Source of the DNA: Candidatus Aciduliprofundum sp.
Lineage (GTDB): Archaea; Thermoplasmatota; Thermoplasmata; Thermoplasmatales; Aciduliprofundaceae
Reading direction: 5' to 3'
Length of the DNA: 36,698 nucleotides
Assembly: GCA_015520565.1 (NCBI GenBank)
Contig: WAPW01000087.1
Coordinates: 1 to 36,698, forward strand
In this document: positions 1 through 36,698 of the stretch, piece by piece
Layout: every line of letters begins with the position of its first letter
How positions within the stretch are numbered: the stretch's first letter is position 1
Made by a program: the position numbers and the translations under genes
Notes under the pieces: model-generated
Databases searched by the model: none
Told to the model about the DNA's origin: nothing
The model's input: only the letters and a program-made list of their open reading frames with translations

Positions 1-273
1 GGATTGGTGTGCAAGGAGAAGCAGAATAGAACGAAGAATTTTCAATGCCCAACAAGTGTATTTTGAGAAGCAAAATTCCGCTAAACAGTGGAGAAATTGA
101 AAGGAAACAATGTTGTAGAGAGGTTTTCTAGAATTCCACTAAAAATTGGGCTAATTTTCCACTTCAAAAATGCAAATTGCAAAGAGAATGTGTTCTACAC
201 GAAGAAATTTGAATTCCGCCGTAATAGACAATTTTAAATAGAGGTTCTAAAGAGAGAAAAAGCGGTGATAAAA
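1..273. other. Intergenic leader with putative promoter
   Basis: No convincing coding region is seen. The segment is A+T-rich and carries three loosely similar AATTCCRC-type words near 74, 132 and 211. A TATA-like TTTTAAATA lies near 232-240, and GGTGAT sits just before the ATG at 274, so the right end probably holds the promoter and ribosome binding site of the downstream propeller fragment. Confidence 0.4.
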
Positions 274-579
274 ATGGCGAAAAATATGCCAGAGATACGG
301 GTAAAGGTAAGCAGTGAGTTAAAGAAGGATATAGCACCACTAGCAATAAACAAGAATGGTACCCTCTATGTGGGCACTACAAACGGCACGCTCTACGCGA
401 TTGGCGGCTACGCCACTAAGGATGGAGAAAGCGGGGAAAATAGTATGCTATGGTATTACACACTTGGCTCCGGCGCAGTGCTGATAGCCGCCGCGGCGGT
501 ATTCGTATACTATCGCTATCGAAAGAAAAGGAACAGCGGAAAAGATAATGCACCAGCGGGTGGAAAAGATGGGGCATAA
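274..579 (+). pseudogene. Chimeric remnant: antitoxin-like N-terminus joined to the last PQQ repeat and membrane anchor
   Basis: ATG 274 is chosen because GGTGAT lies four bases upstream; a GTG at 265 is the alternative. The first ~20 residues (KNMPEIRVKVSSELKKDI) look like the start of a ribbon-helix-helix type antitoxin. The frame then passes abruptly into a final propeller repeat (NKNGTLYVGTTNGTLYAIGG), one transmembrane helix and a basic tail. The last part is closely related to the C-termini of the two complete propeller proteins downstream (430-433 aa), so more than three quarters of the propeller is missing. I read it as a deletion or recombination product. It may still be translated as a small membrane protein. 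The antitoxin resemblance is by eye only. Confidence 0.6.
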
Positions 580-793
580 TAACGCTGTACAATCCGCCCA
601 GGGTCTCATGAACACAATAAGCAACGCCATGCTCAGTGAAAAGCACCGCGATGGTGATTACCATGGGATTTCAATATTTCTGCCGGATGACCAATCGTAT
701 TACAGTGGAAGTGATCGTAATACTTACAAGAACTTAGATTTCTCAAGTGCTACATACTGGGATGAGTTCTTAGATGTATTGTATGGGGGGTGA
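548..793 (+). pseudogene. C-terminal stub of a clostripain-like (C11) peptidase
   Basis: The 81-residue frame contains HGISIFLPD, then a Tyr-rich stretch, then LDFSSATYWDEFLDVLYGG. This is the pattern seen at the C-terminal end of clostripain-family proteins (GxSIxxP ... LxFxxxTxWxxFL). The catalytic His/Cys domain is absent. The frame overlaps the end of the preceding fragment and its stop overlaps the ribosome binding region of the next propeller gene. A similar stub lies in the same place before the second complete propeller gene, so this looks like a duplicated, decayed module. It could be translated from ATG 548 or 608. A function for the stub alone is not evident. Confidence 0.55.
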
Positions 794-801
794 ACGATGT
801 G

Positions 802-2103
802 ATGACTATGCAAAAGATTTTAACTCTCATCATATTTATAATTTTTTTAAATGTTACTCTTTTTGTTTTTACTCCTAGTTATGGTGAGAAAACTCAAAAA
901 GATAAAGTGAAAATACTTTGGAAATTTGACCCTTGGGAATCAAATATATGCTGTAAGCCTTGGGTGAATTATATATTGCTGGACTCATATCAAAATGTAT
1001 ATGTATATGAGCATAAAGATAATGTTGGATATATCTATAAATTATCTCCAAATGGTACGCTTTTATGGAATATTACCCTCACAGCTGATAGTGCCGGCTC
1101 TATGCCATTAGTTCTTGGTTCTAATGATACTTTCTATGTTGCCACATGGTATCTGCCTCCTCCTCTTGGAACACCTCTTCCAAGTTATTTATATGCGTAT
1201 TCCTCAAATGGTGTAGTTGAATGGAAATTAAACTTGGGTTATGATGGCCCTTTTAGTGATATATGCATTGGGAAAAATCACATTTATTTAAAAGGTTGGA
1301 TATATTTGTATAGCATAAGTGAAAAGGGAAAAATCCAATGGAAAAAGCAAATGCATGGTGCACCAACGACTCCTGCGTACTTTAAGGGTGCATTGTATGT
1401 AAGCGATATTAGTTTCTCAGGGGGGCTTATAAATATGAGTTATCTCTATGCAGTAAATCCGCAGGGAGAGATAAAAGAGATATATAGTATGAAAAAATCA
1501 GCAATATCCTCTCCAGTTATAGACAAAGAGGGAAATATATATGTGTATTTTGATCAACTGTATGCATTCCATTCTGATGGAAGTGTGAAATGGACAACGG
1601 ATGTGCGTGGTTCTCTTCCTGCAATAGGGAGTAATGTATTGTATCTAACACGCCATATTATAAAGGTGCCGGGAACTTCAAACGATCTTTACGCTGTGTC
1701 AAAGGAGAATGGAAGGATTTTATGGAAACTCAAAATTGATAGAGATAACACAACTGCAGGGGTAGATGCCACACCACCATCAATTGATAAAAATGAAAAT
1801 ATTTACTTGGGTGACTGGTATTCTAAAAACAATACCGGATATCTATATTCGATATCTCCAGATGGAAAGATGAGATGGAAACTCCGTCTAGATGCAGGAA
1901 TCATTGCCACCCCAGTTATAGGGAGTAATAGAACTGTATATGTTGGAACTATCAATGGAACAGTGTATGCTATCAAATATACTTCTATGCCCATAACACC
2001 AACTAGTGACTACACTGACTTTCTATTGTGGGGCGGTGTAATAGCCGTTGTTGGCAGTATTGCAATCATTGTATATCTTTCTTATAAACATCGCAGGAGG
2101 TAG
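802..2103 (+). CDS. Membrane-anchored PQQ-type beta-propeller protein
   Basis: This is a 433-residue predicted extracytoplasmic protein. Residues ~4-25 form a signal peptide or signal anchor. The body contains repeated blades of the PQQ/WD40-like type, with recurring words such as LYAVNPQGEI, IYVYFDQLYAFHSDGSVKW, LYAVSKENGRILWKL and LYSISPDGKMRWKLRL. The C-terminus has one transmembrane helix followed by a KHRRR stop-transfer, so the propeller would face outside. ATG 802 is preferred because GGGGTGA lies at 787-793; ATG 808 also fits. It is a paralogue of the gene at 2311 and of the fragment at 274. The propeller family is clear. Its ligand is unknown, and binding of PQQ itself should not be assumed because many such repeats are purely structural. 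Confidence 0.85.
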   Translation: MTMQKILTLIIFIIFLNVTLFVFTPSYGEKTQKDKVKILWKFDPWESNICCKPWVNYILLDSYQNVYVYEHKDNVGYIYKLSPNGTLLWNITLTADSAGSMPLVLGSNDTFYVATWYLPPPLGTPLPSYLYAYSSNGVVEWKLNLGYDGPFSDICIGKNHIYLKGWIYLYSISEKGKIQWKKQMHGAPTTPAYFKGALYVSDISFSGGLINMSYLYAVNPQGEIKEIYSMKKSAISSPVIDKEGNIYVYFDQLYAFHSDGSVKWTTDVRGSLPAIGSNVLYLTRHIIKVPGTSNDLYAVSKENGRILWKLKIDRDNTTAGVDATPPSIDKNENIYLGDWYSKNNTGYLYSISPDGKMRWKLRLDAGIIATPVIGSNRTVYVGTINGTVYAIKYTSMPITPTSDYTDFLLWGGVIAVVGSIAIIVYLSYKHRRR

Positions 2104-2109
2104 GTCATA

Positions 2110-2304
2110 ATGTATGTTGATAATAATTACATACAAAAATACTACAGGATTTCTATATTCTTGCCTGATAAAACGTGGTGGACGCTTAAATATAGTGATG
2201 ATACACCTTACAGTGATTCTTTCAAGTATATCTATCGATATTTAGATTTTTCAATAGATAGGGGATGGTATAACTTTATAAGTCAGCTATATGATGTGAG
2301 GTGA
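2110..2304 (+). pseudogene. Second C-terminal stub of a clostripain-like (C11) peptidase
   Basis: The 64-residue frame reads YRISIFLPD, a Tyr/Ser/Asp-rich segment, then YLDFSIDRGWYNFISQLY. It matches the stub at 548-793 in motif order and spacing but is more diverged. It begins six bases after the preceding propeller gene and ends six bases before the ATG of the next, whose ribosome binding site (GAGGTGAT) overlaps its stop. The catalytic part of the peptidase is missing. It is probably a relic of a peptidase-propeller gene pair that was duplicated. A small real protein is possible but I see no separate promoter. Confidence 0.5.
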
Positions 2305-2310
2305 TATTCA

Positions 2311-3603
2311 ATGAAAATCAGCGGTATATCCACCATAATAATCCCTTTTATCATTTTCATACTCATTCTGACTCTGAATATAGTTAATTCTGCATCTATG
2401 GATGAAAGAAATATGGCACAATGGCCCATGTACCACTATAATTCCACCTACAGTGGAAGAAGTCCATTTATAACACTTCCCAATGCAGGAAAAATATTGT
2501 GGAAAACTCAAATAACATCTAAAGCACGGATAAGCGGGGAGTCTATTTTAATTGATTCAAAAGGGAATCTATATTTTTATGCAAGTGATATGTATCTCTA
2601 TAGTATGACACCTAATGGAACATTAAGATGGAAAGTTTCAATACCCACAGCTTCCTTTATCTCTGGCTTCGTGATAGGTGCTAATGATACTATTTATATT
2701 AGAAATAATTTGAGAGGTCCTCCTTGTGATGGCTCCCCATCCTATACCTATCTTTATATAGTCAAATCTAATGGAACTGTTTTTTCCAAATTAAAAATGA
2801 ACTTCACAACCTCTCCTGTAGTGGGTTCAAAAGGAGAGGTTTATATAGGTGCCAGAGATGGAATCTACAAGGTTCATCCAAAAGGGAGCATAGAAAAATA
2901 CACGGATATTGTGAAGTCTCCTGTTGAGAGTATATCAATTGGACCAGAGGGTACTATGTATCTCTGGAATGACACGGGGATTTATGCACTTTCAAAGGAC
3001 TTAAAAATTTTGTGGAAGATTTCAAAGGGTAATTTTTCTGTAGATAGAATTGTTGTAGATTCAGATAAAAGTATATATGTGCGTTTCACAATAGATGGCT
3101 TAACAGCATACAACAATGATGGCTCAATAAGATGGCATATTTCACATGGTGGTGGAATACCTGCTATTGGAAATCATCATAGATTATACTTTATATCCGG
3201 AGAAACATTGTATTGTGTATCCTCTCAGAGTGGAAAGGAAATATGGCATATCAGCAATCTAAATGGTAATTATCTTCTTTCTCCAATAATAGGAGGTGAT
3301 GGCACAATTTATGTTGGAAGCTGGTTGCAAAAGAACAATACGGGTTATCTATATGCAATTACCCCAGAAGGAAAGTTAAGATGGAAAATAAAGACGGATG
3401 GAGGCATAACCACATCGCCAGCCATAAGCAAGAACGGCACAATCTATGTGGGCACCACAAAAGGTGTGCTGTATGCGATAGGTGATTATGCAAATGAAAC
3501 CAAAGAAAACGCAGCAAATCCGTGGATATACTACAGCATAGGGATAGTGGCAGCGGCATTGATCGTATCTGTGGCAGTGAGTTACAGGTTGAGGAGGAAA
3601 TGA
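2311..3603 (+). CDS. Membrane-anchored PQQ-type beta-propeller protein (paralogue 2)
   Basis: This 430-residue protein has a signal peptide (residues ~5-28). A WPMYHYNSTYSGRSP motif follows, of the kind that often opens PQQ-type propeller domains. About six to seven blades come next, with signature words such as LYSMTPNGTLRWKV, IYVGSWLQKNNTGYLYAITPEGKLRWKI and IYVGTTKGVLYAIGDY. A C-terminal transmembrane helix ends in RLRRK. The start at ATG 2311 has GAGGTGAT six bases upstream. It is homologous along its length to the gene at 802 and is the last member of the tandem array; an inverted repeat followed by a T-run lies right after it. A cell-surface binding or scaffolding role is inferred from topology only. 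Confidence 0.85.
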   Translation: MKISGISTIIIPFIIFILILTLNIVNSASMDERNMAQWPMYHYNSTYSGRSPFITLPNAGKILWKTQITSKARISGESILIDSKGNLYFYASDMYLYSMTPNGTLRWKVSIPTASFISGFVIGANDTIYIRNNLRGPPCDGSPSYTYLYIVKSNGTVFSKLKMNFTTSPVVGSKGEVYIGARDGIYKVHPKGSIEKYTDIVKSPVESISIGPEGTMYLWNDTGIYALSKDLKILWKISKGNFSVDRIVVDSDKSIYVRFTIDGLTAYNNDGSIRWHISHGGGIPAIGNHHRLYFISGETLYCVSSQSGKEIWHISNLNGNYLLSPIIGGDGTIYVGSWLQKNNTGYLYAITPEGKLRWKIKTDGGITTSPAISKNGTIYVGTTKGVLYAIGDYANETKENAANPWIYYSIGIVAAALIVSVAVSYRLRRK

Positions 3604-3626
3604 TAATAAATTTTATTATCTTTTTT
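3602..3626 (+). terminator. Inverted repeat followed by T-run
   Basis: GATAATAAA at 3602-3610 pairs with TTTATTATC at 3612-3620 and is followed by six T residues. It overlaps the stop codon region of the propeller gene. The stem is weak (A+T-rich). In archaea the T-run is probably the functional part. Confidence 0.4.
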
Positions 3627-3734
3627 AAATCAATATCACACAATCACAAATATCTTTTTCCTCATTCATATTGGTATTCCCTCCCTCTTCACCCCCTATC
3701 AGTATGAAGTAGAGAATGGAGAAAAACATCACTA

Positions 3735-3905
3735 TCAACTAGAAAACGTATGTCTATCCTCTCTTAATTTTCTTATATCCTCTGTGGGCTTTGCACCCTC
3801 CTCTTTTTTACCCAAATTATAAAGGTATGTGCCTAGCTCTATTACCTCTTTATCCATCTCCTCCAACTCCAAGAGCTCTTTTAATTTCTCTATGGTCACA
3901 GGCAT
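3735..3905 (-). CDS. Small hypothetical protein
   Basis: This is a 56-residue frame from the internal ATG at 3905, beginning MPVTIEKLKELLELEEMDKE. A longer frame starts at 3986 but would overlap the start of the divergent radical SAM gene. The product is highly charged and predicted helical (ELLELEEMDKEVIELGTYLY), then Lys/Glu/Arg-rich. It has no family I can name with confidence. There is a faint likeness to the N-terminal helix of archaeal GINS subunits, but that is a guess. It is located between the propeller array and the cobalamin locus. It may be a real short gene or a relic. Confidence 0.3.
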   Translation of the reverse strand: MPVTIEKLKELLELEEMDKEVIELGTYLYNLGKKEEGAKPTEDIRKLREDRHTFSS

Positions 3906-3979
3906 ATTTATGCATTTATCTGCATAATTGTCCCTCAAATGAAACAACATTAATATAGGGCAAAAATATCCTACTCCAA

Positions 3980-4705
3980 ATGACAAGAGTGTATCATATT
4001 GTACAATTTGATAGTGGCGATGCCTATTTAACTTTTGATGGTTGTACTTGGAACTGTTATTACTGCGTTTGGAGAATGAGTAGATGGAACATATGCTTGC
4101 CTCAGGAGGTAAAACAAAAACTTGAAGCTTTATGGAATTCTAAAAGCATAGAGTTTCTGAGTGTGGATGACATAGTTAGAATACTGGTAAAGAACAATGT
4201 AAAAAAAGCATTCTTTGGAGGTGGTGAGCCCACATTAGATCCAGAAATTAAAGCGATAATAAGGGCATTGAAAATGAAGGATATAGATGTGTGGATAATT
4301 ACAAATGGAGAGCATCTGGATGATGAATTAGTATCTATGGCAAAAGGTATAACTTTTAGTATAAAAGCTCTTGATAAAAAACTTCACTTTAGAGTTACGG
4401 GAGTATCAAATGAAAGAGTATTAGATAATTTTAGAAAATATGCAAAAAGTGGTAAGATAGTTGCAGAAACAGTGTATGATGGAAAGTATATAAAGTGTCC
4501 AGAAATTGCCAGAATTGCAAGATTTATATCATCCTTAAACAAGGAAATGAGTTTTAGAATAGATCCTGTTGTACAGGGAGTTAACTTAGAAGATTTAGAT
4601 AGATGCATTGAAGAAGTAAGAAAAATTTTACCAACAACATATAGATGGAAAATAAACTCTCCTAGAAAATTCCCAAAGTTGCTTTATCCCCAAATAGGTG
4701 ATTGA
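3980..4705 (+). CDS. Radical SAM enzyme overlapping cobQ
   Basis: This 241-residue protein has a radical SAM cluster motif CxxxCxxC at residues 22-29 (CTWNCYYC), preceded by [17 protein letters not shown] follows (the GGE motif that contacts the SAM amino group), then a further barrel ([11 protein letters not shown]). It resembles pyruvate-formate-lyase activase-like radical SAM proteins but lacks an obvious C-terminal auxiliary cluster. The ATG at 3980 sits about 25-30 bases after TTAATATAG, so the transcript is probably leaderless. Its stop overlaps the GTG at the start of cobQ, which implies translational coupling. The substrate is unknown. A role in cobamide biosynthesis, such as lower-ligand or corrinoid modification, is inferred only from this coupling. 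Confidence 0.85.
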
Positions 4706-6149
4706 TTTGGGAAAAGCTATAATGATACAGGGGACCTCTTCTGGTGCAGGAAAATCTCTTATTTCCTTGGCCTTATGCAGGATATTGAGCAAAAGAGGAT
4801 ATGATGTAGTTCCATTCAAAAGCCAAAATATGAGTTTGAATTCCATAGCTTCCATAGAAGGAGGTGAAATGAGCTTTGCACAGTATCTGCAATCTATAGC
4901 ATGTGATAAAAAACCTTCTTGGAAATTTAATCCCATTTTACTAAAACCAGAGGGAAAAAGGACACAAATAATTTTTAAGGGAAAGATACTGAATACTGTA
5001 GATGCCAGAGATTATATGTTTTCTAAAAAGAATGAGATTTTTAGAGAAAGTATGAAAATACTTGATAGGCTTTTAAAAGAGCATGATATCGTTGTGATTG
5101 AGGGTGCAGGTAGTCCTGTGGAGATTAACCTTAAAGATTATGATATTGCAAATATGAGAGTGGCAAAACATGCAAATGCTAAAGTAATAATAGTCACAGA
5201 TATAGAAAGGGGAGGAAGCTTTGCTTCCATTGTAGGAACCATGGATTTGCTTACCAAATCTGAAAAAGATATGGTGATTGGATTTATATTCAATAAATTT
5301 AGGGGAGATAAAAGTATGTTAAATTCTGGATTTGAGTACTTAGAAAAAAGATTTAGAAAGAAAGTCATTGGGGTGGTTCCTTACATAGAGACAAAGATTC
5401 CTCAAGAAGATTCTTTAACTACTTTTCCAAAGGTTAAGGGGGATGTGCATATTCAGATTGTAAAATTACCTCATATTAGCAATTTTACTGACTTTGCTCC
5501 CCTTCATTGGGCTAATGGTGTAGATTATGTTAGTAATGCGGAGGAGCTTAAGGGAGATGTTATAATAATCCCAGGAAGCAAAAAAACTGTTGATGATCTT
5601 TTATGGATGAGAAAAAATGGGATGGAAGATGCAATAAAGGATATCCATAGGAATGGTGGATTTATAATTGGCATCTGTGGTGGTTATCAGATTTTGGGTA
5701 AGAGGATAATAGATTTTGTAGAGTCAAATAGGGGTGAAATTAAGGGATTTGAAATTTTAGATTCAAAAACAAAATTTGAAAAAAATAAAAGAACAAACAA
5801 TCTGAAAGCTAAGATTCTATGGAGGTTTATGAAAGGTATGGAAGTTGAAGGATATGAAATAAGAATGGGTAGAACTATTACACCTAAGCCATTTTCAATA
5901 ATAACTCAAATAAACGGGAAGATAGTGCAAGAATATGAGGGAGAAATAGGAAATAATGCAATAGGCACCTATCTTCATGGTATCTTTCATAATCTCAATT
6001 TCACAGAAGCATTCTTAAATATTATAAGGACAAAAAAAGGACTAGAGCCTGTTAGTATGATTGAATGGGATATTAAGAAAGAAATTGATAAATTTGCAAG
6101 CGTTGTTGAAAAAAATATAGATGTGGATTACATACTATCAAATATTTAG
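4698..6149 (+). CDS. cobQ: Cobyric acid synthase (adenosylcobyrinic a,c-diamide amidotransferase)
   Basis: CobQ/CbiP uses ATP and glutamine to amidate carboxylates b, d, e and g of adenosylcobyrinic acid a,c-diamide. The N-terminal dethiobiotin-synthase-like ATPase shows [14 protein letters not shown] (P-loop), [11 protein letters not shown] and [13 protein letters not shown]. The C-terminal class I glutamine amidotransferase domain shows the nucleophile motif [10 protein letters not shown] near residue 325 and the His motif YLHGIFHN. The length, 483 aa, is typical. The GTG at 4698 overlaps the upstream stop. A TTG at 4707 has GGTGA (4697-4701) at better spacing and would give the more usual [10 protein letters not shown] start, so the exact start is open. 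The 3' end overlaps the convergent cobY by 12 bases. With cbiZ nearby it may also finish partly amidated precursors, but no corrin-ring genes are here. Confidence 0.95.
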
Positions 6150-6686
6150 TTTCCTAGCAATTTTCTCTGCATTTTTCAAGTCAGTGGGAGTATTTATGTT
6201 AACTCCAAGATAAGGATTATCAAATACAAAAATATCCTCTCCGCTTTCAGTCACAGAATTTAGGCCTACAACAATATAACCTTCATTTCTTCTAAATTCT
6301 AAAGGTACAATATGTGATGGTACAAGGCCAGTGATAGACACTTTCTTTAATTTGAAATAATTCATTATGGAAATTATATCCTCAGATTTTACAAAGGGTA
6401 TATCTGAAGCTATGCTTATAAATGGGCCGTATTCTCTCAATATATATATTACATCGGAAACATAGCCATTACCAGATGTTTTAATGAATGGTATTTTGTT
6501 TTTTCTGCAAAATTCAAAGGTTTTCTCCGTATTTTTGCTAATAGCAACATAAGTTTCATCCACTTTTTTAGCTTTTTCATAGACCCACATTATTAGTTCC
6601 TTACCCATGAGTTTTAGCACCGGCTTTTCTTTACCCATCCTGCTTGATTTTCCTCCTGCCATTATAATTATCACAAGTACCACCAC
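6138..6686 (-). CDS. cobY: GTP:adenosylcobinamide-phosphate guanylyltransferase
   Basis: CobY is the archaeal, non-orthologous replacement for bacterial CobU guanylyltransferase. It transfers GMP to adenosylcobinamide phosphate. The 182-residue protein begins with a beta strand and the nucleotidyltransferase signature [21 protein letters not shown], then [10 protein letters not shown] (the metal-binding Asp region) and a late IVGLNSVT strand. An internal ATG at 6662 would remove the first strand, so the start at 6686 is preferred. It overlaps cobS by 16 bases and is the last gene of the operon PP-loop ATPase-cobZ-cobS-cobY. No kinase domain is present, so cobinamide phosphate must come from CbiB using aminopropanol phosphate made by CobD. 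Confidence 0.92.
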
Positions 6687-7366
6687 ACAAAAACGAGAAC
6701 TAGCAAAGTTCCTGCTCGGGTTATCTCTCCCACTGCTCCTATACAGTCCCCATTCAATCCACCAAAGTTTTTAATTGCAATCCATAGGGTATACAAAGAG
6801 AATATTAATCCTAAAGATGATAATAAGGAATATATTGAAAATACCGAAAAAAGAGCTAATATCACTGAGTATAAGAGTGTACCAAAAATTAACTGTGCAA
6901 GCGATGTATTATTTATGAAATAAGAGCCAAGACCTTCGCCCAGCGGCCTTTTTATTCCCAGAGATAAAAGCATAGAGTATTTTGAATTCAGCTCAGCTAG
7001 AATAATTCCATAGAATGGTAAATAACGCAACGAAAAAATCTCTACTAATAAAATCAAAATGACAGATGTTGTACCTGCAATACCCACATTCAAGTCCTTC
7101 ATAGCTTTTATTTTTCTTTCTCTATCCCCCTTAACCATAACGCCATCTGAAAAATCTGCAAGTCCGTCTAAATGCAAGGTACCTGTTATTAAATAAAGGA
7201 CAATTACGGAAATGAGAAATGCCATAGGTATTTTTAAGTAAAGAACTATGGCAGGAATAGCTGCTGTAATTAAAGATAGAACTGGTAGAAGAGAAACTTC
7301 CTTTGGTACCTTTTCAATGTCCCCACGAACGGGTATTCTGGTAAAGAATGAAATTAAGCTTTTCAT
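6671..7366 (-). CDS. cobS: Adenosylcobinamide-GDP ribazoletransferase (cobalamin synthase)
   Basis: CobS is an integral membrane enzyme that joins adenosylcobinamide-GDP with alpha-ribazole (phosphate) to finish the cobamide. Residues 1-14 (SLISFFTRIPVRGD) match the usual start (F-T-R-I-P). TGTLHLDGLADFSDGVM is the metal-binding core motif, followed by KDLNVGIAGT. There are roughly six to seven hydrophobic helices in 231 residues, slightly short but complete. The ATG overlaps the cobZ stop by four bases and its own 3' end runs into cobY, so the three are translationally coupled. It would sit in the cytoplasmic membrane together with CbiB. Confidence 0.95.
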   Translation of the reverse strand: MKSLISFFTRIPVRGDIEKVPKEVSLLPVLSLITAAIPAIVLYLKIPMAFLISVIVLYLITGTLHLDGLADFSDGVMVKGDRERKIKAMKDLNVGIAGTTSVILILLVEIFSLRYLPFYGIILAELNSKYSMLLSLGIKRPLGEGLGSYFINNTSLAQLIFGTLLYSVILALFSVFSIYSLLSSLGLIFSLYTLWIAIKNFGGLNGDCIGAVGEITRAGTLLVLVFVWWYL

Positions 7367-7767
7367 TTCACATCATAGAAAAGTTTGGTCATACAGCCTG
7401 CAATAAAGCCTCCAATAGCATCATCCAGAAATGGGGGCAATCTTGATAATATTCCGGGCTTATTTGTATCATAATAAAAGAAATTAAATAGAGCTAATTT
7501 TCCTCCTATGTACTCTGCTATATTTATTCCAATAAGTTCGTCGGCAACTAAATTCACAGGATCTCCATCAACTTTAAAATTTTCCTCCAAGAGTATTGCT
7601 GATTGAAGAAGTGCTTGGATGTTCATATCATTGAGATACTTCTCCATGGTCTTCCTTAATTTCTCTCTATTTCCTTCTTTTCCAACATACAGCTTCATAG
7701 CAGTTTCTACCATATTTTCAAGATTGATATTCCACTTTTTAAGATCTTTAAGTATTTTCTCTTTCAT
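7363..7767 (-). CDS. cobZ: Alpha-ribazole phosphate phosphatase, CobZ type (PgpA-like)
   Basis: The 134-residue protein belongs to the PgpA-related family, in which the archaeal member CobZ dephosphorylates the alpha-ribazole 5'-phosphate group. Diagnostic words are DPVNLVADELIGINIAEYIGGK and PPFLDDAIGGFIAGC, with conserved Asp/Glu residues that bind metal. ATG 7767 is chosen because GAGGTG lies seven bases upstream; an upstream TTG at 7782 would bury that site. It begins one base after the PP-loop ATPase stop and overlaps cobS by four bases. Without the B12 context it might be called phosphatidylglycerophosphatase A. The position between cobS and the rest of the B12 operon favours CobZ. Confidence 0.85.
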   Translation of the reverse strand: MKEKILKDLKKWNINLENMVETAMKLYVGKEGNREKLRKTMEKYLNDMNIQALLQSAILLEENFKVDGDPVNLVADELIGINIAEYIGGKLALFNFFYYDTNKPGILSRLPPFLDDAIGGFIAGCMTKLFYDVK

Positions 7768-7768
7768 T

Positions 7769-8410
7769 TTATCCCACCTCAAATTTTAGATAATAGTAAG
7801 TAGAACTCTCAATTTCTTCTATTGGAACAAATTCAAAATCTTTAGAGTATAAAGGTGAGCTTATAACAACTGTATGATACTCTCCACACTCTCCCATAGG
7901 GTCAACTTTAGGATTATTCTCAACAAATTTCTCTAGATCATCCAAATTTCTGAAATGGTATCCTAAATACTTCTTTGATAATTTCTCTTTATTTACTGCT
8001 ATTATAACATATTTAAAACCGTTCTTAATAATCTCTCTCGCAAGGGTTATAGAAGATTTTTTCCAGAGGGGCTCTATTACTTTAATCTCTATTTCATCTC
8101 CAAGCTTTTTCAGATATTCATAATGAGCGTCTAAAAAGATATCTCCCCCAATTAGATAGTCTACATTTAAGCCCCCTATGAATTCTGCAAGTGCCTTGCT
8201 TCCCATTTTCATATCAAATACTACTAAATTTTTACCCATGGCTTTGGCAATGTCCTTTAAGGACTCCAAATTTTCATAGTGAGGTGATAATCCAATGGTG
8301 GTCTTTAAAGTTAAAAGATACTTTACATTAATACCTTCTCTCTGGGCAAGGTAAACTGCGTAAAGCCCATCTTTTCCTCCAGAAAAAAATGCGACTCCAT
8401 CTCTTCCCAT
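7769..8410 (-). CDS. PP-loop ATPase of the Dph6/MJ0570 family in the B12 operon
   Basis: The 213-residue protein starts with the N-type ATP pyrophosphatase motif FFSGGKDGLYA (residues ~8-18) and ends with the family motif GECGEYHTVVISSPLY; EPLWKKSS lies in between. This is the architecture of diphthine-ammonia ligase (Dph6), which adenylates a carboxylate and amidates it with ammonia for diphthamide synthesis on aEF2. It is the first gene of the cobZ-cobS-cobY operon. Its promoter region (AAATTTAAATTTATG on the minus strand) is shared divergently with cbiB. It may be the cell's ordinary Dph6, or a paralogue recruited to an ATP-dependent amidation or ligation in cobamide metabolism. The sequence alone does not decide. 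Confidence 0.85.
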   Translation of the reverse strand: MGRDGVAFFSGGKDGLYAVYLAQREGINVKYLLTLKTTIGLSPHYENLESLKDIAKAMGKNLVVFDMKMGSKALAEFIGGLNVDYLIGGDIFLDAHYEYLKKLGDEIEIKVIEPLWKKSSITLAREIIKNGFKYVIIAVNKEKLSKKYLGYHFRNLDDLEKFVENNPKVDPMGECGEYHTVVISSPLYSKDFEFVPIEEIESSTYYYLKFEVG

Positions 8411-8567
8411 AAACTCGCATATTAAACATAAATTTAAATTTTTTCATTTAACTTTAAATATTTCAACATATTACCTCTATTTATGAGGAACAGAATTGCT
8501 TTTGCCTATAGAATCTGCAAGATTTTAGGAATATTAAAAGAATTGAATGAATTCACAGGGTGAGCTT
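8411..8567. promoter_or_regulatory. Divergent promoter region between the two B12 operons, with TTTGCCTATAGA word
   Basis: This 157-base A+T-rich spacer has TATA-like CTTTAAATATTT near 8450-8461 for cbiB and AAATTTAAATTTATG for the opposite strand. TTTGCCTATAGA at 8501-8512 recurs exactly at 12032-12043, just upstream of btuF. GGTGA at 8559-8563 is the ribosome binding site that favours the GTG start at 8568 for cbiB. The predicted 5' leader of cbiB is therefore unusually long for this genome, about 80-90 bases. Confidence 0.5.
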
Positions 8568-9437
8568 GTGATCGTGAATTTAATAATTTTTGGAATTTCA
8601 ATAGCATTTGATATTCTAATTGGAGAATACCCTAATAAAATACATCCAACTGTATGGTTTGGTAAAATCATAGGTTTCTTTGATAATATTTATAAAAGGA
8701 AGAATAATAAAATTGACTTTGTCGCAGGAGTTTTTTCAGCGTTGGTTGTGATATTATTTGCTCTTATACTATCTTTTATCCCAAAGTATCTTCCATATTA
8801 TTTATCCTTAATACTACAGATATATTTTCTTAAGAGCACTTTTTCCATACGCTCACTTGGTGAGCATATCAAAAATACTATCAAGGAAGATATTGAAGAA
8901 CAAAGAACCTATGTTCAAAGGGTAGTGAGTAGAGATGTAAAAAATTTAGACAGAGTACATTTAAACTCTGCGGCCATTGAAAGCCTAGCTGAAAATATAA
9001 ATGATGCTATAGTAGCACCAATCTTTTACTTTTTAATTTTTGGATTACTCGGGGCATTGATTTATAGAGCAATAAACACCATGGATGCTATGGTCGGATA
9101 TAAAAAACCAAGATACCTTTACTTTGGAAAATTTGCTGCAAGATGCGATGATGTATTGAATTTTATTCCCTCTAGAATAACTGTTCTTCTCTTTATTCCA
9201 CTAAATCCAAAAAAGGTAATAAATTATTGGAGAATGGCTAGATATAAAATAAATGGGGACAAACCAATAGCTGCAATGAGCGCTGTTCTTGGAGTTATGC
9301 TTGAAAAAAAAGGTGTTTATAAATTTAAAGGAAGAAATCCTAATCTCCACGACATAGAAAAGGCAATAAAGATATCTTACATAGTAACAGCTGAGTGGGT
9401 TATTATAGCATCATTAGTTATGTGGGTGATTGGATGA
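8568..9437 (+). CDS. cbiB: Adenosylcobinamide-phosphate synthase
   Basis: CbiB is an integral membrane enzyme that condenses adenosylcobyric acid with aminopropanol (phosphate). Landmarks are FDILIGEYPNKIHPTVWFGKIIGF near the N-terminus (the usual D-GEP-HP--G motif), SIRSLGEHI, QRVVSRDVKNLD, the core LNSAAIESLAENINDAIVAPIFYF, NTMDAMVGYK, and PIAAMSAVLGVMLEK near the end. It is about 289 aa from GTG 8568. ATG 8547 lies upstream of the GGTGA (8559-8563) and GTG 8574 is also possible, so the start is not certain. The stop overlaps the cobD ATG (ATGA), making cbiB-cobD-cbiZ a coupled operon. Confidence 0.93.
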   Translation: MIVNLIIFGISIAFDILIGEYPNKIHPTVWFGKIIGFFDNIYKRKNNKIDFVAGVFSALVVILFALILSFIPKYLPYYLSLILQIYFLKSTFSIRSLGEHIKNTIKEDIEEQRTYVQRVVSRDVKNLDRVHLNSAAIESLAENINDAIVAPIFYFLIFGLLGALIYRAINTMDAMVGYKKPRYLYFGKFAARCDDVLNFIPSRITVLLFIPLNPKKVINYWRMARYKINGDKPIAAMSAVLGVMLEKKGVYKFKGRNPNLHDIEKAIKISYIVTAEWVIIASLVMWVIG

Positions 9438-10381
9438 ATTCTCAGAATTTAGTAGTTAAACATGGAGGAACTATGAACGAAGGTTTGATAGATTTTTCAA
9501 TATCGGTAAATCCGTATAAACCTAAATGGATTAAAGATGTATTTAAAAGAGCAGAGGAGCTTGTTGGGAGGTATGTATATTGGGATGATTTAGAATTAGA
9601 ACTTGGAAATATGGTAGATGAAAAAGTTACAGTAGTAGCTGGAACTACAGAATCTCTTTATCTTGTAGGTATGTATACCAAGGGAAGAAGGTATATAATC
9701 CCGACCCACACTTACGGAGAGTATGAGAGAATTGGAAAAATATTTGGCTCAAAGATTTTAAAACTTCCAATATCAAAGATTTACGAGAGCGTAAAAAAGA
9801 ATGATGTAATATTTTTATGCAATCCAAATAATCCTACAGGAAAATACTATAAAAAATGGGAGCTCAAGCCTATAATTGATGTTGCTGAAGATACTGGCTC
9901 TCTAGTTGTTTTAGATGAAGCATTTATTGATTTTGTGAGAGAAAAAGATGAAATTAGAGGGGAAAACATAATAAATTTGAGAACTTTTACAAAAAGTTAT
10001 GGAGTTCCTGGAATAAGAGTAGGGTATATAATAGGAAGAAATGAAATTTTTAAAAATTTTAGAATGCCTTGGAGTATCGGTTCATTAGGATATGCTTTTC
10101 TTGAATTTTTGATAGATGATAATTTTAAATTCTTAAAGGAAAGTATACCCAAAGTATGGAAAGAAAAGAAATTCGTAGAAAAGGAGCTAAATGTAAAGAG
10201 TGATGTGAATTTCTTCATAAAAAGGGTAGGCAATGTTAGGTGCGTTATAAAAAAATTAGTTAATAAAGGTATTTTTGTTAGGGATTGTTCGTCCTTTAAT
10301 CTGCCTCACCACATAAGATTTAGCTTAAGAACGCACGAAGAGAACATAAAGCTTGTGGAGAGTTTAAAGGAGGTGCTGTAA
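9434..10381 (+). CDS. cobD: L-threonine-O-3-phosphate decarboxylase-type PLP enzyme
   Basis: CobD makes (R)-1-aminopropan-2-ol phosphate for CbiB. This 315-residue fold-type I PLP protein begins NLVVKHGGTMNEGLIDFS, the usual CobD opening with HGG. It has CNPNNPTG (129-136), DEAFIDF with the PLP-pyridine Asp at 161, and TFTKSYGVPGIRVGY with the Schiff-base Lys at 187. It is close to HisC-like histidinol-phosphate aminotransferases. CobD is preferred because of the HGG opening and the location between cbiB and cbiZ. ATG 9434 overlaps the cbiB stop, with GGTGAT just upstream. The C-terminus is slightly short for the family. No zinc-finger extension, as seen in some methanogen CobD proteins, is present. 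Confidence 0.88.
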   Translation: MNSQNLVVKHGGTMNEGLIDFSISVNPYKPKWIKDVFKRAEELVGRYVYWDDLELELGNMVDEKVTVVAGTTESLYLVGMYTKGRRYIIPTHTYGEYERIGKIFGSKILKLPISKIYESVKKNDVIFLCNPNNPTGKYYKKWELKPIIDVAEDTGSLVVLDEAFIDFVREKDEIRGENIINLRTFTKSYGVPGIRVGYIIGRNEIFKNFRMPWSIGSLGYAFLEFLIDDNFKFLKESIPKVWKEKKFVEKELNVKSDVNFFIKRVGNVRCVIKKLVNKGIFVRDCSSFNLPHHIRFSLRTHEENIKLVESLKEVL

Positions 10382-10971
10382 TGAAATTCATAAAAAATTT
10401 TGATGAACCTATGATATCTCTAAGTAATGCACCTCATAATGGTGGAATATTCAAAGCAAATGGGTTCTTTTTTATGCATGTACATAAGAATTACAACGGC
10501 AACTATAAGGAAGATTGTCTGAAATTTGAAAGAGATAACAAAATAAAGAATTTCGTTGGATTTCTAACGGCAGCAAATATCTCACAGATATTAAGCTCGG
10601 TAAAAATTGGCTATGTAGAATCCTATGTGACTGCTGGAATAACTAATCCAGCTATAGCAGGTGATGATGTGCCAAGATTCCTTGATAGAACAATTAATAT
10701 TGCTATAATAATAAAAGATGGTTTGACCTTTGGTGCATTAGCAAATGCGATAATGACAGCAACGGAAGCTAAAACATATACACTTCTAAAACTGGGATAC
10801 AAAGCTACGGGTACAACTAGTGATGGAATAGGTATATTTGCTTATGAAGGAAATAAAGAATGGGCAGGGACAGCAACCGATGTGGGTATAAAAATAGGTA
10901 GAGCTGTTAGAATCTCTCTGGAAAAAAGTTTAAAAAAGTGGGAATTTTATAAAGCTAACAAGCGTTCATAA
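10381..10971 (+). CDS. cbiZ: Adenosylcobinamide amidohydrolase
   Basis: CbiZ cleaves the aminopropanol arm from adenosylcobinamide (and in some lineages pseudocobalamin) to give adenosylcobyric acid, which re-enters the pathway at CbiB. The 196-residue sequence shows the family signatures [58 protein letters not shown], and [12 protein letters not shown] ending in [16 protein letters not shown]. The ATG overlaps the last base of the cobD stop, with a perfect GGAGGTG upstream. The 3' end overlaps the convergent cobT by 25 bases. Together with the BtuFCD importer this shows the cell remodels imported corrinoids. Confidence 0.95.
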
Positions 10972-11942
10972 ATTTCCTCAACTTTCCTTGCTATATCTTC
11001 TTCTTTAAATCCATTTTTTAAGGCAATCCAAGAAGAGCCCCCAGCTCCTACCCCTTCTTTAACATATCCTCTTTCATAGTCTTTTAATCCTCTAAACTTG
11101 CTCCCTGAAAAATTTAAATATACAAATTTATAAGAAATCCCTATATCTTTGGCTGTTTTTTCAAATGTAGAGCTTTTATCTTTTTTTATCCATCCAGTGG
11201 TTATTATTTCAAATCTATCTAAACTTTCACCCAAAGATTTTAACAATGCTGCTATTGCAAGCATCTGGGTACCTCCTGCTAGGTATATTTTTCCTCTAAA
11301 CCCTAAAGATAAACCCACAACACTGGCTAACATGGGATCACCCAGTTCTCTTAAAGCATCTAAAGGTTTATCTTTAAAATCCCCTTGATGAATATTTATC
11401 CTTCTAAAACCATCTTTGATTATTTTCATCTTTAGATCCATTGGATTTTCAGGTGCTGCTGAAGAGGTTAGAGCATTATAGCCCAGTGAGCGAAGAACTG
11501 CCATGGCAGTGGTAGTTCCCCCAGGAATTGACTCACCTACCATTATTTCATTTATTTTCATATTCTGAATTTCTTTACCAAATATTATACTTTTTTCTAT
11601 AATCTCTTCCAAATTTTTTAAAGCTGGAGCTTTGCGGAAATCTTTGCCCACATAGCTACTTATGTGCACATGAGGAACTGAGGGAGGTAAATATGTGCCG
11701 CCTCTTAAGATAATTACCGGAAAATTGGCAAGCTCTTTTGATGCCTTTGTAATTATTCCCGGAGTTGGATGTCCCTCAGGAGTGATGGGTATACCATCCA
11801 CTACTTTTAGCTTGTCATAAAACAGAAATTCTGCATCTCCGGGAGGAGTTAATTTAGTTAACTCTGGTGTAGCTCCTGCAATGCTCACTCCTTCTATATT
11901 ACTAATTTCTGTGTTTCCTATAGCCAATATGAGAGGTATCAT
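10947..11942 (-). CDS. cobT: Nicotinate-nucleotide:base phosphoribosyltransferase, archaeal CobT family
   Basis: This 331-residue protein is of the archaeal CobT-like family that activates the lower-ligand base to its alpha-ribotide for CobS. Conserved words are [72 protein letters not shown], the segment around [23 protein letters not shown], and [10 protein letters not shown] near the end. It stands alone on the minus strand with its own promoter: TTAAATATTTAC is about 30 bases upstream. Its leader contains TTTATCCATAGC, which is 9/12 identical to the word found before cbiB and btuF. The preferred base (DMB, adenine or other) cannot be told from sequence by eye. Confidence 0.9.
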
Positions 11943-12031
11943 GCTATGGATAAAGAGCAGTAAATATTTAAGTGTTTCAGTAAATTTTAAAAAATTAAAG
12001 AAAATTTTAAATAATGTATATTCTTACACCA

Positions 12032-12043
12032 TTTGCCTATAGA
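12032..12043 (+). promoter_or_regulatory. TTTGCCTATAGA word upstream of btuF
   Basis: This 12-base word is identical to 8501-8512 before cbiB. It lies about 25 bases downstream of TTTTAAATAAT (12006-12016), so it covers the expected transcription start, and it runs into GAGGTGG, the btuF ribosome binding site. A shared regulatory role in B12 genes is inferred from the exact match in two non-coding leaders only. Confidence 0.4.
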
Positions 12044-12052
12044 GGTGGGAAA

Positions 12053-13060
12053 ATGAGCAAAAAAGCAGTTGCGGTAGGAATAATTGTAGTAGTGATAGTA
12101 GCAGCTATAATTGGTGGATATGCCTACTACGCTTACGAGGGAAATAACAGTGTCTCCAATGGGCAAAGTAATAATGGAAAAATAGTTGTCAAGGATGATG
12201 AGGGAAACATAATTACACTTAAAAAGCCGGCGAGTAGGGTAGTGTCTCTTGCCCCTTCTAATACCGAAATTCTGTTTGCTGTTGGAGCAGGTAATCAAGT
12301 GGTAGGAGTTACTCAGTTCTGTGACTATCCTCCAATAGCGGTTGAAAGGGTAAAAAATGGAACGCTAACAGTTGTAGGGGGTTTCGCTGATAAGTACATA
12401 AATGTTGAAAAAATAGTTTCTTTGAAACCTGATTTGGTACTTGCTTTTGGAGGAGGAATGCAAACAAATACAATAGCAAAGTTAAGGAGCTTAAATATAA
12501 CCGTAGCGGTTTTAAATCCAACTAATATAACAGGGATATACCATGATATAATAATGGTAGGAGAGCTAACGGGACACAAAAATAAAGCAGTTAAAGTTGT
12601 AGATAGTATGAAGAATAAGCTTAATGAGATAGAAAAGAAAATAGCAGGATTACCTAAGAAGAAAGTTTTCTTTGTGGCTTGGAACAATCCTCTAATGACA
12701 GCAGGTAATCATACATTCATAAACTATGCAATATCTCTTGCAGGTGGAATAAACATATTCGGAAATGAAAAATCATCATATCCTATTGTAAATATGGAAC
12801 AAGTAATAGCAAAGAATCCAGATGTAATAATAATTACACCGCATTGTCAACTTACTAAGGAGGAGATTCTATCCAACTGGAGCAAAGAGATAAATGCTGT
12901 TAAAAATGGACAAGTGTATGTCATTGATGATGATCTATTAGTAAGGCCTGGACCAAGAATAATTCAAGGAATAGAAGAACTTGCTGAGGATCTACATCCA
13001 AATGCCTTTGAAAACACAGATTTAGAATCGGCAATATTTCTTGCTGAGGCATCGGCATGA
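12053..13060 (+). CDS. btuF: Corrinoid ABC transporter, substrate-binding protein
   Basis: This is a 335-residue lipoprotein-like or membrane-tethered binding protein. A short basic start and one hydrophobic helix (residues 4-30) are followed by a Ser/Asn/Gly-rich linker and a class III periplasmic-binding fold. ASRVVSLAPSNTEILFAVGAGNQVVGVTQFCDYPP is split over the first lobe, and LKPDLVLAFGG and NPDVIIITPHC follow. These are typical of BtuF/FhuD-like proteins that bind cobalamin or iron chelates. B12 is favoured because the gene lies inside the cobamide locus. ATG 12053 has GAGGTGGG upstream; the ATG at 12014 would lie before that site. The stop overlaps the permease start by four bases. Confidence 0.85.
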   Translation: MSKKAVAVGIIVVVIVAAIIGGYAYYAYEGNNSVSNGQSNNGKIVVKDDEGNIITLKKPASRVVSLAPSNTEILFAVGAGNQVVGVTQFCDYPPIAVERVKNGTLTVVGGFADKYINVEKIVSLKPDLVLAFGGGMQTNTIAKLRSLNITVAVLNPTNITGIYHDIIMVGELTGHKNKAVKVVDSMKNKLNEIEKKIAGLPKKKVFFVAWNNPLMTAGNHTFINYAISLAGGINIFGNEKSSYPIVNMEQVIAKNPDVIIITPHCQLTKEEILSNWSKEINAVKNGQVYVIDDDLLVRPGPRIIQGIEELAEDLHPNAFENTDLESAIFLAEASA

Positions 13061-14013
13061 GAAGGTTTTTGTTTTTTATTTCTCTTATAATTTTTACACC
13101 ACTAATATTTTTAATTTCCTTATCTCTTGGCCCGAGTAATTATGGATTCAGCACTGTGATAGCTGTGCTTCTATCAAATGGAACTCCAATAGGAACTACT
13201 ATTATAATGGAAATTCGCTTACCGAGAATCATAGCTTCATATATTGTTGGGTCATCTCTAGGTATTGCAGGAGCTAGTTCTCAGGCTCTTTTTAAAAATC
13301 CTCTTGGTGATCCTTATTTGCTTGGAATTTCTTCAGGTGCGGCTTTTGGGGCAGTTTTAGGATTTATGTTTTTTCCTAAATTAATACCTTTGTTAGCATT
13401 CATTTTCTCTTTTATTACCGTGTTAATAGTATATATAATTGCTAAAAATGTGGATTCTTCTCCAAAAAGCTTAATACTTGCTGGTGTGGCTATTGGTTTT
13501 CTTCTAACTGCAATATCCCAATACTTTATTCTATACATACCTCATCTCCATGCTATATACGCTTGGTTATTGGGCTCTTTTTCTACTGTGGGATGGAAGA
13601 GTGTTTACTTACTAATTCCAGCACTAGCTATTTCAATTCTCACTTTTCCTCTTTACAAATGGCTAAATTTATTGCTTCTAAGCGATGAAGAATCACATAG
13701 CTTAGGCCTAGATGTGGGTGTTGCCAGAACAGTAATTATCTTAATAATTACAATTTTGACCTCTCTAAGTGTTGCTGTTGCAGGCATAATTGGATTCGTA
13801 GGTTTAGTTGTACCTCATATATCTCGTTTATTAGTAGGAGCAAATCATAAGTATTTACTTCCATCCTCATTGTTATTTGGCGGAATATTTTTGATGATTG
13901 CGGACACTATTGCTAGGATTGGTAGTATGGAAATACCTGTAGGAATTATTACTGCAATAATGGGTTCTCCTTTATTCATATACCTTCTGGTGAGGAGCCG
14001 TGTTAAAAATTAG
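13057..14013 (+). CDS. btuC: Corrinoid ABC transporter, permease (FecCD/BtuC family)
   Basis: This 318-residue multi-span permease has about nine to ten hydrophobic helices. Family motifs are MEIRLPRIIASYIVGSSLG, GASSQALFKNPLGDPYLLGISSGAA, LGLDVGVAR (coupling-helix area), IIGFVGLVVPHISRLLVG and EIPVGIITAIMGSPLFIYLLVR. It would form a homodimer with the ATPase encoded next. ATGA overlap with btuF and a 14-base overlap with the ATPase show an operon. Specificity could also be a siderophore by family. The neighbouring B12 genes point to corrinoids. Confidence 0.9.
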   Translation: MRRFLFFISLIIFTPLIFLISLSLGPSNYGFSTVIAVLLSNGTPIGTTIIMEIRLPRIIASYIVGSSLGIAGASSQALFKNPLGDPYLLGISSGAAFGAVLGFMFFPKLIPLLAFIFSFITVLIVYIIAKNVDSSPKSLILAGVAIGFLLTAISQYFILYIPHLHAIYAWLLGSFSTVGWKSVYLLIPALAISILTFPLYKWLNLLLLSDEESHSLGLDVGVARTVIILIITILTSLSVAVAGIIGFVGLVVPHISRLLVGANHKYLLPSSLLFGGIFLMIADTIARIGSMEIPVGIITAIMGSPLFIYLLVRSRVKN

Positions 14014-14704
14014 AAATTTGAGGAAAAGATACGGTAAGCGGGTAGTGTTAAATGATATCACTTTGAAGCTTGATAGAGGCTTATGGGCATTAATAGGAGT
14101 GAATGGTGCTGGAAAAACTACATTTCTAAGATGCATTATGGGCGTTGAAAATTACGAAGGTAGCATAAAAATAAAAAATAAAGAAGTTAAAGAATTGTCT
14201 GCAAAAGAAATAGCTCCGTTAATAGGTTATGTTCCTCAGATTAGCAACCAATTGCTGCCATTCACAGTGAGGGAATTCATTGAAATGGGTACATATTATC
14301 GTAGTGGAAATATTGAAGAAAAGATAAATAGTTTAAATATAGATCCTGATAGAGAGATAACCACATTGTCTGGAGGTGAATTTCAAAAACTACTTATAAT
14401 GAGAGCTTTAATAGGTGATCCACCAATTTTGTTACTTGATGAACCTGCAAGTCATCTAGATATAAAAAACACCACAGAAATTTTAGAGATAATAACTACA
14501 TATTCAAAGAAAAATTTAGTCATATTGGTAGTTCATGATTTGAATATTCTAAATTTTGTTGATGGGATAATGGCACTTAAAAATGGAAAAATTAAGATTT
14601 TAAATGAAATTGAAAAAAGAGCATTAGAGAATATATTTGATACAAAAATCCGAATAGTGAATAATGGACATTTTAAGTTTATAGTTCCCTTCTACCGTGA
14701 ATAG
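14000..14704 (+). CDS. btuD: Corrinoid ABC transporter, ATP-binding protein
   Basis: This 234-residue ATPase has Walker A GVNGAGKTT (33-41), Q-loop YVPQISNQ, ABC signature LSGGEFQK, Walker B ILLLDEPASHLD and H-loop VVHDLNILN. It starts with GTG 14000 inside the end of the permease gene. The length is slightly short for BtuD/FecE-like ATPases but all motifs are intact. It energises the BtuCF importer. It ends 13 bases before the convergent MFS gene. Confidence 0.9.
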   Translation: MLKIRNLRKRYGKRVVLNDITLKLDRGLWALIGVNGAGKTTFLRCIMGVENYEGSIKIKNKEVKELSAKEIAPLIGYVPQISNQLLPFTVREFIEMGTYYRSGNIEEKINSLNIDPDREITTLSGGEFQKLLIMRALIGDPPILLLDEPASHLDIKNTTEILEIITTYSKKNLVILVVHDLNILNFVDGIMALKNGKIKILNEIEKRALENIFDTKIRIVNNGHFKFIVPFYRE

Positions 14705-14717
14705 AAAAATAAGTGTG

Positions 14718-16055
14718 TTATTTTCTACGAATTTGTAGTTTTTCAATTCCCATCTTGGCTGACTCTATTCCATGGAAGTACCAAGCTAAAGATGCTGCTG
14801 TGCCAATTATCCAAAATATTATTACTATGATGAATAGTATTGTGGCAGTGGTACTTAACCCTATATATACTATAAGGGCTCCACTAATACCTTGTAAGCT
14901 TATTAGAAGACCTATAACGCTGGACCTTACTGGTGTTGGAAAGAGCTCACTTTGTAAAACATTTAAGCATCCCCACCCCCATTCACTAAAGATCATGTTT
15001 ATAAATAAAAATGAATAAAATAACCATATGGAACTTAAGGAGTTTGATAATAGAAGAATTACAGATGTAATAGAGCCGCCTATAAAGCTAAATATTGTAG
15101 AGAATTTTCTAGTTTTATCTATCAATGGTACTAAGAGAAACGCACCTAAAAATGACCCCATATTAGCGTAGAAAATGACATAACCGAGTGCATGTATTCC
15201 AAAGGCGAATCCCGGAGAGTAAGGTATATAAAAAGCTATGATATCATAAGTTATGTATATGCTTATAGTTATGAGAGAAAGAATAATAAATCTAAATAAA
15301 TATTTATGAAGAACATCTGATATTTTTAAACCTCTCTCTTCTGATAGTTCAAAATACATTTCTTTCTTATAATTTGTTATCTTCCTTACAATATTTTCAG
15401 CTTTTCTAGTTTTATTTTTAATTACAAGCCATCTTGGAGATTCAGGTAGAGTTATTCTCGCTAAACCAGTTATAGCGATAGCTCCTATTGCAGTAAGGAT
15501 TAAATATAGAATCTTTGTCTCCAAAAGAACAGGAAAATTAAAATAAAGTATACTTAATATAGCTATAGTTGCTCCTCCAAGATTCCAAAAGTTGGTTATA
15601 AGCAGCAAAGCTTTTCCCCTATGTTTAATAGGGGTCAGTTCTGTTATTAGAGATGAAGATACACCTAACTCCCCACCTATAATAAAAGTTATTACACTTG
15701 TAAGTATCCCGACAGCTATTATATTTCTATAAAAGGGTATTATGAGTATTATGCTGCTTGCCTCTAAAGCTGTTGAAATAGCAAATAATTTTAATCTCCC
15801 ATAAAGATCAGCCAAATATCCTACGGTCACAGCCCCTATAGATTGTGCAATGAGATTCAAAGCAAAAATCAAAGGAACATAAACCGGAGATATTGCGATA
15901 GAAAGCAGTATTGGAATAACGGCAAACATCAAACCGTCAAGAAAATAATTAGTTGAAAGTATAGAAAATATTTTCCAGTGATGCTTCCTCCATTTTGAGT
16001 TATCAAGGATATCTGTAAAATTGAGTTTATTAGCTGATGAAGTCAAGAGCTCCAT
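14718..16055 (-). CDS. MFS transporter, sugar-porter-like
   Basis: This 445-residue protein has about twelve transmembrane helices. The family loop motifs are present: GYLADLYGRLKL (motif A, loop 2-3), a central cytoplasmic loop with LPESPRWLVIKNKTRKAENIV, and FPTPVRSSVIGL in the second half. The PESPRWL motif places it near the sugar porter/organic solute branch. The substrate is unknown. It converges on btuD and has its own promoter: AAATTAATATAG lies about 30 bases before the start on the minus strand. A link to corrinoid or lower-ligand transport is possible from position but not supported by any motif. Confidence 0.85.
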   Translation of the reverse strand: MELLTSSANKLNFTDILDNSKWRKHHWKIFSILSTNYFLDGLMFAVIPILLSIAISPVYVPLIFALNLIAQSIGAVTVGYLADLYGRLKLFAISTALEASSIILIIPFYRNIIAVGILTSVITFIIGGELGVSSSLITELTPIKHRGKALLLITNFWNLGGATIAILSILYFNFPVLLETKILYLILTAIGAIAITGLARITLPESPRWLVIKNKTRKAENIVRKITNYKKEMYFELSEERGLKISDVLHKYLFRFIILSLITISIYITYDIIAFYIPYSPGFAFGIHALGYVIFYANMGSFLGAFLLVPLIDKTRKFSTIFSFIGGSITSVILLLSNSLSSIWLFYSFLFINMIFSEWGWGCLNVLQSELFPTPVRSSVIGLLISLQGISGALIVYIGLSTTATILFIIVIIFWIIGTAASLAWYFHGIESAKMGIEKLQIRRK

Positions 16056-16190
16056 AAATGGTGATTAAATTTTACTATATTAATTTTAAGTAAACTTTAA
16101 CTCAGCATGGATACTATGAAAAGTATCTAAATAGAAAGAATAAAAAATAAAAATGTTTTTTCGTATTGTAGGCAGACTCAAGTTGAAAAA
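16056..16190. other. A+T-rich spacer with the MFS gene promoter
   Basis: There is no coding region. On the minus strand TTAAAATTAATATAG near 16075-16090 is the probable promoter of the MFS gene. ATACT-ATGAAA-AGTAT near 16109-16124 is a small inverted repeat. The rest is low-complexity A/T sequence up to the GC-rich segment that begins at 16191. Confidence 0.4.
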
Positions 16191-16300
16191 TGGGGGGCAA
16201 TTGCCCACTATAAAGCTTTCGGTTGCCCCCACTCCTTAGGTTAGGGGCACTGATAGGTTTGTTGACTAAACTAACGGGGGCATTTTGTACCCAGGAGGTG
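16191..16300 (+). ncRNA. Candidate structured RNA or leader: GC-rich segment with competing stems
   Basis: In an A+T-rich surround this 110-base segment is G/C-rich and self-complementary. TGGGGGGCAA (16191-16200) can pair with TTGCCCCCA (16223-16231). It can instead fold locally as GGGCAATTGCCC (16195-16206). TGCCCC (16224-16229) can also pair with GGGGCA (16244-16249), and a further GGGGGC lies at 16276-16281. The segment ends in a perfect AGGAGGTG ribosome binding site (16293-16300) before an ATG at 16306. In a thermophile such local G+C enrichment often marks a structured RNA. It could be a cis-acting leader or an independent RNA. No known family was recognised. Confidence 0.4.
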
Positions 16301-16305
16301 ATTTT

Positions 16306-16404
16306 ATGAAAAAGAGTAGGGTATATAAGTTGGAGATTTTATGGAGCACAGGAGAAGATAGATGCAGAATTTAGGAAATATCTGAAACTGCATACAAATG
16401 ATGT
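16306..16404 (+). pseudogene. Short ORF with perfect ribosome binding site, ending in a RelE-like tail relic
   Basis: From ATG 16306, five bases after AGGAGGTG, a 22-codon frame (MKKSRVYKLEILWSTGEDRC...) runs to a TAG at 16372-16374. In the same frame the sequence then continues EISETAYK and a TGA. That end resembles the last residues of the toxin at 20593-20856 (EKRSETTYK and stop), and the DNA is similar too. I read it as a relic of a toxin gene whose 3' end still precedes the HD gene, or as a leader peptide fused to that relic. No function is claimed. Confidence 0.4.
16375..16402 (+). repeat. Copy 1 of a duplicated toxin-tail segment
   Basis: This stretch (GAAATATCTGAAACTGCATA and on to AAATGAT) closely matches 20828-20856, the end of the RelE-like toxin gene. 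Both copies are followed within about 20 bases by the TACTTCGTGA promoter box. It suggests the toxin tail plus promoter was duplicated as a unit. Confidence 0.55.
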
Positions 16405-16420
16405 TTTAGCTATTTTTAAA

Positions 16421-16442
16421 TACTTCGTGAAAACTATTAAAT
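16421..16442 (+). promoter_or_regulatory. TACTTCGTGA box and TATA box before the HD hydrolase gene
   Basis: TACTTCGTGA occupies 16421-16430 and the TATA-like TATTAAAT begins at 16435, 14 bases after the box start. ATG 16465 lies 30 bases after the TATA start, as expected for a leaderless mRNA. The same arrangement recurs at 17331, 20865 and, on the minus strand, 23264. An alternative TATA (TATTTTTAAATA at 16411) would serve an ATG at 16441. Confidence 0.6.
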
Positions 16443-16464
16443 GGTGCCAGAGAGTTTTATTTGT

Positions 16465-17265
16465 ATGGAAAACACAATCTGTAAAGATAGGAAGCCATTT
16501 ATCTACGATGAAACTTTTGAAGGTTGGCTCCATGGGGGACATCGTTTTCTTCTTAAAAACGGGGCTATGATGCCAGATAAGGAATTCAGGATATATGCGG
16601 GGATAGGTCCAGACCCAAGAGAAATGGGGCAAGATTTAGAAATGAGAAAATATTCGGGCCTAGTTTATGTAGAACCCTGCGTGTTGGAGATAGAGATAGA
16701 ATCATGGTTGAAAGCGTGTGATTTTTGGGACCCCTATGTTGAAAAGGCCTTGAGGATGGCAAGGGAGCTGCACGGAGAGCAGAAAAGGGATGATGGAGCT
16801 CCATACTTAGAGCAGCACATATATCCCGTAACCCTGACGATTCTAAAAACTATAAAGTTGAGACACATTCACAGATCGCCAGTAATTACCCCGCAGGATA
16901 TGATAATAACAGCCTTGCTACACGATGCTTTGGAAGACACTGATGTGAAGGAAATTAAAATCATCGATGAATTTGGAGAAAATGTATATGAAATGATTAA
17001 GGTTCTTACGAAGAAAAGGCCATGGGAGAAGGACTACAGCATGGAAGACTACATGAACAGGCTCAACTCCTCAGATTTTAGAATAAGGATGATCAAGCTA
17101 GCGGATAGGATGAACAACCTGTTTTGTCTTCAGTACACTGCCGAGGAAAAGAGAAAATGGTACATAGATGATACAATCAAATATTATTTGCCATTGGCTA
17201 AAAACACATCCAGATACTTTTACATATGGATGAAGAGAGTTCTCAAATCCATGAATGCTCTATGA
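16465..17265 (+). CDS. Stand-alone SpoT/MESH1-like HD hydrolase (candidate small alarmone hydrolase)
   Basis: This is a 266-residue protein with the RelA/SpoT-type HD hydrolase core in its C-terminal two thirds. The core reads RELHGEQKRDDGAPYLEQH (His 103 and 118), LLHDALEDTD (HD 153-154, ED 157-158), FGENVYEMIKVLTK and RMIKLADRMNNL (Asp 214). Metal ligands and the ED pair of (p)ppGpp hydrolases appear intact. There is no synthetase, TGS or ACT domain. The first ~90 residues (PFIYDETFEGWLHGG ... YVEPCVLEIEIESWL) match nothing I recognise. ATG 16465 is chosen by TATA spacing; ATG 16441 would add eight residues. It is followed by the CARF-wHTH pair under the same promoter box. The likely chemistry is removal of a 3'-pyrophosphate or phosphate from a nucleotide. 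The substrate in an archaeon is uncertain. Confidence 0.8.
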   Translation: MENTICKDRKPFIYDETFEGWLHGGHRFLLKNGAMMPDKEFRIYAGIGPDPREMGQDLEMRKYSGLVYVEPCVLEIEIESWLKACDFWDPYVEKALRMARELHGEQKRDDGAPYLEQHIYPVTLTILKTIKLRHIHRSPVITPQDMIITALLHDALEDTDVKEIKIIDEFGENVYEMIKVLTKKRPWEKDYSMEDYMNRLNSSDFRIRMIKLADRMNNLFCLQYTAEEKRKWYIDDTIKYYLPLAKNTSRYFYIWMKRVLKSMNAL

Positions 17266-17330
17266 ACATAGAAAATTTGATTTCAATGCGCATGTTAAAA
17301 TTAGCAATTTGAGATCGATGAGCTTTGAAA

Positions 17331-17353
17331 CACTTCGTAGAAAGTAATATATT
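17331..17353 (+). promoter_or_regulatory. CACTTCGTAG box and TATA box before the CARF-wHTH operon
   Basis: CACTTCGTAG at 17331-17340 is an 8/10 match to TACTTCGTGA and is followed by TAATATAT starting at 17345, 14 bases from the box start. ATG 17388 lies about 43 bases after the TATA start and has GAGGAGATA as a ribosome binding site. This is the most diverged of the four copies, and it sits upstream of the candidate regulator genes themselves. Confidence 0.5.
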
Positions 17354-17387
17354 CTTTAAGATTCTTAATCGCCATGAGGAGATAAAA

Positions 17388-18023
17388 ATGAAACTGCTAT
17401 CCACAATAGGCTGGACATCGAAAGTAGTTATAGAAGCAGCCAAGAAACTCAAGCCGGATGAGAATGTGGTGTTTTACGGGTATGTGGATGATGAAGAGAA
17501 AGAGAAGGTTGAAAAAGCATTAAATGAGGTGAAGAAAGAGCTTTCAAATGTCAAGGCGGTGCAAGTGGACCCGATGAACTTCTACGATTGCATAACAAAG
17601 GTGAATGAATACATAGACAACACATCCGTGGCAAACATAACAGGGGGAACTAAGATAATGTCATTCTCTCTGGCTCTCAAGGCTGCCCTGATGGACATCC
17701 CAATTATATACCTAGTCACAGAGAACGGAAAGACGATGATAAAGAGAGTGCCCATAAGGTTATCCACGAGCCAAAGAAACTTTTTTAAAATGAATGAGAA
17801 CGATTCCACGGCAGTACAGATTCTGCAAGCTCTCATACACAGCCAAGGTGGGAGAATGGACATGAAAACTCTCAAGAACAAGCTTAACAAGGGCTATTCC
17901 ACGATATCGGATGCGAAGAATAGGTTAATACTTGCAAATCTCATAAGGGAGGAGAAGAACGGGAGAACGAAAATGCTCATTGCCAACAGCGCTGCATATC
18001 TCTTCGGAGGTAATGCACTATGA
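17388..18023 (+). CDS. CARF-wHTH regulator (Csa3-like)
   Basis: This 211-residue protein has an N-terminal Rossmann-like CARF domain: MKLLSTIGWTSKVVIEAAKK opens it, and ANITGGTKIMSFSLALKAAL (residues 82-101) carries the TGGTK ligand-binding motif. A C-terminal winged helix-turn-helix (about 139-205) contains NKGYSTISDAKNRLILANLI. This is the layout of Csa3-type transcription factors, which bind cyclic oligoadenylates and control cas or defence genes. ATG 17388 is chosen for its GAGGAGATA site; a longer TTG-started frame from 17325 runs through the promoter. It overlaps the next CARF gene by four bases. No cas gene is in the window, so it may control the island itself. The ligand is inferred from family only. 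Confidence 0.85.
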   Translation: MKLLSTIGWTSKVVIEAAKKLKPDENVVFYGYVDDEEKEKVEKALNEVKKELSNVKAVQVDPMNFYDCITKVNEYIDNTSVANITGGTKIMSFSLALKAALMDIPIIYLVTENGKTMIKRVPIRLSTSQRNFFKMNENDSTAVQILQALIHSQGGRMDMKTLKNKLNKGYSTISDAKNRLILANLIREEKNGRTKMLIANSAAYLFGGNAL

Positions 18024-18757
18024 AGCTTTTCGCTTCAACGCTCACTATTTACACCTACAAGAGCGATGAGGAGATAAGGAAGAAGTTGAACAACGAGGAG
18101 GTGGAAAAATTCTTGGAGGGGATGGAGTACGCGGGAGAGTTTGAGAAAGCCCTGATATTTTCCGATTATTCCAACGGAGAGTTTGAGAGAACGATTAAAG
18201 AGTTGAGCTATGAGGAGCAGGAACTATTTGCAAAGCTTGTGGAAAAAATTGAGAACTTCAAGTTAATAAAGGTGAATTTGACAAATTACGATGAGTCATA
18301 CAGGATAATGTACAGGGCCATGGATGACCACATTTCCTCGCATATTGAGAATGAGGATTTGGACATAAAGCTCAATGTGAGTTGTGGCCACAAGTTGGGC
18401 TCTCTTGCTTTATACTTGGCAACCATGAATGTCGTGCACAAGAAAGAGTACTACAGCCACCTGAGCATAAGGAGAGGAACAAAGCTCTCTGTGGATGCTT
18501 ATCACGCTGAGAAGGGTATAATAGAGAAATTGCCCACCATGAACTTTGAGAGCCAAGAAAATAAGGAATGGGAAGAAATGCTCAAAACATTGAAAACTCC
18601 AAAGACATTGGAAGAGTTCAAGAAAGAGATAAGGGAGAACGCAGACAGGGCAATTGCTTACTTCAAGAACCACAAATACATAGAGATGAAAGATGGAAAG
18701 ATACAATTGACAGAAAGGGGAAAAGTGTTGGTGGAATTCTTGGAGAGAATCTCTTAG
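18020..18757 (+). CDS. Second CARF-like wHTH regulator with degenerate ligand motif
   Basis: This 245-residue protein parallels the preceding one: an N-terminal Rossmann-like half beginning MKLFASTLTIYTY, then LDIKLNVSCGHKLGSLALYLA (residues 114-134). SCGHK there stands where TGGTK is found in the first protein. A linker rich in Glu/Lys follows, then a C-terminal wHTH (about 181-245, KYIEMKDGKIQLTERGKVLVEFL). The altered motif suggests weakened or changed nucleotide binding. A heterodimer with the first protein is one possibility, since their genes are coupled by an ATGA overlap. The 3' end overlaps tail-to-tail with the RNase J-like gene by four bases, so readthrough could produce antisense RNA to either. 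Confidence 0.7.
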   Translation: MKLFASTLTIYTYKSDEEIRKKLNNEEVEKFLEGMEYAGEFEKALIFSDYSNGEFERTIKELSYEEQELFAKLVEKIENFKLIKVNLTNYDESYRIMYRAMDDHISSHIENEDLDIKLNVSCGHKLGSLALYLATMNVVHKKEYYSHLSIRRGTKLSVDAYHAEKGIIEKLPTMNFESQENKEWEEMLKTLKTPKTLEEFKKEIRENADRAIAYFKNHKYIEMKDGKIQLTERGKVLVEFLERIS

Positions 18758-20316
18758 AATTCAATATGATCTCCATTTTTCAAGATTTTCGTTTTTTCTT
18801 CAAAATTCTGTGCGAACCAGTCTGGGTTCGTGGTGTGCACGGGTATGATTATATCAGGATCAATGGTGTCTATCATATTGCGTATCTCTTCCTCGCTTGC
18901 ATGTCCAGATGCGTGGTATCCTTCATCAAACTTGGGCTTATCACCTTCCATGTGGAATCCCGCACTTTTCATCCCGTACCTGCTTAGCCAGTTGCTTAGC
19001 GTTACAAAGTCCAGCTCCATGTCCTCCGTGAAAGCCTCTGTGGAAGAGTAAAGGTACATCCCTCCTTGCGTTTTAATGTCCATCATGTTTGGCATGTCGT
19101 AGAGGGAGAAAGCGAGTATGTAATTTCCGGGAGATTCTCTTATTTCTAAAGGATTTACATATTGATCTTCCCAAAGATCATGGTATGCCAGCATTTTCTG
19201 CCACCATCCAACTCTATCTTGGGGCTTGTCGTACACCATTATATCCTCTGTGTCTATCTCAGTGCCTGCCGTCAATAGTCCCGTTATTGCGTAAGCATCC
19301 TTATCCGTGACCACTAATTTTCTTCCATTCTCCTTGGCGATCTCGGCAAACATGTTCAACCTCTCAAAGTTCCTTGCCGAGAAATCTGCAATTATCAAGC
19401 CTCTTTCATCTCCCACTGCTGCAGAGCAGTTCTCAAAGACATCCTGCTCCGTGGTGTAGTGGTGCTCTCTGTCATCCTCTAGCCTCGTTCCTTCAATTAT
19501 GAGAACATCGCTTCCCTTCGCTTTATTGATGAATTTCAAAGTTTCTTCTCCTCTCTCCCCGTGCATTCTAAAGTCTCCAGTATAGGCGATTCTCCGCGAA
19601 TCTTCAGATTCAACTATGTATCCAACTGCTCCGTATATGGAATGGTCCACCGGATGCGCATTGACTTTGAAGGGTAAAGAGTCCAGATTGTCAAGTTCAA
19701 GCATTTCTGCAAGGTAATCCATTCTCTCTTCCGTGCTCTGCAGGCACAAAAAGTCAATTTCCTCATGGCTTAGCTCTTCAGTTGGAATCAACCTTCTGAG
19801 CATCAGGTACTTTCTAATCTTTTCCTCGTTGTTCTTTATGCTGTTTCCCTTGCTTTTCAAGATAGGCATTGAGCTTGAGTCTTCTTCTCTCTTAGCTCCG
19901 TATATTACAGAGGTTGCATTATCTGATTTTCCTGCATCCTGATACGCCTTTATTATTGCTAAGCTCTCAGGCGAGGCAACGAGAGGTATGTCAAATCTCA
20001 GATATCCAATCATCCCGTAATGGTCCATGTGCGCATGGGTGAGAAGTACAGCATCCACAGGTATTCTCTCCCAGTTAGAAGTATTCAAATCTGAGGGAGT
20101 CAAATCCTCTCTATACACATCTATTGGAGGTAGCAAATTCATCTCTATGGGGTCATTCAATCCACGAATTGCTCGCATGGATATGAATTCCTTGAAATAC
20201 TTGCCCATAGTGTCAAAATTTAACCCAAAATCCAAGAAAATTCCATGGTTTCCATCTCTAAGATAAATCTTAGATCCACCAATGCTCTCAGCTCCATCAT
20301 AGATTTTCAGTTGCAT
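18754..20316 (-). CDS. Metallo-beta-lactamase/beta-CASP ribonuclease, RNase J-like
   Basis: The 520-residue protein has the MBL metal motifs HAHMDH (94-99), H225 in HPVDHSIYG and TGDFRMHG (246-248). The beta-CASP motifs are IIADFSARN (motif A, ~308-316), YHASGHASEEE (motif B, ~467-477) and PVHT (motif C, ~492-495). A helical insert of about 80 residues (130-215) separates motifs 2 and 3 and is longer than I expect for RNase J. The catalytic set is complete, so a zinc-dependent exo/endoribonuclease is likely. It has its own leaderless promoter (GTTTAAAATAATG about 30 bases upstream), divergent from the toxin-antitoxin promoter, and no TACTTCGTGA box. The island location suggests a role different from housekeeping aRNase J, but this is unproven. 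Confidence 0.85.
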   Translation of the reverse strand: MQLKIYDGAESIGGSKIYLRDGNHGIFLDFGLNFDTMGKYFKEFISMRAIRGLNDPIEMNLLPPIDVYREDLTPSDLNTSNWERIPVDAVLLTHAHMDHYGMIGYLRFDIPLVASPESLAIIKAYQDAGKSDNATSVIYGAKREEDSSSMPILKSKGNSIKNNEEKIRKYLMLRRLIPTEELSHEEIDFLCLQSTEERMDYLAEMLELDNLDSLPFKVNAHPVDHSIYGAVGYIVESEDSRRIAYTGDFRMHGERGEETLKFINKAKGSDVLIIEGTRLEDDREHHYTTEQDVFENCSAAVGDERGLIIADFSARNFERLNMFAEIAKENGRKLVVTDKDAYAITGLLTAGTEIDTEDIMVYDKPQDRVGWWQKMLAYHDLWEDQYVNPLEIRESPGNYILAFSLYDMPNMMDIKTQGGMYLYSSTEAFTEDMELDFVTLSNWLSRYGMKSAGFHMEGDKPKFDEGYHASGHASEEEIRNMIDTIDPDIIIPVHTTNPDWFAQNFEEKTKILKNGDHIEF

Positions 20317-20401
20317 ACTTGGGACATACCTGCATACATTATTTTAAACTTTTCCCGTAATATAGGAAAAACCTTAAAATAGTAGAGAAGAATGTATAAT
20401 T
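20317..20401. promoter_or_regulatory. Divergent promoters of the RNase J-like gene and the toxin-antitoxin pair
   Basis: On the plus strand CCTTAAAATAG near 20370 lies about 28 bases before the antitoxin ATG. On the minus strand GTTTAAAATAATG lies about the same distance before the nuclease ATG. Both predict leaderless transcripts. No copy of the TACTTCGTGA box is seen here. Confidence 0.5.
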
Positions 20402-20596
20402 ATGGAAGTAGAAGCCATATACGAGAATGGCGTTTTAAAACTTGTCTCTCCTGTAAAGATAAAGGATGATAAAATAGTGGTAAGAATAGTAAATAGGGAT
20501 GAGGTACTAACTGAGGAAGATATGAGGGATATCATAGAGGCGGTCAATGAAAGAGAAAAAGGGCACTACTACAAGATGGAGGAAGTTTTTGAATGA
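20402..20596 (+). CDS. DUF104 family antitoxin (AF2212-like)
   Basis: The 64-residue protein opens with MEVEAIYENGVLKLVSPVKIK, matching the short beta-strand DUF104 antitoxin family, then a helical acidic tail (EEDMRDIIEAVNEREKGHYYKMEEVFE) of the kind that wraps the toxin. The stop overlaps the toxin ATG (ATGA), the classic coupling of type II modules. It probably represses its own promoter together with the toxin, as is usual for the class. Confidence 0.8.
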   Translation: MEVEAIYENGVLKLVSPVKIKDDKIVVRIVNRDEVLTEEDMRDIIEAVNEREKGHYYKMEEVFE

Positions 20597-20856
20597 GCTA
20601 CGAGGTTCTTTTCTCTCCTAAAAGCAGAAGACAGATTAAAGGATTGAAAGATGAAAAATTGAAAGAGAAAATAAAAGAGGCAGTAATAGAGATAGGAAAA
20701 GATCCTTGGCATAAAGGAACCATAAAGGTTGAAGGCTATGAGAACATAAGGAGAAAAAGAGTGGGTAGGTACAGGATTTTATATATGATAGACAAGCAAA
20801 GAAAAGAAGTGTTGGTTGTGAAAATTGAGAAAAGATCTGAAACTACATATAAATGA
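20593..20856 (+). CDS. RelE/ParE-type toxin
   Basis: The 87-residue protein has the RelE-superfamily pattern: YEVLFSPKSRRQIKGLK opens it, a Lys/Glu-rich helix pair follows, then GYENIRRKRVGRYRILYMIDKQRKEVLVVKIEKRSETTYK, with the basic strand and the RYRILY motif typical of ribosome-dependent mRNA interferases. The Arg/Lys residues of the active face are present, so it is probably active. It is partnered by the DUF104 antitoxin just upstream. Its last ~28 bases recur at 16375-16402. A toxin of the ParE branch cannot be excluded. Confidence 0.8.
   Translation: MSYEVLFSPKSRRQIKGLKDEKLKEKIKEAVIEIGKDPWHKGTIKVEGYENIRRKRVGRYRILYMIDKQRKEVLVVKIEKRSETTYK
20828..20856 (+). repeat. Copy 2 of the toxin-tail segment (end of the intact toxin gene)
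   Basis: This is the 3' end of the RelE-like gene, close in sequence to 16375-16402 and ending in the same TGA. In both places the TACTTCGTGA box follows: nine bases after the end here and 18 bases after it at the other copy. Confidence 0.55.
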
Positions 20857-20864
20857 TTTTCCAA

Positions 20865-20887
20865 TACTTCGTGAAAATCTATTTATT
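20865..20887 (+). promoter_or_regulatory. TACTTCGTGA box and TATA box before the acidic gene
   Basis: TACTTCGTGA at 20865-20874 is exact, with TATTTATT starting at 20880, 15 bases from the box start. The downstream gene starts at ATG 20918 with GGTGAT (20909-20914). So the gene has its own promoter despite following the toxin gene closely. Confidence 0.6.
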
Positions 20888-20917
20888 CTCCGCAGCCAAG
20901 GGTTAAGCGGTGATGCT

Positions 20918-21268
20918 ATGAGTGTGGAAGAATGTGTGGAAAAGGTAGAAGTGCAGGATAACAACTACACTGCAGTTGTGGATGAGGAGATTTACCGGCA
21001 GGTTGGACATTTCAAGAAAGTAATAGATGCCATGGTAGGTGATGAGTTAGATAGCATGGACGATTACATCAATTTCATCCTGAAAATAGGAATGCAAAAG
21101 ATGCTGATAGATGTGCTGCCAGATGATGAGGCACTCCAAATGACTATGGTGGCAATGTTTGAAGACAATCCCGAGTACCTATGCGAGTTCGTGTCCAAAG
21201 TTCTAAGAGATGGAAATAACGAAAAGGTAGAGGGAAAGAAGTCCGAGTGGATGAACGCGTATGGATGA
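20918..21268 (+). CDS. Acidic hypothetical protein, possibly interrupted
   Basis: This 116-residue protein is rich in Asp and Glu (VDEEIYRQVGHFKKVIDAMV, GDELDSMDDYINFILKIG, PDDEALQMTMVAMFEDNPEY). The order strand-helix-helix near residues 17-55 recalls ribbon-helix-helix proteins, but I cannot assign a family. ATG 20918 is chosen over a TTG at 20825 that lies inside the toxin gene and before the promoter. The stop is a TGA at 21266-21268, and the same frame stays open afterwards to 21415. The gene is therefore either a short protein or the first part of a 160-residue gene broken by a nonsense mutation. It shares a promoter box with the HD and CARF genes. Confidence 0.6.
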   Translation: MSVEECVEKVEVQDNNYTAVVDEEIYRQVGHFKKVIDAMVGDELDSMDDYINFILKIGMQKMLIDVLPDDEALQMTMVAMFEDNPEYLCEFVSKVLRDGNNEKVEGKKSEWMNAYG

Positions 21269-21283
21269 ATTGGAGATGATACC

Positions 21284-21415
21284 GTGGAAGATGAAGAAAC
21301 CGTGTATCTGGACATGTTCGGTTTGTCAACGGACAAAGAGCATGCAATATTCAAGAAAGTTTACAAGAAGAGTGGTCTAATAGTGATTTACGCCGTACAC
21401 AATGATGAAGAATGA
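21284..21415 (+). CDS. Small acidic ORF, in frame with the preceding gene
   Basis: This is a 43-codon frame from GTG 21284 (V/MEDEETVYLDMFGLSTDKEH ... GLIVIYAVHNDEE), with GGAGATGAT just upstream. It is in the same frame as the gene ending at 21268, with only five codons between that TGA and this GTG. It may be the severed C-terminal part of the same protein or a separate coupled small protein. Composition matches the preceding gene (acidic, Tyr/Asp-rich). No family was recognised. Confidence 0.4.
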   Translation: MEDEETVYLDMFGLSTDKEHAIFKKVYKKSGLIVIYAVHNDEE

Positions 21416-21446
21416 CCCTATTTTTTCTATTTTTGAATTCCATTTC

Positions 21447-21467
21447 AATTTTAGTCCGACTAAAATT
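21447..21467 (+). promoter_or_regulatory. Palindromic operator-like site upstream of the truncated ATPase
   Basis: AATTTTAGTC (21447-21456) and GACTAAAATT (21458-21467) form a perfect 10-base inverted repeat with a one-base centre. A half-site, AATTTTAG, recurs at 21480-21487, in each case preceded by CATTTC. A TATA-like TTAATATAG follows near 21492-21500. This looks like an operator for a dimeric repressor of the ATPase promoter. Confidence 0.5.
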
Positions 21468-21523
21468 TAACTGCATTTCAATTTTAGCAAGATTAATATA
21501 GCTAGAGGTCATGAGAAGCATGT

Positions 21524-21829
21524 ATGTATGTTCACAGAGATTTGGAAGATAAATTCAAGAAGGTTGCGGGCAGTTATTCGGTAGTTGCGCTCGTAGGTCC
21601 AAGGCAATCTGGAAAAACGACCATGCTAAAAGAGCTAATGAAAGAGTACAATTCCTCTTATGTTTTGTTTGACGATCCAGATGCGAGAAGGTTATTTGAT
21701 GAGGATATCAAGAAATTCATAGTGCAGTACATAGAAGGTTATGATTTGGCTATTCTGGATGAGTTCCAGTACTGTAAAGATCCCGGCTCAAAGTTAGTAG
21801 AAGAAGTACCATATGGTGTGGAAACGTAG
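21524..21829 (+). pseudogene. Truncated archaeal AAA-type ATPase (DUF4143-linked family), ending in a CRISPR repeat
   Basis: The N-terminal 90 residues are a good P-loop ATPase: MYVHRDLEDKF, GPRQSGKTTMLKEL (Walker A), FDDPDARRLF, and LAILDEFQYCKDPGSKL (Walker B with the E-Q sensor-like pair). Family members are usually around 400 residues and continue after GSKL with a Lys-Tyr-Leu-rich strand and a DUF4143 region. Here the frame passes directly into CRISPR repeat 1, adding VEEVPYGVET and a stop. The rest of the gene is not found downstream in the window. It is therefore a truncated gene whose 3' part was replaced by or lost to the CRISPR-like array. The family name is from recall. Confidence 0.75.
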
Positions 21830-22030
21830 CGGAGCAGGGCTTGAATATCATCCGCCATCTCGTAGAAGAAGTACCATATGGTGTGGAAACTTTATATTTC
21901 CGTCAATCATCATCAAAAACTTTCCATGTAGGTAGAAGAAGTACCATATGGTGTGGAAACATTTGTGTGCTATTAACTAACTTTCCATTGTAATCTACGG
22001 GTAGAAGAAGTACCATGTGGGTTTTGGAAA
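21797..22030 (+). CRISPR. CRISPR mini-array: three identical repeats, one degenerate, three spacers
   Basis: A 29-base repeat (GTAGAAGAAGTACC ... GTGTGGAAAC, with ATATG in the middle) occurs at 21797-21825, 21862-21890 and 21932-21960 without a mismatch. A diverged copy lies at 22001-22030. Spacers are 36, 41 and 40 bases. The repeat end GGAAAC and the degenerate last copy both place the leader side on the left. There, however, lies ATPase coding sequence instead of an A+T-rich leader, so the array appears leaderless and probably no longer grows. No cas genes are in the window. Transcription could come from the ATPase promoter. Spacer origins are unknown. Confidence 0.85.
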
Positions 22031-22103
22031 TATCTTGGCTATGGGGCCAATTGAATTTATAAAAATGATAGTGGAGAAATACGAACAAAATTATTAGTTG
22101 GGT

Positions 22104-23219
22104 TTACATTGTACCAACAACTTCGCTTGCAGCTCTTATCAGCTCATCCTTGGTCCAAGCTCTCCACTCAACTGGCACGACCACAGGATTTTCATCTCCC
22201 TCGTAGTATACGGCAAGAATATCCTCCTTTAAATCATTCTCTTTGGACTCAGGTATCATGAACCTAGCAAGCTCGGCCTTTGCAGCTATAATCATCTTGT
22301 CCTCAAACTCAAACACCACGCCAACCTCTGCGTGCAACCTCTGTGCCTCGTTAGCAATCGTGGTAAGCTCTTTCTTGTTTCTTATCTTGAAAGGCACATC
22401 GTAAATGTAGCTCAGCTTCTCCTCGGGAAACATTACTTCAAAGATATCCCTATCGATCCTAAGCATAGAGTGCGCTACTTTAGCACTTAGAGACATTATG
22501 GTGTATGCAGGGAGAGTTAATACCAAAGCTACTTCGTTCTTATTCAAATTCTCTTTCACGAACCTGAACATAGCATCTTTGCTCTCTGTCAATCCTTTAC
22601 AATTGTGGTCAAAGAGGTGAATAAAACCGGCGTTGTTGAACAAGAATCCTGCATAGTTAATGCCATAAGAGTAAATGAAATAACCTTCTTTGGCGCATGC
22701 AAACTCAGAGCTACCCTTCCATGCCAGAACAATATCGCAGTCACCCTTATCAATGCAGTTCTCGGCTATCATTTTTATCTCATCCTCGGAGAGATTTATA
22801 TCATCCACCCTTTTGAACATAGTAAAATCTTCCTTTTTCACTATGAAAACACCATTGTAAGGGAATCCCATATTGCTCATCATAAAATAGTGTCCAGTTC
22901 CAACAATAATAGCGTAATCTTTCCAGAAATAAGATCTATGTTCCATATCACTTTCATACAGCATCATTTCATTATCATTCTTTGCTGGAAGTGCCTTCGT
23001 CTCCTTGGATTCTGGCTCATCATTGATCCATCTCCACACCTTTTTCTCTCCTTTCCATAGAAGTCCTCCAAACTTAAAAATAAACCAGAAGAACACAAAT
23101 CCCAATACAAATATGTAAGTTGCAAAGCATATCGTGCCGCTTTCAGATGCTCCTGATATGCCTACAAATATTGCAAGGAGTAACGCAATTATCAATGCGG
23201 CTTTTGCAGCTGTGCTCAT
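22104..23219 (-). CDS. Unknown membrane-anchored protein of the accessory island
   Basis: This 371-residue protein has two N-terminal transmembrane helices (about 5-24 and 31-50), a basic linker (LLWKGEKKVWRWI) and a large soluble part of about 310 residues with no motif I recognise. Noticeable words are DYAIIVGTGHYFMM, GNxxx-free stretches rich in Phe/Tyr, GFIHLFDHNCKGL and EVGVVFEFEDKMIIAAKAELARFM. ATG 23219 is chosen because a TATA-like TTTTTATAC begins 30 bases upstream, predicting a leaderless mRNA. An ATG at 23258 would place the promoter inside the gene. The promoter carries the same TACTTCGTGA box as the HD and CARF units, so it probably belongs to their regulon. A membrane effector or sensor is a guess. 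Confidence 0.65.
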   Translation of the reverse strand: MSTAAKAALIIALLLAIFVGISGASESGTICFATYIFVLGFVFFWFIFKFGGLLWKGEKKVWRWINDEPESKETKALPAKNDNEMMLYESDMEHRSYFWKDYAIIVGTGHYFMMSNMGFPYNGVFIVKKEDFTMFKRVDDINLSEDEIKMIAENCIDKGDCDIVLAWKGSSEFACAKEGYFIYSYGINYAGFLFNNAGFIHLFDHNCKGLTESKDAMFRFVKENLNKNEVALVLTLPAYTIMSLSAKVAHSMLRIDRDIFEVMFPEEKLSYIYDVPFKIRNKKELTTIANEAQRLHAEVGVVFEFEDKMIIAAKAELARFMIPESKENDLKEDILAVYYEGDENPVVVPVEWRAWTKDELIRAASEVVGTM

Positions 23220-23241
23220 AGAGAATAGTTTGTGATTAGGG

Positions 23242-23264
23242 TATAAAAACATACTCACGAAGTA
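23242..23264 (-). promoter_or_regulatory. TACTTCGTGA box and TATA box before the membrane protein gene
   Basis: On the minus strand TACTTCGTGA occupies 23264-23255 and TTTTTATA starts at 23249, 15 bases from the box start. ATG 23219 follows 30 bases after the TATA start. Spacing is the same as at the HD hydrolase promoter, on the opposite strand and 7 kb away, so this is not part of a simple local duplication. Confidence 0.6.
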
Positions 23265-23309
23265 TGCAATATCTTCATATCTTTCAAAAAAGAAAGATTA
23301 AGAAAATTA

Positions 23310-24023
23310 TCAGTGCATATACCTGCCACCATTGACATCAATTATCGTGCCATTAACATAATCATTCTCAAGCAAGAATATCACAGCATGAGCGATTTCT
23401 TCAGGCCTAGCTACCCTGCCAAGGGGAGTTAATTTTGAAAGTTCTCTCTTCTTTTCTTCGCTTAGAAGCTCTGTATCCACAGGCCCGGGAGCCACGCCAT
23501 TTACCAAAATATTCGGAGCTAACTGAGATGCTAAAGCAAATGTCAATCCGATTATCCCTGCCTTAGAGGCGGCATAATGCACCCCTACAGTGCCTCCGTT
23601 TCTTCCAGCAATGGAAGCAATATTAACAATTTTTCCCTTTTTCATATACTTCGTAACTTCTTGCGTTACAATAAATGCACCCTTGAGGTTCGTATTTAGA
23701 ACATTGTCCCAATCCTCATCCTCAATTTCTTCAAATTTTGAATTCTTCCCCAAGATTCCAGCATTGTTAATGAGAACATCAATTCTGCCAAACTCATCAA
23801 TTATTTTTTTCACGCCTTCTCTAACTTCATCCCTTTTTGAAACATCAAATTTCACAATCATTGCCTTTCCGCCCATTTCTTCAATCATTTTCATTGTTTC
23901 CTCTGCCTTATCCTTATTTTTTCTGTAATTTATTGCAACGGCATATCCCTTTTTTGCAAGTGCCAAGCTTATGGCTCTGCCAATGCCTCTATCTCCTCCA
24001 GTAACCAAGGCAACCTTTTCCAT
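23310..24023 (-). CDS. Short-chain dehydrogenase/reductase (FabG-like)
   Basis: This 237-residue classical SDR has VTGGDRGIGRAIS (TGxxxGIG cofactor motif), NNAGILGKNSKF, a catalytic Ser/Tyr/Lys set (NIASIAGR ... HYAASKAG) and VAPGPVDTELLSEEKK. An Arg/Lys after the second strand (NYRKNKDKAE) suggests NADP(H). It resembles 3-oxoacyl-ACP reductases, but archaea lack the bacterial fatty acid pathway, so the true substrate may be a sugar or polyol. It lies between the island and the redox pair with its own start and no clear operon partner. Confidence 0.88.
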   Translation of the reverse strand: MEKVALVTGGDRGIGRAISLALAKKGYAVAINYRKNKDKAEETMKMIEEMGGKAMIVKFDVSKRDEVREGVKKIIDEFGRIDVLINNAGILGKNSKFEEIEDEDWDNVLNTNLKGAFIVTQEVTKYMKKGKIVNIASIAGRNGGTVGVHYAASKAGIIGLTFALASQLAPNILVNGVAPGPVDTELLSEEKKRELSKLTPLGRVARPEEIAHAVIFLLENDYVNGTIIDVNGGRYMH

Positions 24024-24140
24024 AGTATCACCATTCCCAAATTAATTGATGCATTCTTAAATTTTTCTCAAATATAATTCTACAATTTTGTACCACAAAT
24101 ATTTTTATAGAAGGCAACATACCCAACCACGGTGATTTAA

Positions 24141-24791
24141 ATGGGATATATAAAGGATGAGGATAAAAAATATCTCAAGGGCGAATTTGATAAGAATTTA
24201 AAGGAAGATGTGTATATACTCGTATTCGTGGGGGACAATTGCCAGTATTGCAGTGTAGCTAGTGCTATAGCGGAAGAAGTTTCAAATCTGCATTCTCGTA
24301 TTCATTTTGAAGAGCATCCCATTGGAGATGAGCTCTCAAAGGAGTATGGGTTAGAACATGCCCCGACGGTTGTTATAACTGACAAGGATAAGTATGGAGG
24401 GAGGATAAGGTATGTTGGCCTGCCTTCTGGCTATGAATTCTCTTCAATGATTGAGGATATAATTGATGTATCAAGGAGAACTGCAGAGGTATCCCAAGAA
24501 GTCCTTGAAAAGCTTAGTAAGATAGATAAGCCCATTCTAATTCAAATCTTCGTCACGCCCACATGCCCATATTGCCCAAGAGCTGTTAGGACATCCCATA
24601 GGTTTGCAATACTCAACGAGAATATAACTGGCGAGATGGTTGAGGCCTTAGAATTTCCAGAATGGGCTGATAAGTGGAAGGTTATGAGCGTACCCCATAT
24701 AGTAATTAACGAGGATGTACAATTTATAGGTGCCTATCCAGATGAGCAATACATTGATTATGTTGTTCAGGCCTATGAGAAGATGAGGTGA
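24141..24791 (+). CDS. Protein disulfide oxidoreductase with two thioredoxin folds
   Basis: The 216-residue protein is the archaeal glutaredoxin-like PDO. The first thioredoxin unit has CQYC at residues 34-37 and cis-Pro in HAPTVV; the second has CPYC at 142-145 and cis-Pro in SVPHIVI. It exchanges disulfides in cytoplasmic proteins and is re-reduced by the thioredoxin reductase-like enzyme encoded next. The reductase ATG follows its stop by only five bases. The ATG has GGTGATTTAA upstream and a TATA box, ATATTTTTATAG, near 24098. The second CxxC is the canonical catalytic one; the first is less usual. Confidence 0.92.
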   Translation: MGYIKDEDKKYLKGEFDKNLKEDVYILVFVGDNCQYCSVASAIAEEVSNLHSRIHFEEHPIGDELSKEYGLEHAPTVVITDKDKYGGRIRYVGLPSGYEFSSMIEDIIDVSRRTAEVSQEVLEKLSKIDKPILIQIFVTPTCPYCPRAVRTSHRFAILNENITGEMVEALEFPEWADKWKVMSVPHIVINEDVQFIGAYPDEQYIDYVVQAYEKMR

Positions 24792-24796
24792 TACCC

Positions 24797-25747
24797 ATGG
24801 ATTTTGGGTTTGTGCTTCCCACAGGTGCTAGGGAGAGCAAGGATGTGGACCTTGCAATAATAGGAGGAGGACCTGCAGGCCTAAGCGCAGGGATATACGC
24901 CAAGAGAGCGGGCTTGGAGGCAATAATCATAGACAAGGGCAATGCGGGCGGTCTGGCTGAGGAAGCACCCTATGTGGAAAATTATCTTGGCTATAAGGGA
25001 ATAAAGGGAGAAGACCTCGTTAAAGAGTTCAAGGAGCATGCCATGGATTATGTTGAGATATCCGAGAGAAATGAGGTTAAAGAGATAAAAAAAGAAGGGG
25101 ATATCTTTGCAATAAAGGCAGAGAAGGGAGAATATAAAGCTAAAGCAATAATATTTACAACAGGCACCACACATAAGGTTCTTGGAGTCCCCGGTGAGAA
25201 AGAATTGTTTGGTAAGGGTGTATCTTACTGTGTTACCTGTGATGGCTATTTTTATAGGGGAAAGAGAGCAGCAGTTATAGGTGGTGGCAACTCTGGTGCC
25301 ATAGCAGCCATATACCTCAAGGATATAGGCGTTGAGCCCGTTGTGCTAGAATACATGCCAAAATTCATGTGTGAGAAGGCCTACGAGAATATAATAAAAG
25401 AAAGGGGTATTCCTTACTACACCAATGTGCAAGTTACATCCATTGAGGGAAAGGATAAGGTTGAGAAGGTAGTGTACAAAGACAGGGCTACTGGAGAGAC
25501 AAAAGAAGTAGAAGTTGATGGCGTATTTGTATATGTGGGCTTAATTCCCATAAGTGAGCTAGCAAAGAAGCTTGGAGTAGAAACAGATGAAAGGGGCTAT
25601 ATAAATGTAGACCTAAATATGAGAACAAATGTACCAAAGATTTATGCGGCTGGGGATGTAACCGGCCATGCAGGACAGATAATAATAGCTGCTGGCCAAG
25701 GAGCAATGGCTGCTCTTAGCGCCTGTGAAGATTTAATGCTTCACTAA
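24797..25747 (+). CDS. trxB: Thioredoxin reductase (PDO reductase)
   Basis: This 316-residue FAD/NAD(P)H flavoprotein has the FAD motif IIGGGPAGLSAGIYA (~21-35), the redox pair CVTC at 145-148 within SYCVTCDGYF, the NAD(P) motif VIGGGNSGAIAA and the C-terminal FAD motif IYAAGDVTGHAGQIIIAAGQG. ATG 24797 is selected because GAGGTGAT lies four bases upstream; a GTG at 24788 overlaps that site. Coupled with the PDO gene, it would feed NAD(P)H electrons to the PDO. A second homologue without the CxxC is encoded at 34381-35190. Confidence 0.93.
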   Translation: MDFGFVLPTGARESKDVDLAIIGGGPAGLSAGIYAKRAGLEAIIIDKGNAGGLAEEAPYVENYLGYKGIKGEDLVKEFKEHAMDYVEISERNEVKEIKKEGDIFAIKAEKGEYKAKAIIFTTGTTHKVLGVPGEKELFGKGVSYCVTCDGYFYRGKRAAVIGGGNSGAIAAIYLKDIGVEPVVLEYMPKFMCEKAYENIIKERGIPYYTNVQVTSIEGKDKVEKVVYKDRATGETKEVEVDGVFVYVGLIPISELAKKLGVETDERGYINVDLNMRTNVPKIYAAGDVTGHAGQIIIAAGQGAMAALSACEDLMLH

Positions 25748-25818
25748 TTTTATTTTTTCAAAAAATAATTGCGATAAATTTATATACAGGGTGCATAATA
25801 TTGGATTGGTGATATTCT

Positions 25819-26127
25819 GTGACTGAAGAAGTAATTAGGGTTCCGTTGCCGGATAAAAATAAGGGCGAGATGTTTGCAATAGTGGACAAAATATTGGGTG
25901 GCTCTAGAATGATGGTGATGTGCGCAGATGGAAAGTCCCGTATGGCAAGGATCCCTGGAAAGATAAAGAGAAGAATGTGGATAAAGGAGGGGGATTTAGT
26001 AATAATTAGGCCTTGGGAATTTCAGGATGAGAAGGCAGATGTCATTTATCGCTACACAAGAACTCAGGCAAGTCATTTAAGCAAGAACAAGAAGCTTCCT
26101 GAGCTTCTGGATGTGTTTGGGAAATGA
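25819..26127 (+). CDS. eif1a: Translation initiation factor aIF1A
   Basis: The 102-residue protein has an S1/OB-fold: MTEEVIRVPLPDKNKGEMFA, VMCADGKSRMARIPGKIKRRMWIKEGD and IIRPWEFQDEKADVIYRYTR are diagnostic of aIF1A. It assists start-site selection on the small ribosomal subunit. It starts with GTG 25819 after GGTGATATTCT; the TATA box AAATTTATATA lies near 25776. It overlaps the Rio1 gene by four bases, giving the operon aIF1A-Rio1-KH. Confidence 0.95.
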   Translation: MTEEVIRVPLPDKNKGEMFAIVDKILGGSRMMVMCADGKSRMARIPGKIKRRMWIKEGDLVIIRPWEFQDEKADVIYRYTRTQASHLSKNKKLPELLDVFGK

Positions 26128-26888
26128 GAAAAAATATGGAAGAGTATCTTTATGAGAAAATTGCGCCTTATAGGGAAGAGAGAAAAGAAAAGGGTATGGA
26201 GGATAGGAAAACTTATGGGGGCATTTTTGATAAAAGAACACTTCTTGCATTCTACAAGCTTCTCAAAAGAGGTACAATAAAAGAGGTTGAGTTTCCCATA
26301 TCCACAGGCAAAGAGGGTGATGTTTTTAGAGGAGTTGGAAAAGAGGGATATATAGCTATCAAAGTTTATAGAATAACAACGGTCAATTACAAAGGGCTCT
26401 CAAAATTCATAGATGGAGATGATAGATTTGCTCACATACACAAAACCAAGGATACCATAATTTTTGTTTGGGCACAGAAAGAATTTAGAAATTTGAGGGA
26501 TTTCAGAAAATATGGGGTAAATGTTCCAGAGCCCATTGATAGATGGAAAAATATTGTTGTGATGGATTACATTGGTGATGAAAATAGGGCAGCCCCCCTT
26601 ATGAAGGATGTTATGGAAACTCTTAAGAATGAGATGGCATACGAGATAATTGAAGAGATGAAAAAGATGTATAAGGCGAAGTTGGTGCATGGAGATTTAA
26701 GTGAGTACAACATACTTGTGTGGGATGATAGGCCGCACATAATAGATGTAGCGCAAGCTGTGCCCTTGGATCATCCCCTTGCAGATGAGCTGCTGCTGAG
26801 AGATTTAAAAAATATGGTTAGGGTGTTTAAGAAATTGGGATTGGAGATGAGCGTTAAAGAATTGGCTAAGGAGATCGGGGTGATTTGA
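26124..26888 (+). CDS. rio1: RIO-type serine kinase Rio1
   Basis: This 254-residue atypical kinase/ATPase acts in small-subunit maturation. Motifs are STGKEGDVFRGV (P-loop-like, residues 60-71, the Rio1 signature STGKEA/GD), IAIKVYRI with the catalytic Lys at 80, LVHGDLSEYNILVW (catalytic loop) and IIDVAQAV (metal-binding Asp). ATG 26124 overlaps the aIF1A stop. An ATG at 26136 is possible. The link to the downstream KH gene fits a ribosome assembly unit. Confidence 0.95.
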   Translation: MRKNMEEYLYEKIAPYREERKEKGMEDRKTYGGIFDKRTLLAFYKLLKRGTIKEVEFPISTGKEGDVFRGVGKEGYIAIKVYRITTVNYKGLSKFIDGDDRFAHIHKTKDTIIFVWAQKEFRNLRDFRKYGVNVPEPIDRWKNIVVMDYIGDENRAAPLMKDVMETLKNEMAYEIIEEMKKMYKAKLVHGDLSEYNILVWDDRPHIIDVAQAVPLDHPLADELLLRDLKNMVRVFKKLGLEMSVKELAKEIGVI

Positions 26889-27437
26889 ATGATGTATGTT
26901 AAGATTCCAAAATCAAGGGTAGGTGCTCTCATAGGAAAGCATGGAGAAGTTAAGAAAAGGGTGGAAGAAATATCTGGTGTGAAGATGGATATAAACTCAA
27001 AAGATGGAGATGTTGTTATTGACGAATCCTCTGGAGACCCTTTAATGGCTTTAAAAGCTAGGGACTTTGTTATGGCAGTAGGTCGGGGCTTCTCTCCAGA
27101 AAGGGCTTGGAGGATATTCAACGAGGATGTTTATTTTGAAGTTATAGACATAAAAGAATTCACAGGAAAGAGGGAGAATAGAATAAGAGTTTTGAGAGGA
27201 AGGGTTATAGGAAAGAATGGGAAAACGAGGAGGATAATAGAAGAGATGAGCGGAGCTTCCATATCCGTTTATGGATACACCGTTGCAATAATCGGTGATT
27301 ATACACAAATTGAAACGGCAAAAAAAGCAGTTGAGATGCTTCTCCGTGGAAGCAAGCATGCAACCATATATCATTTCTTAGAGAAGAAGAGAAGGGAGAA
27401 CAAGTACAGGGCTCTGGATTATTACTATATCCAGTGA
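26889..27437 (+). CDS. KH-domain rRNA assembly protein (Dim2/Pno1-like)
   Basis: This 182-residue protein has two KH domains: first IPKSRVGALIGKHGEVKKRVEE with GxxG as GKHG, second RVIGKNGKTRRIIEEMSG with GKNG. It matches archaeal Dim2/Pno1, which binds the 3' end of pre-16S rRNA and acts with Rio1 and Nob1. It follows Rio1 directly. The ATG pair at 26889/26892 follows GGGGTGATTTGA. Confidence 0.92.
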   Translation: MMYVKIPKSRVGALIGKHGEVKKRVEEISGVKMDINSKDGDVVIDESSGDPLMALKARDFVMAVGRGFSPERAWRIFNEDVYFEVIDIKEFTGKRENRIRVLRGRVIGKNGKTRRIIEEMSGASISVYGYTVAIIGDYTQIETAKKAVEMLLRGSKHATIYHFLEKKRRENKYRALDYYYIQ

Positions 27438-27441
27438 TTCT

Positions 27442-28662
27442 ATGGACATAAATAGCTTCCTTTTCTCTTTAATTCTCTTAATTTTTCTTGGTCGTGCTCT
27501 AGGCCTTCTTTTTGTCAAGTATAAATTTCAAAGTTTGATAGGAGAGGTTATAGGTGGTATAATTTTAAGCCCTCTTGCATTGGGATTGATTGTTCCAAAC
27601 GATATCCTGCGTCTCTTTGCCCAGTTTGGAATAATTATGATAATGCTTCTCTCCGGTCTTCTCACAGATTTTAAGGCATTCAGTGAGCATAAGTATAAGA
27701 GTATAGTAATTGGCGTTTTAGGAGTATTAGTTTCTATGGCAATCCTCTCCTCAATTCTGCTCCTTTTAGGTATACCATTATCAGCTTCTCTTTTTATAGG
27801 TGTTATTCTTTCTAACACAGCAGTTGAAATTTGTGCTAATATACTAATGAAAAGCAAATCGTCCAAGGATATTCAAGCAATAATCATGGGTGCAAGCTTT
27901 GTGGATGATATAGTTGCAGTATTTCTTATTGGCGTAGTTGGTTCAATAACCTTGGGTAATAGCATAACTATATTTTCAACACTGATACTTTCTGCAGGAG
28001 TTATAGCTTTCATTCTAGTATTTCTATTGGCTGTTCCTTATTTCTTAGAAAAATACTCAGTTATAGATAAGTTAATTGGAAGCGGACCTAAAAGGGAAAA
28101 AGTTCTACTTACTTTTACAATTCTCTTCGCTTTGTTGCTTGGTCTTGTAGCTCAGTATGTGGGCTTGCAAGCAGTCATTGGTGCTTATATAGGAGGATTG
28201 ATTATAGGGAAATGGGGCACTAAGGTAGGTCCCATGCTAAGGAGGAGGGTAGCATACGAGGAGCTTGTGGATGATTTAGAGCCATTCTCTCATGCCCTTT
28301 TCACACCCCTTTTCTTTGGTTATGTTGGCTTAGTTCTTGGTCATGTGTTATCAAAATTTGGTATGACTATTGAAATGGGTATCCTCGTAGTTCTCCTCAC
28401 CCTTGGTGCTCTCGCCGGAAAATTTTTGGGTTGCGGTCTTGGAGCAAGATTGTCTCATCTTAATAAAAAAGAATCTAGGTTCGTAGGGCTGGCAATGGGT
28501 GGCAGAGGCGCTTTAGAATTGGTGCTTCTTGCAATTGGATATGAAAAGGGAATTATAAGTGGCCCATTATTCGCCTCGGTTGTTCTTGTCACTCTTCTTA
28601 CTGTTATAATAACTCCTCTCCTTCTCTCCCTATACGAGAAGAAATTTATGGCTTCCCCCTAG
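27442..28662 (+). CDS. Cation:proton antiporter, CPA2/Kef-type membrane domain
   Basis: This 406-residue membrane protein has about 12-13 helices. Family features are GEVIGGIILSPLALGLI near the N-terminus, a SNTAVEICANIL helix, and GASFVDDIVAVFLIG with the two Asp residues of the ion site. GLQAVIGAYIGGLIIG and AMGGRGALELVLLAIGYEKGII near the end match KefB/NapA-like exchangers. There is no C-terminal TrkA-N domain, so gating by nucleotide is unlikely. It probably exchanges Na+ or K+ for H+. It converges on the DUF99 gene with a 17-base overlap. Confidence 0.88.
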   Translation: MDINSFLFSLILLIFLGRALGLLFVKYKFQSLIGEVIGGIILSPLALGLIVPNDILRLFAQFGIIMIMLLSGLLTDFKAFSEHKYKSIVIGVLGVLVSMAILSSILLLLGIPLSASLFIGVILSNTAVEICANILMKSKSSKDIQAIIMGASFVDDIVAVFLIGVVGSITLGNSITIFSTLILSAGVIAFILVFLLAVPYFLEKYSVIDKLIGSGPKREKVLLTFTILFALLLGLVAQYVGLQAVIGAYIGGLIIGKWGTKVGPMLRRRVAYEELVDDLEPFSHALFTPLFFGYVGLVLGHVLSKFGMTIEMGILVVLLTLGALAGKFLGCGLGARLSHLNKKESRFVGLAMGGRGALELVLLAIGYEKGIISGPLFASVVLVTLLTVIITPLLLSLYEKKFMASP

Positions 28663-29218
28663 ATTCTCCAAAATGCAGAGCAGAGGCGATGAGATGCGCC
28701 ACCCTTAATGGCTCTGGAATTGCTCCCCTCACGGTAAAAGCATTTATCATCCTCTCTGCCTCTTCTTTTTCAATTCCCACAATTTGCACATAAATCTCGT
28801 ATTTTCCATTTTTGACCTTCTCAATTTCGTACTTTTTAATCAATTTCATCCTATGTTCCCAATCATCAAAATGTTTCTTTAACGCATCTTCAATTGTTCT
28901 CAAATCTGGCATTTTTCTTGAAATGACTATTATTGGTATATTATACTCCTTCCAAACTCTTTCTAAATCAAGAACATTGAAGCCCCCAAATGTTATACCT
29001 TGCGTAAATATTATTTTTATTTGCCTTCCATACTTGGATAAGAGCATGTCAATAAGGGCATCTGTAACATCCATCCCATCAACTTCTATTTTTCTTAGAA
29101 GCATACCTTCAATGTAATTTGGATACCTCATAACTATTCCAACAAGATTTGAGCTCCCGGGGACATGTGGTACAAAATAAGAATCGTCAATTCCCAAGGC
29201 GCGAATGTATTTTTTCAT
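28646..29218 (-). CDS. DUF99 family protein (endonuclease dU-like)
   Basis: The 190-residue protein shows the DUF99 pattern: RALGIDDSYFVP near the start, GMDVTDALIDMLL, KIIFTQGITFGGFNVLDLE, IVISRKMPDLRTIEDAL and PEPLRVAHLIASALHFGESRGKP at the end. Members have been described as a deoxyuridine endonuclease in archaea. It is the last gene of the DUF1616-Pth2-DUF99 operon; its ATG overlaps the pth2 stop by four bases. Confidence 0.85.
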   Translation of the reverse strand: MKKYIRALGIDDSYFVPHVPGSSNLVGIVMRYPNYIEGMLLRKIEVDGMDVTDALIDMLLSKYGRQIKIIFTQGITFGGFNVLDLERVWKEYNIPIIVISRKMPDLRTIEDALKKHFDDWEHRMKLIKKYEIEKVKNGKYEIYVQIVGIEKEEAERMINAFTVRGAIPEPLRVAHLIASALHFGESRGKP

Positions 29219-29568
29219 ACTAATGGTAAACTGCCTGTTACCTTATTAACTATTTCCTCAGGCCCAGGTCCTATGCCCAAGCAGGTAACTGTGCCAGGAG
29301 GTACTTCTGTTAGCCCCGCGTCTCTTATTATTGCCGTTGTTAAGCCCAAACTCTTTGCCTTAAATTCAAGCTCATGAAGAGCTTTCAAATCTTTCGCCTT
29401 AACCACAACCTTCTTTTGCCCCTCTTTTAGCCAATCATCAAGCCAAGGATTTTTCTGCTTTCTTGCCTTAAGAGTGCACTCAACTGCCGCATGGGCGACT
29501 TGTACCGCGAGCTTCCCGCAGGATAGCTGCAAATCCTCTCTAACAACCATTACCATCTTATACTTCAT
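29215..29568 (-). CDS. pth2: Peptidyl-tRNA hydrolase, archaeal/eukaryotic type
   Basis: This 117-residue Pth2 has the family words VMVVREDLQLSCGKLAVQVAHAAVE, KKVVVKAKDLKALHEL, TTAIIRDAGLTEVPPGTVTCLGIGPGP and a final hydrophobic strand. It recycles tRNA from prematurely released peptidyl-tRNA. ATG 29568 is favoured over a GTG at 29575-29577 because the conserved region begins there. The start lies inside the end of the DUF1616-like gene. Confidence 0.95.
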   Translation of the reverse strand: MKYKMVMVVREDLQLSCGKLAVQVAHAAVECTLKARKQKNPWLDDWLKEGQKKVVVKAKDLKALHELEFKAKSLGLTTAIIRDAGLTEVPPGTVTCLGIGPGPEEIVNKVTGSLPLV

Positions 29569-30079
29569 CCACAACACCCTTCAATTTCTCTATTTTCTCA
29601 TCCATTTCCCTTATCTCATCCAAAATTTTATTTCTCTTCTCCTCGTAATAATCCCTTCTTCTTGGATTGAGCCTTATTATCCTCTCTACTTCTTCCAATT
29701 CTTTTATTTTTCTCTTTCTCTCTTTTAAAAGCTCATCAAGCATTATTAGCCTATCGTACTTATCCTTCTCCTCCAATCCAAACCATTTTCGCAGCGTGGG
29801 ATAGCCCCCTCTATAGAAGCCAATTATGAAAAATATTACTGTGAGATTTATCAATGCGAGCCATATATACTTCCCGTAAAAAAGAGAGGTATAGCCCAAA
29901 ATGTAGCCAGTGAGAATTGCAATAACTATGCTCATACCCATGCCCAAGCCAATGCGATAAAGCTGGTCATATTCTAAATCCAAAGCACCCCTCTTTGGAA
30001 AAAGCATGTTTATGAATGTATAGCCGGGAAGAAAGAATAGCATTAGTACAGCGCCAATCACTTGCAGTACATTCATCAA
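29558..30079 (-). CDS. DUF1616-like membrane protein with C-terminal coiled coil
   Basis: The 173-residue protein begins with a membrane helix and FFLPGYTFINMLFPKRGALD, then LYRIGLGMGMSIVIAILTGYILGY and another helix, the pattern of DUF1616 N-termini. About 70 charged residues (DELLKERKRKIKELEEVERIIRLNPRR and on) follow and look like a coiled coil in the cytoplasm. The extracellular part seen in larger DUF1616 proteins is absent. The function is unknown. It opens the operon with pth2 and DUF99 and is divergent from the radical SAM/HhH gene. Confidence 0.65.
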   Translation of the reverse strand: MMNVLQVIGAVLMLFFLPGYTFINMLFPKRGALDLEYDQLYRIGLGMGMSIVIAILTGYILGYTSLFYGKYIWLALINLTVIFFIIGFYRGGYPTLRKWFGLEEKDKYDRLIMLDELLKERKRKIKELEEVERIIRLNPRRRDYYEEKRNKILDEIREMDEKIEKLKGVVDEV

Positions 30080-30123
30080 ACTAAAATCGTGGGATAATAT
30101 TTAAAATTTCACAAAGTTTTAAA

Positions 30124-31725
30124 ATGATATGCCAATATTGCATTGTGAAAGTTGTGATTTTAGACGGGTATGTGGACGAGCCCTCGGTGCTTGGGGTACC
30201 TCCTTATATTTCTCCCTATGTTCGTGAGCTTGCAGGAGTTTGTAAAGAGTTAGAGGTGGAGTGCGAGTACAAGAGCATTGATATGTGGAGAAAAGGAGAG
30301 AAAATAAAGGGAGATATACTTGTTCTCCTCGGTGGAGCAATAGTTCCTGGCAAGTATCTTCGCACCTATCCTGCATCATTGAGGGAAATTCGTGAGATTT
30401 TATCTTCCTTCAGAGGATTGAAAATATTTGGTGGCTCAGTTGCAAAATTTGAAAGACCCAATGTGCCTGCAGATTACCTTGCGTTAGGGGATGTGGATGC
30501 TTTATTATATGACATTTTAACTGAGAATTTCACACACCATAGATTTCATAGTTTGGATGAGTGGAACCGCTGGCTAAAACTGGGAGCGTATATTGTAAAA
30601 GAGCACCCAGATTATCCAGAGCCATTGGTTGCGGAAATAGAAACATTTCGCGGCTGCTCAAGATACCTTAGTGGAGGTTGCTCATTCTGCGTTGAGCCAT
30701 TATATGGAAAGCCAGTATTTAGGGATGTGGAAGATATTGTGGAAGAGGTAAGAATTTTGAGCAATCTTGGAGTTAGAAATTTTAGAGTAGGGGGGCAGAC
30801 ATGCATATACTCCTACAAGGCCCATGGAATCGGCCATAAGGAAATTCCACAGCCAAATGTTAATGCCTTACAAAATTTATTTTCAAAATTGAGTGAGATT
30901 CCTCATAGAGTTCTCCATGTTGATAATGCAAATCCCGCTGTGCTCGCCTCCTTTCCCAATGAGGCAAGAAAGATAACGGAAATCCTAGCTAAATACACCA
31001 CGCCGGGAAATGTTGTTTCCTTCGGTATGGAATCCGCGGATCCAAAGGTCATAAGGGCAAACAACCTCAATTCCACTCCTGAGATGGTGATGGAAGCAAT
31101 AAGAATTGTTAATGAAATTGGAGCTGAGAGGGGAGAGAATGGCATGCCCAAGCTTTTGCCCGGACTAAATTTCATATGCGGTTTATGGGGTGAGAGCAAG
31201 GATACATACACTATGAATTTTAAATTCCTAAGAGAAGTTCTCGCCAAGGGCTATCTTTTGAGGAGAATAAATATAAGACAGGTTGCCTCGGTGCGTAATA
31301 AATTCAAATTGAAATACAAGCACGAATGCTGGAAATTCCGCAAAGAAGTGAGGGAAAAAATAGAGAGAATAATGCTCAAGAAAATTGTGCCAATGGGTAC
31401 GATTCTAAAAGATGTTTATTTAGAAATGAACAATGGGAATTACACATTTGGAAGGCAGCCCGGCTCTTATCCCCTCGTAGTAGTTTTGCCCTATTTCTCA
31501 GAAATTGGAAGATATGTGAATATTAAAGTGATTGGCTATGGAGAGAGAAGCTTAACTGCTATTGAGTATCCTATAAATGTAAATTTTGCTCCTTTCTCCG
31601 CCCTAAAATCCGTGCCGGGAATAGGAGAGAAAAAAGCTGCCGAGATAATAAAAAATAGGCCATTCAAAAGTATGAAATCCCTGAAAGAGATTTTCCCAGA
31701 GGCAGAAAAATACTTCTCCCTATGA
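30124..31725 (+). CDS. Radical SAM protein with N-terminal Rossmann-like domain and C-terminal HhH
   Basis: This 533-residue protein has three parts. Residues ~8-160 look like a B12-binding-type Rossmann domain without the DxHxxG cobalamin motif. A radical SAM barrel follows, with an unusual cluster spacing Cx7Cx2C (C178, C186, C189 in RGCSRYLSGGCSFC) and FGMESADPKVI. The end is a helix-hairpin-helix (SVPGIGEKKAAEIIKNRPF, about 490-520) that should bind nucleic acid. ATG 30124 is 25 bases downstream of ATTTAAAA, so it is probably leaderless; a GTG at 30145 would drop the CQYC near the start. The HhH suggests DNA or RNA as substrate. The reaction is unknown. Confidence 0.8.
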   Translation: MICQYCIVKVVILDGYVDEPSVLGVPPYISPYVRELAGVCKELEVECEYKSIDMWRKGEKIKGDILVLLGGAIVPGKYLRTYPASLREIREILSSFRGLKIFGGSVAKFERPNVPADYLALGDVDALLYDILTENFTHHRFHSLDEWNRWLKLGAYIVKEHPDYPEPLVAEIETFRGCSRYLSGGCSFCVEPLYGKPVFRDVEDIVEEVRILSNLGVRNFRVGGQTCIYSYKAHGIGHKEIPQPNVNALQNLFSKLSEIPHRVLHVDNANPAVLASFPNEARKITEILAKYTTPGNVVSFGMESADPKVIRANNLNSTPEMVMEAIRIVNEIGAERGENGMPKLLPGLNFICGLWGESKDTYTMNFKFLREVLAKGYLLRRINIRQVASVRNKFKLKYKHECWKFRKEVREKIERIMLKKIVPMGTILKDVYLEMNNGNYTFGRQPGSYPLVVVLPYFSEIGRYVNIKVIGYGERSLTAIEYPINVNFAPFSALKSVPGIGEKKAAEIIKNRPFKSMKSLKEIFPEAEKYFSL

Positions 31726-31733
31726 ATCGTTAG

Positions 31734-31743
31734 TTTTATATAG
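31734..31743 (+). promoter_or_regulatory. TATA box of the thermosome gene
   Basis: TTTTATATAG lies about 40 bases before ATG 31777; GAGGTGATAAAG immediately upstream of the ATG is the ribosome binding site. A strong promoter fits a highly expressed chaperonin. Confidence 0.55.
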
Positions 31744-31776
31744 AAGAACTATCTTACCGACTTTGAGGTGATAAAG

Positions 31777-33435
31777 ATGATGGGAGGTCAAGTACCTATA
31801 CTTGTGCTCAAGGAGGGCACTGAGAGAGAGACAGGCAGAGACGCTCAAAAGAAGAATATTGAAGTTGCAAAGGCAATAGCAGATGCAGTGCGCACAACAC
31901 TTGGACCAAAGGGAATGGACAAGATGCTTGTAGATAGCTTAGGAGATATTGTTATAACCAATGATGGTGCTACTATCCTAAAAGAAATTGATGTTGCTCA
32001 CCCAGTGGGTAAGATGATGGTTGAAGTTGCCAAGGTTCAGGATACAGAAGTGGGTGATGGCACAACTAGTGCTGTTGTCCTCGCTGGTGAATTGCTCCAT
32101 AAGGCAGAGGAGCTTCTAGACCAGAATGTGCATCCAACCATAATAACCAATGGATATAGGCTCGCTGCCGAGAAAGCTCTTGAGCTTCTTCCAGAACTTG
32201 GCATGAAGGTGGATAGTGATGAGCTTCTTAAAGACATAGCAATGACTGCAATGACTGGAAAGAATGTTGCAGAGGCAAAGGATTATCTTGCTGAGATAGC
32301 AGTTAAAGCCGTAAAGGCAATTGCAGAAGAGAAGGATGGCAAGACAGTGGTTAATGTGGATAATGTTAAAGTTGAGAAGAAGCAGGGAGGAGGAATAAAG
32401 GATACTGAGCTAATTGATGGAATTATACTTGATAAGGAGAAGGTTCATCCTCGCATGCCCAAGCTTGTTAAGGATGCAAAAATAGCCCTTATAAACACTG
32501 GATTTGAGGTGAAGAAAACAGAGATAAGTGCAAAGATTGAAATCACAGATCCTACGCAGATTCAGGCATTCTTGGATGAGGAGCAAAATGAGATAAAGAA
32601 GATGGTTGATAAGATCAAAGAAGTGGGAGCCAATGTTGTATTCTGTCAGAAGGCAATTGACGATATTGCTCAGCATTATATGGCCAAATATGGCATATAC
32701 GCAGTTCGCAGGGTGAAGAAGAGCGACATGAGCAAGCTTGCAAAAGCAACTGGTGCGAAGATAATAACCAACTTGGATGATTTAACTCCCGAGGACCTTG
32801 GCTATGCAGAGGTTGTTGAAGAGCGCAAGATTGGCGATGACAATATGACCTTTGTGCGTGGCTGCAAGAATCCCAAGGCAGTGAGCATACTAATACGCGG
32901 GGGTACAGAGCATGTTGTGGATGAGGCAGAGCGCGCATTGCATGATGCCCTAAAGGTCGTGGGTGTAGCTCTTGAGGATGGCTATGCAGTTGCAGGCGGT
33001 GGAGCAACAGATATAGAGCTTGCATTGAAGCTTAGAGAATATGCACCAAGTGTTGGCGGAAGGGAGCAGCTAGCAATTGAGAAATTCGCAGATGCTCTTG
33101 AAATCATACCTCGCACCCTTGCAGAGAATGCTGGTCTTGATGCCATTGATATAATAATGAAACTCAAGGCAGAGCATCAAAAGGGCAATAAGCACGCGGG
33201 CATTGATGTCTTTGATGGCAAGATAGTGGATATGGTTGAGAAGAAAGTTATTGAGCCCATGCGTGTTAAGAAGCAGGCAATTGAGAGCGCAACAGAAGTG
33301 GCTACAATGATACTGCGCATTGACGATGTCATAGCTGCCAAGAAGAGCGAGGGACCTAAGGGAGGCCAGGGTGGACCTGGCGGTATGCCTGGTGGAATGG
33401 GCGGCATGGGCGGTGGAATGCCCGGCATGATGTAA
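31777..33435 (+). CDS. thsA: Thermosome (group II chaperonin) subunit
   Basis: This 552-residue subunit of the ring-shaped ATP-driven folding chamber shows [38 protein letters not shown] (nucleotide site), [11 protein letters not shown] and [21 protein letters not shown] (C-terminal equatorial). [19 protein letters not shown] tail points into the cavity. ATG 31777 is chosen for the GAGGTGAT site; upstream GTG 31768 falls inside it. It is a single-gene unit. Codon use is less A+T-rich than in the B12 locus, as expected for a highly expressed gene. Confidence 0.97.
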
Positions 33436-33449
33436 TTCTTTTCCCTTTT

Positions 33450-34406
33450 TTATTCTATAATTTCTGTGAATTCATTTGTATCCTTTACAAATGTATAAGC
33501 ATCCCTAAGCTCAGGTCTTTCTTTTATGAATCTAAGGATGAACATGCCACAGTTAGAACCTATTAAATTCTCCCTTATATCTCCTATTGAGATAATAACA
33601 TCGTATCCCATTTTTTTAAGCTCTTCAACAAATCTTTTGTGCTTTATGGGTAAGCCGTTTTCTACATCTATGTCGTTTGAAATATTATTCATTTTTGCAT
33701 TTACCGTAGGATTTACAGGGGTAATCTTTATTAAGAAATATTCTGGAGGAAAGAATTCTCTTATTATCTCAGGATTAGCTTCATTCTCTTTGGCAAGTGC
33801 GAAGTTTAAAGTTATTTTTAAACCTCCATCATCGTAGAATTTGCGGCCATAATCAGCAATTCTTTTAAAATCCCATTTTTTAATGGGAATTATTTCATCT
33901 CTCTGCTTTGGGTTCGTAGTATGAATAGAAAATTGGAGTTGAAATCTTTGTGGATATTTTTCCTTCTTTATTTTTAGTAATCTATCAAAGAAAGAGTCAA
34001 CACCAATTGGTGCAACTGTGGAGAGGGAAGGAAAGAAGTTCTCATATTTATCTCCTAAATCCTCTATTACATCCAACACTGCAGGATTAAAGCTTGGCTC
34101 TCCCATCCTAGCAAATTGTATTTTAAATTTTTTAGTTAAGGGCTTCTCTCCAAATCTTCTCTTTATAGGGTACTCTATTTGTTCCATAAGCTCTTGGTAA
34201 TCTAACTTGCCCTTGTAAAAGAATCCAGCATCGCACATTTTACATCCTACGGGGCATCCATTAAGAGAGGATACTATTAGAACCCACTTCTCTCTTATAT
34301 TTCCCGTTGGTATTGATTCTACAAACTCAATTATGTTTCCCTTTGAAGTTTTTCCAATATAAACCTTGGCTATGGAGTCATCACCAATCTCCTTCAGTAT
34401 CTCCAT
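33450..34406 (-). CDS. RlmN/Cfr-like radical SAM enzyme
   Basis: This 318-residue protein has NGCPVGCKMCDAGF with Cys 51, 55 and 58 (CxxxCxxC), ARMGEPSFNP (101-108, matching the MGEP of RlmN) and GDIRENLIGSNCGMF, where Cys 286 is in the place of the methylated catalytic Cys of RlmN/Cfr (DIxxxCG). That suggests methyl transfer by a methyl-cysteine mechanism, probably to an RNA adenine. It lacks the long N-terminal domain of bacterial RlmN and is not obviously the canonical A2503 enzyme. It is the last gene of a three-gene operon; its start overlaps the flavoprotein gene by 26 bases, so an electron donor is encoded alongside. Confidence 0.8.
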   Translation of the reverse strand: MEILKEIGDDSIAKVYIGKTSKGNIIEFVESIPTGNIREKWVLIVSSLNGCPVGCKMCDAGFFYKGKLDYQELMEQIEYPIKRRFGEKPLTKKFKIQFARMGEPSFNPAVLDVIEDLGDKYENFFPSLSTVAPIGVDSFFDRLLKIKKEKYPQRFQLQFSIHTTNPKQRDEIIPIKKWDFKRIADYGRKFYDDGGLKITLNFALAKENEANPEIIREFFPPEYFLIKITPVNPTVNAKMNNISNDIDVENGLPIKHKRFVEELKKMGYDVIISIGDIRENLIGSNCGMFILRFIKERPELRDAYTFVKDTNEFTEIIE

Positions 34407-35190
34407 ATCGCATCATCCTCCATATTTTCATTCCTACTTTTACACCATCCGCTATGGCTAATGAAGTTTGGCGATATATACCATTTTTGGCATCGCCTAT
34501 CACAAACATTTTTGAACTGGCAATACCTTCCACTATTTCAACATTTGGAACTCTACCTATAGCAGCTAAAATTTCATCAAATTGAAGTTTTCCAATTGTG
34601 GTAATTGCAATATTGTCTTCTATACTTTTAATTTCTCCTTTAATTACTCTTATACCCTTCCCATTCACTTCATCTACTAAAACGGGCAAGGCCTTTATAT
34701 TGCTTCTGTACAGAATCGTTATATCCTTGCATATTTTTCTTGCACTCAAAGCGTAGTCAAATGCAATATCGCCACCTCCAATAATTAATAATTTTTTACA
34801 AGGATTGATTTCTGTGACATGGTACTTAATTCCTCTAAATGGTAATTTTTTTGGCCTAGTTCCAGTGGCTATTATTAGATACTCAAACTCGTAGTTTCCT
34901 TTTTTTGTTTTAAGAATGAAATTATCTGCCTTATTCACTTTTTTTACCTCTTCGTAAACAATTTTCAAATTATATTTTTTCACATAATCCTCCAAGATTT
35001 TAACAAATTCCTTTCCTGATATCCCATTGGGAAATAGCATGGTGTTTTCTATTCTATGTGCATTCTCAACTAAGCCGCCAATTTTGCGCTTTTCAAAAAT
35101 TATTGAATTTATTTTGTATCTTTTAAGTTGTACGGCTGCACTTATACCTGCAGGGCCAGCTCCTATTATGGCTACCTTTGCTTCAGCCAT
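34381..35190 (-). CDS. Thioredoxin-reductase-like flavoprotein lacking the CxxC pair
   Basis: This 269-residue two-dinucleotide-fold flavoprotein has IIGAGPAGISAAVQL (FAD) at the N-terminus, LIIATGTRP, LIIGGGDIAFDYALSA (NAD(P)H) and FVIGDAKNG near the end. Where thioredoxin reductases have CxxCDG, this one has KYHVTEINPCKKL, so it cannot shuttle electrons through a dithiol. It resembles ferredoxin-NAD(P) reductase-like members and could reduce a ferredoxin or flavodoxin. It overlaps the RlmN-like gene by 26 bases and the isochorismatase-like gene by 19. A role as reductant supplier to the radical SAM protein is inferred from position. Confidence 0.8.
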   Translation of the reverse strand: MAEAKVAIIGAGPAGISAAVQLKRYKINSIIFEKRKIGGLVENAHRIENTMLFPNGISGKEFVKILEDYVKKYNLKIVYEEVKKVNKADNFILKTKKGNYEFEYLIIATGTRPKKLPFRGIKYHVTEINPCKKLLIIGGGDIAFDYALSARKICKDITILYRSNIKALPVLVDEVNGKGIRVIKGEIKSIEDNIAITTIGKLQFDEILAAIGRVPNVEIVEGIASSKMFVIGDAKNGIYRQTSLAIADGVKVGMKIWRMMRYGDTEGDW

Positions 35191-35801
35191 TTCAATAACC
35201 TCTCTATGGAGATAACAACACCAAATCCGTGGGATATGCTCCTTAGACTACACTCATGTAGCTCTGCATTTTGAGTGAGAGTTCCATCAATGGGAAAAAT
35301 CACATTAAATCCCCTATTAAAAGCATCTCTTGCAGTAGTTTCACAGCATAGATGGGTCATAACTCCTGTGATAATCAAAGTTTCAACTTTTTTGTTCTTA
35401 AGATACTCTTCAAGCCCAGTCTCAAGGAAAGCGTTGTAGGTGTTTTTCTTTATAATCCTTTTCCCATATTTTTCTATTTCTTCCAAGATGGCAGTTGAGG
35501 CATCTTCGCATCTCATTTTGTCGTTCCACCATCTTGCTAATATATTTTCCTCATGACAATGTTTTGTGAGAATTATTTCTATGCCCTCATTTTTTGCAAA
35601 TTCATATAGCTCTTTAATTCTATTCAAAAGCTCTTGCGACGATGGAAGATACGCCTTTCTAGAGGGATTTAGAAAGTGATTTTGGAAGTCAATTCCAATT
35701 ATGGCAATTTTTCCTTTGATTTTTTCAAGTTTTCTTTCTCGAAAGTATTTATTTTCCATATTTGAGACAAATTCTTGTGTAAGGTATTTGGAGCGATACA
35801 T
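35172..35801 (-). CDS. Isochorismatase-like cysteine hydrolase
   Basis: The 209-residue protein has the catalytic triad of the cysteine hydrolase family: Asp 38 in IGIDFQNHF, Lys 119 in KKNTYNAF and Cys 152 in GVMTHLCCETTARDA. Relatives include nicotinamidase, N-carbamoylsarcosine amidase and isochorismatase; the substrate here is not determinable by eye. An extra N-terminal ~28 residues precede the core. A later ATG (MENKYF) could be used instead. It opens the operon with the flavoprotein and RlmN-like genes. The upstream spacer of 71 bases separates it from the divergent imidazolonepropionase. Confidence 0.85.
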   Translation of the reverse strand: MYRSKYLTQEFVSNMENKYFRERKLEKIKGKIAIIGIDFQNHFLNPSRKAYLPSSQELLNRIKELYEFAKNEGIEIILTKHCHEENILARWWNDKMRCEDASTAILEEIEKYGKRIIKKNTYNAFLETGLEEYLKNKKVETLIITGVMTHLCCETTARDAFNRGFNVIFPIDGTLTQNAELHECSLRSISHGFGVVISIERLLKWLKQR

Positions 35802-35872
35802 AGGGGTATAATGTAGAAATCAATAATTTATTTTTCCAATCAGTTTTTATATTCTTGGTATATTTCCCATCT

Positions 35873-36698
35873 ATGCTTCTCATAAAGAATGCATCACAGC
35901 TCTTAACTTTGGCTGGAGGAATAAGAAAGGAAAATTATGAGCTAGGCATAATAGAAAATGGTGCTGTCCTTATTGATAATGGAAAGATTGTTGAAGTTGG
36001 CACTATGAGAGAATTAAAAGGAAGTGCAGAGGAGGAAATAGACGCGTCTGGCAAGGTTGTTATGCCTGGATTTGTTGATCCTCATACACATCTTGTATTC
36101 TCAGGCACGAGGGAAAACGAGCTCTATATGAAGTTGCAAGGCAAGAGATACCTTGAAATATTAAAAATGGGTGGAGGAATTTTGAGGACTGTTAGAGCCA
36201 CGAGAAATGCCACAAAGGAAGAATTAATGAAAGAGACAAAGAGAAGATTGGATTATATGCTAAGAAATGGAACAACCACTGCAGAAGCGAAGAGTGGATA
36301 TGGGTTGAATTATGAGGATGAAAGGAAAATTTTGGAAGTTATAAATGAGATGAAGCATCCAGTTGAGCTTGTACCAACATTCTTAGGGGCTCATGCCCTG
36401 CCATCAGAATTCAAGGAAAGTGGGGAGTATATTGAGTATATGAAAAAGATAATCCCAAAAATTTCGCATCTTGCAAAATTCATAGACATATTTTGCGAAA
36501 AAGGGGTGTTTGATTGTGAAGAATCAAGAGAATATTTGGAGGAGGGAAAGAAATACGGGCTTGTGCCGAAAATCCATGCAGATGAAATTGAAGATATTGG
36601 ATGCTCCAAAGTTGCCGTTGATGTAGGAGCAATCTCGGCAGACCATCTTGTCAAAACCAGTGATGAGAACATAGAGCTTATGGCTAAAAATGGTATAA
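35873..36698 (+). CDS. hutI: Imidazolonepropionase (partial, runs off the right edge)
   Basis: The frame from ATG 35873 is open to the end of the window (275 codons of an expected ~400). Motifs are an N-terminal amidohydrolase strand (MLLIKNASQLLTLAGGI), VVMPGFVDPHTHLVFSGTREN with the two metal His residues, LKMGGGILRTVRATRNAT, NGTTTAEAKSGYGLN, LVPTFLGAHALP and KIHADEIEDIG, with ISADHL following. These fit HutI, which hydrolyses 4-imidazolone-5-propionate in histidine degradation. A TATA-like TTTTTATATTC near 35844 precedes the start by about 28 bases. Other hut genes would be expected to the right of the window. Confidence 0.92.
   Translation, partial: MLLIKNASQLLTLAGGIRKENYELGIIENGAVLIDNGKIVEVGTMRELKGSAEEEIDASGKVVMPGFVDPHTHLVFSGTRENELYMKLQGKRYLEILKMGGGILRTVRATRNATKEELMKETKRRLDYMLRNGTTTAEAKSGYGLNYEDERKILEVINEMKHPVELVPTFLGAHALPSEFKESGEYIEYMKKIIPKISHLAKFIDIFCEKGVFDCEESREYLEEGKKYGLVPKIHADEIEDIGCSKVAVDVGAISADHLVKTSDENIELMAKNGI

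Follow-up and report, generated by a model that had tools for sequence, protein, structure and literature searches.

Directly upstream of two genes for CARF regulators, an archaeal genome carries a gene for a hydrolase of the SpoT/MESH1 type, which raises the question of whether enzyme and regulators form a functional unit or have come to lie side by side by chance. The stretch of DNA analysed here, hereafter the window, is 36,698 nt long and is a single contig of the 1.51-Mb genome of a DHVE2/Aciduliprofundum-group archaeon. On its forward strand, the HD hydrolase gene (positions 16465–17265, 266 aa; an alternative ATG at 16441 would give 274 aa) is followed on the same strand by CARF1 (17388–18023) and CARF2 (18020–18757), whose start overlaps the CARF1 stop (ATGA); the first-pass annotation had described this order. 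CARF1 is a Csa3-like CARF-wHTH regulator that resembles the Csa3 type in its matches to Csa3_N, Card1 CARF, cas_HTH/Csa3 and PADLOC CARF3 (1.1e-130), with a score below the NCBIfam Csa3 cut-off, but differs from that type in being paired with a second CARF protein. This partner, CARF2, is a divergent CARF-wHTH protein with a weaker match (HFX_2341_N, 3.8e-5, under the family cut-off). An RNase J-like beta-CASP/metallo-beta-lactamase gene on the reverse strand (18754–20316) is convergent with the CARF pair in six of the loci that were compared. An Rfam search over 15800–19000 gave nothing above gathering scores.

By its domain and motifs, the upstream gene is predicted to encode a real stand-alone RSH hydrolase of the SpoT/MESH1 type, in agreement with the initial reading of the sequence. 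Pfam HD_4 (PF13328) covers residues 95–246 (7.5e-14) and is the sole Pfam family matched in the 266 residues, with no synthetase domain; the HD part of NCBIfam spoT_relA matches as well (1.2e-22). The HD and ED motifs (H153-D154 and E157-D158), which had been called intact, are indeed present together with the later Asp (D214), with the caveat that the first His motif is rearranged. In a PDB profile search, the closest solved proteins by sequence are long Rel enzymes, followed by small alarmone hydrolases (SAHs) and MESH1, the best match being Thermus thermophilus Rel (7ohg, 8.2e-16); unlike the long Rel/SpoT enzymes, the window protein has no synthetase, TGS or ACT domains. Structure prediction, which the first-pass annotation had proposed as a check on the HD site, is consistent with this assignment: most of the HD core scores above 80 pLDDT in the AlphaFold2 model, and Foldseek matches this core best to Drosophila Mesh1, human MESH1, the Pseudomonas aeruginosa SAH and Thermus Rel. 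A tree of HD domains left the protein without a well-supported position: its grouping with other archaeal sequences received 0.36, too low for assignment to a named SAH subgroup.

The first 88 residues (16465–16728) form an N-terminal domain that belongs to no known family, as had been suspected for a region of about 90 residues, and that appears to be lineage-specific. Searches of residues 1–88 against Pfam (E up to 5), PHROGs and PDB profiles returned no match, nor did a search of 390 genomes of the phylum, in which matches outside the family start at residue 86 or later. Viral contigs scanned for a relative of the domain yielded none; phage and plasmid matches considered as relatives were rejected as HD domains of RSH proteins, and two candidates that seemed to cover the N-terminal part (H1 and H5) proved to be long RelA/SpoT-type frames. 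Within the family, the domain is conserved in all four homologues, with C6, D15, F18, E19, W21, L22, H23, G24, H26, K31, G33, Y44, G46, G48, D57, P71, C72 and E75 invariant. Two AlphaFold2 runs modelled this region with confidence below 50. One might speculate that C6, H23, H26 and C72 could together form a metal site.

How widely is the HD gene distributed, and is it accompanied by a synthetase? In this archaeal family the gene is accessory and occurs sporadically. It is present in 4 of 18 family genomes (the window genome, G002, G012 and G015), the homologues sharing 46–54% identity with the window protein, whereas 43 other genomes of the order lack it; the phylum sample of 390 genomes contains ten more distant HD matches, none spanning the N-terminal part. 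Horizontal spread may explain this distribution. The RelA/SpoT synthetase domain (PF04607) was found in none of 21 genomes, comprising the window genome and relatives, in a search to which a non-homologous alarmone synthetase would be invisible and for which 11 of 14 controls were positive. The genome thus offers no RelA/SpoT synthetase with which the hydrolase could form a stringent-response pair. Such a situation has precedent: a 2011 survey, whose SAHs include Mesh1, Mesh1-L, pbcSpo, divSpo and others (Atkinson et al. 2011, PMC3153485), had already described small alarmone hydrolases in archaea that have no synthetase. The window protein shares with them a stand-alone RSH-type HD domain, the lack of a synthetase domain and a sporadic occurrence that extends to a few archaea lacking synthetase (PMC3153485), but differs in its conserved N-terminal domain of about 88 residues.

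The first-pass annotation had also proposed a functional link between the HD gene and the CARF regulators, and conservation of the neighbourhood in relatives had been named beforehand as the point on which that link would fall. Of the four HD genes, only that of the window adjoins CARF genes. In G002 the HD gene lies 640 kb from the CARF pair and overlaps a 253-aa gene at that gene's end; other neighbours surround it in G012 and G015, on contigs of only about 4 kb. CARF1 is present in 16 of the 18 family genomes and CARF2 in 15, side by side in 14, and the nearest relative by CARF identity (G003, 95%) has the CARF pair and no HD gene. DNA homology with G003, at 92%, has its left end at 17324, a break showing that two blocks of different history, one with the HD gene and one with the ancestral CARF genes, were joined between HD and CARF1. 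Given the 122-bp gap between these genes and CARF1's own ancestral promoter, a single HD–CARF1 operon is not established. Because the neighbourhood is not conserved in relatives, the functional link is unsupported; the adjacency is specific to the window genome and most likely arose by rearrangement, as an accidental pairing.

For the genes that adjoin HD in the other three genomes (L005:713–1933, 406 aa; L007:9017–9778, 253 aa; L006:2005–2322, 105 aa), Pfam gives no match, and they show no mutual relationship at E<1e-6. The CARF pair, for its part, shows linkage to genes for MoxR-type AAA and VWA proteins in G003 (L040:5011–15684), G004 (L047:5719–10249) and G017 (L048:4974–9485), in the latter two as a single operon of MoxR, VWA, a gene of about 190 aa, CARF1 and CARF2, and in G003 additionally to SbcD/Rad50-like genes. 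No mention of this CARF–MoxR–vWA link was found in PMC7159879 or PMC4012209.

Comparison with G003 also points to the setting in which the rearrangement took place: the HD gene sits on the margin of a type III-A CRISPR/defence island that has been reshuffled and is in decay. In G003 about 10 kb separate the CARF pair from a type III-A CRISPR-Cas locus. The pair is flanked there on one side by the MoxR and VWA genes and on the other by SbcD/Rad50-like genes, an RNase J-like gene, a ParDE-type pair and an AAA_14 ATPase gene, followed by Csm1/Cas10, Csm2–5, a TIGR02221 protein, Csx14, Cas6, Cas1 and two arrays. The window keeps an AF2212-like antitoxin, a ParE-type toxin and a 117-aa protein of no known family (20402–21268, forward strand), all conserved in G003. 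The AAA_14 gene that follows (21524–21829, forward strand) is truncated at a CRISPR repeat, encoding 101 aa versus 390 aa in G003. It is cut at 21796, from where the far CRISPR array continues directly (21797–23269, 83% to G003), beginning with three repeats GTTTCCACACCATATGGTACTTCTTCTAC on the reverse strand (21797–21960). The loss of the whole cas operon is accounted for by one deletion of roughly 13 kb whose junction lies inside the array, and the truncated ATPase and orphan repeats favour deletion here over insertion in G003. The Cas10 palm domain was detected in G003 and G004 and not in the window genome, and the CARF pair is retained in many genomes without detectable Cas10.

On the other side of the HD gene, the forward-strand stretch 16139–16355, truncated here, is 96% identical to a non-syntenic place in G003, where it lies 5′ of a pair of genes for 88 and 448 aa. 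This sequence of about 220 bp recurs at several places in the genus (also L077:1989–2206 and L080:2072–3936), where it precedes a gene pair of 79–88 and 446–448 aa of no known family; two copies lie near tRNA genes. The sequence and its gene pair are possibly an integrated element.

We therefore consider it probable that the gene encodes a stand-alone RSH hydrolase of the SAH type with a lineage-specific N-terminus and a clean-up role, and that it came to adjoin the CARF genes by rearrangement at a decayed type III-A island. Metal-dependent removal of phosphate or pyrophosphate is established for Rel, SAHs and MESH1, and from these relatives we infer the substrate, metal and physiological role of the window protein. 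By this analogy, the HD site would most likely hold a divalent metal, perhaps Mn2+ as in Rel and MESH1, and the likely substrate class would be 3′- or 2′-phosphorylated nucleotides: the protein would take the 3′-pyrophosphate off (p)ppGpp-like nucleotides, or a phosphate off a related nucleotide such as NADPH. The enzyme would probably be a clean-up, detoxifying or protective one rather than half of a stringent response, a role likelier than signalling because no recognised RelA/SpoT synthetase occurs in the genome or its relatives.

Could the enzyme instead resemble MESH1 in function, as an NADPH phosphatase that works on NADP(H) pools and has nothing to do with alarmones? The NADPH-bound MESH1 structure 5vxa is among the Foldseek matches, the missing synthetase domain would fit, and the G002 homologue lies beside an Nnr-like gene (NAD(P)HX repair) on the opposite strand. 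Yet by sequence MESH1 is a more distant relative than the HD domains of long Rel enzymes, and we regard a role confined to NADP(H) as rather unlikely.

A second alternative keeps a link to the CARF genes through transcription. By binding the 10-base core ACTTCGTnnAAA, CARF1 and CARF2 would govern three targets, namely HD, the CARF operon itself and the 117-aa gene at about 20915, and the hydrolase would be deployed in response to CARF ligand. The shared promoter box on which the first-pass annotation relied amounts to this core. The core occurs at six sites in the genome, three of them within 4.5 kb at the promoters of HD (16422), CARF1 (17332) and the 117-aa gene (20866, ACTTCGT); since it was selected after the first two sites had been seen, only the third is independent. 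Its rarity genome-wide and its presence at these three promoters make some local co-regulation possible. The CARF1 box (ACTTCGTAGAAA, 17332–17343, forward strand) is kept in G003, while G002 and G006 carry versions with one or two changes; CTTCGKAGAAARTAATWTAT is common to CARF1 promoters in four genomes. The possibility that the box serves the genus as a general promoter element was considered and rejected, CTTCGnnnAA occurring in 7 of 102 upstream regions. The HD operon of G002 bears ACTTCGG at −42, as does the G002 CARF1 promoter.

The remainder of the promoter evidence speaks against such a regulon. A matrix of the longer CARF1 box scores 30–31 bits on CARF1 promoters but only 11.3 on that of HD, a value that the best of the unrelated upstream regions also reach. 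The HD box (ACTTCGTGAAAA, 16422–16433) lies inside a 72-bp stretch of the HD promoter region (16368–16438, forward strand) paralogous, at 72% identity, to 20823–20883, which comprises the tail of the ParE-like toxin gene and the promoter of the 117-aa gene; the ParE-like tail and the promoter after it are thus duplicated, in decayed form, upstream of HD. The CARF1 box stands on the conserved side of the 17324 junction and so predates the adjacency. The four HD promoters are weakly enriched in the core (P 0.008–0.03, uncorrected for the patterns tried), and the genome is without detected Cas10. A box common to HD and CARF1 is suggestive at the level of the core, the full CARF1 box being matched poorly at HD, and a regulon built on it seems unlikely.

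Third, the HD protein could be catalytically dead or repurposed, for example as a binding or sensor protein. The first metal His of RSH-type HD domains is usually carried by the motif PYIxHP; in the window protein this is replaced by PYLEQHIYP, with a three-residue insertion (PYLEQHVYP in G012), a departure from other SAHs that suggests that activity may differ from theirs. The rearranged form is shared by all four homologues, in which H118, shifted in position, is invariant and a candidate metal ligand. In the G015 homologue, moreover, the ED motif reads EY and the later metal Asp is Glu. However, HD, ED and D214 are intact in the window protein, and long invariant stretches surround the site although the proteins have diverged to about 46–52% identity, a pattern that argues for selection for a working site. 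A dead or repurposed protein is thus, in our estimate, clearly improbable.

Two further readings tie the hydrolase to CARF signalling itself. In the first, CARF regulators left behind after type III CRISPR loss took over the HD gene by way of the ACTTCGT box, so that a hydrolase with a new sensor domain, perhaps metal-binding through C6, H23, H26 and C72, would be switched on by a cyclic-nucleotide-like signal; we judge this very improbable. In the second, the hydrolase would break down the cyclic oligonucleotide that the CARF proteins bind, as the first-pass annotation had suggested, and would thereby serve as an off-switch. The HD superfamily as a whole acts on a wide range of phosphoesters, and hydrolase and CARF genes are adjacent in one genome, but sequence and fold group the protein with (p)ppGpp-type hydrolases, the pairing is not conserved, and Cas10, the known maker of CARF ligands, was not found in the genome, leaving this reading extremely unlikely.

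Taken by itself, the window would suggest a new CARF-linked module, and sister genomes were needed to read it otherwise: an apparent defence pairing can come from rearrangement and CRISPR loss. What the locus adds is an RSH-type hydrolase family with an uncharacterised N-terminus in archaea without a recognised (p)ppGpp synthetase. The locus is of interest for this new domain and for the problem of orphan hydrolases rather than for a new CARF system, and such hydrolases without a synthetase keep the question of their substrates alive.

Follow-up and report, generated by a model that had tools for sequence, protein, structure and literature searches.

Paired CARF-winged-helix genes in Candidatus Aciduliprofundum and other Thermoplasmatota: a candidate two-subunit regulator, mostly in genomes lacking Cas10

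CARF domains are mostly taken to be receptors for the cyclic oligoadenylate made by Cas10, and a pair of CARF regulators that lies outside any cas operon is a clean test case for that view. Such a pair occupies the middle of the stretch of DNA analysed here (the window: 36,698 nucleotides of contig WAPW01000087.1, Candidatus Aciduliprofundum sp.), where two adjoining genes, here called A and B, each encode a CARF domain followed by a winged helix-turn-helix (wHTH). The question is whether these genes form one regulator or two, and what they might respond to. A first-pass annotation, made from the letters alone, had described two tandem CARF-wHTH genes at 17388-18757 with a four-base overlap. 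These coordinates are exact (the overlap is the ATGA at 18020-18023), and Csa3 is the best structural match of both proteins; the places given for the ligand motifs (TGGTK at residues 85-89 of A; SCGHK in the 117-131 segment of B, at residues 121-125) and for a wHTH at the end of each protein also proved correct, the latter by weak HTH matches and secondary structure in A and by a MarR-like match in B. The features are collected in Table 1.

Table 1. Coordinates of the gene pair, its domains and motifs, and the associated features in the window
Feature	Position	Strand	Basis or remark
Gene A, CARF-wHTH protein, 211 aa	17388..18023	+	ATG at 17388, stop ends at 18023
Gene A, longer alternative frame	begins 17325	+	TTG start
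A CARF domain, residues 1-125	17388..17762	+	secondary structure; VIA Z 17.0 to Can2 CARF over residues 1-123
A ligand motif 2, N83-I-T-G-G-T-K89	17634..17654	+	invariant in 13/13 family rows
A winged helix, about residues 137-205	17796..18002	+	weak HTH matches at 137-198 and secondary structure
Gene B, divergent CARF-wHTH paralogue, 245 aa	18020..18757	+	ATG at 18020, stop ends at 18757
B CARF domain, residues 1-174	18020..18541	+	strand-1/helix-1 region enlarged; family alignment, model, VIA
B ligand motif 2, N119-V-S-C-G-H-K125	18374..18394	+	N119, S121, G123, H124 and K125 invariant in 14/14 family rows
B winged helix, about residues 178-245, MarR-like	18551..18754	+	structure match
Conserved element CTTCGTAGAAAGTAATATAT	17333..17352	+	TTCGnAGAA half-palindrome and TATA-like part; sole exact match in each of 4 genomes
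RNase J-like metallo-beta-lactamase (MBL)/RMMBL protein, 520 aa	18754..20316	-	convergent; lies near the pair in several lineages
Remnant CRISPR array, repeat GTAGAAGAAGTACCATATGGTGTGGAAAC in three copies plus a degenerate fourth	21797-22028		same repeat as in sister genome G003

The two proteins differ greatly in how readily they are recognized from sequence. A matches the CARF3 group of PADLOC (PDLC01872) over its full length at 1.1e-130, so that A or a near twin is probably among the data of that model, and it scores above the Pfam cut-offs for Csa3_N (31.2 bits, cut-off 27) and CARF_Card1 (31.4 bits, cut-off 24.6) and below that of the curated Csa3 model TIGR01884 (35.9 bits, cut-off 60.2). 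B is far more diverged: every Pfam match falls under its cut-off, neither Csa3_N (in the Pfam scan) nor TIGR01884 gives a match, the best of any PADLOC model is CARF3 at 5.1e-7, and the protein is apparently not catalogued there as a CARF protein. Single-sequence searches of the PDB returned no significant relative for A or for B; a profile of A reached Can2 (8.6e-6), and a profile of B reached no CARF chain.

AlphaFold models built from alignments of 10 (A) and 11 (B) sequences have mean pLDDT values of 86.1 and 88.8 and pTM values of 0.68 and 0.84, respectively, and for both the best Foldseek match in the PDB is Csa3 (6wxq; 5.2e-9 for A, 6.9e-7 for B). The TM-scores to Csa3 are modest by query length (0.42 and 0.33), as expected if the modelled CARF and wHTH domains stand at a different angle. 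Compared as separate domains with VIA, the CARF domain of A superposes on that of Can2 with Z 17.0 (114 residues, rmsd 1.8) and that of B with Z 11.6 (118 residues, rmsd 2.7), and the last 68 residues of B match MarR-type winged helices (Z about 10). A CARF fold is therefore present in B as well, which is the point on which the earlier proposal of a CARF pair had been made to depend. A likeness between the first 50 residues of B and a 66-aa anti-CRISPR protein (9vx9, E 0.054) was taken as chance. Between the window and sister genome G003, which are 95% identical over the pair, purifying selection acts on both genes (dN/dS 0.083 for A and 0.064 for B; 0.075 for the adjoining MBL gene).

The first-pass annotation had further proposed that one of the two ligand motifs is intact and the other degenerate. 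The published CARF signature, [DN]X[ST]XXX[RK] (PMC4012209), follows strand 4 in both proteins, as N83-K89 in A and N119-K125 in B, with its positions invariant in the family alignments (13 rows for A, since the shortened A frame of a fourteenth genome, G015, was left out). In the Csa3 of S. solfataricus, changing G96 or R98 to alanine abolishes binding of cA4, and among Csa3 homologues position 95 is mostly Gly and M97 is less conserved (PMC8844856). By positional alignment of the motif the equivalents of G96 and R98 are G87 and K89 in A and G123 and K125 in B, and the odd-looking C122 of B (C, G or S among the 14 rows of the DHVE2 family, to which the window belongs) stands at a position that varies even in true Csa3. 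Because the motif of B, which fits the signature and keeps the Gly and the basic residue, is conserved in 14/14 family rows and the gene has a low dN/dS (0.06), the reading of a degenerate motif is rejected for the window protein, whose motif 2 is, judged by its residues, intact. The same proposal holds better elsewhere: across families the basic residue is kept in all 28 A rows and in 22 of 28 B rows, the six losses falling in f19 (2 rows) and in part of f24 (4 rows), while all B rows of f1 keep it.

What is reshaped in B is the strand-1 side of the pocket, where motif 1 has no Gly and T9, Y11, Y13, R20, L23 and N24 are invariant in the family alignment, as are H162 and E164 (14 family rows). 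The Csa3-specific cA4 motif 1 is given as hydrophobic-G-F-N/D (PMC8844856); at this position A has an invariant G8-W9, with aromatic W for F, and the family B proteins have T-x-Y-x-Y with no Gly. B could still have changed its ligand specificity, lacking the strand-1 Gly and holding invariant T9, Y11, Y13 and R20 instead. An entry for ToCsm6 H132A in the Foldseek list of B gave rise to a further idea, namely that B is a CARF ring nuclease acting through its invariant His124. In the ToCsm6 ring nuclease, however, the His precedes the motif Gly (H132) and is paired with W14 (PMC6754442, residue pairing as read from that paper), whereas His124 of B follows it, and the position equivalent to H132 is C, G or S in B and Gly in A; the idea was dropped.

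Whether A and B belong together can be judged from their distribution. The first survey covered 61 genomes (that of the window and 60 relatives, those with names being DHVE2-group or Thermoplasmata archaea), and profile matches were found to A in 16 and to B in 15. Within the DHVE2 family, A and B lie next to each other on one strand in 14 of 18 genomes (with a short A frame in G015), which includes every one of the 14 with a strong match to B; in the other four, A is cut at a contig end (G005), weak matches fall on separate contigs (G007) or neither gene is found (G001, G011). In the class as a whole, the A profile matches 68 of 400 genomes, and of 20 loci hand-chosen among these matches to span other Thermoplasmata families, 17 have the tandem pair and three a lone CARF protein. 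Across the phylum, a mixed profile matched 99 of 389 genomes, many through the wHTH part alone; nine further loci were taken from the better matches, and seven of them carry the tandem, five of these outside the class. The remaining two are a genome with A and no B (G420) and one whose contig ends soon after A (G541). In all seven tandems, none of which was used in building the profiles, the upstream gene fits the A model better than the B model, and the downstream gene the reverse. A start codon for B lies at most 25 nt from the stop of A in 36 of 37 loci, the start nearest the A stop having been chosen, which favours short gaps. The long B frames of L099, L136 and L140, which could pass for natural fusions of A with B, are out-of-frame extensions over A.

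A tree of 28 A rows, 28 B rows and the three lone proteins (family pairs L039, L041 and L043, near-copies or short, were left out) places all A rows in one starred clade (96/87) and all B rows in another (99/99), and the A clade is present in 92% of 200 bootstrap trees. Each clade holds families f1, f19, f22, f23, f24, f27 and f30, with the caution that f1 sits on long branches in both and that one B row (L122) joins f1 with a long-branch flag. The simplest reading of this tree would be a single duplication that predates the split of these families, after which the pair was kept together.

With a CARF sensor and a wHTH in each protein, an old shared duplication and pairing in the same order in many Thermoplasmatota, A and B are read here, with moderate confidence, as subunits that are translated together and make up one ligand-responsive transcription regulator, most likely a heterodimer of the two. 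The support for the heterodimer is indirect and consists of the old duplication, the co-conservation in fixed order, the tight coupling and the asymmetric evolution of the motifs. Coupling and co-conservation also fit two homodimers, and each protein might instead pair only with itself, giving two regulators that come from a single transcript, have differing DNA sites or ligands and are co-translated for matched dosage only. This seems somewhat unlikely: although the relatives Csa3a and MM_0565 are homodimers (PMC7465815), both wHTHs look intact and A occurs without B in G420, the gene order and the tight junction are kept across families and outside the class, and the B proteins of f19 and part of f24 have lost the basic residue yet stay beside A, which is easier to understand if B works with A. 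In the heterodimer, the CARF domains would pair A with B and so create an asymmetric pocket.

The first-pass annotation had seen no cas genes nearby; this is right for the 17 window proteins scanned with Pfam, among which no cas gene was found, but the remnant CRISPR array lies about 3 kb downstream. Its inference that this is not a usual Csa3 context agrees with the complete genome G002, where the pair is more than 130 kb away from cas1, and thus has no adjacency of the type I-A kind. A CARF-model match on the cas1 contig of G000 (L165 3-701) was discarded, as its translation shows an HTH and no evident CARF domain. The window at 18802-21796 aligns to L154 18983-15971 of G003, and at 21797-23269 to L154 2948-1473; the intervening 13 kb in G003 hold a Cas10 with GGDD, RAMP genes, CARF-like genes, Cas4, Cas1 and arrays (names other than Cas1, Cas10 and RAMP were read from translations). 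The distance between this type III locus and the pair in that genome is about 8 to 20 kb. It looks, from this alignment, as if the locus was deleted in the lineage of the window; the pair has not decayed with the loss, and the time since then may be short. An AAA ATPase gene at 21524-21829 of the window is cut to 101 aa where the first CRISPR repeat starts, and is 390 aa long in G003.

These remains suggest an orphan type III CRISPR regulator, which would sense cyclic oligoadenylate and outlive the loss of its system, as in the window. Csa3a does bind cA4 (PMC8699464, PMC8844856), the type III locus of G003 with its GGDD Cas10 is close to the pair, and the remnant array sits at the corresponding site. 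Against this, the Cas10 palm domain was found in 2 of 56 genomes searched, that is, in 2 of the 31 with a verified pair (G003 and G004; the other 25 comprise four family genomes in which the pair is incomplete or missing and genomes whose pair locus was not opened), and RAMP in 2 of 43, the same two, where control genomes gave 5/14 for Cas10 and 4/14 for RAMP. Nearly all examined pair-carrying genomes therefore lack the usual maker of CARF ligands, and Cas10-made cyclic oligoadenylate is unlikely as the general ligand. Cas10 is moreover sporadic, whereas the pair is old and stable, and the type III locus of G003 has CARF-like proteins of its own (as read from translations), so that the orphan regulator appears quite improbable. 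Cas1 occurs in 9 of 21 genomes searched, so some pair genomes carry other CRISPR systems; no Cas1 match was found in the pair-bearing draft genomes G008, G009 and G012. The regulation exerted by the pair is probably independent of CRISPR.

The ligand of Csa3-type proteins in genomes that lack Cas10 is acknowledged as an open question, for which products of CD-NTases have been suggested (PMC8699464). A sensor of such a host-made cyclic nucleotide, for instance c-di-AMP or a CD-NTase product, would agree with the c-di-AMP synthase domain (DAC) in 9/9 genomes searched of the DHVE2 family; the domain is also present in 3/3 genomes outside the class. The domain is missing, however, from 13/13 other class genomes with the pair or its profile matches, which makes c-di-AMP unlikely as the general ligand, and this alternative is considered very unlikely overall. 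For the favoured A:B regulator, the pocket would bind a nucleotide-derived ligand unrelated to CRISPR, with A giving the conserved basic anchor.

Upstream of A, a conserved element, CTTCG(T/G)AGAAA(G/A)TAAT(A/T)TAT, ends 32 to 35 nt before the ATG in four genomes (G000, G003, G002 and G006), among which the DNA further upstream is hardly alignable. It could be the promoter with an operator. No other exact match was found in the four genomes, hence no regulon, and at two mismatches there are 5 matches elsewhere compared with 2 for a reversed-pattern control; direct regulation of cas genes through a shared operator was set aside, there being no second exact match and few at two mismatches. Binding of the ligand might reposition both wHTHs at this promoter of the operon itself, and at nearby genes.

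The neighbours of the pair give the remaining hints. With the RNase J-like protein as query, 41 of 44 genomes were matched, and in 13 of the 41 (G000, G002, G003, G006, G009, G013, G114, G140, G177, G206, G062, G415 and G420) the top match is no more than 5 kb from the pair or from A. By our estimate, chance would bring this about in roughly one genome in 100; the 13 represent about six lineages and are not independent cases. No such proximity occurs in the other 28, including all eight genomes of the DHVE2 subgroup g2 and those of f22, f19, f24 and f30. Among 38 loci opened, an MBL gene is near the pair in 11, a HAD-type hydrolase in 10, and a CARF-only gene with a PIN gene in 5; half of the loci (19/38) have at least one of the tabulated partners and 19/38 none, several contigs or flanks being short. 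The fullest arrangement is seen outside the class in G415 (L156 4706-9999), where A, B, a CARF-only gene (so labelled from its f22 homologue, itself a weak Csa3_N match), PIN, HAD and the RNase J-like MBL are tightly packed on one strand, and in the G420 lineage (L160) A directly precedes the RNase J-like gene, with no B. The CARF-only and PIN gene pair is also present in f22, and in L120 it lies away from any tandem pair.

Other neighbours were seen in particular lineages. A MoxR ATPase, a VWA protein and an unnamed 192-aa protein are directly upstream of A in subgroup g2 (L040 6718-9816 and other loci), and MoxR and VWA genes are positioned divergently in G003. SbcD- and SbcC-like genes (named from metallophosphatase and AAA matches) directly follow B on the same strand in G003 (L033 5510-9270) and are absent there in the window, and a gene of histone deacetylase type converges on B in f24. 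Directly upstream of A in the window (16441-17265) is an HD-domain protein that resembles the hydrolase part of RelA/SpoT (Pfam HD_4; TIGR00691 1.3e-22); it was rejected as a partner, a homologue having been found in none of the family loci. AF2212-like and ParE-type genes at 20402-20856 are likely a toxin-antitoxin pair.

An RNase J-like enzyme, a HAD hydrolase and a PIN nuclease accompanied by a CARF protein of its own recur beside the pair, and on that ground the signal and the targets of the A:B regulator might lie in RNA decay or repair, which is the weakest step of the proposed mechanism; the MoxR/VWA neighbours in g2 and the histone deacetylase-type neighbour in f24 do not look like RNA decay. 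In its most specific form, which we regard as speculative and unlikely, the pair would be an obligate CARF heterodimer whose asymmetric pocket takes an asymmetric RNA-derived ligand (e.g. a tRNA fragment or other short RNA that carries a 2′,3′-cyclic phosphate), and which controls an RNA decay/repair set (RNase J-like MBL, CARF-only protein and PIN nuclease, HAD hydrolase) as a CRISPR-independent archaeal module.

Literature searches at the level of titles and abstracts showed no earlier description of CARF-wHTH proteins as a tandem or heterodimeric pair, and Makarova et al. 2020, on the CARF superfamily, may mention these proteins. The merits of the pair as a test case are that it (i) is kept together across much of the phylum, (ii) occurs mostly without Cas10, (iii) has motifs that evolve differently and (iv) has recurrent enzyme neighbours that hint at signals. 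The pocket of canonical CARF dimers is symmetric, and the reading of an asymmetric ligand by a CARF domain is described as unresolved (PMC7790460); a heterodimer, if true, would be one answer.

Among known systems, the Csa3 regulators of type I-A (Csa3a and Csa3b) are closest in the two-domain layout, as the top PDB match and in the Gly and basic residue of motif 2, present in both A and B. The studied Csa3a, however, is a homodimer encoded near cas genes, whereas here two paralogues share one operon with no adjoining cas gene found, and in S. solfataricus csa3b and csa3a are not in tandem but have a CRISPR array between them (PMC8699464). HFX_2341 (PF19810) is likewise a CARF-wHTH protein, from haloarchaea, unlinked to CRISPR, a global repressor that is also found in CRISPR-negative species (PMC11434293); it differs in being described there as a single gene of 308 aa, and A (23.9 bits) and B (24.6 bits) stay below the PF19810 (HFX_2341_N) cut-off of 30. 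MM_0565 of Methanosarcina mazei is another archaeal CARF-wHTH regulator, with an effector that is not known, but it flanks a type I-B cas operon, is a homodimer in solution and is described without a tandem partner (PMC7465815). RtcR offers a likeness in role only: it is a bacterial sigma-54 AAA+ activator with a divergent CARF domain, and A and B, which hold only CARF and wHTH, lack its fusion of CARF, sigma-54 AAA+ ATPase and HTH. Its CARF domain nevertheless reads a ligand unrelated to CRISPR, namely 5′ tRNA fragments with a terminal 2′,3′-cyclic phosphate, and its gene lies beside RNA-processing genes (PMC7790460). Should the pair be an RNA-ligand module, it would play in archaea the part that RtcR plays in bacteria, and CARF sensing in this phylum would then seem to have no dependence on type III CRISPR and perhaps to predate it.
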